Made by a program: the position numbers and the translations under genes. From NCBI RefSeq assembly GCF_001999245.1, contig NZ_CP019630.1, positions 5,795,001-5,859,000 of the forward strand: a stretch of DNA of 64,000 bases. The letters run 5' to 3'. This document shows, piece after piece, positions 1-64,000 of the stretch (its first letter is position 1; every line of letters begins with the position of its first letter). This DNA comes from Roseibium algicola. Its GTDB lineage: Bacteria > Pseudomonadota > Alphaproteobacteria > Rhizobiales > Stappiaceae. Under the pieces are notes generated by a model. The model ran no database searches. It saw only the letters and a list, made by a program, of their open reading frames with translations, and was not told where the DNA came from.

Positions 1-117
1 TGGGTAAGCTACCGCCGTGCGGTTGACGAATTGTCCCGCCTTTCGGCCCGTGAGCTTGCCGACCTCGGCATCTGCCGCAGCGACATCAAATTTGTCGCGC
101 GTCGTCAGATTGGCTGA
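1..117 (+). CDS. DUF1127 small protein, C-terminal part (5' truncated by window)
   Basis: The frame is open from base 1 and ends at TGA 115-117. The 38 visible residues include LSRLSARELADLGICRSDI, the hallmark LSxLSxxELxDLGIxRxDI segment of DUF1127 proteins, followed by a basic tail (KFVARRQIG). DUF1127 proteins are arginine-rich, about 45-70 aa long. In Rhodobacter sphaeroides a member (CcaF1) is known to bind RNA and to influence maturation of the sRNAs cotranscribed downstream of it. Three CCTCCTCCC hairpins follow directly, so the same gene-plus-sRNA architecture is inferred here. The N-terminus and promoter lie outside the window. Confidence 0.85.
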   Translation, partial: WVSYRRAVDELSRLSARELADLGICRSDIKFVARRQIG

Positions 118-256
118 ATGAAATAAAGAGATCGCGTCCCTAGGCATCCTCCTCCCAGCCGACGGGCGTGTGACACGCAGGGCATCCTCCTCCCAGCCCT
201 GTCACGTCGAAACGTCACCCGCCAGCACCTCCTCCCGCTGGCGGGCGTTCGTTTTT
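118..256 (+). ncRNA. Tandem CCUCCUCCC hairpin sRNAs (CcsR / 'cuckoo' type), three units
   Basis: Three hairpins follow the DUF1127 stop. Unit 1 (135-164) pairs CGTC/GACG and GGC/GCC. Unit 2 (178-201) has a perfect 6-bp stem CAGGGC/GCCCTG. Unit 3 (218-245) is the terminator. CCTCCTCCC lies in each loop, at 148-156, 186-194 and 228-236. Units 1 and 2 share the 18-base direct repeat at 143-160 and 181-198, with the identical loop ATCCTCCTCCCA. The motif resembles the anti-Shine-Dalgarno end of 16S rRNA. In R. sphaeroides, CcsR1-4 sRNAs with this loop motif are processed from a DUF1127 transcript and act in stress responses. Function here is inferred from architecture; processing ends are unknown. 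Confidence 0.8.
218..256 (+). terminator. Rho-independent terminator of the first DUF1127-sRNA unit
   Basis: The arms CCCGCCAGC (218-226) and GCTGGCGGG (237-245) form a perfect 9-bp stem around the loop ACCTCCTCCC. A T-rich tract follows (CGTTCGTTTTT, 246-256). The terminator loop itself carries the CCTCCTCCC motif, so the terminator hairpin is also the last sRNA-like unit. Confidence 0.85.
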
Positions 257-947
257 CTGGCGTCCTGATTTCCTCCCATCCCTGTCTGGTCAGGCAAGAG
301 ATTCCTCAAAATTCTGACACTCCAACGCCAAGTGCGATATCTGGATGTGCTCAACTGTCTCCAGGTCGATGTCTCTGCTCTTGCGGCGACAGCTCGCTCA
401 TTCCTCCAAGCGAAGCATTCCCTGTGAGAAAGCCCAAACGATGCAAGTCAGCACAAAATAGGTATTCACAAGCTGGGTCGTTACCCGGGCCGGGGGCGCA
501 TTCGGATAATTTTATGTCTTCGCTTGTTGCGATGCCATGTTTTCGATTGGGCTGGTAGATCGACAACCTGTCTTGTGAACTCAACCGTCTTCTCCGCTAT
601 CGCCGCCTGCCTTCCGTCAGCGCAGATCACTTGTGCGTACTAGGTCAGTCTAGAGTTTTCAGGCGAGACCAAATGACGGACTGATCCGTAGAAAGGAACC
701 CTCCCGACTCCATTTCCATTTCGCACCTGCGAACACTCAAATCATGACAGCTATGCGAAGCATGCGGGTCGTTTTGCCATTTCAACCCCATTAAGGCTTT
801 TTTAATCTGCATTTTTTGCATATCAGCTTCGCAATTTCCCCTCTACCTCGCACTGCACAAAACACCTATCTTCCAGCCTGTAAGAGATGAACGGGCCAGA
901 CGCCGATCCGCGGTGCCATGGCCATGAGATAGCGAAAGGCCTAAACC
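257..947. other. Intergenic region between the two DUF1127 loci, no convincing gene
   Basis: About 690 bases without a credible reading frame; the only ORF above 70 codons (minus strand, 351-584) has no recognisable features or ribosome binding site. Visible structure: a weak hairpin with CCTCCC in its loop (264-294), a possible hairpin with one bulge (643-650 with 679-687), and a TTAA-N7-TTAA box (791-805). I found neither an EcfG promoter pair (GGAAC/CGTT) nor a clear RpoH-type promoter ahead of the second DUF1127 gene. The region must still hold that gene's promoter and leader. Confidence 0.6.
791..805. promoter_or_regulatory. CtrA-type box TTAA-N7-TTAA
   Basis: TTAA at 791-794, seven bases, TTAA at 802-805: an exact match to the full CtrA recognition pattern known from Caulobacter and other alphaproteobacteria. 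It lies 143 bases upstream of the second DUF1127 start codon. Part of the match comes from a T-run, so chance is not excluded. Regulation by CtrA is an inference. Confidence 0.4.
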
Positions 948-1097
948 ATGATCGATACTGTTGTTCGCAAATTCAATAACTGGAAACGCTTCCGTCAGAC
1001 CTATGACGAGCTGTCCAACCTGTCCAACCGCGAACTGGACGACCTGGGCATTGCCCGCTCCGACATCGCTCGCTACGCGCGCATGTCTGCGAAATAA
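948..1097 (+). CDS. DUF1127 small protein (49 aa)
   Basis: Complete 49-residue protein. ATG at 948 is preceded by AAAGG about eight bases upstream; TAA at 1095-1097. The N-terminal half is basic and aromatic (VRKFNNWKRFRQTYDEL). The C-terminal half has the DUF1127 signature LSNRELDDLGIARSDI, followed by ARYARMSAK. DUF1127 proteins are small arginine-rich proteins, some of them RNA-binding. This copy has its own downstream CCTCCTCCC hairpin and terminator, like the first copy, which suggests a duplicated mRNA/sRNA module. Too short to be found by ORF calls with a length cut-off of about 60 aa. Confidence 0.88.
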   Translation: MIDTVVRKFNNWKRFRQTYDELSNLSNRELDDLGIARSDIARYARMSAK

Positions 1098-1218
1098 CAA
1101 AGCTTCGCGGTCAGAAGGTATCCTCCTCCCAACCTGATGACCGCATCTTCCGCGCTCCATGCGTGGAACTCCAAAAGCGCCTGCCGGTACCTTCCTCCCA
1201 CCGGCGGGCGTTTTTTTT
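1098..1218 (+). ncRNA. CCUCCUCCC hairpin sRNA region behind second DUF1127 gene
   Basis: Hairpin A: GCGGTCA (1107-1113) pairs with TGACCGC (1138-1144) and, inside it, AGGT (1116-1119) with ACCT (1132-1135). The loop 1120-1131 is ATCCTCCTCCCA, identical over 12 bases to the loops of units 1 and 2 of the first locus. Hairpin B: TTCCGCGC (1148-1155) with GCGTGGAA (1161-1168), loop TCCAT, no motif. Hairpin C is the terminator, with the related loop ACCTTCCTCCC. The stems differ completely in sequence from the first locus while the loops are kept, as expected if the loop is the functional element. Known precedent: the CcsR family of R. sphaeroides and rhizobial 'cuckoo' RNAs. Confidence 0.8.
1178..1218 (+). 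terminator. Strong Rho-independent terminator of second DUF1127-sRNA unit
   Basis: An 11-bp stem with one G-U pair: CGCCTGCCGGT (1178-1188) with ACCGGCGGGCG (1200-1210), loop ACCTTCCTCCC, followed by eight T residues (1211-1218). Confidence 0.92.
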
Positions 1219-1392
1219 GTTTTGTCGGCAATCATATCGGTGCCCGACATCAGACCATTCCGTCACATCGATATGGCGCACATTGCGGTTGCCCGACTTT
1301 GCCTGTAATCAGGGCGGCAAAGCAATTGTCCGGATCCACCTTGCCGCAAGTCGGTGACGAAAGGCGGCCGGAACAAGTCCCAGGGACACAAA

Positions 1393-2811
1393 ATGACCCC
1401 CATCCATATCATCGGCGGCGGCCTTGCCGGTTCAGAGGCTGCCTGGCAGATCGCACAAGCCGGACTGCCCGTCGTCCTCCACGAAATGCGCCCTGTCCGC
1501 AAAACGGATGCTCATCAGACCGAAGGTCTTGCCGAACTTGTCTGCTCGAATTCTTTTCGTTCTGACGATTCCGAGCAAAACGCCGTTGGCCTGATACATC
1601 ATGAACTGCGTCAGCTCGGTTCTCTCATCATGTCTTGCGCTGACGCGCATCAGGTACCTGCCGGCAGTGCACTTGCCGTGGATCGGGACGGATTCTCCAA
1701 CGCTGTAACGACCGCACTTCAAAATCATCCAAATGTGACGATCTCGCGTGAGGAAGTCGCAGGTCTGCCCCCCTCTGACTGGGAAAAGGTCATCATTGCA
1801 ACGGGACCGCTGACGTCACCGGCTCTCTCGGCGGCAATCCTGGAAAAAAGCGGGGAAGATGCTCTTGCATTCTTCGACGCTATTGCACCGATCGTCCACT
1901 TCGAAAGTGTTGATCTTTCCAAGGCCTGGTTCCAGTCCCGCTATGACAAGGTGGGGCCTGGCGGCACTGGCAAGGACTATCTCAACTGCCCGCTGGACAA
2001 GGTGCAATACGAAGCATTTATCGATGCGCTTCTTGAAGGTGAAACAGCGGACTTCAAGGAATGGGAAGAAAACACGCCCTACTTTGATGGCTGCCTACCA
2101 ATTGAAGTCATGGCTGCCCGCGGCCGCGAAACACTTCGGCATGGCCCGATGAAGCCCATGGGACTGACCAACGCGCATAATCCGGAGGTGAAGGCCTACG
2201 CGGTTGTGCAATTGCGTCAGGACAATGCACTCGGCACGCTCTACAACATGGTCGGTTTCCAGACAAAGCTGAAATACGGTGCCCAGGCCGACATTTTCAG
2301 GATGATTCCAGGCCTTGAAAACGCACAATTTGCTCGCCTTGGCGGCCTTCACCGCAACACCTTCCTGAACTCGCCGAAGGTTCTCGATGGAACCTTACGG
2401 CTCAAAGCCGATCCTCGGCTGCGGTTTGCCGGTCAGATCACCGGCTGTGAGGGCTATGTGGAATCGGCGAGCGTCGGCTGCCTCGCCGGACTGTTTGCAG
2501 TCTTTGAAGCCCGCGGTCAGGAGATCGTCCCGCCACCCGCAACGACTGCCATGGGTGCGCTGCTCGGTCATATTACCGGCGGACATATCACACGGGACGA
2601 AGGTGCCGGCAAACCGGGCTCTTTCCAGCCGATGAATGTCAATTTCGGCCTCTTCCCCGAAGTGGACGCACCAAACAAGGATGAAAACGGCAAGCGACTG
2701 AAAGGCAAGGACAAGACCCGTGCAAAGAAGCTTGCGATGACCAATCGGGCGAAAACGGACTTCACGGGCTGGCAGGCCAAGTTGGGCCTTGTGAAACAGG
2801 CCGCCGAATAG
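1393..2811 (+). CDS. trmFO: FADH2-dependent tRNA (uracil-54-C5) methyltransferase, folate-requiring
   Basis: Makes ribothymidine-54 in the tRNA T-loop using methylene-tetrahydrofolate and FADH2; cytoplasmic. The 472-aa protein begins [18 protein letters not shown], a Rossmann FAD-binding start (GGGLAG, residues 8-13). It has cysteines in the family contexts VCSNSF (C51) and [10 protein letters not shown] (C234), matching the two catalytic cysteines known in TrmFO. The C-terminal [17 protein letters not shown] segment is present and the length is normal for the family. The start at 1393 is preferred over upstream in-frame codons because AGGGA lies seven bases before it and the FAD motif must be near the N-terminus. 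Monocistronic; convergent with the next gene across a bidirectional terminator. Confidence 0.97.
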
Positions 2812-2875
2812 TCGGTGCCGATTGGCCCCATGTTCAGGCATGTGCGGCCGGATCGAATGCATTTTCATGATTTTC

Positions 2876-2911
2876 AAACAGGCGCTTTTTCTCGCGGGAA
2901 AGCGCCTGTTT
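2876..2911. terminator. Bidirectional terminator between trmFO and the NDUFAF6-like gene
   Basis: A perfect 13-bp inverted repeat: AAACAGGCGCTTT (2876-2888) with AAAGCGCCTGTTT (2899-2911), loop of ten bases. The A/T ends of the arms supply a T-tract on both strands. It sits between convergent genes. Confidence 0.88.
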
Positions 2912-2939
2912 GCGTGTCTGGAAATCAGCCCATACGGGA

Positions 2940-3791
2940 TCAGATGGCCTTCAGTACGTTCCCGGACGCTCGCCAGAGCATCCATTGCCGCCTGAGTTGA
3001 GACATCTCCGCGACCTGCTTCAACGGATCCAGGTCTTCCCGTTCCAGTTTTTTCAGGAATGGCTCCACAAGAACCAATGGCAGGTAGGCTGCCTGACAGG
3101 CAGTTGGTACTTCCTTCGACGCCTGACGCACACGGCCGATGTGGTGGCGGACATGGCCACGCATTTCAGCAAGCACAGCCCGAAGTTCAGCCGTCGTTTC
3201 TCCTCGAAACACTGACTGGACGTCAAGATTGTGCCGGTCACAGACGTCCTTCGGCAAATACATCTGCTGCCGCGACGCATGCCAAGGAAGTGCGCGCATC
3301 AAACCGGTCAGCGCATACGCCACGCCCGCGTGCCCTGCGGCCGTTGCCGTGCCGGCTTCCTTGCCATCATTCAAGACAAGGCAAGCCAGCTGGATCACCC
3401 CAGAAACGGTTTCACCAGCGTAACCTTCCAGATCGTTGAGACTTGGCATCTGGTCGTTGTAGAGATCGTAAACCCTTGCCTCCGCCATCGCCACAAGGCT
3501 TTCTTTCGGCAATTCGTATCGGTCGATCGTCTGCAACAAGGCATTGGCAACTGGATTGGACGCAACAGCTCCATGTTCCGTGCCTTCGAGCAGGTCTCGC
3601 CACCATTGTAGCCGAACTTCACCCGGAAGCGGTTCCGACACCAGTTCTCGAATACGGGAAATCTCGGCGCTGTAGGCATAGAGCGCCATCAGTCCATTGC
3701 GATGGGCTTCTGGTGCCAGCAACGCACTGAGATAGCGGTCCTTGTCAAATTGACGAACCACATCGGCAGCATGTTCAAAATCGGTCGTCAT
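2940..3791 (-). CDS. Squalene/phytoene synthase-fold protein of the NDUFAF6 type
   Basis: 283 aa with the trans-prenyltransferase (squalene/phytoene synthase) fold. The aspartate-rich DxxxD motifs of true prenyl synthases are not recognisable: the first region reads LYAYSAEISRIREL. The segment LMRALPWHASRQQMYLP with KDVCDRHN corresponds closely, as I recall it, to the LRATPYHGSRRKVFLP stretch of human NDUFAF6 (C8orf38), a complex I assembly factor. That points to a respiratory assembly role, not to carotenoid or hopanoid synthesis; this is inference from family knowledge. It is the last gene of the yajC-secD-secF-NDUFAF3-like cluster, 25 bases behind the NDUFAF3 homologue. An ordinary synthase function cannot be excluded from sequence alone. 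Confidence 0.85.
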   Translation of the reverse strand: MTTDFEHAADVVRQFDKDRYLSALLAPEAHRNGLMALYAYSAEISRIRELVSEPLPGEVRLQWWRDLLEGTEHGAVASNPVANALLQTIDRYELPKESLVAMAEARVYDLYNDQMPSLNDLEGYAGETVSGVIQLACLVLNDGKEAGTATAAGHAGVAYALTGLMRALPWHASRQQMYLPKDVCDRHNLDVQSVFRGETTAELRAVLAEMRGHVRHHIGRVRQASKEVPTACQAAYLPLVLVEPFLKKLEREDLDPLKQVAEMSQLRRQWMLWRASGNVLKAI

Positions 3792-3816
3792 AAAGCCCGA
3801 TAGCCTTTGAGGTGCT

Positions 3817-4194
3817 TCAGTCGACAGCGATCAGTGCAGCAGCTACAGCCCGGTCTTCCGACAAAAGCACATTGAAGGTCCGAAGCGCGGCGCCTGTCGA
3901 CATCGGGTCGGACAATATGCCCGCCTCCCGAAACAGCGTTTTCAGCTCTGCCGGCAAAGGTCGAAGTTCCTTGCCGGTTCCGACCAGAAGCACTTCAATG
4001 TCCGCCTGTTCCTCCAGAACCTTCTGAAAGGCTTCAGGAGTAAAGGCGGACGCATCGCTAACGTCCCAGCCGTAGATTCCGCTCGGAACGCATAACAAGG
4101 ATCCGCGATGAGACATCCCGGCAAACCGGAAGCCGCCGTTGCCATAAGCTTCGAGCGGCGCCCGACCGGGAAAATGCGCATCGCGGATTTCCAT
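3817..4194 (-). CDS. Mth938/DUF498 domain protein, NDUFAF3 homologue
   Basis: 125 aa, a single Mth938-like domain. Recognisable features are GGFRFAGMSHRGSLLCVPSGIYGWDV near residues 19-45 (family: GFxxxGxxxxGSxLxxPxxxxxW), IEVLLVGTGKE in the middle and the C-terminal ALRTFNVLLSEDRAVAAALI. Human NDUFAF3 shares this outline and acts with NDUFAF4 and NDUFAF6 in assembling the complex I Q-module. ATG at 4194 is chosen because AGGGACGG precedes it and because the longer frame would overlap the end of secF with a low-complexity arginine run. It lies ten bases after the secF stop, so cotranscription with secDF is likely. Confidence 0.9.
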   Translation of the reverse strand: MEIRDAHFPGRAPLEAYGNGGFRFAGMSHRGSLLCVPSGIYGWDVSDASAFTPEAFQKVLEEQADIEVLLVGTGKELRPLPAELKTLFREAGILSDPMSTGAALRTFNVLLSEDRAVAAALIAVD

Positions 4195-4204
4195 CGTACC
4201 GTCC

Positions 4205-5155
4205 CTAAGCCGACGCTTTCGCCTTTGGAGCCTTTTCGCCATCGTCGTCCTTCGGAGACATGGCCTCCGCACGAAGATTGAACAGGATCAGGAAAGGAGC
4301 CGCCAGGAAGATCGACGAATAGGTGCCGATCACGATACCGAAGATCATTGCCAGGGTGAACGACTGGATGACCTCACCGCCGAAGATGTAAAGCGCGAAA
4401 AGCGCCAGCAGCGTCGTGAGAGACGTCATGGTCGTACGAGACAGCGTCTCGTTGATCGACATGTCGAGCACTTCCGTCAATGGCCGCTTCTTGTATTTGC
4501 GCAGGTTCTCGCGAATACGGTCATAAACGACCACGGTATCGTTGAGTGAGTAACCGATGATGGTCAGAACGGCCGCGATACTGGACAACGAGAAATCAAG
4601 CTGCAGCAGGACGAACAGGCCAATGGTTATGACCACGTCGTTGGCCGTTGTCAGAATGGCCCCAACTGCAAACTGCCACTCGAAGCGGAACCAGATGTAG
4701 AACAGGATCGCCAGCAACGAGGCGGCAACCGCGATTGCCCCTGCCTGAGCAAGCTCACCCGAAACACGCGGGCCCACAACTTCGACGCGGCGGAAATCCA
4801 CTTCCTGACCTTCGAAAATGGTTCGCACCTTGCCGATAACGGCCTGCTGAGCAAGCTCGCCACCCGGCTGTTCTTCAACACGGATCAAAATGTCGTCCGA
4901 CCCGCCGAATTCCTGCACCTGGACATCCCCAAGGTTCAGGGAAGACAGATCGGAACGGATCGAGGCAACATCGGCCGGACCATCGGTCTTGATTTCGATG
5001 ATGGTACCGCCCTTGAAGTCGATGCCGTAGTTTAGCCCAACGGTGAAGAAGGCGGCGATTGATGCGATCACCAGTACGATGGACAGCGGAAAACTGACTT
5101 TCCGCAGCCACATGAATTTGATTTTGGTGTTGTCCGGAACAATTCTCAGCAACAT
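4205..5155 (-). CDS. secF: Protein translocase subunit SecF
   Basis: 316 aa inner-membrane subunit of the SecDF complex, which uses the proton gradient to complete Sec-dependent export. A first transmembrane segment (about residues 18-40) is followed by LNYGIDFKGGTIIEI, the typical SecF start of the periplasmic domain. About five further membrane segments follow, including LTIIGYSLNDTVVVYDRIRENL, the conserved SecD/F signature around TM4. GGGAG lies nine bases before ATG 5155. It is 16 bases downstream of secD and cotranscribed with it. The charged lysine-rich C-terminal tail (DDDGEKAPKAKASA) is typical in alphaproteobacteria. Confidence 0.97.
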   Translation of the reverse strand: MLLRIVPDNTKIKFMWLRKVSFPLSIVLVIASIAAFFTVGLNYGIDFKGGTIIEIKTDGPADVASIRSDLSSLNLGDVQVQEFGGSDDILIRVEEQPGGELAQQAVIGKVRTIFEGQEVDFRRVEVVGPRVSGELAQAGAIAVAASLLAILFYIWFRFEWQFAVGAILTTANDVVITIGLFVLLQLDFSLSSIAAVLTIIGYSLNDTVVVYDRIRENLRKYKKRPLTEVLDMSINETLSRTTMTSLTTLLALFALYIFGGEVIQSFTLAMIFGIVIGTYSSIFLAAPFLILFNLRAEAMSPKDDDGEKAPKAKASA

Positions 5156-5171
5156 TTGAAAGTCTCCCGGA

Positions 5172-6782
5172 TCAAATCGGCAATTTCGACGGACGGCGGT
5201 GGCGGAGCCAAAGGGCTACCAGCAACCGGCTGAACGTGAATGCCGAGAACACTGTGGTGAAGATACCGATGGCCAATGTCACGGCGAAGCCCTTGACCGG
5301 ACCCGAGCCGAGCTGGAACAGGATCACGGCGGCGATCAGAGTCGTGATGTTGGCATCCAGGATCGTACCGAGGGCACGGCTGAAGCCAGCATCCACCGCA
5401 GAAATGACAGATCTCCCTGCCCTTGCTTCTTCGCGAATACGCTCGAAAATCAGCACGTTCGCATCCACCGCCATACCGATCGTCAAAACGATACCTGCAA
5501 TGCCGGGCAAGGTCAGTGTTGCCTGCAGCATTGTCAGCGCACCAAAGATCAGGAAGATGTTCACCATCAGAGCAAGGTCTGCAATGATGCCGAAGCGGCC
5601 ATAGGCCAGGATCATGAAGACGATCACCAGACCGCCGCCGATGATAGACGCCAACTTGCCTGCTTCAATGGAGTCAGCGCCGAGGCCCGGACCGATAGAG
5701 CGTTCCTCGATGACGGTCAGCTTGGCCGGCAACGCACCGGCGCGCAACAGCACGGCAAGGTCGTTGGCGCCCTCCAGCGTGAAGCTGCCGGAAATCTGAC
5801 CTGAACCACCGGTGATCGGCTCACGGATAACCGGCGCGGAAATGACTTCATTGTCGAGCACGATTGCGAACGGACGGTTGACATTCTGCTGCGTGATCTG
5901 GGCGAACTTGCGCGCGCCGGACTGATTGAAGCGGAAGTTCACAACCGGTTCGTTGTTGCGCTGGTCGAAGCTGACCTGAGCATCGACAAGGTCTTCGCCC
6001 GACAGGAGCGGCGCTTCCTCGAGAAGATAAGGAATGGGCGGATCATCAACCGAAGTCATGATGACAGTGCCTGCAGGCGGACGGTTCTGAAGCGCCTGTT
6101 CGCCGGACATGGACGTATCGACCATGTGGAAAGTGAGCTGCGCCGTCTGGCCGACGAGATCTTTCAAGCGTTCCGGATCATCTTCACCCGGCGCTTCGAC
6201 CAGAATCCGGTCGGCGCCCTGGCGCTGGATGCTGGGTTCCGTAGTCCCCAGTTCATCGACACGACGCCGGATGACCTCGATGGATTGCTGGACGATATTC
6301 GTCATGCGATCCTCAAGGCCACGCTCGGAATAGGAAAATCGAACCAGACCGTCTTCCGTCACGGTCATGTCAAACTCATTGACCGCCTGACCGCCAAAAA
6401 CACTGGAGGCCAGCGGGTTGACGAGTGGTTGCAGACGCTCTTCCGCATCGGCCAGCCGCGACAGATCGCGAATACGAACCTGAGCGGCGTCTCCCTGAAC
6501 TCCGAGCCCCGTATACCCGATGCGCGGATCTTCGCGCAGGGTTGACCGGATATCGCCGACCAGCGCCTTCATGCGCTTCTGGACGTAATCCTGCTTGTCG
6601 ATTTCATAAAGCAGATAAGCACCGCCCTGAAGGTCGAGACCGAGAACCATCTGGTTCTTCGGCAGGAAGTCCGGCCAGCTTTCAAGTTGTTTTTGGGAGA
6701 AGAAATTCGGCAGCGTGGTCAGGATGCCAGCGGCAACCACAAGCACGATCAGCGCGATTTTCCAGCGTGCGAAATAGAGCAT
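5172..6782 (-). CDS. secD: Protein translocase subunit SecD
   Basis: 536 aa. It has an N-terminal membrane segment (residues 6-24), LGLDLQGGAYLL (around residue 47), a large periplasmic region with the P1 head domain, and a C-terminal block of five membrane helices with VLTIGMAVDANVLIFERIREE, the SecD signature including the conserved Asp. SecD pulls translocating chains on the periplasmic side together with SecF. The ATG at 6782 is preferred over the in-frame TTG two codons earlier because AAGG sits about seven bases upstream of the ATG. Operon order is yajC-secD-secF, with no separate secDF fusion. Confidence 0.97.
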   Translation of the reverse strand: MLYFARWKIALIVLVVAAGILTTLPNFFSQKQLESWPDFLPKNQMVLGLDLQGGAYLLYEIDKQDYVQKRMKALVGDIRSTLREDPRIGYTGLGVQGDAAQVRIRDLSRLADAEERLQPLVNPLASSVFGGQAVNEFDMTVTEDGLVRFSYSERGLEDRMTNIVQQSIEVIRRRVDELGTTEPSIQRQGADRILVEAPGEDDPERLKDLVGQTAQLTFHMVDTSMSGEQALQNRPPAGTVIMTSVDDPPIPYLLEEAPLLSGEDLVDAQVSFDQRNNEPVVNFRFNQSGARKFAQITQQNVNRPFAIVLDNEVISAPVIREPITGGSGQISGSFTLEGANDLAVLLRAGALPAKLTVIEERSIGPGLGADSIEAGKLASIIGGGLVIVFMILAYGRFGIIADLALMVNIFLIFGALTMLQATLTLPGIAGIVLTIGMAVDANVLIFERIREEARAGRSVISAVDAGFSRALGTILDANITTLIAAVILFQLGSGPVKGFAVTLAIGIFTTVFSAFTFSRLLVALWLRHRRPSKLPI

Positions 6783-6853
6783 GGTCAAGCCTTAAATGCA
6801 GCCAGGCCGATCTGAACCGGCCCGGCGGTATCATCGAAGCGGCGCGGATCGCG

Positions 6854-7189
6854 TTACGCGTTTTCCTTGGCCGGTTCGGTTTTGGAGCGCACTTCCTGCA
6901 CCATGGAACGTACGAGACGAACCTTGACGCCCTCGGAAAGTTCGACCTGCACTTCACCGTCGTCTACGACTTTGGAAACCTTGCCGATCAGGCCACCGGT
7001 GGTCACGATGGTGTCACCACGGCGAAGGTTGGCAACCATGTCCTGATGCTTCTTCATGCGCTGACGCTGCGGGCGGATGATCAGGAAATACATGATTGCG
7101 AAGATCGCCACGAAAGGCAGGATCTGGATCAAGAAACCGGAAGCGCCTGCCGGACCGGCTGCCTGCGCGTAGGCTGGTGTGATAAACAT
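6854..7189 (-). CDS. yajC: Sec translocon accessory protein YajC
   Basis: 111 aa. A short N-terminal stretch is followed by one hydrophobic helix (LIQILPFVAIFAIMYFLII, about 22-40) and the conserved cytoplasmic part RPQRQRMKKHQDMVANL, RGDTIVTTGG and KVSKV, as in all YajC proteins. It forms part of the SecDF-YajC subcomplex of the inner membrane. AGGAG lies seven bases before ATG 7189. First gene of the secDF operon; the promoter must lie in 7190-7400. Confidence 0.95.
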   Translation of the reverse strand: MFITPAYAQAAGPAGASGFLIQILPFVAIFAIMYFLIIRPQRQRMKKHQDMVANLRRGDTIVTTGGLIGKVSKVVDDGEVQVELSEGVKVRLVRSMVQEVRSKTEPAKENA

Positions 7190-7432
7190 TCACTTCTCCT
7201 AAGTGGCGTTTTTGGTGACCACCGACCCCTCTGTCGGGTCTTCGGCAAAAACGCTCTCATTCTGGTGGCGCGGACTATAACTGCGGCGCGCCTCATTTCA
7301 AGCTTTGCAAGCAGTTTCCAGCGTACCGGTATGGGAATAACTGACGTTTTCGTGTTTCCCGCACCGTGTTAATCCTGCCATCACTTAATTCAGGGCCTGA
7401 CATGGGCCTTTTTGACAGGGCTTGCAAGAAGA

Positions 7433-8305
7433 ATGAACGCTGAAAACGACCTCACCGCATTAAATGCAAAACTCGATTCCCTGATCGACCTTATCGCACG
7501 TGCGGTGCCAGCCCGTCCCGGCCGCCCGGATTTTTCGGTTGCTGACGCTTTCGTCTGGGCGCCTGATCCAGGTGAACTGCTACCGGTTCAAAAGGTCAAT
7601 CGCGTCGATATCACGTTGCTTTGTGCGGTTTCCCATGTGCGTGATCTTCTTCTCGACAATACGCGCCGGTTTGCGAAGGGATTACCTGCAAACAACGCAT
7701 TGCTCTGGGGCGCCAGAGGCATGGGCAAATCCTCACTGGTCAAGGCTGCCCATGCAGCGATCGCCGTCGAAAACGCTTCCGCCGGCTTGAAACTCATTGA
7801 AATTCATCGAGAAGACATCGAGTCGCTGCCCAAACTCATGAACCTCATCCGGGACGTTTCCTGCAGGTTCATCGTCTTTTGCGACGACTTGAGTTTCGAC
7901 AATGACGACACCTCGTACAAGTCGCTCAAAGCCGTTCTTGAGGGCGGGATCGAGGGTCGGCCTGACAACGTCATTTTTTATGCCACTTCGAACCGCCGTC
8001 ACCTTCTGCCAAGGGACATGATCGAGAACGAACGCTCGACAGCAATAAACCCCGCAGAAGCCGTTGAAGAAAAGGTTTCGCTGTCGGACCGGTTCGGGCT
8101 TTGGCTCGGGTTTCACAAGTGCAGCCAGGACGACTACCTGGATATGGTGCGCGGGTATGCCGCACACTTTGACCTGAAGATCGAAGCCGACGAATTGCGG
8201 GCAAAAGCGCTGGAATGGGCGACGACGCGCGGCAGCCGGTCGGGCCGTGTCGCCTTTCAGTTCATTCAGGATCTGGCCGGCAGGCTCGGCAAGACGATTT
8301 CCTGA
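7433..8305 (+). CDS. DUF815 family AAA+ ATPase
   Basis: 290 aa. Walker A GARGMGKSSLV (about residues 93-103) and a Walker B-like stretch FIVFCDDLSFD (about 150-160), then YATSNRRHLLPRDM, a sensor-1 type motif that is conserved in DUF815 ATPases. The cellular role of DUF815 proteins is not established. ATG 7433 is used; a TTG seven codons earlier is in frame but has no better ribosome binding site. Divergent from yajC, followed by a hairpin that may terminate it, and alone in its transcription unit. Confidence 0.88.
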   Translation: MNAENDLTALNAKLDSLIDLIARAVPARPGRPDFSVADAFVWAPDPGELLPVQKVNRVDITLLCAVSHVRDLLLDNTRRFAKGLPANNALLWGARGMGKSSLVKAAHAAIAVENASAGLKLIEIHREDIESLPKLMNLIRDVSCRFIVFCDDLSFDNDDTSYKSLKAVLEGGIEGRPDNVIFYATSNRRHLLPRDMIENERSTAINPAEAVEEKVSLSDRFGLWLGFHKCSQDDYLDMVRGYAAHFDLKIEADELRAKALEWATTRGSRSGRVAFQFIQDLAGRLGKTIS

Positions 8306-8313
8306 AATGACAA

Positions 8314-8335
8314 AGCCCGGCGCAAGGGCCGGGCT
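8314..8335 (+). terminator. Hairpin after DUF815 gene, weak terminator
   Basis: Perfect 8-bp stem AGCCCGGC (8314-8321) with GCCGGGCT (8328-8335), loop GCAAGG. No T-run follows, so it may be a weak or Rho-assisted terminator between this gene and the convergent lipoprotein gene. Confidence 0.5.
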
Positions 8336-8424
8336 GATTGACAAGGTTCACGGTTTTTGGCCACGGACTGCCTTTTCTCATCCGGCGGATCGCAAGGTCC
8401 CACCGGATACGAGAATTGTCAGCG

Positions 8425-9855
8425 TCAGCGTCGCGGCAGGTATTTCAGCGGATCGACGGGCTTGTTGCCCTGGCGCAGTTCGAAATGGAGCTGCGGCTGG
8501 TTGACTGACCCAGTCGCGCCCGCCAGCGCAACCACGTCGCCGCGGCGGATCGTATCGCCCCGCTTGACCTTCAACTCGCTGTTGTGTGCATAGGCAGAGA
8601 CCCAGCCGTCATTGTGACGAACGAGGATCAGGTTACCGTAGCCCTTCAGTTCGTTGCCTGAATAGATCACGGAACCGTCGTCAGCAGCATGAACAGGTGT
8701 TCCTTCAGGAACAGCAAGATTCACACCCTCGTTCTTTCCACCACCCGGCTTTGCGCCGAAGTCGGAGATGATACGGCCACGAACAGGCCACCGGAACTTG
8801 GCATCCGCGCTGTCGTCTTCCTGAACCTTGGCAACGACAGTTGGCGTCTTGATCGGTTCTGTGGGCCGGGCTTCCTGCGTGAGAGCGGGCTGTGGCAGCT
8901 TGGTTTTCTCTACCGTTCCCGACGGTGCCGCAGCAACGGGTTGCGAAGCGGCGGATGAAGTCTCTGGCTGACGGCGCGGTGTTGGCACGCTTGAGGAAGA
9001 CGATCCGGACGAAATGGAAGCTGTCGTCAGAGTTTGATCGGATCCACCAGGCTTGCGCCTCGGCAAGGTGCTGACGCGGACAACGTCGACCTTGCCCTGG
9101 CTGATATCAGCAAATGTCGGCTGCTGACCGTTCTTCTGATCAGGCCTCGGCATCGTCCCGACAGACGTCGGCACGGAGCCAGTGACAACATTATCGCTTC
9201 GTCCAGCTGTCGGCAGTTTGACCTTGCCGCTTTCGCCTTCAGTCGTGCTCGTTGAACCGTTTCGTTCAGCGTAAACGTAAGTCGGGATGATGACGCTCTG
9301 GCCCGGCTGTACCTTTGCCGGGTCGTCGATGCCATTGACAGCAACAATAGCCTGGATCGGAACACCATACCGGCGTGCCATGGAATTGATGGAATCACCC
9401 TGACGCATTTGCACCCGGGTTCCGCCGGCAGATGTCCACCCTTTCCAACTCCTCACATTCCCGGCCGATGCCACCGCTTCAGGTGCGGGCTGTGTCGCAA
9501 CTGGTGCTGTGCGGACAGGTGCAGGACGCTGAGCCGTCGTCACCGGCGCCGGCAACGGCGCAGACTGGACAGATGGTGCTCTGTTCGGGATGGACCCCGT
9601 CGTCACCGGCTGGGATGAACTCTGTGGAAGCCCTGCGGCGGTCCCTCCAGGCCCATTCACGATATCCTGGTATGTCGGCTGCTTCTGGCCGCCGTTGAGA
9701 ATATCCCGCTGATTCTGGGTATTGCCCGTATAATAGGGTGGTTCACCAAATCGCTCGACCGCGCTGGAACATCCCGCGAGAGCAACAGCAACCAGCGACA
9801 CTGTCGCTACCTTGCCCATCAGATCCCTGCGGAGGGTACGCTTCCGCTTCATCAT
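8425..9855 (-). CDS. LysM/M23-domain lipoprotein, NlpD-type amidase activator
   Basis: 476 aa. A lipoprotein signal ends in the lipobox LAGC (Cys29). A long Pro/Thr/Ser-rich linker follows, then a LysM domain (about 145-195: MRQGDSINSMARRYGV to VQPGQSVIIPTY) and a C-terminal LytM/M23 domain (about 375-472). The zinc ligands of active M23 enzymes are missing: the HxxxD position reads NEGVNLAVP and the final HxH reads QLHFE. Such degenerate LytM proteins (NlpD, EnvC, DipM) activate peptidoglycan amidases instead of cutting peptidoglycan. Its position behind tatABC-serS-surE-pcm is typical for alphaproteobacteria. The start is either of two adjacent ATGs. Confidence 0.93.
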   Translation of the reverse strand: MMKRKRTLRRDLMGKVATVSLVAVALAGCSSAVERFGEPPYYTGNTQNQRDILNGGQKQPTYQDIVNGPGGTAAGLPQSSSQPVTTGSIPNRAPSVQSAPLPAPVTTAQRPAPVRTAPVATQPAPEAVASAGNVRSWKGWTSAGGTRVQMRQGDSINSMARRYGVPIQAIVAVNGIDDPAKVQPGQSVIIPTYVYAERNGSTSTTEGESGKVKLPTAGRSDNVVTGSVPTSVGTMPRPDQKNGQQPTFADISQGKVDVVRVSTLPRRKPGGSDQTLTTASISSGSSSSSVPTPRRQPETSSAASQPVAAAPSGTVEKTKLPQPALTQEARPTEPIKTPTVVAKVQEDDSADAKFRWPVRGRIISDFGAKPGGGKNEGVNLAVPEGTPVHAADDGSVIYSGNELKGYGNLILVRHNDGWVSAYAHNSELKVKRGDTIRRGDVVALAGATGSVNQPQLHFELRQGNKPVDPLKYLPRR

Positions 9856-10082
9856 CGCCTTAACTCTAACCGCTGACTGTGGCTGTTATGGTTAAGAGTA
9901 GACGGCAGTAAGGTTTATAAAGGCTAAAGACGGTTGACGCTTTCGCTGAAAAACAACGATTTCTCAGTATTGAAGCAAACCAGAAAGCCAGCAATCGCGC
10001 CGATTATAGTAAATTTGAACAGGCAAGTGGTCGAGTAAGCTCAACGAATGCATGGGCCAAAGAATCGGAATGAAACACCGTT

Positions 10083-10775
10083 CTAGAGCTTCTTGGCGAT
10101 TCCCGGCTGCAACATGACCGTCCGCACCATCATCAGCGTTTCCGCAGTCACAACACTCTCGGTTTTCTGGAACTTGATCAACGGCTGGGCCTTTTTTGCC
10201 TGACCGACCGGCGCGATCAGGATACCTCCCGGTTTCAGCTGCTGCAGCCAAGGATCTGGCACTTCTTCCACTGCCGCGTTGACGACAATCCTGTCGTAGG
10301 GGCCTTTCTGGCGAAACTCGCTCAAACCGTCGGCCTGCCGGGCTTTCACGTTCGTCAGTTTGAGCGCCTCAAAACGACGTGTCGCCAGATCCGTCAATGT
10401 GGCGAACCTGTCGAGCGTTTCCACCTGGGCGGCCAGATGGGACATAACGGCTGCCTGATAGCCGGAACCGGTCCCTATCTCCAGAACCACGTGACTGGAG
10501 TCGATTGCTAGCGCCTGTACCGTGAAGGCAACGATCGAAGGTGCTGAAACGATCTGCCCGCATTCGATCGGCAGCATTGCGTCTTCATAGGCAAGACTGT
10601 GATGGCGTGCGGACAGGAAAAGGCGCCGGGGGACGCGTTCAATTGCAGCCAGTACGTTCCTCGCCCCGACACCGCGCTGTCGCAGTGCCAGAACCAATGC
10701 AGCGCGGGCTTCCGCTTCATCCGGCAAAGCGGACGCCATCGTCCTGTTTTCCTTGCCGGGCAATTGACCGGCCAT
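10083..10775 (-). CDS. pcm: Protein-L-isoaspartate O-methyltransferase
   Basis: 230 aa, SAM-dependent repair of isoaspartyl residues in damaged proteins. The motifs are PIECGQIVSAPSIVAFTVQAL (the PCMT active-site loop, family GxxISxPxxVA), VLEIGTGSGYQAAVMSHLA (SAM motif I, about residues 95-113) and YDRIVVNAAVEEVP. ATG 10775 has GAGGGGG about eight bases upstream; an internal ATG (residue 13) is a less likely start. 20 bases behind surE, the classical surE-pcm pair. A second PCMT-like gene lies at 53641-54303. Confidence 0.94.
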   Translation of the reverse strand: MAGQLPGKENRTMASALPDEAEARAALVLALRQRGVGARNVLAAIERVPRRLFLSARHHSLAYEDAMLPIECGQIVSAPSIVAFTVQALAIDSSHVVLEIGTGSGYQAAVMSHLAAQVETLDRFATLTDLATRRFEALKLTNVKARQADGLSEFRQKGPYDRIVVNAAVEEVPDPWLQQLKPGGILIAPVGQAKKAQPLIKFQKTESVVTAETLMMVRTVMLQPGIAKKL

Positions 10776-10795
10776 GAACCGTTCCCCCTCAGGGT

Positions 10796-11554
10796 TTACC
10801 CCAAAGCCTCCGCCAAGTGTGTCACCAGGTCGTGGGCTGTCAGATCTATGCGTAGCGGCGAAACGGAAACATATCCATCCGCAATTGCCTGCAGATCGGA
10901 ATTATCAAGTACGGATTTGCCGCGATCCTGAAAACGCAGCCAGTAATAGGGATAACCACGCCCGTCCGAACGCTCGTCGATGGACAGTCCGCTTTGTTCA
11001 TGGTGCCCCTGTACGGTAACCTTGATCCCCTTCACGTCCTTGGCGTCACAGGCCGGAAAGTTGACATTCAACAACGTATATTGCGGAAGTTCGAAATCGA
11101 TCAGCCTGCGGAAGAGCGCTGGTGCGTGGGCTTCAGCGGTCGAATAGTCCGGCTCGGCACGCACATCCCAGTTGTAAGCCTGGGAAACGGCGATCGACCT
11201 GATCCCGAGGATGGCACCTTCCATCGCCCCGGCAACGGTTCCGGAATAGGTCACGTCTTCAGCGAGGTTCTGGCCCCTGTTAATTCCCGACAGCACTAGA
11301 TCCGGTAAACCGGGAAGCACCTTGCGCACGCCCATGATCACGCAATCGGTTGGTGTCCCTTTCAAGGCGTAGTGCCGGTCATCGAGCTTACGAAGGCGCA
11401 GCGGGTCGCTCAGTGTCAGGGAATGGGCAACACCACTCTGGTCGGTTTCAGGAGCGATTACCCAGACATCATCGGAAAGTGTCCTGGCAATGTTTTCCAG
11501 AACCGTCAGCCCGGGAGACTGAATTCCGTCGTCATTGGTGATGAGGATACGCAT
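10796..11554 (-). CDS. surE: 5'/3'-nucleotidase SurE
   Basis: 252 aa. Begins [16 protein letters not shown], whose DD metal-binding pair (residues 8-9) and NDDG motif define the SurE family; [26 protein letters not shown] is the second metal/phosphate site. Hydrolyses nucleoside monophosphates and is often linked to stress survival and to pcm. The start at 11554 places the catalytic aspartates at the family position; the frame runs nine codons further upstream without a typical N-terminus. The 189 bases up to serS hold no recognisable gene. Confidence 0.95.
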
Positions 11555-11743
11555 CTCGATCTTTGCTCCGTTTTCCCACAAGCTCTTCTGACTTCAGGTC
11601 CGAAGAGCCCCAAATGAAGATGGACGGCAAACTTGCGCGGTTGCCGTCCATTGCAATCAAAATTCCGGCAGTATGCTGCGACTGAACGCCAGCGCTCACG
11701 ATCCACGCAATGCCGATCAGGCCGCCGTTCCCGCCGGTCCCGA

Positions 11744-13024
11744 TCAGCCGATCTTTTCCAGACCACCCATGTAAGGTCGCAGAACGTCGGGAACGGTGAT
11801 CGTGCCATCGCCATTTTGATAGTTTTCCAAAACGGCAATCAGAGCCCGGCCAACTGCGATACCCGATCCGTTGAGGGTGTGCACGTGGAGCGGTTGCTTG
11901 GAGTCGGCGGGCCGGAACCTTGCATTCATGCGGCGCGCCTGAAAGTCGCCGCAAACGGAACAGGACGAAATCTCGCGGTAGGTATCCTGTCCGGGCAGCC
12001 AGACCTCGATGTCGTAGGTCTTGCGTGCGCCAAAGCCCATGTCGCCGCTGCACAAGGTCATCACCCGGTAATGCAGGCCGAGTTTCTGCAGTACCTTCTC
12101 CGCGCAACCCAACATGCGTTCCAGTTCGTTGAGCGAGTCTTCCGGCTTGGTAACGGAAACGAGTTCGCATTTCTGGAACTGATGCTGGCGCAGCATTCCA
12201 CGCGTATCACGCCCGGCAGACCCGGCCTCGGACCGGAAACAATAGGTAAGCGCAGTCACACGAAGCGGCAGTTGATCTTCTGGGAGAATCTCACCGGCAA
12301 CCAGATTGGTCAGCGGTATTTCGGCCGTCGGGATCAGATAGTGATCCGTAGTGGTCTTGAAGAGGTCTTCCTCGAATTTCGGCAGCTGACCGGTCCCGTA
12401 GAGCGGATCGCTATGAACCAGAAGCGGCGGCGAAACCTCGGTGTAGCCATTTTCCTGGGTGTGCAGGTCAATCATGAACTGGCCAAGAGCACGTTCCAGC
12501 CGGGCTATCTGCCCCTTGAGGATCACGAAGCGCGAACCAGACAGCTTGGCCGCAGCGGCAAAGTCCATGCCGCCGAGGTCTTCGCCCAGCTCATAGTGTT
12601 CTTTCGGAGCTTCATTGAACGTGAAGACCGGTTTTTCACCGTGCGTCTTCAGAAGCACGTTGCCGGCTTCATCCTCGCCCACAGGAACATCGTCATGCGG
12701 CAGATTGGGGATGACGGCCATGGCCGCTTCCAGATCGGCAATGAGCTTACGCTCTTCTTCTTCACCCGACTGAATGAAAGCCTTGATCTGTGCGACTTCG
12801 TCAATCAGCTCCTGCGCACGCGCGTCATCGCCCGAACCCTTGGCCTTGCCGATTTCCTTGGAGGCGGCGTTGCGCCGTTCCTGGGCTTCCTGAAGTTTGG
12901 TGATATGGGAGCGACGGGAATCGTCCAGTGCGATCAGCTTGGCTGCGGAAGCTTCATAACCCCGTTTAGCCAAAGCCCGGTCAAAGGCGACTGCGTTTTC
13001 CCGTATCCATCTAATATCAAACAT
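11744..13024 (-). CDS. serS: Serine--tRNA ligase
   Basis: 426 aa, class II synthetase charging tRNA-Ser (and tRNA-Sec where present). The N-terminal coiled-coil arm spans about residues 27-100. Motif 2 is [21 protein letters not shown], with KCELV behind it; [17 protein letters not shown] follows, and motif 3 is [18 protein letters not shown]. Starts [10 protein letters not shown], the usual alphaproteobacterial N-terminus; the frame extends 11 codons further but without family similarity. Downstream of tatC by about 70 bases, in the conserved tatABC-serS-surE-pcm order. Confidence 0.97.
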
Positions 13025-13095
13025 CTTCGCTTCCCGAACGACGGTCGTTTCAATCAATTCCGTCTGTCAATCCGGGAAGCGCAGCGTTCAAAGCA

Positions 13096-13896
13096 TCAAG
13101 CGGCCGCATCCTCGGCTTCGCGTTGAGCCTCCCTTTCGGCACGCTGGCGTTCCACCAGTTTGACGGACAGAATGGAGACTTCGTAGAGAAGCAGCGTAGG
13201 CAGCGCAAGACCGATCTGCGAGATCGGGTCGGGTGGTGTCAAAATTGCAGCAGCAGCAAAGGCACCAACAATCGCATATTTGCGTTTCTGGCGAAGCGTA
13301 TCGGAGCTCACCAGGCCAGCCCTGCCGAGCAAGGTCAGCACCACCGGCAACTGGAACACCAGGCCGAAGGCGAAGATCAGGATCATGATCAGGCCCAGGT
13401 ATTCACTCACCTTGGCAAGATGCTGAATGGCAACCTTACCGGTGGCCGCAGCCTGTTCCTGAGACAGGAAGAAGCCCATGGCCATGGGCATGACCAGGAA
13501 ATAGACGAGACAGGCACCGATCAGGAACAGAACAGGCGTTGCGACCAGAAACGGCAGGAACGCGCCACGCTCATGCTTGTAGAGCCCGGGCGCCACGAAC
13601 ATGTAGATCTGGCTGGCCACGACAGGAAAAGCCAGAAAGAGCGCGCCGAAAAGCGCGAGCTTCAACTGGGTGAAAAACCATTCCTGCGGCGCGGTGAAGA
13701 TCATTTCCACCGGGTGGCCCTCTCCTGCAGCACGCAGGTAAGGCACAGTCAGGATGTTGTAGATATCCGTGGCGAAATAGAAGCAGATAACGAACATCAC
13801 GAGGATCGCACCGATCGACCACATAAGTCGTTGGCGCAGTTCGATCAGATGTTCGATCAGTGGCGCCTTCGAGGCGTCGATTTCGTCCTGGCTCAT
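13096..13896 (-). CDS. tatC: Twin-arginine translocase subunit TatC
   Basis: 266 aa, six predicted membrane segments. The N-terminal KAPLIEHLIELRQRLMWSI is the TatC signature that reads the twin-arginine signal, and FELPVV-type (FQLPVVLTLLGRAG) and ILTPPDPISQ motifs are present. It is the receptor of the Tat export pathway for folded proteins. Its ATG overlaps the tatB stop by four bases (ATGA), which implies translational coupling. The C-terminal end is charged and alanine-rich. Confidence 0.97.
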   Translation of the reverse strand: MSQDEIDASKAPLIEHLIELRQRLMWSIGAILVMFVICFYFATDIYNILTVPYLRAAGEGHPVEMIFTAPQEWFFTQLKLALFGALFLAFPVVASQIYMFVAPGLYKHERGAFLPFLVATPVLFLIGACLVYFLVMPMAMGFFLSQEQAAATGKVAIQHLAKVSEYLGLIMILIFAFGLVFQLPVVLTLLGRAGLVSSDTLRQKRKYAIVGAFAAAAILTPPDPISQIGLALPTLLLYEVSILSVKLVERQRAEREAQREAEDAAA

Positions 13897-14321
13897 GCCT
13901 TTACATCTTCCGTCACCGGCGCGGTTTTCGGCTTGGCCTCGGTTTCAGCCTGGGCTGTTTCCGTAGGAGAAACCTTGTCCGCATTTGCGCTGTCTGCCGG
14001 CGGCGACGCCGGTTCGCTGGCTGCCACTTTTGGCTTGTCGGCTTTCTTGGTCGCGTCTTCTTCGATGGATTTTTTCAAATCACCCAACGGATTGAAGTTG
14101 GCGGCCGATTCGACCTGCTTCTTCATGTCAGCGATATCGGCCTGTTGTTCGGCCTCACGCAGCGCGTCGTTGAAGGTCGACTGGAACTCACGCGAAAGCT
14201 TTCGCATCTTCCCAATCGTCTGGCCAAGTGTGCGCAGCATGCGCGGCAAATCCTTTGGCCCCACGACGATGATCGCCACACAGGCGATCACCAATAGTTC
14301 GGTCCACCCGATATCGAACAT
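13893..14321 (-). CDS. tatB: Twin-arginine translocase subunit TatB
   Basis: 142 aa. The N-terminal MFDIGWTELLVIACVAIIVVGPKDLPRML is the standard TatB membrane helix plus hinge with the conserved Glu8 and GPxxLP motif. An amphipathic helix follows, then a long acidic, Ala/Pro/Lys-rich tail. It forms the substrate-receptor complex with TatC in the inner membrane. Middle gene of tatABC; overlaps tatC by four bases. Confidence 0.96.
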   Translation of the reverse strand: MFDIGWTELLVIACVAIIVVGPKDLPRMLRTLGQTIGKMRKLSREFQSTFNDALREAEQQADIADMKKQVESAANFNPLGDLKKSIEEDATKKADKPKVAASEPASPPADSANADKVSPTETAQAETEAKPKTAPVTEDVKA

Positions 14322-14362
14322 GAGATGTATCGTCCCTTAAGGAGACGCGATGCAGATTGAGA

Positions 14363-14587
14363 TCAGCTCGCTTTGGTCTGATCTTCGGCGTTCACGGACG
14401 ATGCCGTTTCGCTGCTCTTGTGGTCGATGGTCTTCGGAGAGTCGGCTACGTCGTCTTCGGCCATGCCCTTCTTGAAGCTTTTGATTCCCTTTGCAACATC
14501 ACCCATGAGATCGGAAATCTTGCCACGTCCGAACAGCAGAACAACGACCACTGCGATGATCAAGATCTGCCAAATACTAATGCCCAT
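14363..14587 (-). CDS. tatA: Twin-arginine translocase subunit TatA
   Basis: 74 aa. [42 protein letters not shown] is the canonical TatA helix, FGRGKI hinge and amphipathic helix; a short acidic tail follows. TatA oligomers form the conduit. AGGAG lies eight bases before ATG 14587. First gene of tatABC, 41 bases before tatB. Confidence 0.96.
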
Positions 14588-14713
14588 ACGCCAAACTCCT
14601 GATAATCGGCTTTAAAAGCCCTTAGGCCCTTCTTACAAAAACGGCCCACTCCCTGCAACATGCCAGTCTATTTGATTTCGATCACTTAGACGGAATGATA
14701 AGTTGCCCTCCCC

Positions 14714-15853
14714 TTAGACTTGGGAAGGTGAACGCGGAAAAACAAGCACGTCTTTCGGATCAGTCGTGACGGCGACGTCCATTCCACGCTCCCAGGGACT
14801 GCCCGCACGAACCCTTGCCTGAAGGGGATGATTGAGCCCGTCTATTGCAATAGACAACAAATCGACCTCGCCGACGAATCGTTTCGAACGAATTCTGCCG
14901 GGAACACCGCACAATCCGGCATTGTTTAAAACAACGCCTTGTGGCCGAACGCAAACATCAACCTTCTGCCCCGGCGACAAACCCTCCGATGACAAGACGC
15001 CGACCGGCGTTTCGACACCTGCCGGGGTCACAACACCTTCCAACTGGTTCAGTTCCGAAAAGAACCTGGCGGCAAATAGGTCGACGGGCGCCTTGTAGAG
15101 GTCTGCAGCCGTGCCGTGCTGAACCAGGCGGCCCTGGCGCATCAGCGCGATCTTGTCGCCCATGCGCATGGCTTCTTCCGGATCGTGGGTCACAATGATG
15201 CAGGTGGCGCGCGTTTCGCGAATAACCGCGAGCGTTTCATCGCGCACATTGTCACGGAGACGTTTGTCGAGCCCCGAGAATGGTTCGTCCATCAGGAGAA
15301 TGCCGGGCCGGGGAACCAGTGCACGGGCCAGCGCGACACGCTGCTGTTCACCACCGGAAAGCGCGTGAGGATAGTCGGCTGCATAGTCCGCCAGACCGAC
15401 GCGGCCGAGAGCACTCAGGGCGGCGGTCTGGGCTTCCCGCCTTGGCATGTTGGTCAGGCCGAACATTACATTCGCCAGAATGCTCATATGCGGAAAAAGC
15501 GCGTAATCCTGGAACATCAGGCCGACACCGCGTTTTTCGGGAGGCTGAAACAGTTCATCGCCGGCAATTTCCCGGCCGTTGATCAGCACCCTGCCCTTGC
15601 TCTGACGCTCAACACCTGCGGCAATACGCATCAATGTGGTCTTGCCGCAACCGGAATGACCAAGCAGACAAAGGATCTCGCCCGGTGCGATGGACAGGCT
15701 CAGGTCCTGAACCGATGTCACGCCATCATAATCGTGAGACACATTCTCAAAGACCAGACCTGCGGCGATGGTTGCGCCGGCTGTTCCGGGCGCACCCCAG
15801 CTCAGCGTATGGCCATTGCCATTGGTTGAAGTCGGCTTTTTGCGATCAGGCAT
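14714..15853 (-). CDS. ABC transporter ATP-binding protein with TOBE domain (FbpC/PotA type)
   Basis: 379 aa. Walker A LLGHSGCGKTT (about residues 67-77), Q-loop LMFQDYALFPHM, signature LSGGEQQRVALARAL, Walker B GILLMDEPFSGLD, H-loop VTHDPEEAMRMGD, and a C-terminal TOBE region (VCVRPQGVVL, about 288 onward). This is the subunit type of iron(III), spermidine/putrescine or sulfate importers. No permease or binding-protein gene is adjacent, so the substrate is unknown. Its start overlaps the scpB stop by one base (TGATG), so it is probably cotranscribed with nagZ-scpA-scpB. A 32-residue low-complexity N-terminal extension precedes the ATPase. Confidence 0.9.
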   Translation of the reverse strand: MPDRKKPTSTNGNGHTLSWGAPGTAGATIAAGLVFENVSHDYDGVTSVQDLSLSIAPGEILCLLGHSGCGKTTLMRIAAGVERQSKGRVLINGREIAGDELFQPPEKRGVGLMFQDYALFPHMSILANVMFGLTNMPRREAQTAALSALGRVGLADYAADYPHALSGGEQQRVALARALVPRPGILLMDEPFSGLDKRLRDNVRDETLAVIRETRATCIIVTHDPEEAMRMGDKIALMRQGRLVQHGTAADLYKAPVDLFAARFFSELNQLEGVVTPAGVETPVGVLSSEGLSPGQKVDVCVRPQGVVLNNAGLCGVPGRIRSKRFVGEVDLLSIAIDGLNHPLQARVRAGSPWERGMDVAVTTDPKDVLVFPRSPSQV

Positions 15854-16560
15854 CAGGATCCGGCGGTCTCGTCCGCGTCATCATCGTCAAACAGAGACCC
15901 GTCTTCTAGTGGATCCTCATCTTCCGTCAATGCGATATCGTCATTGGGTGTCGGCACAAGGAACGAGGCCGGCACGGCGCTGTCCAGAAGCCCAGCTCCC
16001 TTCAGCTCCTCAAGTCCCGGCAAGTCTCGGACATTCTCCAGGCCGAAGTGGATCAGGAAATGATCGGTGGTTCCGTAAGTGACGGGACGGCCGGGAGTTC
16101 TGCGGCGTCCTCGCATTCGTATCCATGTCGTTTCAAGCAGAACATCAAGCGTTCCCTTGGAGGTGGAAACGCCTCGAATTTCTTCAATCTCGGCGCGCGT
16201 GACCGGCTGATGATAGGCGATGATCGCAAGCGTCTCGAGTGCTGCGCGCGACAATTTGCGCTGCTCTTCGACGTTCCGGTGCATCAGATAGGCGAGATCC
16301 TCAGCCGTTCGGAAGCACCATTTCCCCGCGACCCTGACCAGATTGACGCCTCTCGAGGCATAGGTGTTCTGCAATTGCTCGAGAAGGGCCAGCACATCCG
16401 TGCCTTCAGGCAGACGTAGTGTCAGCTCTTCAAGCGACAGCGGTTCGGACGAGGCGAACAGCAACGCTTCGACCATGCGGAGGCCAGCCAGATCCAGAGG
16501 CTTTGATGGAGCGGTTTCCTCGTCGTTTTCCAACTGCAGAAGATCGAAATCAGACGCCAT
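15853..16560 (-). CDS. scpB: Segregation and condensation protein B
   Basis: 235 aa. Two winged-helix domains typical of ScpB: VEALLFASSEPLSLEELTLRLP near residue 30 and KLSRAALETLAIIAYHQPVTRAEIEEIRGVS around 104-134, then RPVTYGTTDHFLIHFGLENVRDLPGLEEL. Partner of SMC and ScpA in chromosome condensation. AAGGAG lies seven bases before ATG 16560, inside the scpA end, which it overlaps by 11 bases. The acidic C-terminus is alphaproteobacterial. Confidence 0.96.
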   Translation of the reverse strand: MASDFDLLQLENDEETAPSKPLDLAGLRMVEALLFASSEPLSLEELTLRLPEGTDVLALLEQLQNTYASRGVNLVRVAGKWCFRTAEDLAYLMHRNVEEQRKLSRAALETLAIIAYHQPVTRAEIEEIRGVSTSKGTLDVLLETTWIRMRGRRRTPGRPVTYGTTDHFLIHFGLENVRDLPGLEELKGAGLLDSAVPASFLVPTPNDDIALTEDEDPLEDGSLFDDDDADETAGS

Positions 16561-17389
16561 GATCCGGCTCCTTCATGACGGCACGGATATAGACCGGGGA
16601 AAAAGGTTCGCCCTGCCGGATTTCGACCTGACCTTCGCGCACCATCTCGAGACTGGCGCTGAAGGTGCTTGCGACAATCGTCGCCCAATCCTTGTTGTCG
16701 AAGAGATAATCGCGCAGATAGGCATTCATTGGGGCCCATTCACCGACACGGCCAACCAGTTTGGTGAGCAGTTCGCGCGCTTCCTGCAGCGACCATACCG
16801 TCCTGCGCAACACACGGACGGAGGTTACGGATTGCCTTTGGCGCTGCGTGGCATACGCAGACAGCAGATCGTAGATGGAAGCGTCCCAGATACTCTTGTG
16901 TTGCACCGACATGGTTTCAGGTTCACCACGATGGAACACGTCCCGCCCCTGTCTGTTCCGGGTCAGGAGTTTTTCGGAAACCTCCCGCATAGCCTCCAGA
17001 CGCCGCAAACGGAAAGCGAGAGCCGCGGCAAGTTCCTCACCTGTCGGTTCGTCCTCATTCTTCTGCTCAGGCAGCAACAGTTTGGACTTCAGGAAGGCAA
17101 GCCATGCAGCCATGACCAGATAATCCGCGGCCAGCTCCAGCCTCATCCTGCGGGCTTCGGCCACGAATTCCAAATATTGTTCGACGAGTTCGAGAATGGA
17201 AATACGCGCAAGATCTACCTTTTGCGTTCGCGCCAGGCCTAACAGGAGATCGAGCGGGCCTTCGAAACCTTCCACATCGACAACAAGTTGCGGATCGGAA
17301 CTCGCACGCTCCTCGGGAGTGCTGACAGAACTGAGAAGATCATAGGAACCATCCTGCTGTCTCTTCGAGCTGTTTTCCATTTCCGCCAT
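16550..17389 (-). CDS. scpA: Segregation and condensation protein A
   Basis: 279 aa, the kleisin of the SMC-ScpAB complex. Recognised by FEGPLDLLLGLARTQKVDLARISILELVEQYL at the N-terminal SMC-binding domain, AADYLVMAAWLAFLKSKLLLP, and the C-terminal winged-helix part (VASTFSASLEMVREGQVEIRQGEPFSPVYI). ATG 17389 is chosen because GGAGCGGCA lies directly before it; the longer frame would start at a TTG overlapping the nagZ stop. Confidence 0.95.
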   Translation of the reverse strand: MAEMENSSKRQQDGSYDLLSSVSTPEERASSDPQLVVDVEGFEGPLDLLLGLARTQKVDLARISILELVEQYLEFVAEARRMRLELAADYLVMAAWLAFLKSKLLLPEQKNEDEPTGEELAAALAFRLRRLEAMREVSEKLLTRNRQGRDVFHRGEPETMSVQHKSIWDASIYDLLSAYATQRQRQSVTSVRVLRRTVWSLQEARELLTKLVGRVGEWAPMNAYLRDYLFDNKDWATIVASTFSASLEMVREGQVEIRQGEPFSPVYIRAVMKEPDHGV

Positions 17390-17400
17390 TGCCGCTCCGG

Positions 17401-18420
17401 TCAAACGCCCTGCCAGCCGGTCAAGGAGTGAAACTCATCAAAGGCCGCAAGCCTGTCAAATTCCGGATCGGGAACCTGGAAACCGCTCAAGGCCGTCTCG
17501 CAACGCCGCCGGGCTTCACCCGAAAGCTCGGGCACCACCTTCGCGACTGCAATCATTTCATCCATATCACCATTGCAGTGCAAAACGATGTCGCATCCCG
17601 CCTCGATGATCTTGCCGGACCGATCCTCAAAGCTGCCTCCGAGCGCCTTCATGGAAATGTCGTCGCTCATCAGACAGCCGTCGAAGCCGATTTCACCCCT
17701 GATGATTTCCTGAATGACTTTCGCGCTCTGCGTTCCAGCCGTATTCGGATCGATCCTTTCGTACACAATATGGGCTGTCATCCCCAATGACACGTGAGAA
17801 AGGGCCTTGAAGGGCCGGAAATCCACGCTTTCCAAAGAAGAAATGGCCGCATTGACACGCGGCAGCTCCAAATGACTGTCGACACGTGCGCGTCCGTGGC
17901 CCGGAATATGTTTGATCACGGGCAACACGCCACCCGCCAAAGCACCTTCCGCCATCGCCTTGCCGAGTATTGCAACGACTTCCGGATCCTGTGAAATCGC
18001 CCTGTCTCCGATAGCATCGACAGTTTCGGGGAACCTGACATCCAGACAAGGCAGGCAATCGACCGTTATACCGACCTGGTAGAGATCATCTGCAATCAGC
18101 CGCCCGGCAAGCCAGGCAACTCTTTGTCCTGCTGCAGCGTCCCGGTCGTACAGATCACCGTATGCCTTCGGTGCCGGATACTTTGGCCAATGAGGTGGCT
18201 TCAACCGTTGCACCCGGCCACCTTCCTGATCCACCAGAACGGGTGCATCGCTCCGGCCTACAGCTTCCCGAAAAGCCGACGTGAGTATCCTGACCTGTTC
18301 CGGCGTTTCGATGTTGCGCGCGAACAGGATCAGTCCCCAAGGGTCTTCCTGTTGGAAAAAGTCGATTTCGGAACTTGTCAGGGTCGGTCCGGCACACCCG
18401 GATACAAAGGCTTTGGTCAT
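17401..18420 (-). CDS. nagZ: Beta-N-acetylhexosaminidase NagZ (glycoside hydrolase family 3)
   Basis: 339 aa, cytoplasmic enzyme removing GlcNAc from anhydro-muropeptides during cell-wall recycling. It has VLVDQEGGRVQRLKP (about residues 81-95), the catalytic-loop motif VIKHIPGHGRARVDSHLELP with the His of NagZ enzymes, and the nucleophile context CLMSDDISMKALGG. Promoter-proximal gene of the nagZ-scpA-scpB-ABC set, with tatABC following after a 126-base gap. NagZ products influence AmpC induction in other bacteria; no ampR/ampC is in view. Confidence 0.95.
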   Translation of the reverse strand: MTKAFVSGCAGPTLTSSEIDFFQQEDPWGLILFARNIETPEQVRILTSAFREAVGRSDAPVLVDQEGGRVQRLKPPHWPKYPAPKAYGDLYDRDAAAGQRVAWLAGRLIADDLYQVGITVDCLPCLDVRFPETVDAIGDRAISQDPEVVAILGKAMAEGALAGGVLPVIKHIPGHGRARVDSHLELPRVNAAISSLESVDFRPFKALSHVSLGMTAHIVYERIDPNTAGTQSAKVIQEIIRGEIGFDGCLMSDDISMKALGGSFEDRSGKIIEAGCDIVLHCNGDMDEMIAVAKVVPELSGEARRRCETALSGFQVPDPEFDRLAAFDEFHSLTGWQGV

Positions 18421-18537
18421 TGATCCGGCTTAGCCGCAGCGCCGGGAGCCGTCAAGAAATGCAAGTGCTGCCTCTTGCACCCTTGTCACTATCTTGCAAT
18501 CTAGACGACCTTCGTCCCAGATCTGATTGGAGCCCCC

Positions 18538-19551
18538 ATGCGCGCGCGTCTCGACATTCCTGCCGGCACCCTGCACCGTTTTTCCCATAGATCTGAAATC
18601 CTTGGACGAAACCGGCTGGGAGACACGGCAACGCGCGAGATCCACGTCTATACCCCGCATGGTCATGACGGCAGCGGCTTGCCGCTTTTGGTGGATATCG
18701 TCGGATTTACCGCCGGCGGCCCGGCTCACACAAACTGGAAGAATTTCGGAGAGAACGTACCGGAGCGGCTCGACAGGCTCATCCATGACGGTGCCATGCC
18801 ACCTGTTGCAGTCGCCTTTCCCGACTGTTTCACGCGTCTTGGCGGGAACCAATACATAGACAGCGACGCAATGGGGCCCTGGGCAACCTGGCTGACAACC
18901 GAAATGCTGGAAGATGTTGAAAATCGCTTCAAGTGCGGCGGCTCCGGCAAGCGCGGTATCTTCGGAAAATCCTCAGGCGGCTACGGCGCCATCATTCACG
19001 CGATGAAACACTCAGACGTCTGGTCTGCCGCCGCCTGCCATTCCGGTGACATGGCGTTTGAACTTTGTTACCTGCCCGAAATGCCAAGCGCATTGAGGGC
19101 AATTGCAAAAGCGGGTTCAATCGAAGCCTTCGTCCGGGATTTTGAAAAGGGTCCGAAATATCCGGGCAACTCACTTCATGACCTGATGACCTTTGCCATG
19201 GCTGCAACCTACGATCCGGATCCCGATCCGGAGGTCTTTTGCGGCATCCGGCTGCCTGTCGATCTGGAAACATGCGAACTCATTGAAGAACGCTGGAATG
19301 CCTGGCTGAAGTGGGACCCTGTGCACATCGTAGGTGATCACATTGATGCGCTGAAATCCTTGAAGGGACTTTGGATCGAATGCGGTGAAGTCGATCAATA
19401 CAACCTGGTCTATGGTGCGCGCCGCCTGCACAGGAAACTGAGCGAAGCCAGTGTTGACCACGTCTATCAGGAATTCAGCGATAATCATTCCTCAGTGGAC
19501 TACCGGCTGGATGAGAGCCTGCCGTTTCTGGCAGAAAAGCTCAGTCATTGA
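18538..19551 (+). CDS. Esterase-family alpha/beta hydrolase (PF00756 type)
   Basis: 337 aa without a signal peptide. The nucleophile elbow is GKSSGG (about residues 142-147: GIFGKSSGGYGAIIHAM); the catalytic His is probably in EFSDNHSSVDYRL near the C-terminus. The layout matches the putative esterase family (Fes/IroE, S-formylglutathione hydrolase, antigen 85-like), cytoplasmic version. Substrate unknown. GGAG lies eight bases before ATG 18538. Divergent from nagZ and convergent with the DMT exporter; not part of the conserved neighbourhood. Confidence 0.85.
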   Translation: MRARLDIPAGTLHRFSHRSEILGRNRLGDTATREIHVYTPHGHDGSGLPLLVDIVGFTAGGPAHTNWKNFGENVPERLDRLIHDGAMPPVAVAFPDCFTRLGGNQYIDSDAMGPWATWLTTEMLEDVENRFKCGGSGKRGIFGKSSGGYGAIIHAMKHSDVWSAAACHSGDMAFELCYLPEMPSALRAIAKAGSIEAFVRDFEKGPKYPGNSLHDLMTFAMAATYDPDPDPEVFCGIRLPVDLETCELIEERWNAWLKWDPVHIVGDHIDALKSLKGLWIECGEVDQYNLVYGARRLHRKLSEASVDHVYQEFSDNHSSVDYRLDESLPFLAEKLSH

Positions 19552-19558
19552 CCTTTGG

Positions 19559-19584
19559 CGCCAGGCATCTCAGGAAGCCTGGCG
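19559..19584. terminator. Hairpin between esterase and DMT exporter genes
   Basis: Perfect 8-bp stem CGCCAGGC (19559-19566) with GCCTGGCG (19577-19584), loop of ten bases. It overlaps the last codons of the minus-strand exporter gene and lies eight bases after the esterase stop, so it can serve both convergent genes. Confidence 0.5.
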
Positions 19585-20493
19585 GAACTTTCTGAAAGGG
19601 TTCGGCAGGGTCAGAATAGCACCTCCCGCCACAATCAGAACGGCCCCAAAGACAGCAACGCGAGTGGGAATTTCTCCCCAGACTGCAAAACCGAAAACAG
19701 CCGACATCACCACTGTGCCGTAATACACGGGGGCAAGTGTTGCCGCCCCTGCTCTTCTGTAGGCGGAAATATTCATGGTCTGGCCGACAATTGCCAGTGG
19801 ACCCATCCAAGCAAAAATCAGCAGATCGCTCCAGGAAACTCCCTCTTTGACGATCAGCCAAAGGACCGGCCCACTCAACAGCACCGCGGCAAAGACATTG
19901 ACATATGCCAGGATGGTGACGGTGTCCTCGCGCTGGGCAATATAGCGCATGATCAGGGCTTCACAGGCCATGAACACGGCGCCCATGAGCGCTGACATGA
20001 CGCCAGCCAACGCAAGCTCGTCATAACCCGCAGCACTTTCCGCAGACCGGACCACGAGATACGCACCTGCAGCGCACAACACACCTGCGACCCAATGACG
20101 ACCGGTGATCACCTCCTTGAGAATAAGACCAGCCAACACGATGGCGATGATACCTTTTGTGAGGCCTATTGCGGTTGCGTCCGCCAAGGGCAGAACGCTG
20201 GCGGCGTAGATGGAGCAGGCAAGTCCACCAACACCACAAAACGCTCGCATGAGGTGCAGTTTCCAGAGCGGGCTGACACGTGTGAACACCGGAACACGCT
20301 TGACGGCCGCAACACTCACGATCGTTGCAGCTCCCCCAATGAACCGAAGCCAAACCAGCACAGCAACCGGCAACAAACCTCCAGACAGTTTGCCTGCGGC
20401 AAATATCGGTGTGAAAGCAGCCATGCCGGCAAGTGCAAGCAACAGGGCGAGCAACGTGTTATCCGGGCGGTGATAGACGGAGTTCTGTGACAT
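19570..20493 (-). CDS. DMT-superfamily transporter, EamA domains
   Basis: 307 aa with ten predicted membrane helices arranged as two EamA repeats (about residues 12-145 and 160-295). Characteristic segments are LADATAIGLTKGIIAIVLAGLILKEVITGRHWVAGVLC (end of repeat 1) and ATLAPVYYGTVVMSAVFGFAVWGEIP (repeat 2). Inner-membrane exporter or permease of small metabolites; substrate unknown. Divergent from a LysR-type regulator with a shared 132-base promoter region, a classical regulator-exporter arrangement. Confidence 0.9.
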   Translation of the reverse strand: MSQNSVYHRPDNTLLALLLALAGMAAFTPIFAAGKLSGGLLPVAVLVWLRFIGGAATIVSVAAVKRVPVFTRVSPLWKLHLMRAFCGVGGLACSIYAASVLPLADATAIGLTKGIIAIVLAGLILKEVITGRHWVAGVLCAAGAYLVVRSAESAAGYDELALAGVMSALMGAVFMACEALIMRYIAQREDTVTILAYVNVFAAVLLSGPVLWLIVKEGVSWSDLLIFAWMGPLAIVGQTMNISAYRRAGAATLAPVYYGTVVMSAVFGFAVWGEIPTRVAVFGAVLIVAGGAILTLPNPFRKFRQAS

Positions 20494-20572
20494 CCAACGG
20501 TTCCAGGTAATTTCAAGAGAGTCTTATCACTGCTCTGGCAGCCAAATCAGTCGTGAAAACCCCATAACGGGT

Positions 20573-20586
20573 ATGCGTATACGCAT
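20573..20586. promoter_or_regulatory. 14-bp perfect palindrome, candidate operator
   Basis: ATGCGTATACGCAT lies between the divergent DMT exporter and LysR genes, 40 bases before the LysR start codon. LysR regulators usually bind dyads in exactly such divergent promoters; this palindrome is tighter than the usual T-N11-A core, so another repressor type is possible. Confidence 0.55.
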
Positions 20587-20625
20587 CACGTTGCTCCTCG
20601 CCTTGTATATTGGTATAACCTGCCC

Positions 20626-21543
20626 ATGAACTGGGATGATCTGAAACTGGTTGATGCGGCTGCCCGCATGCGCTCTCTCTCCGGGGCGGCAAAGGCACTG
20701 GACATCAGCCAACCGCAACTGAGCCGCCGCCTGAAGAGCTTTGAAGACCGGATAGGCGCAAGACTGTTCGACCGCACGCCGACAGGACTGAAACCGACGG
20801 ATGCCGGGCTGCGGCTGATCCCACTTGCAGATGACATGCGCAAGAAGGCGGAGGCGGCCGCACGGATCCTGCCCGATCTGTCCGGATCGGCACTGAAGGT
20901 TGTTCGTGTCGCCGTGGACGAAGTTCGTGCGCGGGTTCTGACTGACCGGTTTGAATTGCTGACGGGCCTGCTCGACGGTGTTGAGCTTGAACTGATATCA
21001 AGCCACCAGCATGTCAATCACCAGTCACGCAGTATTGAGCTGCAGATCCGCAATTGCCTTCCGGAAACCGACACGTTGATTGCACGGAAAATCGGTGAAT
21101 TGGCCTACGCGGTTTACGGTTCGGCCGATTACGTCGCAAAACACCCTGCTGCCAGAACACCGGACCGTTACAAACTCTGTACATGGCTTGGCTTTGCTCC
21201 AGACGACCTCTGGTATCCCTCGCAGATGCGCTGGCTGGAAACCCGGCTGGCTCAGATGCCGAAACTGCGTTCCAATACCATGACGACTCTCATGAACATG
21301 ACCGCATCGGGAGCCGGATTGTGTCTCTTGCCGGTTTTCATGGGCGACAGTAACCGTGAGCTCGTCAGATTGACTGAGCCGCTTGCGGAACTCACGAACG
21401 TCGAACACATCATCGTTCACCGGGACTTGCGCCGGGAACCCGCCGTGCGTCAGGCCATGGATGCCATCGCCGAGGTCTTCCGTCACATGGGACCGCAGTT
21501 GCGCGGCAGCTCGTTGAACGAGCCCGTCGCAGCAGCAGAATAA
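20626..21543 (+). CDS. LysR-family transcriptional regulator
   Basis: 305 aa. The N-terminal winged helix-turn-helix reads LKLVDAAARMRSLSGAAKALDISQPQLSRRLKSFEDRIGARLFDRTPTGLKPTDAG in pieces (residues 5-60), with the expected SQPQLSRRLKSFE recognition helix. The effector domain spans about 90-290. The sensed ligand is unknown. It probably controls the divergent DMT exporter and itself. Second-domain features (GSADYVAKHP, SGAGLCLLPVFMG) fit the subgroup that regulates metabolite export or degradation. Confidence 0.93.
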   Translation: MNWDDLKLVDAAARMRSLSGAAKALDISQPQLSRRLKSFEDRIGARLFDRTPTGLKPTDAGLRLIPLADDMRKKAEAAARILPDLSGSALKVVRVAVDEVRARVLTDRFELLTGLLDGVELELISSHQHVNHQSRSIELQIRNCLPETDTLIARKIGELAYAVYGSADYVAKHPAARTPDRYKLCTWLGFAPDDLWYPSQMRWLETRLAQMPKLRSNTMTTLMNMTASGAGLCLLPVFMGDSNRELVRLTEPLAELTNVEHIIVHRDLRREPAVRQAMDAIAEVFRHMGPQLRGSSLNEPVAAAE

Positions 21544-21544
21544 A

Positions 21545-21566
21545 ACGGCCGGGAATACCCGACCGT
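21545..21566. terminator. Hairpin between lysR and SPOR genes
   Basis: ACGGCCGGG (21545-21553) and CCCGACCGT (21558-21566) pair with one mismatch around AATA, between convergent genes. No strong T-run, so termination is likely but not certain. Confidence 0.45.
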
Positions 21567-21599
21567 CTCACTTACGCTTTTCGATTGTGTAGTCCGTCG

Positions 21600-24134
21600 T
21601 CAGGGCTGTCTGCGAACGAAGCAGTCGCCACCGGCTGCCTGGAGGCTTTCGCACAAGCTTATTGCTTCATCGCGCGACCCGGTCGGGATCCGCGCCCTGT
21701 AGAACACACCCCTGTCTTCAACAGTCGCTGCAACGATCACTGCGTTCCGGTTACCCAATACGGCCGGGAACCGCCGTTGCAGTCCCGAGTATGCGTCGCT
21801 AGCAGCAGCTTCAGAACGTTGAGACGTTACCTGAACAATATAGGTTCCAGACGGGATGCTGCCGCCGGAGGTGCTGGCAACTGGCGCCGGTGCTGCGGGC
21901 GCAGTTGTTGCCGGGGCAGCAGGCTGTTGCGTCAGGTTAAGCGGACTATCGCTCTGCTGGGCCTGCGCCGGCGTCGTGACGACGGCTGGAGCACTGGCAA
22001 CCTGAACAGGAGCATCCGGCTTCTTGCGAGGCACAACAGACGGCACCGGTGCAGCAGGTTCACTTGCAGCTGGCTCCGGTGCTACGTCAGCACCGGTTAC
22101 GATTGCGGGTGTATCGGGTTGAGCCGGTTCCGGTGCAGTGGCTGACGGATCTGCAGGCGCGACATCCGCACCGGTCACGACGGGCGACGTGGAAACAACC
22201 CGCGAACCGTTTTCGCCGGCAGCCGCATCAGGCTCCGCAGGTACCGCCGGCTGAGGCTGTGCCGGTGTCGCTACGGCAGGTTCTTCACCTTCAGGAATGA
22301 TGGTTCCGTCCGGTCGCACGACCACAGTTCTTACCCGTTTCGGAGTTCCGGGAACGAGATCGGCGTCGCCATTGGTGCCTGCAGGTGCCGGCGGCAGCTC
22401 TGCGGGTTGCGGAGATTCTGTCGGGATAAGCCTGTCTGGTCCGGCTACACCAGTGCCGTCGACCCGATCATAAATAAGCTTTCCGGCCTGATCGTTTGCC
22501 GAAGCCTGGCTCTGCTCCGGATATACCTTGAGCGGCTCCTGCAGACCGCTGATGACCGGTGGCGGACCACTGGGTACAGGAACGGCGTCGCTATCGAACA
22601 GAAAGAAGCTTGCGCCGCCCAGGACAGCAACGCCAAGCACTCCAGCTGCAACGAACAAGCCTTTCCGGGATTTTTCGCCCGCATGCGGTATTGCGTTGCG
22701 TTCGGCTGCCGAGTGAGGCGGCAGGACGCCAGCACCGGTAAGGCTTGGATCGCTCTCCTGCATTGCCCGTGCAACCGCATCAAGGTCATAGCCTTCCGGC
22801 GGTGGCGGCGTTTCGTCGTCTTCCGATTGAGGAACCGCTGCAGCTGCAGCCGGCCAAGCCATATCGTCCAGATCCGGCTCTGTTGACGGAGTGTCCTGCG
22901 ACGATGGGTCGATCGAGCCACCAACAGGCTTTCGAGACGTAGGAGCCGGGAAGTCAAGATCGGCAAAAAGGGCGTCAATGCCGGCAGGATCTCCTGCCTG
23001 TTCCGGCGCGGCTTCCACCTTTTGCGCAGCCGGTTCGGACTGAACCGGGTTCAGCGCAGCAAAGAAGTCATTCTCATCAATCTGCGGACGTTGCCCGGTT
23101 ACCGGCTGCTGGTAGCTGGAGGTTTCGAATACCTCCTCATCTCCAGCAACTGCCTCAACCGGTTCATCGTGTTGCACGCCGCCAATCCGGTAGTCGTCCG
23201 AGGGACGCGGCGCATCAATTGGCGTCGAGGTGCCGGATGTTGTCGTCCCAATGGAACGAGAAACGGACGGTGTGCTCGGCACCTGGGTTGCGCGGGTCAA
23301 GCTGTCAGAAACGGCAAAATCCGTTTTGTCGCGGGAATATGAAGATGCCGTTGGCATCACAGGAATTGAGGGAGTTTGAGGAGCAGCCTCTTCCACCTCG
23401 TCTGCATATCCCATATCGGGCGCGCTTGCCGGATGTGTCTCGTCAACGGACTGACGCAAGGCGCCGATCAACTCGTCTTCCAGTTCTGCCGTAAGATTCT
23501 GTTCGAGATCCATGGCAACGGAAGGTGCGAGATAGGACTTGTCGTTTGCGCCCTCCGGCTCAGCCTGCACTGCGGCAGCCTGCGGCGTGCGAAACTGCAC
23601 GACATGATCCACCGGAGCATGTGACACGCCAACCGGCGGAGCGACTGGTTGTACAGGTTCTGCGGCCTGCTCCGGCTCGCTCGGCCAAAGCGAAGAAACG
23701 TGTGAAGAAGGTGTCACAGGGGCTGTTTGAACCGGCTCTTCCAGCTGGGAAGACTGCTCGAAGCTGGACGGCGGTGTCGCCGCGTAGAAATCATTCCTGG
23801 AGGCGCTGTATGTTCCTTCAGGTTCTTCGGCAAAGTCCGCGCCAGCAGTGGCCTCAGGCGTATTCGACACCGGACGTAGATTTGAAAACGAAGGTTCGAT
23901 GCGCGACGGCGCCGGGGTGGATTGTGCAGGCGCATCGCCTGCCACATCGTCCAACCCCGCAAAATAATCTGTACTACCAACGCGGCCGCTGCTCACATTT
24001 GCCCCCGATTGCTTGTTCTTGTGGACAATCCGGGCCAATTCAACCAGCGGATCCTCCGCGGCCGGCCGTTCGCCGCCCGCCTCGTTTTGCGAGGCGCGCA
24101 AATCTGATCGCTTTGTTTCGTAGTCTTGTGACAT
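21600..24134 (-). CDS. SPOR-domain membrane protein, large Pro/Glu-rich
   Basis: 844 aa. A 490-residue cytoplasmic region, low in complexity and rich in Pro, Glu, Ala and Ser, is followed by one membrane helix (about 490-510: GLFVAAGVLGVAVLGGASFFLF). A Pro/Ala-rich periplasmic linker comes next, then a C-terminal SPOR domain (about 765-842: GTYIVQVTSQRSEAAASDAYSGLQ to GGDCFVRRQ). SPOR domains bind denuded glycan strands at division septa. Its place between argS and nagZ is conserved in alphaproteobacteria. The linker holds near-repeats of VVTGADVAP (two copies) and TSPVVTGAD. The large N-terminus probably is intrinsically disordered. Confidence 0.93.
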   Translation of the reverse strand: MSQDYETKRSDLRASQNEAGGERPAAEDPLVELARIVHKNKQSGANVSSGRVGSTDYFAGLDDVAGDAPAQSTPAPSRIEPSFSNLRPVSNTPEATAGADFAEEPEGTYSASRNDFYAATPPSSFEQSSQLEEPVQTAPVTPSSHVSSLWPSEPEQAAEPVQPVAPPVGVSHAPVDHVVQFRTPQAAAVQAEPEGANDKSYLAPSVAMDLEQNLTAELEDELIGALRQSVDETHPASAPDMGYADEVEEAAPQTPSIPVMPTASSYSRDKTDFAVSDSLTRATQVPSTPSVSRSIGTTTSGTSTPIDAPRPSDDYRIGGVQHDEPVEAVAGDEEVFETSSYQQPVTGQRPQIDENDFFAALNPVQSEPAAQKVEAAPEQAGDPAGIDALFADLDFPAPTSRKPVGGSIDPSSQDTPSTEPDLDDMAWPAAAAAVPQSEDDETPPPPEGYDLDAVARAMQESDPSLTGAGVLPPHSAAERNAIPHAGEKSRKGLFVAAGVLGVAVLGGASFFLFDSDAVPVPSGPPPVISGLQEPLKVYPEQSQASANDQAGKLIYDRVDGTGVAGPDRLIPTESPQPAELPPAPAGTNGDADLVPGTPKRVRTVVVRPDGTIIPEGEEPAVATPAQPQPAVPAEPDAAAGENGSRVVSTSPVVTGADVAPADPSATAPEPAQPDTPAIVTGADVAPEPAASEPAAPVPSVVPRKKPDAPVQVASAPAVVTTPAQAQQSDSPLNLTQQPAAPATTAPAAPAPVASTSGGSIPSGTYIVQVTSQRSEAAASDAYSGLQRRFPAVLGNRNAVIVAATVEDRGVFYRARIPTGSRDEAISLCESLQAAGGDCFVRRQP

Positions 24135-24204
24135 GAGCTTTACGAAAACCGGTCCACTTCAAGTCGCTGGCGAGCCATTTAGTCGTTCCCAGCGGCCATT
24201 AAAA

Positions 24205-25974
24205 CTAGCGCATTTCTTCAGGAGCATTCACGCCGAGAATCGTTAGACCTGAAGCGAGCACCAAAGATACTGCACGAACCAAAGCAAGACGCGCTAGGGT
24301 TAATTTCAAGTTACCGGCCTGAATAAAACGTAAATGAGGCAATTCGTAGCCTTTATTCCAGTGGCCATGCAAAGAACTAGCGAGTTCATGTAGATAAAAC
24401 GCAATTCTGTGCGGCTCATGTGTTTCTGCAGCTGCTTCGACCACTTTCGGCCATTCCGCCATCTTGGCGATAAGCTCCTGCTCGCCGATATCATCCAGCA
24501 AGGTGAAATCGGCCCCGGCAAGATCATCAACCGCATACCCGGCTTCCTTGAGCTCATCGGCCGCCTGCCGCAACACCGAACAGCAACGCGCATGGCCGTA
24601 TTGAACATAGAAGACCGGATTGTCTTTCGATTGTTCCGTAACCTTTTTGAAGTCGAAGTCCAGCGGTGCATCATTCTTGCGGAACAGCATCATGAAGCGA
24701 ACCGGGTCCGGCCCGACTTCATCCACGACATCGCGCAGTGTGATGAAATCGCCGGAGCGTTTGGACATCTTGACCGGTTCGCCGTCACGCATCAGCTTCA
24801 CAAGCTGGCAGAACCGGACGATAACTTCCGTCTTGCCGTCGGAAATCGCCTTCCCGACTGCCTGAAGGCGTTTGGCGTAACCGCCGTGATCGGCACCAAG
24901 CACGTAGATCGTTTCGGAAAAACCCCGTTCGAACTTGTCCTGGAAATAGGCGACGTCGGCAGCGAAATACGTGTAGGAACCATCGGACTTCTTGAGCGCC
25001 CGGTCGGTATCGTCACCAAAGTCGCTTGCGCGAAACAGAGTTTGCTCGCGGTCTTCCCAGTCATCAGGAACCTGACCCTTGGGTGGCGGAAGCGTGCCTT
25101 CGTAAATCAGCCCCTTGTGCCGGAGAGTTTCGAGCATGTGATCGATCTTCGAACCGTTGCCCGAACCGCGATCATGCAAGGTTCTTTCGGAATAGAACAC
25201 CTCGTGTTCCACACCGAGCGCTGCCAGGTCCTGCCGGATCAACTCGAGCATGGCGGCAATCGCGCGTTCCTTTACCAGCGGCAGCCAGTCGCTTTCTTCC
25301 TTGCTTACCAGCGACGGACCGAACTCCGCTTTGAGTTTTTCACCGACGGGCTTCAGGTAGTCTCCCGGATAAAGGCCAGCCGGAATGTCGCCGATGTCCT
25401 CGCCAAGTGCCTCGCGGTAACGCAGGAAGGCGCTACGAGCCAGTGTATCGATCTGCGAGCCAGCATCGTTGATGTAATATTCCTTGACCACGTCATTGCC
25501 GGCGAATGCCAGAATGTTCGCAAGAGCATCACCCACGACCGCTCCACGAATATGGCCGACGTGCATCGGACCTGTCGGGTTGGCGGAGACGTATTCGACG
25601 TTGACCTTCGGAGCAGGAGAACGTTCTTGAGCTCCGAAGCGGATACCCTGATCCAATACGCTGGCCAGAACCTTGTGCCAGACCCCCTGGGCGACACGCA
25701 GGTTGATGAAACCAGGGCCGGCGATCGTTGTCTCGGTAATTTCAGGGTCAGTGTTGAGCTTGGCAACAAGCTGCTCGGCAAGATCGCGCGGCTTCATGCC
25801 GAGTGGTTTTGCAAGCACCATTGCAGCATTGGTGGCAAGATCGCCATGTGCCGGATCACGCGGGGCTTCCACGACGACTCGCGAAAGATCCGGGGCATCT
25901 CCATTTGAATCTTTTAGATCAAGGCCTTGGAGAGCGTCTTTGACGCGCAGCGTGAAGTCCGCGAAGATATTCAT
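24205..25974 (-). CDS. argS: Arginine--tRNA ligase
   Basis: 589 aa, class I synthetase. The HIGH motif is [15 protein letters not shown] (about residues 130-145) and the KMSKS-like motif is [10 protein letters not shown] (about 400). N-terminal Add-1 tRNA-binding domain and C-terminal anticodon-binding domain ending in [12 protein letters not shown]. Length is normal. The upstream spacer holds a terminator for dgt, so argS probably has its own promoter or reads through. Confidence 0.97.
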
Positions 25975-26008
25975 AGAACACCGGTCTGGTTTTGGTTTTC
26001 AAACACAA

Positions 26009-26053
26009 AGCCCCCGCGCGCTGCGAAGGAAAAGCCTTCGGCGCCACGGGGCT
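26009..26053 (-). terminator. Long GC-rich hairpin downstream of dgt
   Basis: The ends AGCCCC (26009-26014) and GGGGCT (26048-26053) pair, as do GAAGG and CCTTC inside, around AAAAG. On the minus strand it is followed by TTTGTGTTTG, so it fits a terminator for dgt just before argS. Confidence 0.55.
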
Positions 26054-26071
26054 GTAAAGTCGCCTCTGCGC

Positions 26072-27289
26072 CTACCCCAAATCAGGAGTGTCGTCAAACA
26101 GTCTGCGGTGCTCTTCGATGGCGTATCGGTCGGTCATTCCGGCGATATAGTCGCAAACCAGTCGCGCGACTTCCGCTTCACCCAGATTGCCAAGACCACT
26201 GTTCCATGGTTTCGGCATGAGGTCCGGCTCCGCAAGGAACCTTGTGAACAGGTCCCGCACAACCCGGGCAACCAGCTTTCGAACTGCAAGAACATCTTCA
26301 TGCCGGTAGACACGGGCGAACAGGAACCGTTTCACTTCCTTTTCCGCAGCGGTCATGTCCGCAGAGAAACCGACGAGACAACGCCCCGCCATGCGAATCT
26401 CCTGGACGCTTTGCGGAGCAACGTCATTCAGATTACGCACCGCTTCGCGAATGACATCCTCGACCATGCGCGTGATCGATCGCCTGACGATCTCGTGGAT
26501 ACGTCGGCTCTCTTCGAGACCCGGATATTTGCCATCGACCTCGGCAAGGATGTCGGCCAGGAACGGCACATCGCGCATGTCTTCGATCGCAAACAGCCCT
26601 GCCCTCAATCCGTCATCGAGATCATGCGCGTCATAGGCAATATCATCGGCAATGGCAGCGGCCTGTGCCTCTGCACCAGGCCAGGTGTGCAACAGGAGGT
26701 CCTGTTTCCTGGCATAGTCGCGGATCGCAAACGGCAACTGGCTGTCCTTGAACTTTCCGAGCGGCGCACCGCTGGCATCAATCAAGGGGCCGTTGTGCTT
26801 GACCAACCCTTCCAGAGTTTCCCACGCCAGATTCAGACCGTCGAATTCGGCATACCGCTGCTCCAGATGGGTCACGACCCTCAGTGATTGCGCGTTGTGG
26901 TCGAACCCGCCGAAGGGTGCCATGCACTCATGCATGACGTCTTCGCCTTCATGCCCAAACGGCGTGTGACCGAGATCATGTGACAAGGCCAGGCATTCCG
27001 CCAGATCTTCATCAAGCCGCAAAGCGCGTGCCAGCGAGCGCGCGATTTGCGATACCTCGATGGTGTGGGTCAACCGTGTGCGAAAATGGTCACCTTCGTG
27101 ATAAACGAAAACCTGCGTCTTGTGCTTGAGCCTGCGAAACGCGGAAGAATGAATAATCCTGTCCCGATCCCGCTGGAAGGGTGTCCGCGTCGGGCTGTCA
27201 GGCTCGGGGAAGAGCCTTCCCCGGCTTTCCAGAGGGTTTTCCGCGTAGATTGCGCGGGATTGTCCCCCAAATCCGATATCCGCTTTCAT
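26072..27289 (-). CDS. dgt: dGTPase-like deoxynucleoside triphosphate triphosphohydrolase (HD domain)
   Basis: 405 aa, hydrolyses dNTPs to nucleosides and triphosphate. The HD residues are in [19 protein letters not shown] and [15 protein letters not shown], with [14 protein letters not shown] as the later metal-site segment. ATG 27289 gives [19 protein letters not shown], the usual N-terminus in this group, with AAGGATGG upstream; the frame is open for 28 further codons. Divergent from erpA, part of the conserved erpA/dgt/argS cluster. Confidence 0.94.
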
Positions 27290-27443
27290 CAGTTTCCAGC
27301 CATCCTTCACAGAACCGGTCCGCGTTTGCTGTTGCTCGGGCCGCGGGCAACACATTGACGCGGGCGGTCGCAAAACATACTTATCTGAACAAATCAGGTT
27401 TAACGTTCCCGCACATTGCCGGAACTAAGCGAGTCGGTGAAAG

Positions 27444-27785
27444 ATGACCGAAACACTTGAAATTGGCGTAACAGTCAGCGACCGCGCTGCCAAGCGCATT
27501 GCATCGATTTTGTCCAAGGAACCGGGCGGCAGCATGCTGCGTATCAGCGTGGAAGGTGGCGGCTGTTCCGGACTGCAGTACAAATATGACGTGGTCGACA
27601 GCCGCGAAGACGACGACCTGGTGATTGAAAAGCCGGGGGCAACGGTTCTGATCGATTCCATTTCCCTTCAATATATGAGCGGATCGGAAATCGATTTCGT
27701 CGATGATCTGATTGGCCAGTCTTTTCAGATCAACAACCCGAATGCGGTCGCCGGATGTGGCTGCGGAACCAGTTTCACGATCTGA
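27444..27785 (+). CDS. erpA: A-type iron-sulfur carrier ErpA
   Basis: 113 aa. The three cluster-ligand cysteines are in GGGCSGLQYKY (about residue 46) and AGCGCGTSF (about 103-105), the pattern of A-type carriers. It hands 2Fe-2S/4Fe-4S clusters to apoproteins. A second A-type carrier, SufA, is at 37314-37691; this one, away from the suf operon and next to dgt, is called ErpA from position and sequence style. Followed after 67 bases by xthA. Confidence 0.9.
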   Translation: MTETLEIGVTVSDRAAKRIASILSKEPGGSMLRISVEGGGCSGLQYKYDVVDSREDDDLVIEKPGATVLIDSISLQYMSGSEIDFVDDLIGQSFQINNPNAVAGCGCGTSFTI

Positions 27786-27852
27786 CACTGTTGCGATACC
27801 GCATTGACGCCGGTTGCCCCGGCAGTTTCGAACAATTGAGGCAACCGCGCTC

Positions 27853-28635
27853 ATGAAAATTGCGACCTGGAACATAAACGGCGTCAAGGCACGTATCGAC
27901 ACTGTCCTTGAGTGGCTCAAGGAAGCGTCTCCGGATGTCGCCTGCCTTCAGGAAATCAAGTCCGTCGACGAGAACTTTCCCCGTCAACCGTTTGAAGACC
28001 TCGGTTACGTGGTCGAAACGCACGGCCAGAAGGGTTTCAACGGCGTGGCGCTTCTGTCCAAGACGCCGCTGACTGATATTCAGCGCGGCTTGCCCGGAAA
28101 CGATGCGGACGAACAGGCCCGTTATATTGAAGGCAGTCTGTCGACGGGTAGCGGCCAGGTTCGAATCGGCTGTCTCTATCTTCCCAACGGCAATCCGCTG
28201 GGAACAGAAAAATTTCCGTACAAGCTCGAGTGGATGGACCGCTTGATTGCGCATGCTCAAATGCGTCTTTCAGAGGAAACGCCATTCCTGTTGCTGGGAG
28301 ACTACAATGTGATCCCCGATCCCGTGGATGCCAAGAACCCGCAGAACTGGCTGGAAGACGCTCTTTTTCAGCCTGAGAGCCGGCAACGCTTCCGTGCCCT
28401 CACCCACCTCGGCTTGACCGAAGCAGTCCGGTCCTGCAGCGAAGCGCCGGAAACCTTCACGTTCTGGGACTATCAGGCAGGTGCCTGGCAAAAAAACAAT
28501 GGCATTCGGATCGATCATATTCTGATGTCTCCGCAGGCCACAGATCGGTTCTCAGGCTGCGGTATCGACAAGCATGTGCGCGGCTGGGAAAAGCCGTCGG
28601 ATCATGTGCCAGTCTGGGTGAAGCTGGCTGCTTGA
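27853..28635 (+). CDS. xthA: Exodeoxyribonuclease III / AP endonuclease
   Basis: 260 aa of the endonuclease/exonuclease/phosphatase fold. MKIATWNINGVKARI, CLQEIKS (catalytic Glu), YLPNGNP, GDYNVIPD (Asp/Asn), NNGIRIDHIL and SDHVPVWV give the complete active site of the Xth family. Acts in base excision repair at abasic sites. ATG 27853 has GAGGC about 11 bases upstream; the frame is open 13 codons earlier without family similarity. Confidence 0.96.
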   Translation: MKIATWNINGVKARIDTVLEWLKEASPDVACLQEIKSVDENFPRQPFEDLGYVVETHGQKGFNGVALLSKTPLTDIQRGLPGNDADEQARYIEGSLSTGSGQVRIGCLYLPNGNPLGTEKFPYKLEWMDRLIAHAQMRLSEETPFLLLGDYNVIPDPVDAKNPQNWLEDALFQPESRQRFRALTHLGLTEAVRSCSEAPETFTFWDYQAGAWQKNNGIRIDHILMSPQATDRFSGCGIDKHVRGWEKPSDHVPVWVKLAA

Positions 28636-28754
28636 GACTGAAACTGCCTCCAGAAATCCAACTCCATTGCTGATGCAGGCGTGAAGCGCGGTGCGTGCCC
28701 GGAAACCGGGCTTGCAGTCGGCTGACGTCATGGTAAGCTTTTTTCCATCATGGG

Positions 28755-29141
28755 ATGACGCTCAGCCGACCAACATCCGCGACGGCGACATGCGGAACAG
28801 ACACACCGGTAACGACTTCGATTGCCGGTCGTTCGGTCTTTACTGTTACCGCATGGTTGTTTTTCGGACTGATTTTGGGTCTGGTTCTTGGGTCAGGCAG
28901 CGCGGCTCGGGCGCAAGACGTCTCTTGTACCTGCCGATACCAGGGCGAGAAATACGGCGTAGGTGAATCTATCTGCCTGAAGAGCCCATCCGGGCTGCGA
29001 ATGGCGACATGTGAAATGGTGCTGAACAACACGTCCTGGCAGATCAGCAACGCGCCTTGCCCACTGACCCAAATTCAAAGCCCTGCGATCGATAAATTCA
29101 CGACCAAGCGTCCCACAAAACCAACTTATCCGTCAGGTTGA
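28755..29141 (+). CDS. Small secreted or membrane-anchored cysteine-rich protein, unknown
   Basis: 128 aa. After a Thr/Ser-rich N-terminus comes a hydrophobic segment (about residues 32-50, WLFFGLILGLVLGSGSAARAQ) ending in an AxA-like signal peptidase site. The mature part has five cysteines (CTC, ESICL, TCEM, NAPC) in about 50 residues, with CRYQGEKYGVGESICL and MVLNNTSWQ as its most distinctive stretches, then a Lys/Pro/Thr tail. I do not recognise a named family. The start is uncertain; a later start nearer the signal segment is possible. Periplasmic location with disulfides is inferred. Convergent with the ExoR-like gene. Confidence 0.65.
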   Translation: MTLSRPTSATATCGTDTPVTTSIAGRSVFTVTAWLFFGLILGLVLGSGSAARAQDVSCTCRYQGEKYGVGESICLKSPSGLRMATCEMVLNNTSWQISNAPCPLTQIQSPAIDKFTTKRPTKPTYPSG

Positions 29142-29290
29142 AGATCACTCGCCAGATAACGCAGATTTTCTGAAACCCTGGCACGCTCCTGCTTCGAACC
29201 GGAGCAGAGTTGGCACGGCATGTGCGAGAGCCATTGAAGACGGACGATCACACCCACATGGTGTTCAGATCGGTCTCTATGAGCTTGAGG

Positions 29291-30148
29291 TTATTGTGCG
29301 GGCAACTGCTGTGCGGTGAGCACGTCCGGGCGATTTTGCTTCAACCATCCGTCAGCCATTGATCTGGCCATCTGCCTGACAGGCTCGGGCGAAACCGCGA
29401 AATACTGCTCGTGCATGGAATGGATCCAGCTGGCATCCGTTCCCTTGGCCTGTTCCCGGGCAACGGTCATCCACATCAGGCCGCGAGCTTTTTTCTTGTC
29501 CGACGTACCGAGTGCATAGAGCGTTTCACCAAGGCGTGCCTGGGCACCCACGTGCCCCTTGAGCGCGGCAAGATTGTACCAACGAACGGCCATGCGGCTG
29601 TTGTTTTCCTGGTACATGCGGCCAAGTTCATACTGGGCATCGGCATCGCCGAAATAGGACGCGGCATGCGTGAAGATCTGACGGGCACGTGATTCATTCT
29701 TGGGCACAGCGCCGTCGATGCCGTTCAGATAGTAGGAACCGAGCGCAACGAAAGCGCTTGAGACGAAGGGAGCATCCGGTGCATCGGGGCGATCTTCCCC
29801 GTGCTCACGAACGATCTGACTGTAATATTCGAACGCCTTGAGGTCGTCTTCCTTGACGCCGTCGCCGGAGGCATACATTTCGCCCAGCTTCCAGGCGGCC
29901 ATGGGCTGACCGTTTTCGGCGGCATACTGCAGCGACCCAAGCGCAGCGGCCTTGTCGCCGGAATAATATTGGCGGGCACCGGCCCGCAGTGCTTCAGACG
30001 GGGAAAGATCGTTCGGACCGATCGCCCGTGCAGGCGCCGGCTGACCGTCAAAGGCGGCCACGGGCCCTGTCAGGCCGATCAGGATCAACGCACCGAGCAC
30101 GGTTCCGGCTCTTCCCATGCGTTGAAGCTTTGTGCTGTTCTTAGGCAT
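29291..30148 (-). CDS. exoR: ExoR-like periplasmic Sel1-repeat regulator
   Basis: About 285 aa. A signal peptide (MPKNSTKLQRMGRAGTVLG to VAAFD) is followed by Sel1-like repeats: SGDKAAALGSLQYAAENGQPMAAWKLGEMYASGDGV, FTHAASYFGDADAQYELGRMY and LAALKGHVGAQARLGETLY in part. The order and spacing match rhizobial ExoR, known to bind and restrain the sensor ExoS (ChvG) in the periplasm and so control exopolysaccharide, motility and envelope genes through ChvI. No exoS/chvI is in the window. The start is ambiguous: the frame extends 51 codons further, including an ATG at 30226, but 30148 gives a normal signal peptide. Confidence 0.8.
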   Translation of the reverse strand: MPKNSTKLQRMGRAGTVLGALILIGLTGPVAAFDGQPAPARAIGPNDLSPSEALRAGARQYYSGDKAAALGSLQYAAENGQPMAAWKLGEMYASGDGVKEDDLKAFEYYSQIVREHGEDRPDAPDAPFVSSAFVALGSYYLNGIDGAVPKNESRARQIFTHAASYFGDADAQYELGRMYQENNSRMAVRWYNLAALKGHVGAQARLGETLYALGTSDKKKARGLMWMTVAREQAKGTDASWIHSMHEQYFAVSPEPVRQMARSMADGWLKQNRPDVLTAQQLPAQ

Positions 30149-30736
30149 CCCAGTCACACTATTATCCGTCGGCAACGAAACAGATCCCCGACGGACTTTC
30201 TTGTTTTTTGTCCGCGCCAAGCGCATTTGCTGTCTCTTTGGTCCCAAAAGCATATGCCTGCGGGACCCACTGTTTCGGAGTGGCCTAAATTGGCCGATCA
30301 TTTCGTCTTAAGTTGGGCCATACGACGCCGAAATAAGACCATTTCCTGACACTTTTGTCCGGACTGTGAACCACTTCAGGAGTTGATCCCGATCTGGTCG
30401 TCCCAGACATTAGCGTAACGGGTGACGGGCAAACATGGCCGAACAGGGGCAACGGCGGCAAACCGGGGCCCTGCAAATGACTCTGTCAGTAACTGTTGCG
30501 GAATTGGCACATATTGTGACCGCCCCTCTCCCATTCAAGACCCTTATTTCAACACAGGCGGGTTGATGATGTGTTTCCAGATCGGTTTTTTGGGCCCCTG
30601 GCTGTTGAAAACGGGGGCTTTTGGCCAATTACCTTTGCCGTTCTATCTTTGTCCTTCAAACTGAGACATGATTCGGTGTAGGTAACAGCGCTGAGTTTGT
30701 AGAAACTATGACCCAAGACCCATCAGGCGATACGGA
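30149..30736. other. Long intergenic region between exoR-like gene and parE
   Basis: 588 bases between divergent genes (somewhat less if exoR starts earlier). No convincing coding frame. It must hold both promoters. A possible intrinsic terminator on the plus strand is GCCCC (30594-30598) with GGGGC (30614-30618), followed by TTTT, which could end a short RNA ahead of parE or a parE leader transcript. I see no riboswitch fold that I can name. Confidence 0.4.
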
Positions 30737-32782
30737 ATGAGCGCAAAAGACGATCTGTTTGCAGGCAACGCGGCGGTCTCTGCCCCAATGATACGAGATG
30801 AGCCCGCCCCAGCTCCGCAAAAGCCGCGTCCCGTTGCGCCTGTCGCGGTCAGCGACGATTATTCGGCGGCCGACATCGAGGTTCTCGAGGGGCTCGAGCC
30901 GGTTCGGCGCCGGCCAGGCATGTATATCGGCGGCACTGACGAAAAGGCGCTGCATCACCTCTTTGCCGAAGTGATCGACAACTCCATGGATGAGGCGGTT
31001 GCCGGCCATGCGACGTGGATCGACGTGTCGCTTTCCAGCGATGGCTATCTGACGATCACCGACAACGGCCGCGGTATTCCTGTCGACCCTCACCCGAAGT
31101 TCAAGGACAAGTCCGCACTCGAAGTGATCATGACGACGCTGCATGCGGGCGGCAAGTTCGACAGCAAGGTCTATGAGACCTCTGGCGGTCTGCACGGTGT
31201 CGGCATTTCCGTGGTCAATGCGCTGTCAGAGGAACTGATTGTAGAGGTCGCACGCAGCCGCAAGCTCTATCGCCAGATTTTCCGCCGCGGTCACGCCCAG
31301 GGTCCTCTCGAGCTGGTTGGCGATACCCAGAACAGACGCGGGACCCAGGTCAGCTTCAAACCAGACGATCAAATCTTCGGCAAAGGCGCCAAATTTGTCC
31401 CGGCGCGCCTTTTGAAGATGGCACGGTCCAAGGCCTATCTCTTTGGCGGTGTCGAGATCCGCTGGCACTGCGCACCTGAATTGCTGTCTGAAAAGGACGA
31501 GACACCGGCTGAGGCCGTGTTTCACTTCCCCGGCGGTCTTCGCGACTTTCTCAACGAGAGACTGACCAAGGAACGCCGTGTCGTCGACGACGTGTTCTTC
31601 GGCCGCACCGACAACGCCGGCAAACACGGGTCCGTGGAATGGGCAGTGAGCTGGTTTGCCGGCGACGGCTTTGTCAGTTCCTACTGCAACACCGTGCCGA
31701 CACCGGAAGGCGGAACTCACGAAGCGGGTTTTCGATATGCCCTGCTGCGCGGCCTCAAGGCATATGGCGAACTGACAAACAACAAGAAGGCATCCATCAT
31801 CACCGGCGATGATGTGATGACATCAGCCGGCGGAATGCTGTCCGTCTTCATCCGTGAGCCTGAATTCGTCGGCCAGACCAAAGACAAACTGGCGACCAAC
31901 GAAGCCACGCGCATTGCGGAGACGGCTGTCCGTGATGCATTTGACCATTGGCTGACAGCCTCCCCCAACCAGGCAAACAAGCTTCTGGAGTGGGTTATCG
32001 ATCGCGCGGATGAGCGCTTGCGCCGTCGCCAGGAAAAAGACGTCGCCCGCAAGACAGCTGTGCGCAAGCTGCGCCTCCCGGGCAAACTTGCCGACTGCTC
32101 GGCAAACCAGTCCGATGGCACCGAACTCTTCATCGTGGAGGGTGACTCGGCAGGTGGCTCGGCCAAACAGGCGCGCAACCGTTCCAACCAGGCCGTCTTG
32201 CCGTTGCGCGGCAAGATCCTGAACGTCGCAAACGCCGGCCGCGACAAACTCGTTGCCAACCAGCAGCTCGCCGATCTCATCCAGGCCCTTGGCTGCGGCA
32301 CGCGCTCCCAATACCGGGAAAGTGACCTGCGGTACGAGAAGATCGTCATCATGACGGATGCTGACGTCGACGGCGCCCACATTGCATCACTTTTGATTAC
32401 TTTCTTTTACCGCGAAATGCCGGAGCTAATCCGTGGCGGCCATCTCTTCCTGGCCGTGCCACCACTCTATCGTCTCAGCCAGGGAGGGAAGACCCTCTAT
32501 GCACGCGACGATGCCCATAAAGACGAATTGATGGACACCGTCTTCAAGGGTAAATCCAAGGTGGAAATCGGCCGTTTCAAGGGTTTGGGTGAAATGTTGC
32601 CGGCTCAGCTGAAGGAAACGACGATGGATCCGTCCAAGCGGACCATGCTGAAGGTCGTTGTCGAAGAAGAAGCTGTAACAGACACCAACGACACAGTTGA
32701 ACGGCTGATGGGCAACAAGCCGGAAGCGCGCTTCCGGTTCATTCAGGACAACGCTGAATTCGCTGAGGATCTTGATATTTAG
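30737..32782 (+). CDS. parE: DNA topoisomerase IV subunit B
   Basis: 681 aa GHKL ATPase subunit. ATP-site motifs are EVIDNSMDEAVAG, TDNGRGIPVD, TTLHAGGKFD and SGGLHGVGISVVNALS; the TOPRIM domain starts at ELFIVEGDSAGGSAKQARNR, with the DxD in IVIMTDADVDGAHI, and RFKGLGEMLPAQLKETTMDP follows. ParE-type rather than GyrB: it lacks the GyrB-length insert and reads CSANQSDGTELFIVEGDSAGG. Decatenates daughter chromosomes with ParC. A 45-residue Pro/Ala-rich N-terminal extension precedes the GHKL domain, as in other alphaproteobacteria. Confidence 0.95.
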   Translation: MSAKDDLFAGNAAVSAPMIRDEPAPAPQKPRPVAPVAVSDDYSAADIEVLEGLEPVRRRPGMYIGGTDEKALHHLFAEVIDNSMDEAVAGHATWIDVSLSSDGYLTITDNGRGIPVDPHPKFKDKSALEVIMTTLHAGGKFDSKVYETSGGLHGVGISVVNALSEELIVEVARSRKLYRQIFRRGHAQGPLELVGDTQNRRGTQVSFKPDDQIFGKGAKFVPARLLKMARSKAYLFGGVEIRWHCAPELLSEKDETPAEAVFHFPGGLRDFLNERLTKERRVVDDVFFGRTDNAGKHGSVEWAVSWFAGDGFVSSYCNTVPTPEGGTHEAGFRYALLRGLKAYGELTNNKKASIITGDDVMTSAGGMLSVFIREPEFVGQTKDKLATNEATRIAETAVRDAFDHWLTASPNQANKLLEWVIDRADERLRRRQEKDVARKTAVRKLRLPGKLADCSANQSDGTELFIVEGDSAGGSAKQARNRSNQAVLPLRGKILNVANAGRDKLVANQQLADLIQALGCGTRSQYRESDLRYEKIVIMTDADVDGAHIASLLITFFYREMPELIRGGHLFLAVPPLYRLSQGGKTLYARDDAHKDELMDTVFKGKSKVEIGRFKGLGEMLPAQLKETTMDPSKRTMLKVVVEEEAVTDTNDTVERLMGNKPEARFRFIQDNAEFAEDLDI

Positions 32783-32829
32783 CCGCAACAGCAGGTATTT
32801 TGATCTATATCTTTTTTTGAAGAGGTTGG

Positions 32830-32851
32830 GCGGGCGTATATTTTTGCCCGC
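32830..32851 (+). terminator. Hairpin downstream of parE
   Basis: GCGGGC (32830-32835) pairs with GCCCGC (32846-32851) around a T-rich ten-base loop. No T-run follows, so this is a weak terminator candidate. Confidence 0.35.
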
Positions 32852-32881
32852 GCTGCCTATTTGACCGGTCGGAAACGTAGC

Positions 32882-33610
32882 ATGTTAAACCGGATGTATT
32901 CGATACTGGACAGACGGCTTCGCCCCTTGCGAAATCATGTCTTCCTGGCTTTTCCCAAGCACAAGATCGCCTTTGCCCGTATCGCAGAACCTGCTTTTCA
33001 ACTTCTGCGCCCGGTTCTTCATTGCCTTGCCGGTACCGACAAGCTCAAGGCCCTTTCCGGTTTTGATCTTCGGACCGCCGCCACGGAACGGCTGCTCTTC
33101 CATGGGAATGTGGAGCTACTTACAGCACGCGAACTCAAGCGGCGGCATCCCGAAATGAAAGTCGCAGCCTGGGTCCAGGATCCGATGCATCGGTTGGCCT
33201 ACTGTTATGAGAAAGTCATCCTGAGTGCCGATCCGCTTCCTGCCTATTATGAAGAGCGCCAGTTCAATCAGGACATGACACCTCAGGAGTTCGTGTCACA
33301 CGTTGCGTCGATCTCGGACCTGGAAGCAGACAATCTGTTTCGCAGCCAGACAGCTGCCCTCACCTACAAAGGTATGTTGACGGCCGATCTGATCTTGCAG
33401 CTTGAAGATTTCGACCAGTCATTCGCAACTTTTCTTTCGGAAAGCTCTCTCAGGTTCCGCACGAAATCTCCTGTCGCGTATCACGTGGACAATTTTGTCG
33501 GCAGGGACACGCTGTTGTCCTTTACCGAAGACAGCCTGGTTCAGCAGCTGCGGCGGCGCTACAAGTCAGACTACGACCTGTTCTACAAACCGGCGGCTCT
33601 TTCTGCCTGA
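32882..33610 (+). CDS. Sulfotransferase-like protein (family 2 type), divergent
   Basis: About 242 aa. The segment KVAAWVQDPMHRLAYCYEKVIL resembles the 3'-phosphate-binding RxPxxRxxSxY motif of PAPS-dependent sulfotransferases of the chondroitin/HNK-1 type, and NVFLAFPKHKIAFARIAEPA-like text at the N-terminus sits where the 5'-phosphosulfate loop (xxPKxG) should be. The arginine of the 3' motif is replaced (QDP instead of RDP/RNP) and the 5' loop is poorly kept, so activity is uncertain. Cytoplasmic, no signal peptide. No ribosome binding site is obvious at the ATG. Flanked by parE and a DEAD-box gene; no polysaccharide genes nearby. Confidence 0.6.
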   Translation: MLNRMYSILDRRLRPLRNHVFLAFPKHKIAFARIAEPAFQLLRPVLHCLAGTDKLKALSGFDLRTAATERLLFHGNVELLTARELKRRHPEMKVAAWVQDPMHRLAYCYEKVILSADPLPAYYEERQFNQDMTPQEFVSHVASISDLEADNLFRSQTAALTYKGMLTADLILQLEDFDQSFATFLSESSLRFRTKSPVAYHVDNFVGRDTLLSFTEDSLVQQLRRRYKSDYDLFYKPAALSA

Positions 33611-33909
33611 CGCTGCGCAATTTTACGTATCGAATACCGGCTGAAGCGATACTTTCGGAAACACATACCTTCGTTTGCGCCTGCATTTTGGGCAACGCAT
33701 ACTGATTTTCCAGCCGATTTCATGAACCAACTTGGTTGCACTATTAACTGAGATGGCAAATCGTACTCGGAATTACTCGATTTTCTTGAGATTTTACCTC
33801 TCAAGCGCATTGACACCTGAGCGCATGAATGTAGGGTGTGCGCACATTGGCACCGGCGGTTCCCACGGCGCCGCCGATTAACAATCACAACATTCGGGCA
33901 AAGCGCTCC
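33611..33909 (+). other. Leader/intergenic region ahead of the DEAD-box gene
   Basis: 299 bases without a credible gene. It includes a perfect 6-bp inverted repeat, AACCAA-C-TTGGTT, at 33725-33737. RNA helicase genes of this type often have long leaders involved in cold induction or autoregulation; whether this region is transcribed cannot be told from sequence. Confidence 0.35.
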
Positions 33910-35358
33910 ATGGCATTTAATACTCTCGGTCTTAGCGAGAAGGTCCTCGCTGCAGTTGAAGCAGCAGGTTATAAGGAACCCACGGCAATCCAGTCGGGCG
34001 CCATTCCGCAGGTGCTTGAGCGCCGCGACATCCTTGGCATTGCCCAGACCGGAACCGGCAAGACCGCAAGTTTCACACTGCCCATGCTGACGTTGCTCGA
34101 AAAAGGCCGCGCTCGTGCGCGGATGCCGCGCACGCTCATCCTGGAACCGACGCGCGAACTCGCTGCGCAGGTTGAAGAGAATTTCGCCAAATACGGCACC
34201 AACCATAAACTCAATGTCGCCCTGCTGATCGGCGGCGTCTCCTTTTCCGACCAGGACAAGAAGCTCGACCGTGGCACAGATGTTCTGATTGCGACGCCTG
34301 GCCGTCTGCTTGATCACTTCGAGCGCGGTAAGCTGTTGTTGCAGGGCGTTGAAATCCTTGTCATCGACGAAGCCGATCGTATGCTCGACATGGGCTTCAT
34401 TCCGGATATCGAGCGGATCTGCAAACTGATCCCGTTCACCCGTCAGACTCTTTTCTTCTCGGCGACGATGCCACCGGAAATTCAGCGTCTGACCGAAACG
34501 TTCCTGCAGAATCCGGCCCGTATCGAAGTCGCTCCGACCTCGTCGACGGCTGAAAACGTCGCTCAGTTTCTGAAGGCAGCCGAGTCCAAGGACTACGAAA
34601 AGCGCGCAGCCCTGCGCGAACTGCTGGAAGGTGCCGAAGACCTCAAGAATGCGATTGTCTTCTGCAACCGCAAACGGGACGTGACGACGCTTTACCGGTC
34701 TCTGGAGCGTCATGAATACAACGTCGGCGCTCTCCATGGCGACATGGACCAGCGTACACGTATGATGATGCTGGACAATTTCCGGAAGGGAACGATCAAG
34801 CTCCTTGTCGCGAGTGACGTTGCCGCGCGTGGCCTCGATATTCCCGAGGTCAGCCACGTCTTCAACTTCGATGTTCCGAGCAATGCCGAAGACTATGTCC
34901 ACCGGATCGGCCGGACGGGCCGCGCCGGACGCAAGGGCACAGCCTTCACGCTCGTAACCGGTGAAGACCAGAAATACCTCGATGCCATTCAGACATTGAT
35001 CAAGAAGGACATCGACTGGCTGGGCGATGCGATCGACTTCGAAGCTGCCGCACAGGAACGCAAGGCACGCCGCAAGGCCGGCAAGCCTTCCAGGAACGCA
35101 CGGTCGAGCAACGACAACGAGGCTGCAGAACAACCCAAGCCTTCCAATCGTCGCCGGTCGCAGAGCAAGCCACGCGAAGTCGTGGAAGAGCAGATGGAGG
35201 AACTCCCGGAAATGCTGAACCCGACACCGGTCTCAAACCTGCCGCAACGGCAGACTGGCAAGCGCTCCAGAAACGATAAACTGGAACCTGCCTTCGGTGT
35301 TGGCGTTCACATTCCTGCGTTTCTTCTGCGTGAACCGCGGCCTAAAAAGGCCTCGTAA
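33910..35358 (+). CDS. DEAD-box ATP-dependent RNA helicase (RhlE type)
   Basis: 482 aa. Q-motif GYKEPTAIQSGAIP (residues 20-33), Walker A AQTGTGKT (45-52), PTRELAAQV, TPGRLLDH, DEAD motif VIDEADRML, SAT motif FFSATMP, and HRIGRTGRAG near residue 340. The tail (about 376-482) is basic and low-complexity, typical for RNA binding in RhlE helicases. Likely works in ribosome assembly or RNA turnover, possibly at low temperature. ATG 33910 gives the standard MAFNTLGLSEKVL start; the frame is open to a GTG at 33838 but that extension shows no family similarity. Confidence 0.94.
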   Translation: MAFNTLGLSEKVLAAVEAAGYKEPTAIQSGAIPQVLERRDILGIAQTGTGKTASFTLPMLTLLEKGRARARMPRTLILEPTRELAAQVEENFAKYGTNHKLNVALLIGGVSFSDQDKKLDRGTDVLIATPGRLLDHFERGKLLLQGVEILVIDEADRMLDMGFIPDIERICKLIPFTRQTLFFSATMPPEIQRLTETFLQNPARIEVAPTSSTAENVAQFLKAAESKDYEKRAALRELLEGAEDLKNAIVFCNRKRDVTTLYRSLERHEYNVGALHGDMDQRTRMMMLDNFRKGTIKLLVASDVAARGLDIPEVSHVFNFDVPSNAEDYVHRIGRTGRAGRKGTAFTLVTGEDQKYLDAIQTLIKKDIDWLGDAIDFEAAAQERKARRKAGKPSRNARSSNDNEAAEQPKPSNRRRSQSKPREVVEEQMEELPEMLNPTPVSNLPQRQTGKRSRNDKLEPAFGVGVHIPAFLLREPRPKKAS

Positions 35359-35389
35359 CGCCGAATTCTCTCCAGGTTTTGCCTTAAGC

Positions 35390-35404
35390 TTAACGGCTCC
35401 TTAA
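35390..35404. promoter_or_regulatory. CtrA-type box TTAA-N7-TTAA upstream of diguanylate cyclase
   Basis: TTAA (35390-35393), CGGCTCC, TTAA (35401-35404): an exact full CtrA half-site pair, 78 bases before the diguanylate cyclase start codon. A position this close to the gene fits direct control by the cell-cycle regulator CtrA. The binding itself is inference. Confidence 0.6.
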
Positions 35405-35481
35405 ACCTTCCAGCCGAGTTTAAAACCTAGTTCTTGTGTCCGTGTGGGGCGGATTCGCAAGGCATGGGTGAGAGAAACTTG

Positions 35482-36543
35482 ATGGCGGATGAAGACGACC
35501 ATAAGCGGACTATCCAGTATGGAGAGTCCGCAATCAGTTACATCAAGAAGAATGTACTGCCAGCCTATCCTCGTTCCTACGAGCTTTGGTACACTTACGC
35601 GGCTGGGTACAATCAAGGCCTGAACAGGGCCGTCAATGAATCCATAAAGTCCAACGGCAGGATCAGCACTGACGAGATGCTGACCCTTTACGGTCGTTTC
35701 CTGTCGCCGACGAGGCTCGGTGATCGTCTGGATGAAGTTGGCTCCAAGGTTTCCCGGGAAGTTGAAGAACTTGTCGACACGCTAAAACTGAGTGCCGACG
35801 CCACGTCCGATTATGGCACCGCGCTCGAGCAGGCAGGCGAAAAGATCAGGTCAGTTTCCGATCCGGAGAAATTACAGAACTACGTCACACATCTGGTGAA
35901 ATCGACCCAGAATGCAGTTGCGTCCAACCGCAAGCTGGAGAGCCAGCTGCTTGAGTCCAAGAAACACATTGAGAACCTGCAGTCGTCACTGGAAGCGATC
36001 CGCTACGAATCCCTCACGGACGAGCTGACAACACTCAACAATCGCAAACACTTCGAGAACTCGATTGAACGTGTCATCGATCAATCAAAGGAGAGCGGTC
36101 GTGGCTTCTCCTTGCTGATGACCGATATCGATCACTTCAAGAAGTTCAACGACACCTATGGCCACCAGACTGGCGACCAGGTTCTGCGACTTGTCGCACT
36201 TGCGGTTAAACAGAACATCAAGGCACAGGACATCGCCTGCCGGTATGGCGGTGAGGAATTTGCGATCATTCTGCCACATGTCGGGCTCGAAGATGCCGCC
36301 GAAATTGGTGAGAACATCCGAAATGCGGTGATGTCCAAAGAACTCGTAAAACGTTCAACGGGAGAAAATCTCGGCCGTGTGACCATCTCTGTCGGCATCG
36401 CAACCTACGAGAACATTGATACGGTCCATTCCATCGTTTCGCGCGCGGACGAAGCGCTTTACCTTGCAAAAGATGCCGGTCGAAACCTTGTGAAGACTGA
36501 AAAGGATCTAGCAGGGGTGGATCAACGGGAAGACGTTGCCTGA
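35482..36543 (+). CDS. Diguanylate cyclase (GGDEF domain)
   Basis: 353 aa, soluble. The N-terminal 190 residues form a helical region with a coiled coil (VASNRKLESQLLESKKHIENLQSSLEAIR), and the GGDEF domain begins at YESLTDELTTLNNRKHFE. The active-site motif reads GGEEF (about residue 257), with the metal Asp in LLMTDIDHFKKFND. Five residues before it, the product-inhibition site RxxD reads KAQD, so feedback inhibition by c-di-GMP is probably weak. GAGAG lies eight bases before ATG 35482; upstream in-frame ATGs lack a binding site. A CtrA-type box precedes it. Confidence 0.93.
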   Translation: MADEDDHKRTIQYGESAISYIKKNVLPAYPRSYELWYTYAAGYNQGLNRAVNESIKSNGRISTDEMLTLYGRFLSPTRLGDRLDEVGSKVSREVEELVDTLKLSADATSDYGTALEQAGEKIRSVSDPEKLQNYVTHLVKSTQNAVASNRKLESQLLESKKHIENLQSSLEAIRYESLTDELTTLNNRKHFENSIERVIDQSKESGRGFSLLMTDIDHFKKFNDTYGHQTGDQVLRLVALAVKQNIKAQDIACRYGGEEFAIILPHVGLEDAAEIGENIRNAVMSKELVKRSTGENLGRVTISVGIATYENIDTVHSIVSRADEALYLAKDAGRNLVKTEKDLAGVDQREDVA

Positions 36544-36592
36544 TCCAAGGCATCGTCCCTGATCAAGTATCAAGTTTCTAAATTCATTGAAA

Positions 36593-36622
36593 AAACAGGG
36601 GCTGAGCAGAAAACTGTCTCAG
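36593..36622 (-). terminator. Terminator of tenA
   Basis: On the minus strand CTGAG-ACAGTTTTCTG-CTCAG (stem 36622-36618 with 36606-36602, with inner CAG/CTG pairing) is followed by CCCCTGTTTTTT. The stem overlaps the tenA stop codon. A larger alternative stem GGGGCTGA (36598-36605) with TCAGCCCC (36633-36640) could act for the plus-strand cyclase gene. Confidence 0.6.
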
Positions 36623-37281
36623 TCTTTTGCATTCAGCCCCATTTGCCAGAAATCACTTTCCAGACGGCAGGCCTTCTCAAATATGGACAGGACGCGCGGA
36701 TAGCGATGCTCCGTCAACGTCTGGCCTGCAGTTCCGTCTAGCCAGGCGATAAAGCCCTTTGCGAGTTCCTGATAGCCTTCACTGGCGTATTCCCGGATCC
36801 AGCGTGCGTAGGGATTGCCATCGGTGTCGCAGCCTTCCTCGGCCAGCCTGGCTCCAATTTCCGCATAACCAATCACGCAAGGTGCAAGAGCTGCCTGAAG
36901 GTCCAGGAGATCACCAGCCATACCGGCATCGAGCACAAAGCGCGTGTAAGCCATTGTGGGCGTGTCTTCTGGTGCCTGCTCGATCATGTCACGCTCCATG
37001 CCCCAACTGCGGCACATCTCGACATGCAGATCGAGTTCATCATCCAGGATCGCCTTTACCCCGTCCAGTGACTGACGCATGTCGGCGACTGACGGGCTTT
37101 TGTAGACGCCAAGCGCATAAGCGCGGGCGAACTGGATGAGAAACAGATAGTCCTGAACTAGGTAGTGCTTGAAACAAGATAACGGCAGCGTTCCCGCGCC
37201 AAGCTGCTGAACAAATGCATGACGGGTGTAGTCGGACCATTGCGGGCCGGCGTCGGCCTTCAGCCGCTCGAAAAGGCTCAT
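36619..37281 (-). CDS. tenA: TenA family protein (aminopyrimidine aminohydrolase / thiaminase II)
   Basis: 220 aa, all-helical TenA fold. PLSCFKHYLVQDYLFLIQFARAYAL (about 33-57), DELDLHVEMCRSWGME and LAPCVIGYAEIGARL (about 133-147) carry the expected acidic residue, tyrosine and catalytic cysteine. The C-terminal FEKACRLESDFWQMGL is also standard, with the catalytic Glu. It salvages thiamine pyrimidine from degraded thiamine. 32 bases downstream of sufA on the same strand, so possibly the last gene of the suf transcript. No TPP riboswitch is visible before it. Confidence 0.93.
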   Translation of the reverse strand: MSLFERLKADAGPQWSDYTRHAFVQQLGAGTLPLSCFKHYLVQDYLFLIQFARAYALGVYKSPSVADMRQSLDGVKAILDDELDLHVEMCRSWGMERDMIEQAPEDTPTMAYTRFVLDAGMAGDLLDLQAALAPCVIGYAEIGARLAEEGCDTDGNPYARWIREYASEGYQELAKGFIAWLDGTAGQTLTEHRYPRVLSIFEKACRLESDFWQMGLNAKD

Positions 37282-37313
37282 GAAAATCTCATCGAATAGA
37301 TAGAAAGGCGCGA

Positions 37314-37691
37314 TCAGCGTGCCAGGGCATTCAGGTCCGCAGCCTGAAGCGAAACGGATTCCCCACAGCCACAGGCGGACACTTCATTCGGGTTCTTGAA
37401 GATGAAGCCTGAACGGAACTTGGTCACTTCGAAGTCCATTTCCGTGCCGAGCAGAAAGAGCACAGCAGAAGGATCCACAAAGAGTTTCGCCCCCTTGTCT
37501 TCAACGGCATCATCACCTGGCCGTGCCGCATCCACCATTTCCATGGTGTATTCCATACCGGCACAGCCGCCTTTCTTGATACCGACACGCAAGCCAATCG
37601 CATTCTTGTCGGAGTTATCGACAAGTTCCTTCACGCGCTCGGCGGCGGCGTCAGTCAGGGTCATCACCTGGAATTTAGCGGCGGAAGCCAT
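37314..37691 (-). CDS. sufA: A-type Fe-S carrier SufA
   Basis: 125 aa. Cluster ligands in IKKGGCAGMEYTME and EVSACGCGESV, the three-cysteine A-type pattern. The N-terminus MASAAKFQVMTLTDAAAERVKELV is typical. Receives clusters from SufBCD and passes them on. GAGGATCAT precedes ATG 37691. Last Suf gene in the operon, after sufT. Confidence 0.94.
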   Translation of the reverse strand: MASAAKFQVMTLTDAAAERVKELVDNSDKNAIGLRVGIKKGGCAGMEYTMEMVDAARPGDDAVEDKGAKLFVDPSAVLFLLGTEMDFEVTKFRSGFIFKNPNEVSACGCGESVSLQAADLNALAR

Positions 37692-37764
37692 ATGATCCTC
37701 GTTCAGTGCAGCGAATGCTAAACCTGATATGGGGTTTCAGCTTATCCGATTAAAGGCTTGAAGC

Positions 37765-38160
37765 TCAATACCAGTTGAGCGCAACCTTCGCTTCGTCAGA
37801 CATGCGATCGGGCGTCCAGGGAGGATCGAAGACCATATCGACGTTGACCGGCCCTACCCCTGCGACCGCAGAAACGGCATTTTCCACCCAGCCCGGCATT
37901 TCGCCAGCCACAGGGCAGCCAGGGGCCGTCAGGGTCATGTCGATGTTGATCGACCTGTCATCCTCGATATCGACCTTGTAGATCAGGCCAAGCTCATAGA
38001 TGTCACACGGAATTTCCGGATCGTAGACCGTCTTCAGAGCACCGATGATATCGGTGGTCAGCTGGTCGAGTTCATTTGCCGGAATGGCGCTCTTGGCCGA
38101 GACTTCCGTCTGCAACTCTTCGCCGTCCGCGCCGGTATCGATTGTGGTAGCGTTTTCCAT
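37765..38160 (-). CDS. sufT: SUF system assembly protein SufT (DUF59/MIP18)
   Basis: 131 aa. DUF59 core: DIIGALKTVYDPEIPCDIYELGLIYKVDI (about 35-63) and LTAPGCPVAGEMPGWVENAV with the conserved cysteine, then VFDPPWTPDRMSDEAKVALNW. Helps maturation of Fe-S proteins; also called SufX in rhizobial operons. AAGGACGG lies before ATG 38160; 11 bases from the sufS stop. Confidence 0.94.
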   Translation of the reverse strand: MENATTIDTGADGEELQTEVSAKSAIPANELDQLTTDIIGALKTVYDPEIPCDIYELGLIYKVDIEDDRSINIDMTLTAPGCPVAGEMPGWVENAVSAVAGVGPVNVDMVFDPPWTPDRMSDEAKVALNWY

Positions 38161-38171
38161 GGGGTCCGTCC

Positions 38172-39428
38172 TTACCCGAAAAAGCTCTGAGCCTTCAACA
38201 GGGCTTCATACAGCGCGTCCACTTCCGCACGCGTGTTGTAAAGCCCGAAGCTTGCCCGACATGTAGAGGTCACACCATATCTTGCCAAGAGCGGCTGTGC
38301 ACAATGGGTCCCTGCCCGGACCGCCACCCCTGCCCGATCGATGATCGTGGCAACGTCATGTGCGTGAGCGCCTTGCAGTTCGAAGGAGACGATTGCGCCC
38401 TTGTCCGGTGCATCCCCGAAAATCCGCAGCGAGTTGATCTCGCGCAGCTTCTGGTGGGCATAGTCCTTCAGATCCGCCTCATGGCGGGCAATGTTCTCCC
38501 GCCCGAGTGCATCCATATAGTCGAGTGCCGCACCGAGGCCGATTGCCTGGACGATCGGGGGCGTGCCGGCCTCGAAACGATGTGGCGGCTCGTTATAGGT
38601 AACAAGGTCCTCGGTCACGTCGAGGATCATCTCGCCGCCGCCATTGAAGGGGCGCAAGGCTTTCAGCCGATCCGGCTTGCCCCACAGGACCCCGATGCCC
38701 GACGGCCCATAGACCTTGTGTCCCGTGAAGACATAATAGTCGCAGTCGATGTCCTGTACGTCGACAGGAAGATGCACGGCCGCCTGGCTTCCGTCCACAA
38801 GCACCGGGATGCCCCGTTCATGCGCGATCCGGCAAACTTCCTTCACCGGAACGACCGTGCCCAGAACATTCGACATGTGCGTGAGCGCAACAAGTCTTGT
38901 CTTGTCCGTCAAGGTATCAGCGAAGGCATCAAGATCGAACGAGCCATCCTCGCGAACATAGACCCATTTCAGCTTCGCACCGTGACGCTCCCGATGGAAA
39001 TGCCAAGGCACGATGTTGGAGTGGTGCTCCATGATCGACAGAACGATTTCACCGCCATCGGCAAAATAGTCGGGCCCGAGGCCATATGACACCAGGTTGA
39101 TCGCTTCGGTCGTGGACTTGGTGAAAACCACCTCATCGACGGATCCGGCATTCAGGAAACGGCGCACTTTCTCGCGCGCGGCTTCATAATTGTCCGTTGC
39201 GGTATTCGACAGGAAATGCAGGCCACGATGAACGTTGGCGTACTCCTCCGAGTAAGCCTTGGTCACCGCATCGATCACCTGCTGGGGTTTCTGGGCGGAA
39301 GCACCGTTATCCAGATAGACCAGCGGCTTGCCGTAAACCTCCCGCGACAGGATCGGAAAATCCCGACGGATGGTTTCGACGTCGTAACCGGTGTTGCCGG
39401 TTGTTTCTTCTGCGGTCGCGACCGTCAT
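38172..39428 (-). CDS. sufS: Cysteine desulfurase SufS (class II)
   Basis: 418 aa PLP enzyme that frees sulfur from cysteine for cluster assembly. MEHHSNIVPWHF, YYVFTGHKVYGPSGIGVLWG with the PLP lysine (about residue 240), and the class II active cysteine in RAGTHCAQPLLARYG (near 380). AAGGAG lies about ten bases before ATG 39428. It is the second desulfurase of the operon; the first gene (43196-44365) is a class I enzyme. No sufE or sufU partner is present. Confidence 0.96.
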   Translation of the reverse strand: MTVATAEETTGNTGYDVETIRRDFPILSREVYGKPLVYLDNGASAQKPQQVIDAVTKAYSEEYANVHRGLHFLSNTATDNYEAAREKVRRFLNAGSVDEVVFTKSTTEAINLVSYGLGPDYFADGGEIVLSIMEHHSNIVPWHFHRERHGAKLKWVYVREDGSFDLDAFADTLTDKTRLVALTHMSNVLGTVVPVKEVCRIAHERGIPVLVDGSQAAVHLPVDVQDIDCDYYVFTGHKVYGPSGIGVLWGKPDRLKALRPFNGGGEMILDVTEDLVTYNEPPHRFEAGTPPIVQAIGLGAALDYMDALGRENIARHEADLKDYAHQKLREINSLRIFGDAPDKGAIVSFELQGAHAHDVATIIDRAGVAVRAGTHCAQPLLARYGVTSTCRASFGLYNTRAEVDALYEALLKAQSFFG

Positions 39429-39463
39429 GCGGCGCTGCTCCTTATTCCCGTTCGCTTCAGATG

Positions 39464-40783
39464 TCAGTGATTGGCAAGCCAGTCACGCACGCGCGCTTCC
39501 AGGCCTTCGGTCACATCGTCCTCGCCGTATTCTTCAATCGCTTCGGACAGGAAAGCGAGTACCAGAAGGGTCTTTGCCTCGTCTTCCGGAATGCCACGGG
39601 CACGAAGGTAGAAGAGCAGGTCTTCATCTATCTGTCCGCTGGTCGCACCATGGGCACATAATACGTCGTCCGCAAAAATCTCCAGCTCTGGCTTGTTCGC
39701 CATTTCCGCATCCTCGGAAAGGAGCAGAGCCTGGGTCATCATCTCGCCATCGGTTTTCTGCGCATGCTGGGCAACGTTGATGCGACCCTGGTAGACACCC
39801 CTGGCCTCGCCGTCCAGCACGGTCTTGAAGAACTCGCGGCTGTTGCAGTGTGGCACAGCATGATCGACGATCAGCGTCTGATCAGCCAGCGATTTACCGC
39901 CAGCCATGGTCACGCCGTAGATCTTCGCTTCGGAGTTTTCACCGGTAAAGTTGATGAATTGCTGGTTGCGCGTGAACTGCGGTCCAGCGATGAAGCCAAG
40001 CGATTTCAGCTCGGTTTCAGCGCCAAGCGTTGCGATTGTCGTAAACAGCTGCGCGGCGTCCGTCTTGCCGACGATCAATCGCGTGGCAGCAAGCGCTGCC
40101 TTGTCGGCGAGATCGTAGTCAAACACCGTGTTCAGTTCGCCTTCACCGGTATCTCCGACAAAGGTTTCCAGAAGACGTAATTTTGCGCCTTCGCCAAGTT
40201 CGATGCGGTTGCGGACGGCCTGCGCGCCCGTGGAAGTCGCCACCTGAACCAGCTCGACCGGCTTGGACACTTCCACGCCCGCCGCGACTGTCATGACGAC
40301 GCCGCCTTGGAGGAAGGCAGTGTTCAAGGCAACGACACCGTCGGACGGTCCCGTCTTTGGCGACGCAATCAGCTGGGTGCCTGTTTCGCCGGCAAGAGCA
40401 TCGGCAACGTTTGTCAGGGTTACACCTTCGCCTGCGAGCGCTTCCACGTCGGAAAGCGCGGCAAGATAGGACCCATTGGCAACGACGATGCGGTACCGGT
40501 CGAGATCTCCGAAACCGTCCTGTGTCTCGATCAGGCTTCTGGCCGCGGCTTCATCAGCCGATCCTGCAAGCGGGGCTGCTGACTTCATGTAGGCGCGCAG
40601 GTCGGAATACTTGTATTCCTCTACCCGGCGATGCGGCAGTCCACGGTCCCGAATCTGGCCGAGCGCCGCTTCGCGCAGAGCCTTGACGGCAACCGAGCCG
40701 GCCAAACCGTCTTTCGCGTTGTCGAAACGCTCCAGCAGGTCGCTTTCCGCCTGGGTGTGTTTGATGGGTGCGCTGGCGTTCAT
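39464..40783 (-). CDS. sufD: Fe-S cluster scaffold subunit SufD
   Basis: 439 aa. Right-handed beta-helix protein of the SufB/SufD family. Recognised by RRVEEYKYSDLRAYM near residue 52, VDHAVPHCNSREFFKTVLDGEARGVYQGRINVAQHAQKTDGEMMTQALLLSEDAEMANKPELEIFADDVLCAHGATSGQIDEDLLFYLRARGI, read in segments, with the catalytic His. Works with SufB and SufC. GGGAG nine bases before ATG. Confidence 0.96.
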   Translation of the reverse strand: MNASAPIKHTQAESDLLERFDNAKDGLAGSVAVKALREAALGQIRDRGLPHRRVEEYKYSDLRAYMKSAAPLAGSADEAAARSLIETQDGFGDLDRYRIVVANGSYLAALSDVEALAGEGVTLTNVADALAGETGTQLIASPKTGPSDGVVALNTAFLQGGVVMTVAAGVEVSKPVELVQVATSTGAQAVRNRIELGEGAKLRLLETFVGDTGEGELNTVFDYDLADKAALAATRLIVGKTDAAQLFTTIATLGAETELKSLGFIAGPQFTRNQQFINFTGENSEAKIYGVTMAGGKSLADQTLIVDHAVPHCNSREFFKTVLDGEARGVYQGRINVAQHAQKTDGEMMTQALLLSEDAEMANKPELEIFADDVLCAHGATSGQIDEDLLFYLRARGIPEDEAKTLLVLAFLSEAIEEYGEDDVTEGLEARVRDWLANH

Positions 40784-40797
40784 ATCGCTTTGCTCCC

Positions 40798-41553
40798 TCA
40801 GGCGGCCGTGTCGATGTAGTCGGCGTAACCGTTCTTTTCCAGCTCCAGCGCCAAGTCCTTGTCGCCGGTCTTGACGATGCGGCCCTTGGACAGAACGTGG
40901 ACGACATCCGGAACGATGTGGTCGAGCAGACGCTGATAGTGGGTGATCACCACCATGGCGCGATCGGGACCGCGCAGCTTGTTCACGCCTTCAGAAACGA
41001 TCCTGAGCGCGTCGATGTCGAGGCCGGAATCGGTCTCGTCGAGAACGCAGAGTTTCGGTTCAAGCAAGGACATCTGCAGAATTTCCGCACGCTTCTTCTC
41101 GCCACCGGAGAAGCCCACATTAAGCGGGCGCTTCAGCATGTCCATGGAGACGTTCAGGTGGCCGGCAGCCTCCTTGACGCGCTTCATGAAGTCCGGGATC
41201 GACAGCGTGTCCTCACCGCGCGCCTTGCGCTGTGCGTTCATCGCCGTCTTGAGGAATTCCATGGTGGCAACACCTGGAATCTCGATCGGGTACTGGAACG
41301 CCAGGAACAGGCCCGCAGCAGCGCGCTCATCCGGCTCCATCTCAAGAAGGTTCTCTCCGTTGAACAGGATCTCGCCGTCGGTAACCTCGTAGTCGTCCTT
41401 GCCGGCCAGGATGTAGGACAGCGTCGACTTGCCGGAACCGTTCGGGCCCATGATGGCGTGTACTTCGCCTGCATTGATGGTCAGATCGATGCCGCGCAGG
41501 ATCTCTGTTTCGTCTTCCGCAATGCGGGCATGCAGGTTTTTGATCTCAAGCAT
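40798..41553 (-). CDS. sufC: Fe-S assembly ATPase SufC
   Basis: 251 aa ABC-type soluble ATPase. Walker A GPNGSGKSTLSYILAG (about 36-51), signature FSGGEKKRAEILQM, Walker B CVLDETDSGLDIDALRIV with the SufC-specific DETDSGLD. Start MLEIKNLHARI at 41553 has GAGGA about ten bases upstream; the reading frame is open further but without similarity. Powers SufBD during cluster building. Confidence 0.97.
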   Translation of the reverse strand: MLEIKNLHARIAEDETEILRGIDLTINAGEVHAIMGPNGSGKSTLSYILAGKDDYEVTDGEILFNGENLLEMEPDERAAAGLFLAFQYPIEIPGVATMEFLKTAMNAQRKARGEDTLSIPDFMKRVKEAAGHLNVSMDMLKRPLNVGFSGGEKKRAEILQMSLLEPKLCVLDETDSGLDIDALRIVSEGVNKLRGPDRAMVVITHYQRLLDHIVPDVVHVLSKGRIVKTGDKDLALELEKNGYADYIDTAA

Positions 41554-41619
41554 TGAGATTGTTCCTCGTATTTCGGCGGGCATTCAAGGCCCAAATCAAT
41601 TCGTAACTTTGCAGGCCCT

Positions 41620-43092
41620 CTAGCCCACGGATCCTTCCAGGCTGATCGAGATCAGCTTCTGTGCCTCGACGGCGAATTCCATCGGCAGCTGCTGGATGAC
41701 GTCCTTGACGAAACCGTTGACGATCAGCGCCACGGCTTCTTCTTCGGAAAGGCCGCGCTGCAGGCAATAGAACATCTGGTCGTCCGAGATCTTCGAGGTG
41801 GTCGCCTCGTGTTCGAACTGGGCCGAGGCATTCTTGCTCTCGATGTAAGGCACGGTGTGAGCACCGCAGTCCTGGCCAATCAACAGTGAGTCACACTGGG
41901 TGAAGTTGCGTGCATTCGAGGCCTTTCGGTGAGCGGAAACCAGGCCACGATAAGTGTTCTGGGACTTGCCTGCGGAAATGCCCTTGGAAATGATCCGGCT
42001 GGAAGAATTCTTGCCCAGGTGGATCATCTTTGTGCCGCTGTCGACCTGCTGGTAGCCGTTGGAAACCGCGATCGAATAGAACTCACCACGCGAATTTTCG
42101 CCGCGCAGGATGCAGGACGGGTATTTCCAGGTAATCGCTGATCCGGTCTCGACCTGCGTCCAGGAGATCTTGGAATTCTTGCCGCGGCAATCGCCACGCT
42201 TCGTGACGAAATTATAGATGCCGCCCTTGCCGTCCTTGTCGCCCGGGAACCAGTTCTGGACGGTGGAGTATTTGATCTCCGCATCATCCAGGGCCACCAG
42301 TTCAACGACAGCGGCATGAAGCTGGTTCTCGTCGCGCTGAGGTGCCGTACAGCCTTCCAGGTAGGACACGTAGGCGCCCTTCTCGGCAATGATCAGCGTG
42401 CGCTCGAACTGACCGGTATTCTGTTCGTTGATACGGAAATAGGTCGACAGTTCCATTGGGCAGCGAACGCCTTCAGGCACATAGACAAAGGATCCATCCG
42501 AAAAGACGGCCGAGTTCAGCGTCGCGTAGTAGTTGTCGGTCACCGGAACGACGGAACCGAGATACTTCTTCACCAGATCCGGATATTCGCGCAGTGCTTC
42601 GGAAATGGAGCAGAAGATGACGCCGGCTTTCTTCAGCTCTTCCTTGAACGTGGTCACGACGGAAACGGAATCGAACACAGCATCGACCGCAACCCGGTTC
42701 TTCGGCTCGACACCGGCCAGGATTTCCTGCTCGCGCAGCGGAATACCGAGCTTTTCGTAGGTCGCCAGCAGTTCCGGATCGACTTCGTCCAGGCTTTTCG
42801 GGCCTTCGACGGATTTCGGGGACGCCCAGTAATAGAGGTCGTCGAGATCAATCTTCGGGTAGGAAACGCGCGCCCAGGTCGGCTCTTCCATCTGCTGAAA
42901 GCGGCGGAGCGCATCAAGGCGCCATTCGGTCATCCACTCCGGCTCGTTCTTTTTAGCCGACAGAAAGCGAACGGTTTCCTCGGACAGGCCTTTGGCGCCT
43001 TTTTCCGACTCGATATCGGTCACAAAGCCGTATTTATACTGGTCGACATCGATGGCTTTCACCGTATCGATGGTTTCCTGTACAGCTGGCAT
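41620..43092 (-). CDS. sufB: Fe-S cluster scaffold subunit SufB
   Basis: 490 aa beta-helix scaffold. Characteristic parts: [36 protein letters not shown] near the N-terminus, [39 protein letters not shown], and the C-terminal [25 protein letters not shown] with the conserved cysteine, in segments. ATG 43092 has GGAGG seven bases upstream. The longer frame lacks a binding site. Best-conserved gene of the operon. Confidence 0.97.
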
Positions 43093-43195
43093 GTCTTGCC
43101 TCCATTCAACAGGCCTCGTGCCTGCTTTTGTTATTTCCTGCAGGGACCTTGTCACCTGCGCCATGTCTGGCAGCGAAGCTGCCTAAATCTTGTCG

Positions 43196-44365
43196 TCAAG
43201 CCGCCTGATGACGTGCTTGCGGATTGAGCCTGCCGACGATTTTCGGCCACAGCTCAAGGAACCTGTCGATATCGGCGCCGCTGGTATTCCACCCCATGCT
43301 GATACGCAAGGCGCAGCGGGCAAGATCTTCCGGAACGCCCATGGCTGTCAGCACATGAGACACGGACACCTTGCCGGAAGAACAGGCTGAACCGGATGAG
43401 ACCGAGATATGGTCGAGATCGAAGGCGATCAGCGCGGTTTCTGCCGGAATGCCCGGAACGGCAAAGCAACAGGTGTTGGACAGTCTTTCAGCCTTGTCGC
43501 CAAAAATAACTGTCGAAGGACAAATCGCGCACAGCCCGGCTTCGAGCTTCGCCTTCATATCGCTCAGATGGCGCGTATCGGCCGATTCTTCAAGAGCGGC
43601 CTTGCTGGCAATGCCGAAGCCGGCGATTGCCGAAACGTTTTCCGTTCCGCCGCGGCGCCAGTTTTCCTGACCACCCCCAACCATGAGTGGCGCAGGTACA
43701 CGGGCCGTTGAACGCACCACAACCGCGCCAATGCCTTGCGGACCACCGAACTTGTGAGCAGACAGCGTCAGGACATCTGCCTTCCAGCTTTCCAGATCGA
43801 TCGGCATCCGGCCGGCAGCCTGAACCGCGTCGACGTGAAAGAAGTGGCCGTGTCTTTCGGCAATGGCACCGATTTCGGCCAGAGGCTGGATGACACCGGT
43901 TTCATTGTTGGCAGCCATCACGGAAATGAGGCTTGGCCCGGCGTCCTTGACAGCCAGTTCGAGGGCACCGAGCTCAACACGGCCATCGCTGTCGACAGGT
44001 ATGACCACTTGATCGGAAACCGCAAAGCGTCCGCCAGTCATCACGGAAGGATGCTCGATAGCGCTCCTGAACAACTTGTCGAGGTAAACGGGCGCTCCCT
44101 GGTCTTGCCAGGCCGGTGATAGCGCCGTCATGTTCGCTTCCGTTCCGCCGGACACAAATGTCACTGCACGGTTCCTGGCGTTGCAAAGACGGGCGACCTG
44201 TTCGCGTGCAGTTTCAATGCGTCCACGCGCCTTGCGGCCGTGAGCATGAACGGAGGATGCGTTGCCTGCATCATTCAGCACCTCGACCATGACCTCACGC
44301 GCGGTTTCGCGCAAAGGCGCGCCGGCGTTGTGGTCCAGATAGATCGGGGCTGACTGCTGCTGCAT
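43196..44365 (-). CDS. sufS2: Cysteine desulfurase, class I (IscS/NifS type), first suf gene
   Basis: 389 aa PLP enzyme. IYLDHNAGAPLRETAREVM at the N-terminus, LTLSAHKFGGPQGIGAVVV with the PLP lysine (about residue 195), and SVSSGSACSSGKVSVSHVL with the mobile class I active cysteine (about 320). The agrobacterial operon sufS2BCDS1XA starts with such a gene, hence the symbol. AGAGGC lies before ATG 44365. 103 bases upstream of sufB. An IscR/RirA-type regulator is not next to it; an Irr-like box is in its promoter. Confidence 0.92.
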   Translation of the reverse strand: MQQQSAPIYLDHNAGAPLRETAREVMVEVLNDAGNASSVHAHGRKARGRIETAREQVARLCNARNRAVTFVSGGTEANMTALSPAWQDQGAPVYLDKLFRSAIEHPSVMTGGRFAVSDQVVIPVDSDGRVELGALELAVKDAGPSLISVMAANNETGVIQPLAEIGAIAERHGHFFHVDAVQAAGRMPIDLESWKADVLTLSAHKFGGPQGIGAVVVRSTARVPAPLMVGGGQENWRRGGTENVSAIAGFGIASKAALEESADTRHLSDMKAKLEAGLCAICPSTVIFGDKAERLSNTCCFAVPGIPAETALIAFDLDHISVSSGSACSSGKVSVSHVLTAMGVPEDLARCALRISMGWNTSGADIDRFLELWPKIVGRLNPQARHQAA

Positions 44366-44665
44366 AGCGCCTCTTACGCTTGAACTCGAGTTTCGCAAAG
44401 AATCGAATTTTCGCTTTACTATCAGCTACATGTGCGAAAAACCTTGAATTTTTCCGCCATGATGACGATAACTGCCCCCAACCGGTCGAACCGAGCATCG
44501 TCTGCCTGTTGAGGGATGGTGCGAACTTTCGAATAATTCTAAACAGGGTTCTAGAAACTCGGAGACAAAGAGTCAAGTTTAGACTTACGGGAAACCACGT
44601 ATCGTGAGCCCAAATTACCGCGCGATCTTCTTCTGCGCGACAAAATGACAAGGACATAGCGTTTC
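44366..44665. other. Divergent promoter region suf operon / alpha-beta hydrolase
   Basis: 300 bases holding both promoters. No gene seen. The notable element is the Irr-like box at 44527-44543; a perfect palindrome TTCTAGAA lies just beyond it at 44550-44557. Confidence 0.5.
44527..44543 (-). promoter_or_regulatory. Irr-like box (iron control element) in suf promoter
   Basis: Read on the minus strand the sequence is TTTAGAATTATTCGAAA, matching the rhizobial ICE pattern TTTAGAA-N3-TTCTAAA at 13 of 14 arm positions. Irr binds such boxes when haem is limiting. Located about 160 bases before sufS2. Iron control of suf by RirA/Irr is known in Agrobacterium; here it is inferred. Confidence 0.55.
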
Positions 44666-45334
44666 ATGCCTGAGGTGATCTTCAACGGTCCCGCCGGCCG
44701 GCTTGAGGGCCGGTTCCATCCCGCCAGAAAACGCAACGCGCCCATTGCCCTGGTTCTGCATCTGCATCCGCAATTCGGCGGCACGATGAACAACCAGATC
44801 GTCTACCAGATGTACTATATGTTCGCCCGGCGCGGATTTGCAGTGCTGCGTTTCAACTTCCGCGGCGTCGGCCGGTCGCAAGGCTCCTTCGACCATGGCC
44901 AGGGCGAACTGTCCGATGCAGCGGCGGCTCTCGACTGGGTGCAGACCGTACACACCGACGCCCGCGCCTGCTGGATTGCCGGTTTCTCGTTCGGTGCCTG
45001 GATCGGCATGCAGTTGCTGATGCGCCGCCCTGAAGTCGAAGGCTTCATCTCGGTCGCCCCACCGGCAAACCTGCACGACTTCTCGTTCCTGGCCCCCTGC
45101 CCGTCCTCCGGCCTGATCATTCATGGTGATAACGACAAGGTCGTTCCGCAGAAGGATGTGCAGACGCTAGTCGATAAGCTGAAAACCCAGAAGGGCATCG
45201 TGATCGATCACGAAACCATTCCGGGAGCCAACCATTTCTTCGAAAACGATATGGACGAGCTCATGCAGCGTTGCGGCACCTATGTGGATGGGCGGCTTGG
45301 GCTGACGCCATCCGATTACGTCGACATCGACTGA
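44666..45334 (+). CDS. Alpha/beta hydrolase (COG2945 type)
   Basis: 222 aa, one-domain hydrolase. HLHPQFGGTMNNQIVYQMYYMFARRGFAVLRFNFRGVGRSQG (oxyanion-side region, read in parts), nucleophile elbow GFSFGA (about residues 110-115), GDNDKVVP with the Asp, and PGANHFFEND with the catalytic His. Substrate unknown. Divergent from the suf operon; followed by a strong terminator. Confidence 0.9.
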   Translation: MPEVIFNGPAGRLEGRFHPARKRNAPIALVLHLHPQFGGTMNNQIVYQMYYMFARRGFAVLRFNFRGVGRSQGSFDHGQGELSDAAAALDWVQTVHTDARACWIAGFSFGAWIGMQLLMRRPEVEGFISVAPPANLHDFSFLAPCPSSGLIIHGDNDKVVPQKDVQTLVDKLKTQKGIVIDHETIPGANHFFENDMDELMQRCGTYVDGRLGLTPSDYVDID

Positions 45335-45344
45335 CACGACACCG

Positions 45345-45368
45345 AAGCCCGCCACCCGGCGGGCTTTT
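45345..45368 (+). terminator. Rho-independent terminator after the hydrolase gene
   Basis: 9-bp stem AAGCCCGCC (45345-45353) with GGCGGGCTT (45358-45366), loop ACCC, then T residues. Confidence 0.85.
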
Positions 45369-45394
45369 CATTTGTCCGAACGCCTGCAGTTCTC

Positions 45395-45871
45395 ATGCCC
45401 GCCTCAACAGACAGTCTCGTCATCCGCTCAGCAAAGTCCGAAGATTTCCAGGGACTTTGCGCGCTCTATGCCCAACTGATTTCCAACGACATTGCCGCTG
45501 ATGATGATTTTCGCCTCGAAACTTTTCACCAGATCCTGACGCAACAAGGTGTCGATTTGCTTGTCGGAGAACTGGCAGGCACATTGGTTGCGACCTGCAT
45601 GTTGATTGTCGTGCCTAATCTGACGCGTGGCTGCGCACCATTCGCCCTTGTTGAAAATGTCGTTACACATGCCGACTGGCGGGGCAGCGGAATTGGAAAG
45701 GCACTACTTCGTGTTGCCACCGACAAGGCGTTTTCGGCCGGATGTTTCAAGGTGATGTTGCTGTCGGGTTCAGCCAACAAGGACGCTCATCGGTTCTACG
45801 AGAACCTCGGGTTCACCACCTCCAAGACTGGCTTTGAATTGCGCGCTCCAGGGTACCCTGCACGCAATTGA
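45395..45871 (+). CDS. GNAT-family N-acetyltransferase (158 aa)
   Basis: Single GNAT domain. VENVVTHADWRGSGIGKALLRVATDKA (about 87-113) is the acetyl-CoA pyrophosphate loop (R/QxxGxG/A), followed by LLSGSANKDAHRFYENLGFTTSKTGFE, the C-terminal GNAT signature. Acceptor unknown. Closely preceded by the terminator of the hydrolase gene, so its own promoter is expected within or before it. Confidence 0.9.
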   Translation: MPASTDSLVIRSAKSEDFQGLCALYAQLISNDIAADDDFRLETFHQILTQQGVDLLVGELAGTLVATCMLIVVPNLTRGCAPFALVENVVTHADWRGSGIGKALLRVATDKAFSAGCFKVMLLSGSANKDAHRFYENLGFTTSKTGFELRAPGYPARN

Positions 45872-45968
45872 GAGCAACCGCCAAGTCCCTGTAACAATTA
45901 GCAGACTGGACAGACCGGTATTTGCCTGCCTTGATTTCCCAGATTGAGAACCGGGAGGCGTGAACACG

Positions 45969-46760
45969 ATGGCCGGCTATTTCGGGACAGAACAGCAAAT
46001 CAAGCTCCAGCAACGAGCGGAAGAACGTTACGGCTGGACCATGAAGACGCCCGGAGCCTGCTGCAATGTACGCACGCTCGGTACGGACGACCCTGATGCC
46101 CTGGGGCTCGACACCATCTTCGAAGTACTGGCAGAAGATGGCGTGTTCGGGTTTCGTCTGCTTGAGAAAGCCCGTCAGCCCGACCTGGAAAACGCTCTGA
46201 CAGAAAACGGCTACCGGCTGGACACCTGGGATGTCTTCGTGGGCGACACAAATGCGATCCGCGACGCAACAAGGCCGACCCTTTCAACCGCCCTTCCAGG
46301 CGGCATTCGCGCATTTTCAGAGCTTGACGGCGCAGAGGGTCCGCTGACGCGTTCGTTCCAGGAATTCATGGCAGCGGCTGGAATCGCTCCGTTCTCAGGA
46401 TCGTTCCTGAATGGCGATCATGGTGCGGTTGTTTCCGTCGGCTTGATGGATGACGCAGGTTGCCTTGCCGCTTGTGCCCACGCCTATCTGCCGCACAATC
46501 ATCACAGCCCCTATCACAATTATGCCTGGGGTGGTCTCGTTGCCGTTGCGCCTGAACATCGCGGTAAAGGGCTCGGCACTTACGTCAATGCGCTGATGGC
46601 GGACGCAGCACTGACACGACTTTCAGCGACACATGTCTATGAACTGGTCGCGGCAACGAACACAACATCACGCCGAATGGTCGAAGGTTGCGGGCTGTCT
46701 TTGTCGCAAGAACTCTATTCCGCGCTCGCGACAAGGGGGGCTGAACGGTTTACGCGATAA
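45969..46760 (+). CDS. GNAT-family N-acetyltransferase (263 aa)
   Basis: A C-terminal GNAT domain: AWGGLVAVAPEHRGKGLGTYVNALMADAAL (about 178-207) with the RGKGLG coenzyme A loop, then VYELVAATNTTSRRMVEGCGL. The N-terminal 140 residues do not resemble a known domain and may be a degenerate second GNAT half. ATG 45969 is chosen because GGAGG lies ten bases upstream; a GTG three codons earlier is too near that site. Two unrelated GNAT genes in tandem; acceptors unknown. Confidence 0.85.
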   Translation: MAGYFGTEQQIKLQQRAEERYGWTMKTPGACCNVRTLGTDDPDALGLDTIFEVLAEDGVFGFRLLEKARQPDLENALTENGYRLDTWDVFVGDTNAIRDATRPTLSTALPGGIRAFSELDGAEGPLTRSFQEFMAAAGIAPFSGSFLNGDHGAVVSVGLMDDAGCLAACAHAYLPHNHHSPYHNYAWGGLVAVAPEHRGKGLGTYVNALMADAALTRLSATHVYELVAATNTTSRRMVEGCGLSLSQELYSALATRGAERFTR

Positions 46761-46787
46761 GACCCAAAGCCGTTTTCCGACTTCTGC

Positions 46788-47336
46788 CTACCCCTGGAAG
46801 GGTTTCGGACGCGGCACGCCTGGACCAGTATCCAGGCCGTCGTCAGGTCCAGCCAATGGGTCTTCGCCCTCTGCAACGGTGCCTTTAATCGGAGGACCGG
46901 CATAATCTTCTGGCGGCGGAACGCTAGAGGCAAGTTTACAATCGGTCAGCCAGATATCGTACACGGGGTGCTCAACCGCGTGGAGGCCCGGGCTGGCTGC
47001 AAACATCCAGCCGGAATATATCCGCCGCACTTCGTTGTTGAGCGTGATTTCATCGACCTGAACAAAACCGGTCGTGAGAGGCGATTCTGTCTGAGGGCGC
47101 GTGTGACAGACCCTTGGCGTGACCTGCAGCGCACCGAACTGGACGGTTTCACCAATGTAAACATCGAAGGAGATGATACGTCCGGTGATCTTGTCGAGGC
47201 CCGAAAAGACGGCGACCGGGTTTTCGATCTTTTGAGCGTGTGCAGAAACCAGGGGCATGACCATCGCCATCGCCGCGATTCCAAGGCCTGCGCCCAGGCG
47301 ATTTACCGCTTTCATCGTGTCAAACTGGTCCGCCAT
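46788..47336 (-). CDS. DUF2155 periplasmic protein
   Basis: About 182 aa. After a signal peptide (MKAVNRLGAGLGIAAMAM to SAHAQ) comes VAVFSGLDKITGRIISFDVYIGETVQFGALQVTPRVCHTRPQTE, the DUF2155 core with its two cysteines (CHTRP and LTDCKL) that could form a disulfide, and SGWMFAASPGLHAVEHPVYDIWLTDC. Ends in a Pro/Gly-rich tail. Function unknown; family confined mostly to alphaproteobacteria. The start may be 47336 or the ATG at 47315. Confidence 0.88.
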   Translation of the reverse strand: MADQFDTMKAVNRLGAGLGIAAMAMVMPLVSAHAQKIENPVAVFSGLDKITGRIISFDVYIGETVQFGALQVTPRVCHTRPQTESPLTTGFVQVDEITLNNEVRRIYSGWMFAASPGLHAVEHPVYDIWLTDCKLASSVPPPEDYAGPPIKGTVAEGEDPLAGPDDGLDTGPGVPRPKPFQG

Positions 47337-47405
47337 CAGCTTCAATTCGATTCCTCAGGTGCTAAGCATACGTGTGTTCTTTTATGCGGCGCTAGCACCG
47401 AATTG

Positions 47406-47438
47406 CGGCCCGGAAAAGACAAAGCTCGTTCCGGGCCG
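47406..47438 (-). terminator. Hairpin downstream of valS
   Basis: Perfect 10-bp stem CGGCCCGGAA (47406-47415) with TTCCGGGCCG (47429-47438), loop 13 bases, ten bases beyond the valS stop. No T-run, so the terminator assignment is moderate. Confidence 0.55.
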
Positions 47439-47447
47439 AGAAATGAT

Positions 47448-50378
47448 CTAGCCGATTTCCGCCAGACGACCGAGCGCCGTCTGGACCTTCTCCAGCTTTT
47501 CCTTGGATTCGGCAACTTTTTCGCGTTCGCCGTCAACAACCTCTTCGGGGGCCTTGGCAACGAATGCCGGGTTGGAAAGCTTCTTCTCGATCTTCGAGAT
47601 CTCACCTTCCAGCTTGCCGGCTTCCTTCTGAAGTCGGGTCTTTTCTGCACCAAGGTCGATGACCCCGGCGAGTGGCAGACAGACCGTGGCTTCGCCAACA
47701 ATAATCTGGGCCGCTCCGGAGGGAGCTGCATCAGCCAGGGAAACGGTCTCTGCCCTTGCCAGACGAAGAATGGCAGATTCGTGGGTCTTGAGCCGAGCCT
47801 TGGTCTGTTCGCTGGCCCCTGTGACGACCACGGAGACCTTCGCACCTGCCGGAATGTTCATTTCCGCGCGAACCGATCTGATTTCGGAAATCAGATCCAC
47901 GAGCCAGTTGATCTCACCAGCCGCAGCCTCATCGGAAACCTTGGGCTCCGGCCAGGCAGTCAGCATCAGCAAGCCATCATGCGCGTTGCCTTCGTTTCCG
48001 AGACGCTCCCACAGTTCTTCCGTCAGGAACGGCATGATCGGATGCAGGACCTTCAAGATTTCGTCCAACGCCCATGCTGCCGTTGCCCGGGTTTCAGCCT
48101 TGGCAGCTTCATCATCACCGTTGAAGATCGGCTTTGCGAGTTCCAGGTACCAGTCGCAGAACGTGTTCCAGGTGAACCGATAGGCAGCACCGGATGCATC
48201 GTTGAACCGGAAGTCCTCGAGTGCCGTGGTCACCTCGGCGATACAGCGGCTTGCTTCCGTTGCGATCCAACGGTTGAGCGTGTGCTTGGTTGCTGCCGGG
48301 TCGAACCCTTCCATCCGGGCACAGCCGTTCATTTCGGCGAACCGGGCAGCGTTCCAGAGTTTGGTGGCAAAGCGCTGACCGCCTTCGGCTGCCTGGTCGG
48401 ACATCCGAAGCATCCTGCGGGCCTGAACCTCCTGGCTCGCAAGCGCAAACCGGGTGGCATCGGCGCCGAAACGGCCGATCAGATCGAGAGGATCGATCAC
48501 GTTTCCGGTCGACTTGGACATTTTCTTGCCCTTGCCGTCAACAACGATCGAGTTGAAGTAAACCGTGTGGAACGGCACTTCGTCCATGAAATGAATGCCC
48601 TGCATCATCATCCGGGCAACCCAGAAGAAGATGATGTCGAGACCCGTGATGAGCACGTCCGTCTTGTAGTAGCGCTCGAGTTCCGGCGTCTTGTGTGGCC
48701 AACCAAGCGTCGAAAACGGCCAGAGCGCCGAGGAGAACCACGTGTCCAGGACGTCCTCGTCGCGCGTCAGCGCCTTGCCGCCCGCCATTGCAACGGCCTC
48801 GTCCTCGGAATGCGCGCAGTATTCCTTGCCATCTTCATCATACCAGACAGGGATCTGATGGCCCCACCAGAGCTGGCGGGAAATACACCAGGGCTGAATG
48901 TCGTTGAGCCAGTTGAAATAGACCTTGTCGGCGTTGCCGGGAATAAGCTTGGTCGTGCCGTCCTGAACGGCTTTCAAGGCGGGAGCCGCCAGTGTCTTGG
49001 CATCGACAAACCATTGGTCCGTCAGCATAGGCTCAATGACGACCTTGGAGCGGTCTCCGAACGGCTGCATGATCTTCTTGGATTCAACCAGCGGCAACCG
49101 CTCCGGTGCTTCCGCGCCTTCCTCCAGCGGACGAACGACGGCCCGGCCAAGCGTGTTCCATTCAGGGGCCTGCCCCTTCATCCAGGCGACGTCCGGATGA
49201 TCCGCCGGCGCCGTAACTGCCAGACCTTCCGCCGTGATCTGTTCGATAACGCGTTTGCGCGCCTCGAACCGGTCAAGTCCACGCAGATCGTCCGGAACGA
49301 TGTTGATGAGATCGACCTCTTGAATGGTCATCTCTGCGCCATCGATGATCGCCTGGGCCTTGGCGGCCTCTTCGACATAAGGCGCACCATCGGCGCGCAT
49401 CGCACCCTTGGTGTCCATCAAGCGGTACATCGGAATCTTGTTGCGCTGAGCGACACCATAGTCGTTGAAGTCATGTGCACCGGTGATCTTGACCGCCCCC
49501 GAGCCGAAATCCGGATCCGGATATTCGTCGGTGATGATCGGGATCAGACGACGATGTTCCTTCGGCCCGACCGGGATTTCGCAGAGTTTGCCGACTATTG
49601 GCTTGTAACGCTCATCGTCCGGATGAACGGCAACGGCACCGTCACCCAGCATGGTTTCCGGCCGCGTCGTGGCAATCGAAATATAGTCACGGGTCTCGCG
49701 AAGGGTGATGTTCCCCTCTTCGTCTTTCTCGACGTATTCATAGGTCGCGCCACCAGCAAGCGGGTAGCGGAAGTGCCACATGTGTCCATCGGTTTCGATG
49801 TTCTCGACCTCGAGATCCGAAATGGCTGTCTCCATCTTCGGATCCCAGTTGACGAGCCGCTTGGACTTGTAGATCAGGCCCTCGTTGTAGAGGTCGACAA
49901 AAACCTTGCGGACGGCCTCCGACAGGCCTTCGTCCATGGTGAACCGCTCACGCGACCAGTCGCATGATGCGCCCAGACGCTTGAGCTGAGCGATAATCGC
50001 GCTGCCGACTTCTCCCTTGTAGCGCCATGCACGCTGTACGAATGCCTCGCGGCCGATCTCTGTGCGGCTCGGCTCGTTGCGTTCGGCCATCTGTCTTTCG
50101 ACAGCGATCTGAAGCGCGATCCCCGCATGGTCGGTGCCCGGTTGCCAAAGGGTGTCGAAGCCCTGCATGCGCTTCCAGCGGATCAGGATGTCCTGGAGCG
50201 TGTTGTTGAGAGCATGCCCCATGTGCAGCGAACCGTTTACGTTCGGCGGCGGAATTACGATGGAAAAGGAGGCTGCACCCTCTTTGGCACCAGCTCCGGC
50301 CTTGAAGGCCTCCGCCTTTTCCCAGGTTTCGTAAATCCGCGGCTCAACGCTGGCCGCATCGTAGGTCTTATCCAGCAT
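47448..50378 (-). CDS. valS: Valine--tRNA ligase
   Basis: 976 aa class I synthetase. HIGH motif PPPNVNGSLHMGHALN (about 43-58), KMSKS motif GKGKKMSKSTGNVIDP (about 615), C-terminal tRNA-binding coiled coil (EISKIEKKLSNPAFVAKAPEEVV, SKEKLEKVQTALGRL). ATG 50378 gives MLDKTYDAASVEPRIYETWE; a GTG three codons upstream is also in frame. Adjacent to popZ, as in Caulobacter. Confidence 0.97.
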   Translation of the reverse strand: MLDKTYDAASVEPRIYETWEKAEAFKAGAGAKEGAASFSIVIPPPNVNGSLHMGHALNNTLQDILIRWKRMQGFDTLWQPGTDHAGIALQIAVERQMAERNEPSRTEIGREAFVQRAWRYKGEVGSAIIAQLKRLGASCDWSRERFTMDEGLSEAVRKVFVDLYNEGLIYKSKRLVNWDPKMETAISDLEVENIETDGHMWHFRYPLAGGATYEYVEKDEEGNITLRETRDYISIATTRPETMLGDGAVAVHPDDERYKPIVGKLCEIPVGPKEHRRLIPIITDEYPDPDFGSGAVKITGAHDFNDYGVAQRNKIPMYRLMDTKGAMRADGAPYVEEAAKAQAIIDGAEMTIQEVDLINIVPDDLRGLDRFEARKRVIEQITAEGLAVTAPADHPDVAWMKGQAPEWNTLGRAVVRPLEEGAEAPERLPLVESKKIMQPFGDRSKVVIEPMLTDQWFVDAKTLAAPALKAVQDGTTKLIPGNADKVYFNWLNDIQPWCISRQLWWGHQIPVWYDEDGKEYCAHSEDEAVAMAGGKALTRDEDVLDTWFSSALWPFSTLGWPHKTPELERYYKTDVLITGLDIIFFWVARMMMQGIHFMDEVPFHTVYFNSIVVDGKGKKMSKSTGNVIDPLDLIGRFGADATRFALASQEVQARRMLRMSDQAAEGGQRFATKLWNAARFAEMNGCARMEGFDPAATKHTLNRWIATEASRCIAEVTTALEDFRFNDASGAAYRFTWNTFCDWYLELAKPIFNGDDEAAKAETRATAAWALDEILKVLHPIMPFLTEELWERLGNEGNAHDGLLMLTAWPEPKVSDEAAAGEINWLVDLISEIRSVRAEMNIPAGAKVSVVVTGASEQTKARLKTHESAILRLARAETVSLADAAPSGAAQIIVGEATVCLPLAGVIDLGAEKTRLQKEAGKLEGEISKIEKKLSNPAFVAKAPEEVVDGEREKVAESKEKLEKVQTALGRLAEIG

Positions 50379-50561
50379 CAGGGTCACTCAATGGGAGAAT
50401 GAATTTCGATTTTCGTGAAGCACCGTGTAAATCGGATGCGCTGCCGCAAGTCAACCGCCTATGCGGGGCAAACCTGCTGCCCGGTAGCGCTTTTGATAGG
50501 TGAAGTACCGGTCTGCCGATCAGAACTTGGGTTGAATGACGTTTGCTGCGATAAGCGGGTC

Positions 50562-50990
50562 ATGACCGTTTCAATCCGTCCGCACCACCTGCTTTGCATG
50601 CTGACCTATCTGGGCAAAGGCTATACGCCGGCCTTTGTCCAAAATTACAGCACAATCGTTCAGCGCCTGAATGAAGGTGAACCAATTGAGCTGGTAGAAG
50701 GTCCAGACACTTTGTGCCAGCCAATGTTGGACGAACCGGGGTGCCATTGTCGAAATGAAAGCGTTCGCGACAGGGACCGGACAGCGGCCGCTGATATTGC
50801 ACTGGCGCTCGGACGCCCTCTTGAAAAGGGCAATTCCATCGTTTTGGACCGACAGACCCTGTCTTTTCTGAGAGATGCGTTCGCTAACGGCTCAATCCGC
50901 AAGGCATGCCAAGGCTGTGAATGGCAGAATATGTGCTCAGCGATTGCCAGAAACGAATTCAGGGGATGCCATCTGACACCCCCTGACTGA
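50562..50990 (+). CDS. DUF1284 domain protein
   Basis: 142 aa. The N-terminal VSIRPHHLLCMLTYLGKGYTPAFVQNY is the DUF1284 signature, with C12 in HHLLCM; other cysteines occur as DTLCQP, GCHCRN and CQGCEWQNMC near the C-terminus. The cysteine pattern (HHxxC, CxC, CxxC-xxxxxC) suggests a metal or Fe-S cluster site; this is inference. ATG 50562 is chosen because the frame's first 49 codons carry no similarity. Confidence 0.85.
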   Translation: MTVSIRPHHLLCMLTYLGKGYTPAFVQNYSTIVQRLNEGEPIELVEGPDTLCQPMLDEPGCHCRNESVRDRDRTAAADIALALGRPLEKGNSIVLDRQTLSFLRDAFANGSIRKACQGCEWQNMCSAIARNEFRGCHLTPPD

Positions 50991-51010
50991 AATCTTCGGA
51001 CAAATCCGGC

Positions 51011-51754
51011 CTAGCGCCGGCGCGTCACGCGCTGAATTTCCTTTTGAACCATCTGCTCGACCATGCCAGGCAGGTTCTGGTCCAGCCACGCCTTCAGCAT
51101 CGGCCGCAGCATTTCCTTGACCAGCTCCTCAACCGTCTGCGCCTGCGAGCCAACAAACATGTTCGACAGGTTGTCGAATGCCGCGTGAACGGCTTCACCG
51201 GTGTTCTGCGATGTCAGAGGGGCATCGTCCGCCACATTCGGCAAATCGTCAGGCACCGGCCGAGCGGCCATCACAGGCTCAGGGTCGAAGACAGGTTCCG
51301 GTTCGGGATCAAATTCAGGAGCAGGTGGAGCCGCGAAGGAAATGTCTCCTTCGTCGCCGTCCAGGTCCTCTGCCATTCCTTCGACAATGTCCATCGCATC
51401 ATCGTCAGGAATCGCCAGTTCCTCGGTCAGCTCAAGAACGTCTTCGCCTTCGTCTTCTTCGGCATCCGCAGCCATGGCTGCAGCCATGTCATCCGCGTCG
51501 TCATCTTCTACCGGAAGGTCGTCTTCATCATCGTCGCTGCTCATGTCGAACAGCTTGTCGAGATCGTCCTGGGACATTTCGGAGGCATTGCCCATATCGT
51601 CCGCCGCCTCTTCTTCTACTGGTGTCTCTACGGGTTCGCTGCTGCCGCTTTCGCCGTCTTCGGCTCCCTGGGAGTCCTCATCGGATATGATTCGGCGGAT
51701 CGACGCGAGGATTTCCTCCATCGACGGCTCATCAGCCTTCTTCGCCTGCGCCAT
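51011..51754 (-). CDS. popZ: PopZ-family pole-organizing protein (DUF2497)
   Basis: 247 aa. The N-terminal EPSMEEILASIRRIISDE (about residues 9-26) is the conserved PopZ helix that binds client proteins. A long, very acidic Pro-containing region (about 30-185) matches the disordered PED spacer, and C-terminal TVEELVKEMLRPMLKAWLDQNLPGMVEQMVQ (about 205-240) is the oligomerisation region. PopZ forms a polar matrix that anchors the centromere-ParB complex in Caulobacter and related bacteria. Its neighbourhood beside valS supports the call. Whether this protein localises at one or both poles here is unknown. Confidence 0.92.
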   Translation of the reverse strand: MAQAKKADEPSMEEILASIRRIISDEDSQGAEDGESGSSEPVETPVEEEAADDMGNASEMSQDDLDKLFDMSSDDDEDDLPVEDDDADDMAAAMAADAEEDEGEDVLELTEELAIPDDDAMDIVEGMAEDLDGDEGDISFAAPPAPEFDPEPEPVFDPEPVMAARPVPDDLPNVADDAPLTSQNTGEAVHAAFDNLSNMFVGSQAQTVEELVKEMLRPMLKAWLDQNLPGMVEQMVQKEIQRVTRRR

Positions 51755-52038
51755 GACTTCCCCCGTACTTACCGGCTACGCTCAGGAACAGTCTGTTCCA
51801 TCAAAATGATTCGTTAACCGAAATTATGCGGGTCAATAAGAAACGCGCAAAGTGAACGCGCCCCGAAGCATCGCCTTATCCCCTTTTTAGTCGGGAATTA
51901 CCGATCAAGGGTGGAATTCGGCCAGGCGTTTCACGTCATCCTTCGTAAATTTGTCAGGATGTTCAGCCGAATAACAAAAGCGGCTGAAGATCTTTCGACC
52001 GTCAGCCGCCATCGTGAAGAATATAAGTTACCAGTTTC

Positions 52039-53430
52039 TTACCGGCCATCTGGAGTGCGCAGACCAAACCACTGGTCCCGCACAGCCTCGTAATGCTGCT
52101 TCGGATTGTAGCGGGCAACGTTGAGGCCAAGTGATTCAGCGTCCAACCGGCCAATCGAAGCAACCAGCTGATATCCGCTGACAATCCGGTTGCGCTGCGC
52201 TGTTACGAGATTGGACTGCTGAATGACCAGTTCGCGCTGAGCGTCAAGAACGTCGAGCGTGGTGCGCTGACCGACGCGCTGCTCTTCAATAACGCCTTCC
52301 AGAGCCAGCTGCTGTGCTTCGACGGCGGCCTGGGCTGCAACGATGGAAGCTTCTGCCGCCTGGTAGTTACCCCAGGCGGAAATGACGTTGGCGCGAATCT
52401 GATCGCGCGCCACATCCAGCTGCAGACGGGTCTGGCCCAGTTCTTCCTTGGCCTGCCGCACACGCGACGACACGCCACCACCCTGGTAGAGCGGAATGCT
52501 GACGTTACCGAAGATCTGCGCATTGTCGCTGTAGTCGGTCGTTGCAGACGGGTTCCACGATCTGGAAATGCTGCCATCCAAGGTGACGGTCGGCAGAAGT
52601 TCACCTTCGATCGTCTTGGTGTTGAAAATGGCGGCATCGACAAGGTGTTGTGCCTGACGGATCAATGGCTGATGTGTTTCACTCAGCTGCATCGCCTCGT
52701 CAATGGACTTGGGAACGTAGCGGCTGATCGACGTATCGGCCGACAGGCTGCGTGCCTCAACGCCGATCACCTGACGGTAGATGGCGCGGCTTGTATTCAG
52801 GTTGGCCATCGCGGTGTTGAGGCTGGCGCGGGCTTCGGCAGCGCGGGCTTCCGCCTGGCTGACGTCCGTCCGGGTGCCCTCACCTACGTCGAACCGGTCA
52901 CGTGCGGCTCTTACCTGTTCCTGAAGGAAGGCAAGGTCGCTGCGCTGAAGCGATACCAGAGCCGTATCCCTGATCACATCCACGTAGGACGTTGCCGCAT
53001 CCAACAGCGTGTCCTGCTCCGTCGACATCAGGCTTTCACGCTGAGCACGCACTACAGCTTCTGCCTGACGGGTGGAATTGATCGTCCGGAAGCCACGGAA
53101 CAGGGTCTGACTGATCGTCAGCGAGATCGACGCGTTGTTGCGATAGTCGATCGCCGAGTCGGCCCCGGCTGCGAGGCGTCCGGCCGCTGCGGATGCTGTA
53201 ACGGTTGGCCGCCAGCCCGTCAGTGCCTGAGGCACATTCTCATCCACACCACGAAGCTGCGCACGCGCCGCGTTCAAGGTGGGATTGTTCGAATAGGCAA
53301 GCGCCAGCGATTCTCTGATGGTTTCAGCATCAGCGGGAGACAGGGAGGCACCGGTCAAGGCGGTGGCGGAAACGCCACCCAACAGGCCAATAGCAATGGT
53401 CAAAACTTTTAGAGTTGAACGACCAGACAC
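52039..53430 (-). CDS. tolC: TolC-family outer membrane efflux protein
   Basis: 463 aa. A signal peptide is followed by two outer membrane efflux repeats: ESLALAYSNNPTLNAARAQL and DEAMQLSETHQPLIRQAQHLVDAA, with TISQTLFRGFRTINSTRQAEA and VSIPLYQGGGVSSRVRQAKEEL as the two beta-strand/helix crossovers. It forms the trimeric exit duct for type I secretion and RND pumps. The GTG at 53430 is taken as start because AAGGAG lies seven bases upstream; the frame continues to a TTG which overlaps that site. Confidence 0.95.
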   Translation of the reverse strand: MSGRSTLKVLTIAIGLLGGVSATALTGASLSPADAETIRESLALAYSNNPTLNAARAQLRGVDENVPQALTGWRPTVTASAAAGRLAAGADSAIDYRNNASISLTISQTLFRGFRTINSTRQAEAVVRAQRESLMSTEQDTLLDAATSYVDVIRDTALVSLQRSDLAFLQEQVRAARDRFDVGEGTRTDVSQAEARAAEARASLNTAMANLNTSRAIYRQVIGVEARSLSADTSISRYVPKSIDEAMQLSETHQPLIRQAQHLVDAAIFNTKTIEGELLPTVTLDGSISRSWNPSATTDYSDNAQIFGNVSIPLYQGGGVSSRVRQAKEELGQTRLQLDVARDQIRANVISAWGNYQAAEASIVAAQAAVEAQQLALEGVIEEQRVGQRTTLDVLDAQRELVIQQSNLVTAQRNRIVSGYQLVASIGRLDAESLGLNVARYNPKQHYEAVRDQWFGLRTPDGR

Positions 53431-53589
53431 CCCACACTCCTTCCGGGTCAACCTATTTGATCCTGTTGAGTAAACTGATGGGTGTTATTCTTCAACCGTT
53501 TGAGAGCGGATAATTGCGAATTTCCGCGAGTGCGGCTTAATGGCAACAAGTTATCGCTGCGTTAAGCCATTTCTCGGCTTTTAAAGCAA

Positions 53590-53614
53590 AAACCCGCCAT
53601 CATTCGGCGGGTTT
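53590..53614 (-). terminator. Terminator between the second PCMT gene and tolC
   Basis: AAACCCGCC (53590-53598) pairs with GGCGGGTTT (53606-53614), loop ATCATTC. On the minus strand the stem runs into TTTTTGCTTTAA, downstream of the PCMT gene. Confidence 0.85.
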
Positions 53615-53640
53615 CTGTCAGTCCGGACCAAATTGATCAC

Positions 53641-54303
53641 TCAGAAAACGAATTCGTCAGCCTTGTCGAAGCCAGGAAGCACGCTAACGGAGGCATTGAA
53701 ACCGAATCGGCTGCTCACCGCAGAACCCGATTTCTGGTAGAGTTTGGCGACGCCAGCACCACCGCGTCCTTCAATCACTGCCAGACGTCCTGTTGGTTTC
53801 AGCTGGTCAGTCAGAGCCTTTGGCAGCACTTCGACGGCTCCGTCCACGAAAATGACGTCGTAAGGGCCTTCGGAAGAATAGCCTGCTGCCAGTGCACCTT
53901 CCACGACAACCGCATTTTCGATGCCGAGATCGACCAGAACCTCGGTTGCCGTCTTGGCAAGGTCCGGATTTTCCTCAAGAGCCACGACGGAAGCAGCAAG
54001 TTTGGAAACGACTGCAGCGCTGTAACCGGTGCCAGCTCCAATGACCAGAACGACATCGCCTTCCCGGATATCCGCCAGTTGAACCAGCTTTCCGAAAATA
54101 TGCGGCTTCATCAGCATGCGGCCGGTTTCGACTGCTCCAATCGGCAGATCTTCGTCGATATAGGCAACGGCACGTTTGGATGCCGGAACGAAGCGCTCGC
54201 GCGGCACCACTTCCATTGCGTCCAGGATCCGGTGATCGGTCACATCGTTGGTGCGCAGCTGGTTATCCACCATCTTGCGGCGGGACTGATTAAAGTCCGT
54301 CAT
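53641..54303 (-). CDS. Protein-L-isoaspartate O-methyltransferase paralogue
   Basis: 220 aa. SRRKMVDNQLRTNDVTDHRIL at the N-terminus, VPRERFVP, VETGRMLMKPHIFGKLVQLA (altered active-site loop), VLVIGAGTGYSAAVVSKLA as SAM motif I, YDVIFVDGAVEVLP. Compared with the pcm at 10083-10775 the active-site loop differs (GAVETGRMLMKP versus IECGQIVSAPS), so substrate repair activity is uncertain. Alphaproteobacteria often have such a gene just upstream of tolC. GAGGG lies before ATG 54303. Confidence 0.9.
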   Translation of the reverse strand: MTDFNQSRRKMVDNQLRTNDVTDHRILDAMEVVPRERFVPASKRAVAYIDEDLPIGAVETGRMLMKPHIFGKLVQLADIREGDVVLVIGAGTGYSAAVVSKLAASVVALEENPDLAKTATEVLVDLGIENAVVVEGALAAGYSSEGPYDVIFVDGAVEVLPKALTDQLKPTGRLAVIEGRGGAGVAKLYQKSGSAVSSRFGFNASVSVLPGFDKADEFVF

Positions 54304-54553
54304 ATCGGCCCTCACTTTGACATGCCGGATTACCGGCGCCTCTTGAGAAACGTTCATTAGCGATGCAAAGGCTGCCTGACAAGTATCCGCGCGAGCAGAT
54401 CCTGCGATGGCACCCGGTTTCTGCCGAAAATAAGCAGCAACTCATGGCTTTCCTCAAATCGATAATCGGCAACGGTGGAAATGTGTACGACGTTGAAAAC
54501 AGGGCTTGACCAAATCGCGCAACTGTTTGATAAGGCGCGGCACACCACCTAGG

Positions 54554-54627
54554 GGCCCTGTGGCGGAGTGGTGACGCAGCGGATTGCAAATCCGTGTACA
54601 CCGGTTCGATTCCGGTCGGGGCCTCCA
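54554..54627 (+). tRNA. tRNA-Cys (GCA)
   Basis: 74 bases with encoded CCA. Acceptor stem GGCCCTG/CGGGGCC (one G-U pair), anticodon loop TTGCAAA with anticodon GCA at 54586-54588 and stem GCGGA/TCCGT, T-arm CCGGTTCGATTCCGG. All expected invariant bases are present. No duplicated 3' end is seen downstream. Confidence 0.97.
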
Positions 54628-54748
54628 GACACTTTTTCAGATCATTGCATGTTTTCAGGCGTTCGTTGTCTTGAACGAAGCCGATGCTACATCTTTCCCT
54701 AGCGTCATGTTAGTTTCCGTCCAGAAGCCTTGAAAAAGGGGATGTGCC

Positions 54749-55180
54749 ATGAAAACACCAGGTGGAAGTCCGCCAGCGCCAGGCAAACCGGCGCGAGTGA
54801 TCACGACATCAACCATGAAACGCGTTGAACCGCCCCGACCGCGCAAGACACCGCACGCGGTTTCCGCCAGCGACAATACCGCGGCTCTTGTGGAAGCCTT
54901 GCGCCAGCGCATCAATGACCTGGAAAACCGAATAGCTGATCTGGAAAGCGTGATTTCGCTACAGAACCAGGATGTCATCATCAGTGCGCCGAAAAGCGTG
55001 CTCATCCAGGGCATGGACACTGTCGAGATCTCGGCCGGAAGCAAATTCAAGGTTTCTGCCAGCATGACCGAGACAAGCACTCCCATCGCCAGGTTTTCCG
55101 GCATTCTTGAGTGCGACATCGTCAAGGCGAACACGGTGATGGGTGCTGCCTATACACCTGGCGCGGGTAACATCTGGTAG
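54749..55180 (+). CDS. Coiled-coil protein with tail-fibre-like C-terminus, unknown function
   Basis: 143 aa. A Pro/Arg-rich N-terminus (1-42) is followed by a coiled coil (about 44-72: NTAALVEALRQRINDLENRIADLESVISL) and a Val/Ser/Ile-rich segment of short beta repeats (DVIISAPKSVLIQGMDTVEISAGSKFKVSA, in parts). It ends IVKANTVMGAAYTPGAGNIW. The beta pattern and the YTPGAGNIW end resemble C-termini of phage baseplate spike or VgrG-like proteins, from memory of the style only. AAGGGG lies about seven bases before ATG 54749. It stands alone between tRNA-Cys and a ligase gene; there is no other phage gene nearby. Confidence 0.7.
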   Translation: MKTPGGSPPAPGKPARVITTSTMKRVEPPRPRKTPHAVSASDNTAALVEALRQRINDLENRIADLESVISLQNQDVIISAPKSVLIQGMDTVEISAGSKFKVSASMTETSTPIARFSGILECDIVKANTVMGAAYTPGAGNIW

Positions 55181-55278
55181 TTTTTGGCAAGGATCCGGGT
55201 GTCGATCATTTCTCAGGTGCTCCATCCGCATTTATCCTGCCTTGACCGAACGCTGTAACAGCACGGAAGCTGCCCAAC

Positions 55279-56409
55279 ATGAAGGAACCGAGTTTCAGCA
55301 TTGGCGTCGAGGAAGAATATCTCCTCGTCGACAGATCGACCCGCATGTTGGCGAGTTCGCCACCACCGGAACTGTTCAAGGCCTGCGAAACCGCCCTTGA
55401 AGGACGAGTCAGTCCTGAATTTCTGAAATGTCAGATCGAGGTCGGAACACCGGTATGCTCCAGTCTGCAGGAGGTACGCACGGAACTCGGCTATTTCCGC
55501 AAGACCATTGCGCGCGAGGCGGCAATGTTCGACCTGGCGCCGATTGCGTCTTCAACCCACCCGTTCGCCGACTGGACGGACCAGCCGCACACAGACAAGG
55601 AACGTTACAACGAGATCGCCAGGACCATGCAGCTCGTGGTCAAGCGCATGGTGATCTGCGGAATGCATGTTCATGTCGGTATTGAAGACGAAGAACTGCG
55701 CATCGAGCTGTTCAATCAGCTCGCCTATTTCCTGCCGCACCTGCTCGCACTCAGCACTTCATCCCCGTTCTGGCGTGGTCGGAACACCGGCCTGAAGTCC
55801 TATCGTCTATCGGTTTTCAACGAAATGCCGCGGACCGGCCTGCCACCCGGATTCGACAGTTACTTCGACTATCGGCACACGGTCGACATTCTCGTTCGCG
55901 CCGGTGTCATCGAAGATGCCACCAAGATCTGGTGGGACCTGCGCCCCTCCGACCGGTTTCCGACACTGGAAATGCGCATTACCGATGTCTGTCCGTTGCT
56001 TGACGACGCCGTCGCCATAGCAGCGACTTTCAGATGCCTGTGCCGCATGCTTTACCGCTTGCGCCGCGCCAATCAGGGTTGGCGGCAATATTCACGGTTT
56101 CTCCTGGCGGAAAATCGCTGGCAGGCACAACGACACGGCACAAATGCACAACTGATCGATTTCGGCCGCAACAAAACGGCAGCCTTTCCGGACATGATCG
56201 AGGAACTGATTGAACTCATTCTTCCGGACGCAGTTCATTTTGACTGCGTGTCCGACGTGAGCCATTTGAGGGAGATCGCCGCCAGAGGCACCTCCGCGGA
56301 ACGCCAGCTGGAACTGGCTGGTGATATTCCTGAAGACGGTCACCTGCGCCAGGACATTCTCGACAGGATTGTCGACCAGTTGATTTCCGAGACCCAACGA
56401 GGGCTTTGA
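55279..56409 (+). CDS. Carboxylate-amine ligase, YbdK/GCS2 type
   Basis: 376 aa of the glutamate--cysteine ligase 2 family. SIGVEEEYLLVD (residues 7-18) has the metal-binding EEE, CQIEVGTPVC (about 50), MHVHVGIED (catalytic-site His pair, about 134), STSSPFWRGRNTGLKSYR, WWDLRPSDRFPTLEMRITDVCP and ALRR-like basic C-terminus. Enzymes of this group make gamma-glutamyl or related amides; the true product here is unknown, because most organisms of this group use a different GshA. GGAAGC lies before ATG 55279. Confidence 0.9.
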   Translation: MKEPSFSIGVEEEYLLVDRSTRMLASSPPPELFKACETALEGRVSPEFLKCQIEVGTPVCSSLQEVRTELGYFRKTIAREAAMFDLAPIASSTHPFADWTDQPHTDKERYNEIARTMQLVVKRMVICGMHVHVGIEDEELRIELFNQLAYFLPHLLALSTSSPFWRGRNTGLKSYRLSVFNEMPRTGLPPGFDSYFDYRHTVDILVRAGVIEDATKIWWDLRPSDRFPTLEMRITDVCPLLDDAVAIAATFRCLCRMLYRLRRANQGWRQYSRFLLAENRWQAQRHGTNAQLIDFGRNKTAAFPDMIEELIELILPDAVHFDCVSDVSHLREIAARGTSAERQLELAGDIPEDGHLRQDILDRIVDQLISETQRGL

Positions 56410-56441
56410 TCAATCCAATCGTGGGTCGGCTCTCGCCACGA

Positions 56442-56684
56442 TCAACCGGGTTGTCTTGGCGGCGTTCCGTGGGCGCCTGTGTGAAAAAACTCGGTCGAAC
56501 CGGTCAGCACAAAGGCAAATTCGTCGATCTCCTCTATCACCGCGGCGGCAGAGCGTGACAGCCCGGACCTTGGGCGCATGCCGCGCTGCGCCTTGATCAA
56601 GGCCTGCCGCGCCAGCGCAAGCTGAGCCAGCAGGGCGTCGCGTTCCACGTCCTGCAATGGTGAATGGTGGCTGGTCTTTGCCAT
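56442..56684 (-). CDS. Small hypothetical protein (80 aa)
   Basis: 80 aa, amphipathic helix in its N-terminal half (DVERDALLAQLALARQALIKAQRG), then SRSAAAVIEEIDEFAFVLTGSTEFFHTGAHGTPPRQ. No family recognised. The presence of AAGGACG eight bases before ATG 56684 favours a real gene. Convergent with the ligase gene (32 bases apart). Confidence 0.55.
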   Translation of the reverse strand: MAKTSHHSPLQDVERDALLAQLALARQALIKAQRGMRPRSGLSRSAAAVIEEIDEFAFVLTGSTEFFHTGAHGTPPRQPG

Positions 56685-57009
56685 CAGGGCGTCCTTCGGT
56701 GCACATTGTTCTTCTTTTGTTCTTTTTTCTGCACTTTGACGGATCTGTCAATGCGCCCAAAGTTGCGTCGCTTTACGCCGTACCCGCCTCCCTTGCACCC
56801 TAATGACAGAAGTGTAGTACCGAACCCTGATAAATGTTTGAAAAGGCAGGCAACATGCGCATAACAGCTTTTGGGACAGGACGAACCAAAGCGCAGGACG
56901 TTCTTGCGGCAACGCATGTCGGGAACCGTCTGTACTTTTGGCCTTCCTACCGGCTAGATGAGTGACGAAAGGCAGATCGGCCGACCTGCCAACTGCAAGA
57001 GGCATTTTC
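56685..57009. other. Intergenic region upstream of cobC
   Basis: 325 bases. No gene. Contains the near-perfect 20-bp inverted repeat described separately. I looked for the B12-box pattern of a cobalamin riboswitch on both strands and did not find it. Confidence 0.5.
56971..56990. promoter_or_regulatory. 20-bp inverted repeat in front of cobC
   Basis: GGCAGATCGG (56971-56980) and CCGACCTGCC (56981-56990) are mirror arms with one mismatch and no spacer, ending 19 bases before the cobC start codon. It could be an operator or a leader hairpin limiting access to the ribosome binding site AAGAGGC. The binding factor is unknown. Confidence 0.45.
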
Positions 57010-58011
57010 ATGGAACACGGCGGGGATTTGACCCTTGCGATTGAGCGCTTTGGCGGAACGCATGACGACTGGCTGGATTTATCAACCGGGATAAATCCAT
57101 ACAGCTATCCCGTGCCTGACGACCTGCCGCTGTCCACCTGGACCAGCCTGCCGGCACGCGGCGCCGAAGAACACCTGATTGCAGCTGCTCGCCAAGCTTA
57201 TCGCATTCCCGACAATCTCGCTGTCTGTGCAGCGCCTGGAACACAGGTCCTGCTGTCGCTTCTACCGACCATCCTTCCTGAAGGGCCGGTCGTTCTCGCC
57301 TCGCCCACCTATACCAGCCACAGGGATGCCTGGACGCGGGAAAGCCGAGCACCTATCGAAGTATCCAGCGTCTACTCCCTGCCCGCTGATGCAAAGATCG
57401 TGGTTCTGGTCAATCCGAACAATCCGGACGGACGTCTGATAGATGTCAAAAGCTTGATCGAAATCGCGCGGACACTGAGCGCACGCGGCGGTTATCTGGT
57501 GGTGGACGAAGCCTTTGCCGATGTCGTACCGGGCGCGACCTTGCTGCCGCACATCGGAACCGAAAACGTTGTCGTTTTGCGGTCCTTTGGAAAGTTCTTC
57601 GGTCTTGCGGGACTGCGGATCGGCTTTCTTGCAGGCGAAAAAACCGCCATTTCCAGAATGTCCGGCCTGTTGGACAGCTGGAGCCTCAGCGGACCGGCGC
57701 TGGAAATCGGGGCCAGGGCACTGCGTGACAGCACCTGGCAGGATCGGACAACCAGGCTGTTGATCGAAGACATGGCGGACCTGACAGTCGCGCTTTCCGA
57801 GGCAGGTCTCAGTGTCTTCGGCGGCACCCCTCTCTATGCGCTTGCCGGTCTGCGCAATCCCAAGGGCCTGCATGAGGCCCTTGCCCGCAGAAGGATCTGG
57901 ACGCGGATCTTCGACTACGCACCAACCTGGATCCGCTTTGGCCTTCCAGGAGGACCGGAAAATCTCAAACGTCTGACAGACGCTCTTGCAGAAGCGCTAA
58001 AAGAGGTCTGA
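57010..58011 (+). CDS. cobC: Threonine-phosphate decarboxylase CobC
   Basis: 333 aa PLP enzyme of the aminotransferase I/II fold, making the (R)-1-amino-2-propanol phosphate arm of cobalamin. MEHGGDLTLAIERFGG and DLSTGINPYSYP (residues about 18-35) are typical for CobC/CobD-type decarboxylases. Further motifs are VVLVNPNNPDGR, VVDEAFADV and RSFGKFFGLAGLRIGF with the PLP lysine. AAGAGGC lies eight bases before ATG 57010; the open frame starts 16 codons earlier without similarity. Nine bases before cobD, so an operon. Confidence 0.92.
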   Translation: MEHGGDLTLAIERFGGTHDDWLDLSTGINPYSYPVPDDLPLSTWTSLPARGAEEHLIAAARQAYRIPDNLAVCAAPGTQVLLSLLPTILPEGPVVLASPTYTSHRDAWTRESRAPIEVSSVYSLPADAKIVVLVNPNNPDGRLIDVKSLIEIARTLSARGGYLVVDEAFADVVPGATLLPHIGTENVVVLRSFGKFFGLAGLRIGFLAGEKTAISRMSGLLDSWSLSGPALEIGARALRDSTWQDRTTRLLIEDMADLTVALSEAGLSVFGGTPLYALAGLRNPKGLHEALARRRIWTRIFDYAPTWIRFGLPGGPENLKRLTDALAEALKEV

Positions 58012-58020
58012 CGGACCGGG

Positions 58021-58998
58021 ATGCTGCTTTACGACCACGCTCTCTGGCTGCTTCTCGCCGCGCTGTTGCTGGACGCCCTGATCGGTGATCCCGACTGGAT
58101 GTGGCAACGCGTGCCGCATCCGGTTGTCTGGATCGGCAAGTTGATCGGCCTGTTTGACCGGCATTTCAACAAAACGGAATTCGCACCGGCGACACGCAAG
58201 CTTGGCGGCGTGCTGACACTCCTGGCGCTGCTTGCCGGCGCCGGACTTGCCGGTGTCGTCATTGAGGCAGTTGCGAAGTGGTTGCCATATGGCAGGGTGC
58301 TTGAGGCCGTCGTAGCTGCGGTGTTTATCGCTCAAAACAGTCTTTACCGTCACGTGGCAGCCGTGCGTGATGGCCTGTTGAAGGACGGGTTGGAAGGTGG
58401 CCGCAAGGCGGTTTCCATGATTGTCGGACGTGACCCGAACCGGCTGGACGAAGCCGGTGTCTCGCGGGCAGCCATCGAATCCTGCGCCGAGAATTATTCC
58501 GACGGTATCGTGGCGCCGGTCTTCTGGTTCGCCGTGCTCGGCCTGCCCGGATTGATCGTCTACAAGGCGGTGAATACAGCCGACAGCATGATCGGCCACA
58601 AGAACGAGGTTTATGCAGACTTTGGGTGGGCGGCTGCCCGTTTCGACGATCTGGTCAACCTGCCCGCCTCGCGCCTGGCAGGGCTGTTTATCGCCCTGTG
58701 TGCGCCCTTGTCCCGGGGCTCGGTCCGAAAGAGCATTGCCTGTATTCTGGACGACGCCCGCAAGCACCGCTCGCCAAATGCCGGTTGGCCGGAGGCGGCC
58801 ATGGCAGGCGCATTGAACCTGGCTCTTGCAGGACCGCGGATCTATCCGGGTTACACCGTCAATGACCGGTATCTGAATGCGAGTGGACGAAAGGATGCGA
58901 GGGCAGAAGATATTTCGCGCGCCTTGAGGATCCTCATTGGCTGCTACGCACTCGAGGCGTTGCTGATTGCAGGTCTGGCGCTATTGCTGGCCTTCTAG
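58021..58998 (+). CDS. cobD: Adenosylcobinamide-phosphate synthase CobD (CbiB)
   Basis: 325 aa membrane protein that attaches the aminopropanol arm to adenosylcobyric acid. About four to five membrane segments. LLDALIGDPDWMWQRVPHPVVWIGKLI (residues 13-40), SIAESCAENYSDG-like (AAIESCAENYSDGIVAPVFWF), KAVNTADSMIGHKNEVYADFGWAAARFDDLVNLPASRL and GWPEAAMAGAL are the family motifs. Cotranscribed with cobC; convergent with cobQ (10 bases). Confidence 0.96.
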   Translation: MLLYDHALWLLLAALLLDALIGDPDWMWQRVPHPVVWIGKLIGLFDRHFNKTEFAPATRKLGGVLTLLALLAGAGLAGVVIEAVAKWLPYGRVLEAVVAAVFIAQNSLYRHVAAVRDGLLKDGLEGGRKAVSMIVGRDPNRLDEAGVSRAAIESCAENYSDGIVAPVFWFAVLGLPGLIVYKAVNTADSMIGHKNEVYADFGWAAARFDDLVNLPASRLAGLFIALCAPLSRGSVRKSIACILDDARKHRSPNAGWPEAAMAGALNLALAGPRIYPGYTVNDRYLNASGRKDARAEDISRALRILIGCYALEALLIAGLALLLAF

Positions 58999-59008
58999 GT
59001 CAGGCGTT

Positions 59009-60490
59009 TTAAGCAGCGCCGCGTGCGATCTTCAGGATGGCCTCCACATCGAGGACGCTGTCCAGATGCCCTGCAAGATCATCCAGAATCCGGTCGATGT
59101 CCTGATCGTAGCTGAGGTCGGAGCGGACACCGAAGGCATTCAGGTAAGCCGTCCGGAACGCATCGTCGGTGAACAGGCCGTGAATGTAGGTTCCGTACAC
59201 TCGGCCATCCGCTGAGACCGCACCATCGGACCGACCATCATCAAGGCGCATCATGGGATTGGTACAGTCTGGCCCGGACGTTCGGCCAACATGAATTTCG
59301 TAGCCGGAGACAGGGGCTCCGCTGGCAACATGGGTCGCGCGTGCGGCAACGGTCGATTTATCTGCCGTCAGGATGGTCTCGACATCCAGATATCCCAGGC
59401 CTTCGACCGTTCCGGGGGATCCCTCGATACCGTCCGGATCCGAGATGACCTTGCCCAGCATCTGATATCCACCGCAGACGCCCAGGATGTGCCCGCCCCG
59501 CCGGTGGTGTGCCTTGAGATCTATGTCCCAACCCTGTCTGCGGAAAAAGGCGAGATCACCAACAGTGGACTTCGACCCGGGCAACAGCACGACATCGGCG
59601 TCTCCCGGCAAAGGGGTGCCGGGTTGAACAAGCTCAAGCGTTACACCCGGTTCAAGCCGGAGCGGATCCAGGTCGTCGAAGTTCGCGATCCGCGAGATCA
59701 CGGGAACAACGATCTTGAGCCCCCCGTCACCAAATCCGTCCGCCAGACCGAGCGCATCTTCTGCCGGAAGTTTCGCAGCATCCGCAAACCACGGGACCAC
59801 ACCGAGACCTTGCCATCCGGTGCGCTGCTCGATTTCTCGCAAGCCTTCGTCGAACAGGCTCGGGTCTCCCCGAAACCGGTTGATGAAGAAGCCCTTGATG
59901 CGCTGCCGTTCCTTTTCTTCCAGCACAGCACAAGTTCCGACGACTGATGCAATAACCCCGCCGCGATCTATGTCCGCACACAGGATCACTGGCAGATCCG
60001 CCGCCTCGGCAAATCCCATGTTGGCGATGTCTCCAGAGCGGAGATTGATTTCCGCAGGGCTTCCTGCTCCCTCGACAATCACCAGATCAACACCTGAGGC
60101 GTTTATCGAAAAACTCTCCATAACCTTTGGTAATAATTCAGCTTTCTGCTTTCCATATTCGCGCGCCCGCATCGTGCCATGTCGCTTGCCCTGCACGATT
60201 ACCTGAGCACCGGTGTCGGTTTCGGGCTTCAACAGAACGGGGTTCATGTGAACACTCAACGGAACGCGGCAGCCCATGGCCTGAAGCGCCTGGGCCCTGC
60301 CGATTTCGCCGCCGTCGGCTGTTACGGCAGCGTTGTTTGACATGTTCTGCGGCTTGAAGGGGCGAACGTTCAGGCCGCGGTTGGCAAAGAGACGACACAG
60401 ACCGGCGACGATCAGGCTTTTGCCAACATTCGAGCCTGTGCCCTGAACCATGATCGCCGGTACCTTGCCGGCCGCTTTTGCCTCAACCAT
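59009..60490 (-). CDS. cobQ: Cobyric acid synthase CobQ (glutamine-hydrolysing)
   Basis: 493 aa. The amidotransferase-ligase begins with P-loop-like [42 protein letters not shown] (read in pieces), and a class I glutaminase-type domain with [13 protein letters not shown] (Cys near residue 337) and, at the end, [14 protein letters not shown] with the His. Amidates four side chains of adenosylcobyrinic acid a,c-diamide in the aerobic pathway. Start [11 protein letters not shown]. 6 bases downstream of the YrhK gene, which suggests cotranscription in the order cobN-cobO-YrhK-cobQ. Confidence 0.97.
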
Positions 60491-60496
60491 GCAACG

Positions 60497-60796
60497 TCAA
60501 TCTTTGCCGAATGGTGCTGCGCCATATGGCCGAAATTCGCTTGGTACCGGAAGATTGGCGAGCCGCAGTTCCAGCATCAAGCGAACCGTCGGCCGAACGG
60601 CAAAGAGAACGGATCCGATCACGAACAACCATGTTCCTGCATACATCAGGCTGTCGTAGAAAAAGAAGACGCTGCCGACGAGAAACGTCAATGCAGCCAG
60701 AAATTCGACAACGGTTCGGTACAGTTCGTATTTCCGGACCGTTTCAACATGCGCCTGCGAGGCCGTGCGAAGACTGTGGTCGAATAGCTTGCTCAT
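60497..60796 (-). CDS. YrhK-family membrane protein
   Basis: 99 aa. Two membrane helices (about 30-50: VVEFLAALTFLVGSVFFFY and 52-68: YAGTWLFVIGSVLFAV) within a YrhK domain with the KYELYRTVVEFLAAL start and RPTVRLMLELRLA end. Function unknown. Its place between cobO and cobQ on the same strand suggests coexpression with B12 genes; a transport or membrane scaffold role for B12 assembly would be speculative. AGGGGATCGAGG lies before ATG 60796. Confidence 0.85.
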   Translation of the reverse strand: MSKLFDHSLRTASQAHVETVRKYELYRTVVEFLAALTFLVGSVFFFYDSLMYAGTWLFVIGSVLFAVRPTVRLMLELRLANLPVPSEFRPYGAAPFGKD

Positions 60797-60846
60797 CCTC
60801 GATCCCCTTTGATTACCTCTGGGTTTCGTGATCCAAGTGCCCGGGT

Positions 60847-61485
60847 TTAAAACTCGATGCCTTCCTGTGGTTTCACACCAGACCGGAAGGGGTGTTTTAT
60901 CTGGGTCATGTCGGTGACAAGATCTGCAATGTCGATCAGCTCGTCCTTGGCATTGCGCCCCGTGATGACGACATGCACATCGTCCGGTTTTTCGTTCTTA
61001 AGGAAATCGACCACTTCGGCGATGTCCAGATAATCGTAGCGCAGAACGATGTTGAGCTCGTCGCACAGGATCAGGCGATATTCACCGGATGTGATCATGT
61101 CCTTGGCGGCTTGCCAGGCTTCGTTCGCCGCATCGATATCCCGCTGCCGGTCCTGAGTTTCCCACGTGAACCCCTCACCCATCCGTTTGATCGTGACGAG
61201 GTCAGAGAACCGTTCCAGAGCCATGCGCTCACCGGTTTCGATCCGTCCCTTCACGAACTGCACCACGCCAACCTTGTGGCCGTGACCGAGAGAACGGAAC
61301 ACCATTCCGAAACCGGCTGTCGACTTGCCTTTGCCCTTGCCCGTGTGGACGATCAGCAAGCCCTTTTCGATGGTCTTGGTCGCCATGATCTTGTCACGTG
61401 CGGCCTTTTTCTTGCGCATCTTCTCGGCATGGCGGGCATTGAGTTCTTCTTCGGTCAGTTCCGGCTTGTCCTTGTCGGCGGTCAC
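60847..61485 (-). CDS. cobO: Cob(I)yrinic acid a,c-diamide adenosyltransferase CobO
   Basis: 212 aa P-loop ATP:corrinoid adenosyltransferase. GLLIVHTGKGKGKSTAGFGMVFRSLGHGHKVGVVQFVKG (P-loop about residues 49-57), ETQDRQRDIDAANEAWQ, ILCDELNIVLRYDYLDIAEVV, VVITGRNAKDELIDIADLVTDM. It adds the upper ligand. Starts at a GTG with AAGGGACGG upstream; the GTG overlaps the cobN stop by four bases (GTGA), so translational coupling with cobN is likely. Confidence 0.96.
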   Translation of the reverse strand: MTADKDKPELTEEELNARHAEKMRKKKAARDKIMATKTIEKGLLIVHTGKGKGKSTAGFGMVFRSLGHGHKVGVVQFVKGRIETGERMALERFSDLVTIKRMGEGFTWETQDRQRDIDAANEAWQAAKDMITSGEYRLILCDELNIVLRYDYLDIAEVVDFLKNEKPDDVHVVITGRNAKDELIDIADLVTDMTQIKHPFRSGVKPQEGIEF

Positions 61486-64000
61486 GATGCGTCCGTCCCT
61501 TCCAGTCTTGTTTTCAAATCATTCAGTGCAGCATGGGTCGAATTGCGCCGCGGCGTCCAGAGGCCGCGTTCAATTGCTTCATGAAAGCGGTCCAGCATTT
61601 CGTTGAGACCCGCCGGATTGGCATCCTTGAGGAAATCCAGAACTTCTTGGTTATCCACGTAGGCATCATACAGCTGGTCAAAATGGTGATCTCCCACGGC
61701 CCGGGTGGTCGCGGCAAATGCGAACAGATAGTCGAGCGTCGCAACCATCTCGAACGCGCCCTTGTAGCCATGCCGCATGACACCTGCGATCCACTTCGGA
61801 TTTGCCGCACGAGCGCGCACCACGCGGCCGATCTCTTCCGAAAGGGTGCGGACCACCGGACGCTCAGGCCGCGAATGGTCGTTGTGGTAGACCGTCGGTG
61901 CTTCGCCTTTCAGTGCTTCGACAGTCGCTGCCAGTCCGCCCTCGAACTGATAATAGTCGTCACTGTCCAGAAGATCGTGTTCGCGGTTGTCCTGATTGTG
62001 CAGGACTGCGTCCACGGTTTTCAGCCTCGTTTCGAGATCGTGCCTGGCGAAGGAGCCTTCCGCACCGCCACCGTAGGCGTAACCACCCCATGTCAGAAAG
62101 GCATCGGCAAAATCCGAACGTTCCTCCCAAAGCTTCTCGTCAATCAGCGCCTGTAGACCAGCACCATAGGCACCCGGTTTTGAGCCAAAGACACGAAACC
62201 CGGCCCTGCGTTTGGCTTCGTTCTTGTCCAGGCCTTCAGCCTGAAGCCGTGCACTTTCCGATCGCATTCGTGCGGCAATCGGATTGGCTTCGTCCGGTTC
62301 TTCAAGCGCACCGACCGCACGGGCGGCGCTGTCAAAAAGATCCATTTGATGCGGGAAGGCATCACGGAAAAACCCGGAAACCCGCAAGGTAACGTCGACA
62401 CGCGGTCGTCCAAGCTCTGAAAGCTTCAGAATTTCGAACCCGGTGACACGGCCCGAACCCTGCTCCCACACCGGACGAGCCCCTATAAGCGCCAGCGCCT
62501 GGGCAATGTCGTCACCTCCGGTTCGCATGTTGGCAGTGCCCCAACATGTCAGGACCAGCGATTTCGGCCATTCGCCTTCTTCCTGGAAGTATCGTTCTGC
62601 AACGAGAGATGCGGATTGCCAGCCGAGCCGCCACGCGGTTTCGGTCGGCACCGCACGTACATCGACGGAGTAGAAGTTCCGGCCAGTGGGCAGCACATCC
62701 GGACGCCCACGCGAAGGCGCGCCGGATGGCCCGGGGGCAACGAACCCACCTTCCAATGCCGTCAGCACCGCGCTTGTTTCTGCGTGTCCGGAGCCGGTTA
62801 CAGCCGGTCGCAGAACCTGGTTTAGATCATCCAGAACAGCAAGGGTCGATTGCCACGCCTCAGGCACTCCGCGATTACCCGCAACGATTTCGCGGGCAAG
62901 AAGCTCGATACGTTCGACCGTATCGCCTTGCGATCTCCAGGGAGCCTCCAGAACATTTGCAAGGAGCTCAGGTCGACCCTGCTGCCAGGGGGCAGCGAAA
63001 TCGCAATCCAGTGGATCAAATCCTTCAAAACCGAGGTCCGAAGCGATAGCCCTTTGCAGGCTCTGCTGTTCCGGCCTGTTGCCTCGCGGTACCCTTGCCA
63101 ACGCAACCAGCAGATCCATCAGAAGATCGCCTTCGGGACTTTCGCCAAGAATATGCAGCCCGTCCCTGATCTGCAGTTCCTTCAGGTCGCACAAGTGAGC
63201 GTCGAGGCGCGCAAGGCGGGTTTCCTCGTCCATGGTCTCGGTAATACCGATATCCTTGTCCAGACCATGCCGCGCAGCAGTGTCCAGGATGTCCCGCGTC
63301 AATGCCTTCAGGCGGCGCGGGTCAACGCCGCTCGCCAGATAATACTCATCAAGCAGCGTCTCCAGCTCTTCGGCGACGCCATGGCTCTCCGCCCGGGCCA
63401 AAGGCGGTGTCAGGTGATCGACGATGACGGCCGAGGTCCGTCGCTTGGCCTGCGCCCCCTCGCCTGGATCATTGACGATGAACGGGTAGATGTTCGGAAT
63501 TGGCCCCAGAACGGCTTCCGGGAAACAGCTTTCAGCCAGGGCCAGTGCCTTGCCGGGCAGCCATTCCAGATTGCCGTGTTTGCCGAGGTGAATGACGGCA
63601 TCGACAGCGAATTGTTCCCGCAGCCAGATGTAGAAGGCGAAATAGTGGTGCGGCGGTACCAATGCCGGATCGTGGTAGGTTTCCTTCGGATCGATGTTGT
63701 AGCCACGCGCCGGCTGAATACCGACCACCTGATTGCCGAACCGGTGCAGGGCCAGGCGGAAATGGCCATCCGTTACATGAGGATCGTCCGACGGTGCTCC
63801 CCAACGATCAACAACTGCTGACCGAACAACGTCGGGCAACGTGTCGAAGGAGCGCTCGTAGTCCTGAAGCGACAAAGCCTGATATTCTTCCCTGGCTGAC
63901 CGGCCCTCCAGGGCATTGGTTACGCCCGAAGTCAGGATTTCCATCAGATCGGCGGAGCTTGCTGGAACCTTGCCGGCGTCATAGCCCGCGGCGGCCATTA
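61482..64000 (-). CDS. cobN: Cobaltochelatase subunit CobN, C-terminal part (5' end outside window)
   Basis: At least 838 residues of an approximately 1250-residue protein; the frame continues beyond the right edge, so the N-terminal third is missing here. Features: FYIWLREQFAVDAVIHLGKHGNLEWLPGKALALAESCFPE (family core), IYPFIVNDPGEGAQAKRRTSAVIVDHLTPPLARAE, TGRNFYSVDVRAVPTETAWRLG, KSLVLTCWGTANMRTGGDDIAQALALIG, and TWGGYAYGGGAEG near the end. CobN binds cobalt and hydrogenobyrinic acid a,c-diamide and works with CobS and CobT (not in the window) in the aerobic pathway. Confidence 0.96.
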   Translation of the reverse strand, partial: MAAAGYDAGKVPASSADLMEILTSGVTNALEGRSAREEYQALSLQDYERSFDTLPDVVRSAVVDRWGAPSDDPHVTDGHFRLALHRFGNQVVGIQPARGYNIDPKETYHDPALVPPHHYFAFYIWLREQFAVDAVIHLGKHGNLEWLPGKALALAESCFPEAVLGPIPNIYPFIVNDPGEGAQAKRRTSAVIVDHLTPPLARAESHGVAEELETLLDEYYLASGVDPRRLKALTRDILDTAARHGLDKDIGITETMDEETRLARLDAHLCDLKELQIRDGLHILGESPEGDLLMDLLVALARVPRGNRPEQQSLQRAIASDLGFEGFDPLDCDFAAPWQQGRPELLANVLEAPWRSQGDTVERIELLAREIVAGNRGVPEAWQSTLAVLDDLNQVLRPAVTGSGHAETSAVLTALEGGFVAPGPSGAPSRGRPDVLPTGRNFYSVDVRAVPTETAWRLGWQSASLVAERYFQEEGEWPKSLVLTCWGTANMRTGGDDIAQALALIGARPVWEQGSGRVTGFEILKLSELGRPRVDVTLRVSGFFRDAFPHQMDLFDSAARAVGALEEPDEANPIAARMRSESARLQAEGLDKNEAKRRAGFRVFGSKPGAYGAGLQALIDEKLWEERSDFADAFLTWGGYAYGGGAEGSFARHDLETRLKTVDAVLHNQDNREHDLLDSDDYYQFEGGLAATVEALKGEAPTVYHNDHSRPERPVVRTLSEEIGRVVRARAANPKWIAGVMRHGYKGAFEMVATLDYLFAFAATTRAVGDHHFDQLYDAYVDNQEVLDFLKDANPAGLNEMLDRFHEAIERGLWTPRRNSTHAALNDLKTRLEGTDAS

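Follow-up and report, generated by a model that had tools for sequence, protein, structure and literature searches.

The CcsR RNAs of R. sphaeroides are four in number, with two hairpins each. They follow a DUF1127 gene in the ccaF1-CcsR1-4 locus (PMC10253847, PMC8625941), which is described as transcribed from an RpoHI/RpoHII promoter and whose DUF1127 protein, CcaF1, binds RNA and matures CcsR together with RNase E (PMC10253847). That paper also describes the CIN1 locus, in which DUF1127 stands beside CcsR-like RNAs, as a frequent arrangement in alphaproteobacteria. Other DUF1127 proteins work through protein contacts, such as binding of the kinase PhoR (PMC12501420), and the DUF1127 literature is now split between RNA-binding and kinase-binding proteins. 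Members of the alpha-r14 family are recognized by three hairpins that carry CCUCCUCCC (PMC10746234), and a 2011 paper reported three- and four-hairpin families with this loop and the two-hairpin RS0680a (PMC3927594). NfeR1 has three redundant loops, is Hfq-independent and represses ntrB at its start site; its promoter consists of the box TGCA-N6-GCAT at -72 to -60 followed by CTTAGAC-N17-CTATAT, and LsrB binds the box in EMSA and is required for NfeR1 expression (PMC10746234). The LsrB orthologue VtlR is a direct activator of abcR1 and atu1667 in Agrobacterium (PMC7486931, which could not decide between protein and RNA as the active product of atu1667); in Brucella, abcR2 and three DUF1127 genes are under its control (PMC12595884). 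The papers disagree on the influence of S. meliloti LsrB on AbcR, with no effect in PMC7486931 and control in PMC10746234.

The locus described here lies at the beginning of a 64,000-nucleotide stretch of the Roseibium algicola genome (6.65 Mb), referred to as the window. The 3' part of a DUF1127 gene occupies positions 1-117 of the plus strand (open reading frame; Pfam PF06568, 57.3 bits, cut-off 23.3); the gene encodes 49 aa in total, starts 33 bases before the window and ends its frame at 117. It is followed on the same strand by an alpha-r14-type RNA at 128-252 (RF02344, 57.2 bits, E 4.4e-9, cut-off 58.8, model positions 1-123 of 123). Folding and stem covariation delimit a first hairpin at 133-170, a second at 172-208 and a third at 209-256, the last with its core at 218-245 and the T-rich run GCGTTCGTTTTT behind it, which together form the predicted terminator. 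The motif CCTCCTCCC sits in the loops at 148-156, 186-194 and 228-236, and the predicted fold of 118-256 (-54.1 kcal/mol, z -4.18, equalled by none of 200 shuffles) displays it in every loop. A further plus-strand copy lies at 1122-1130, giving four copies over both strands of the window compared with a mean of 0.48 in dinucleotide shuffles, none of which (0/100) reached four. The first two hairpins have in common the 18-base direct repeat GGCATCCTCCTCCCAGCC, at 143-160 and 181-198. The gene followed by three hairpins with CCTCCTCCC loops, the repeat, the double role of the third hairpin as terminator and the anti-Shine-Dalgarno character of the loops had all been described in the original prediction; positions, fold and Pfam match agree with it, and the loop assignment is judged right.

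Unit 1, as this gene and RNA are called below, has the defining trait of alpha-r14, three hairpins with CCUCCUCCC in each loop, and also that of the CcaF1-CcsR operon, a DUF1127 gene immediately ahead of the RNA in the same orientation and a terminator common to both. Its RNA is most probably of the alpha-r14 (cuckoo) type, carried in the DUF1127 3' UTR; family and arrangement are both known. Calling the design unusual, with three copies where CcsR has four, was an overstatement, as both the three-hairpin family and its pairing with DUF1127 have been published, and the finding as first written is an ordinary one. Among the articles listed in a literature search on cuckoo RNA and ar14, none was on this RNA by title.

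The unit is one of two in tandem, the second lying at 948-1216 of the plus strand. Unit 2 is preceded by an LsrB-type box, TGCA-N6-GCAT, at 808-821 (box and layout scan), followed by a putative -35 (CTACCT, 843-848) and a putative -10 (CTATCT, 866-871) that are 17 nt apart and conserved in relatives. A second 49-aa DUF1127 gene follows at 948-1097 (PF06568, 55.7 bits, cut-off 23.3) and then a second alpha-r14-type RNA at 1103-1216 (RF02344, 50.9 bits, E 1.1e-7; fold z -6.84). The hairpins of this RNA, at about 1107-1215, are a motif hairpin with CCTCCTCCC in its loop, a plain hairpin and a terminator hairpin with CTTCCTCCC. With one exact motif copy in three loops, unit 2 is without the three-loop trait of alpha-r14, and its middle hairpin is motif-free in aligned relatives too. 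The CTTCCTCCC loop has one T more here than in the relative locus L011. Gene order is uvrA, DUF1127-1, RNA 1, DUF1127-2, RNA 2, trmFO. The uvrA part compared is the last 406 codons and scores 730 bits with the NCBIfam UvrA model, below its cut-off because the gene is cut short; trmFO reaches 672 bits against a cut-off of 262. Among the matches listed, Roseibium aggregatum is the closest named relative, with a DUF1127-2 that is 100% identical.

Both RNAs align with RF02344 over the full length of the model, although unit 1 falls 1.6 bits short of the 58.8-bit cut-off and unit 2 is also under it. A covariance search with the CcsR model, which the original prediction had itself proposed, left unit 1 far below the cut-off (RF02791, 22.6 bits against 65.3, E 0.018), and this score rules out membership of CcsR1. 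Origin as a dispersed repeat element was also rejected. The genome holds 46 CCTCCTCCC sites (35 for the pattern read backwards as a control), of which four lie in the two units, and there is one strong hairpin among the other 42. That hairpin, the one site of the 42 with a stem score >14.5 (L120), overlaps an ar15/AbcR match; since roughly 3% of random positions reach at least 17.5, a single high score among 42 would prove nothing without this match and the gene order around it. The same simple stem score gives the hairpin at 1122 just 10 because its stem is interrupted.

Conservation was assessed in named genomes, using the best 80 of 162 DUF1127 loci; the exact loop motif occurs within 700 nt downstream in 60 of the 80 and is absent there in 20. 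The Roseibium group comprises 24 of these loci (L011-L034), and unit 1 has three exact loops in every one, spaced by 38 (21 loci), 39 or 41 nt between the first two motifs and by 42 (18 loci), 41 or 43 nt between the second pair. Unit 2 is looser, with two exact copies in 18 loci, one in 4 and none in 2. In the unit 1 alignment (25 sequences, 24 distinct), pairing is kept in 98.1% of stem cells, and both partners have changed in 17 of 37 stem pairs, compared with a mean of 3.7 in shuffles and 1 to 4 in slid structures, a result favored by the fact that the consensus structure was predicted from the same alignment. Exact loops on double-changed stems indicate that sequence is preserved in the loops but not in the stems; the pattern named beforehand as grounds for refutation, loops unconserved on covarying stems, is the reverse of the one found. 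This bears on the idea that the chief role of the hairpins is to protect the DUF1127 mRNA as a stable 3' end, with a loop that matters just for binding of DUF1127 or an RNase in cis. The hairpins do form a terminator about 15-30 nt behind the stop codon, as such a role would have it, but loops exact in 24 of 24 loci despite changing stems, the existence of such RNAs with no DUF1127 gene in cis and the action of NfeR1 loops in trans (PMC10746234) make this reading very improbable.

Both units and an AbcR-like RNA elsewhere in the genome share one promoter layout, TGCR-N6-GCAT, 21 nt, a CTNNNN -35, 17 nt and an NNATNT -10, which was first spotted by eye in this genome and afterwards scripted. 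At the two units the box is TGCA-N6-GCAT and lies at the NfeR1 distance from the core promoter (21 nt to the -35, 17 nt spacer); that of unit 1 is outside the window, 121 bases before the ATG of DUF1127 gene 1. The strict layout was matched 67 times in sense and once in antisense in the 80 loci (best 80 of 162). It precedes gene 1 in 24/24 and gene 2 in 20/24 Roseibium-group loci and is also found before DUF1127 in Pannonibacter (2/2), Phyllobacterium (11/11) and Rhizobium (6/8), and is missing from the 11 Aureimonas loci. The exact box occurs within 260 nt upstream in 39 of the same 80 loci compared with 18 of 1273 control windows, and other box spacers of 3 to 11 nt gave 0 to 11 matches in the same windows. 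Of 61 boxes, 41 have a -10-like hexamer beginning 58 nt downstream of where the box starts. When the gene 1 box was sought in a longer form, no second copy had <3 mismatches. The exact box is upstream of 37 of the 60 loci that have the loop motif downstream and of 2 of the 20 that do not; the link between layout and loop motif has a p of 0.008 over the 80 loci, which are non-independent, and is not significant over 24 taxon groups (p 0.19). By layout, the promoter of the units resembles that of NfeR1 and would fit LsrB.

The AbcR-like RNA (L120/L133; C1, about position 4331958, minus strand) carries CCTCCTCCC in the strong hairpin mentioned above, and matches ar15/AbcR with 29.7 bits (cut-off 40). 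It is preceded by a LysR gene and a thioredoxin reductase gene (trxB), the order described for trxB-vtlR-abcR. The LysR gene, for which no NCBIfam model passed its cut-off, is named here as a putative LsrB/VtlR by gene order. It is about an even bet that a single LsrB/VtlR regulon comprises AbcR and the DUF1127-alpha-r14 transcripts; its conserved core would be the hairpin array, of up to 12 loops in some genomes, and the DUF1127 frame would be an optional insert between promoter and RNA. Should this be the case, atu1667 and other "small protein" targets of VtlR would yield both a protein and an sRNA, and effects credited to the protein may be those of the RNA. A single conserved layout would join LsrB regulation of NfeR1, VtlR regulation of DUF1127 genes and AbcR, and the shared ccaF1-CcsR transcript in a regulon open to testing. 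This link and the loci lacking DUF1127 are the additions of this analysis; by term counts, none of the open-access papers listed names both NfeR1 and DUF1127, which is no proof that the link is unpublished.

Across the family, an ar14 match at E 0.001 or better was present in 60 of 61 genomes (over the cut-off in 39) and DUF1127 in all 61. Outside one sister genus (g6) there were 109 ar14 hits in 45 genomes. A listed DUF1127 domain lies at most 200 nt upstream of 80 of them and at most 1500 nt upstream of another 27, which leaves 2 without such a neighbor (107/109 with one). The loops can be numerous, with nine in a row in G014, G040 and G049 (G040 has two more further on) and six in G055. Four triplets, or 12 anti-Shine-Dalgarno loops, stand behind one DUF1127 gene in G005 (L134), each triplet ending in a T run and the longest run following the last. 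In two further loci, L055 and L078, three loop motifs lie upstream of the DUF1127 match, and in L055 the first motif is preceded, at a distance of about 137 nt, by a promoter with the shared layout, in the manner of NfeR1.

Conditions differ in the sister genus, where 37 ar14 hits in 15 of 16 genomes have no DUF1127 gene beside them (the nearest match is 7.4 kb off and below the cut-off) and each of the 15 genomes has a DUF1127 gene elsewhere. In one of them (L139, genome G006) the RNA occupies the uvrA-trmFO slot at 1560-1760, with one exact CCTCCTCCC loop plus TTCCTCCC loops, and no DUF1127-like frame was found in the slot among open reading frames of 40 aa or more; a second genome (L142) has a similar fold. 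The LsrB-type box and a -10-like hexamer lie at the same distance upstream in four of the six loci read from this genus (L139, L142, L141 and L144), with a poor -35 in L139 and L142, and the box was not found upstream of L140 and L143. Because these RNAs lack a nearby DUF1127 gene and keep the box in four of six loci, the RNA looks like the core of the system and the protein like an optional part. Such genomes are a natural experiment on whether function is carried by the protein or the RNA.

They also weigh on the possibility that the locus is a CcsR-type system, an RpoH-driven stress transcript in which a CcaF1-like DUF1127 protein, itself essential, binds and matures the RNAs. The likeness to CcsR1-4 drawn in the original prediction stands for the plan of gene plus hairpins and for the loops, and the RNA binding by CcaF1 and its maturation of CcsR with RNase E (PMC10253847) lend this alternative some appeal. 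The likeness fails at the CcsR1 model and at the promoter, which in its layout would fit NfeR1 rather than RpoH, and RNAs without a neighboring DUF1127 gene in 15 of 16 genomes argue against an essential protein, so that a CcsR-type system is unlikely here.

The reading preferred, at a probability of roughly 70%, is that unit 1 is an alpha-r14 RNA behind DUF1127, one of two tandem units, activated by LsrB/VtlR and acting on target mRNAs through redundant anti-Shine-Dalgarno loops, with the protein as an accessory. The DNA itself supplies the gene, the three hairpins (their loops conserved, their stems covarying), the predicted terminator, the gene order and the common promoter layout, and the most likely function, as we infer it, is that of LsrB/VtlR-activated, redundant antisense RNAs against Shine-Dalgarno sites. 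The LysR activator would turn on a single transcript of DUF1127 and hairpins, from which RNase cleavage may release the hairpin RNA, by analogy with CcsR. Each loop would then offer a redundant CCUCCUCCC seed for pairing with Shine-Dalgarno sequences of target mRNAs, transporters possibly among them, and pairing would block translation as it does for NfeR1, probably the best precedent for the mechanism. The DUF1127 protein may be a co-expressed accessory, in RNA maturation or in contact with a sensor kinase, and would be dispensable for the RNA.

Candidate targets were sought as GGGAGGAGG-N3-10-ATG sites in the genome, which number seven compared with one for the reversed pattern. Five of the seven open no frame >37 aa, one being the complement of the AbcR-like hairpin, and the two that remain precede a cytochrome P450 gene and a 438-aa frame (L153:187-1503, contig C2). 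The latter has GGGAGGAGG three bases before its ATG, a likeness to ABC substrate-binding proteins (30.4 bits, cut-off 700) and no Pfam match, and is a weak candidate target; perfect 9-base sites before real genes are few and point weakly to targets in general. A different use of the loops, as a bulk decoy that slows general translation by covering the Shine-Dalgarno sites of many mRNAs, would suit the dosage implied by 9 to 12 loops behind one DUF1127 gene (G005, G014, G040, G049). Published effects concern particular mRNAs (PMC10746234), and bulk action is the least probable of the alternatives considered, marginally behind the protective 3' end.

Several described systems resemble the locus. 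Like the VtlR/LsrB regulon (AbcR, atu1667 and the Brucella DUF1127 genes), this genome has trxB, LysR and an AbcR-like RNA in the same order; it differs in the hairpins behind its DUF1127 genes, none being mentioned behind atu1667 in the accessible part of PMC7486931. The CcaF1-CcsR1-4 operon likewise has a DUF1127 gene ahead of RNAs that carry this loop motif, but comprises four two-hairpin RNAs under an RpoHI/RpoHII promoter, and the RNAs here fall short of its CcsR1 model (RF02791). The cuckoo RNA family and CIN1 locus (Reinkensmeier and Giegerich 2015), compared here through what PMC10253847 reports of them, unite such RNAs with DUF1127 neighbors as this locus does. With alpha-r14 (RF02344; S. 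meliloti NfeR1; RFMSmelA075), unit 1 has in common three CCUCCUCCC hairpins, variable stems and a terminator in the third. NfeR1 also shares the LsrB-type box and sigma70 layout found at both units; it is described with a promoter of its own (PMC10746234), whereas at each of the two units here a DUF1127 frame separates the RNA from the promoter.
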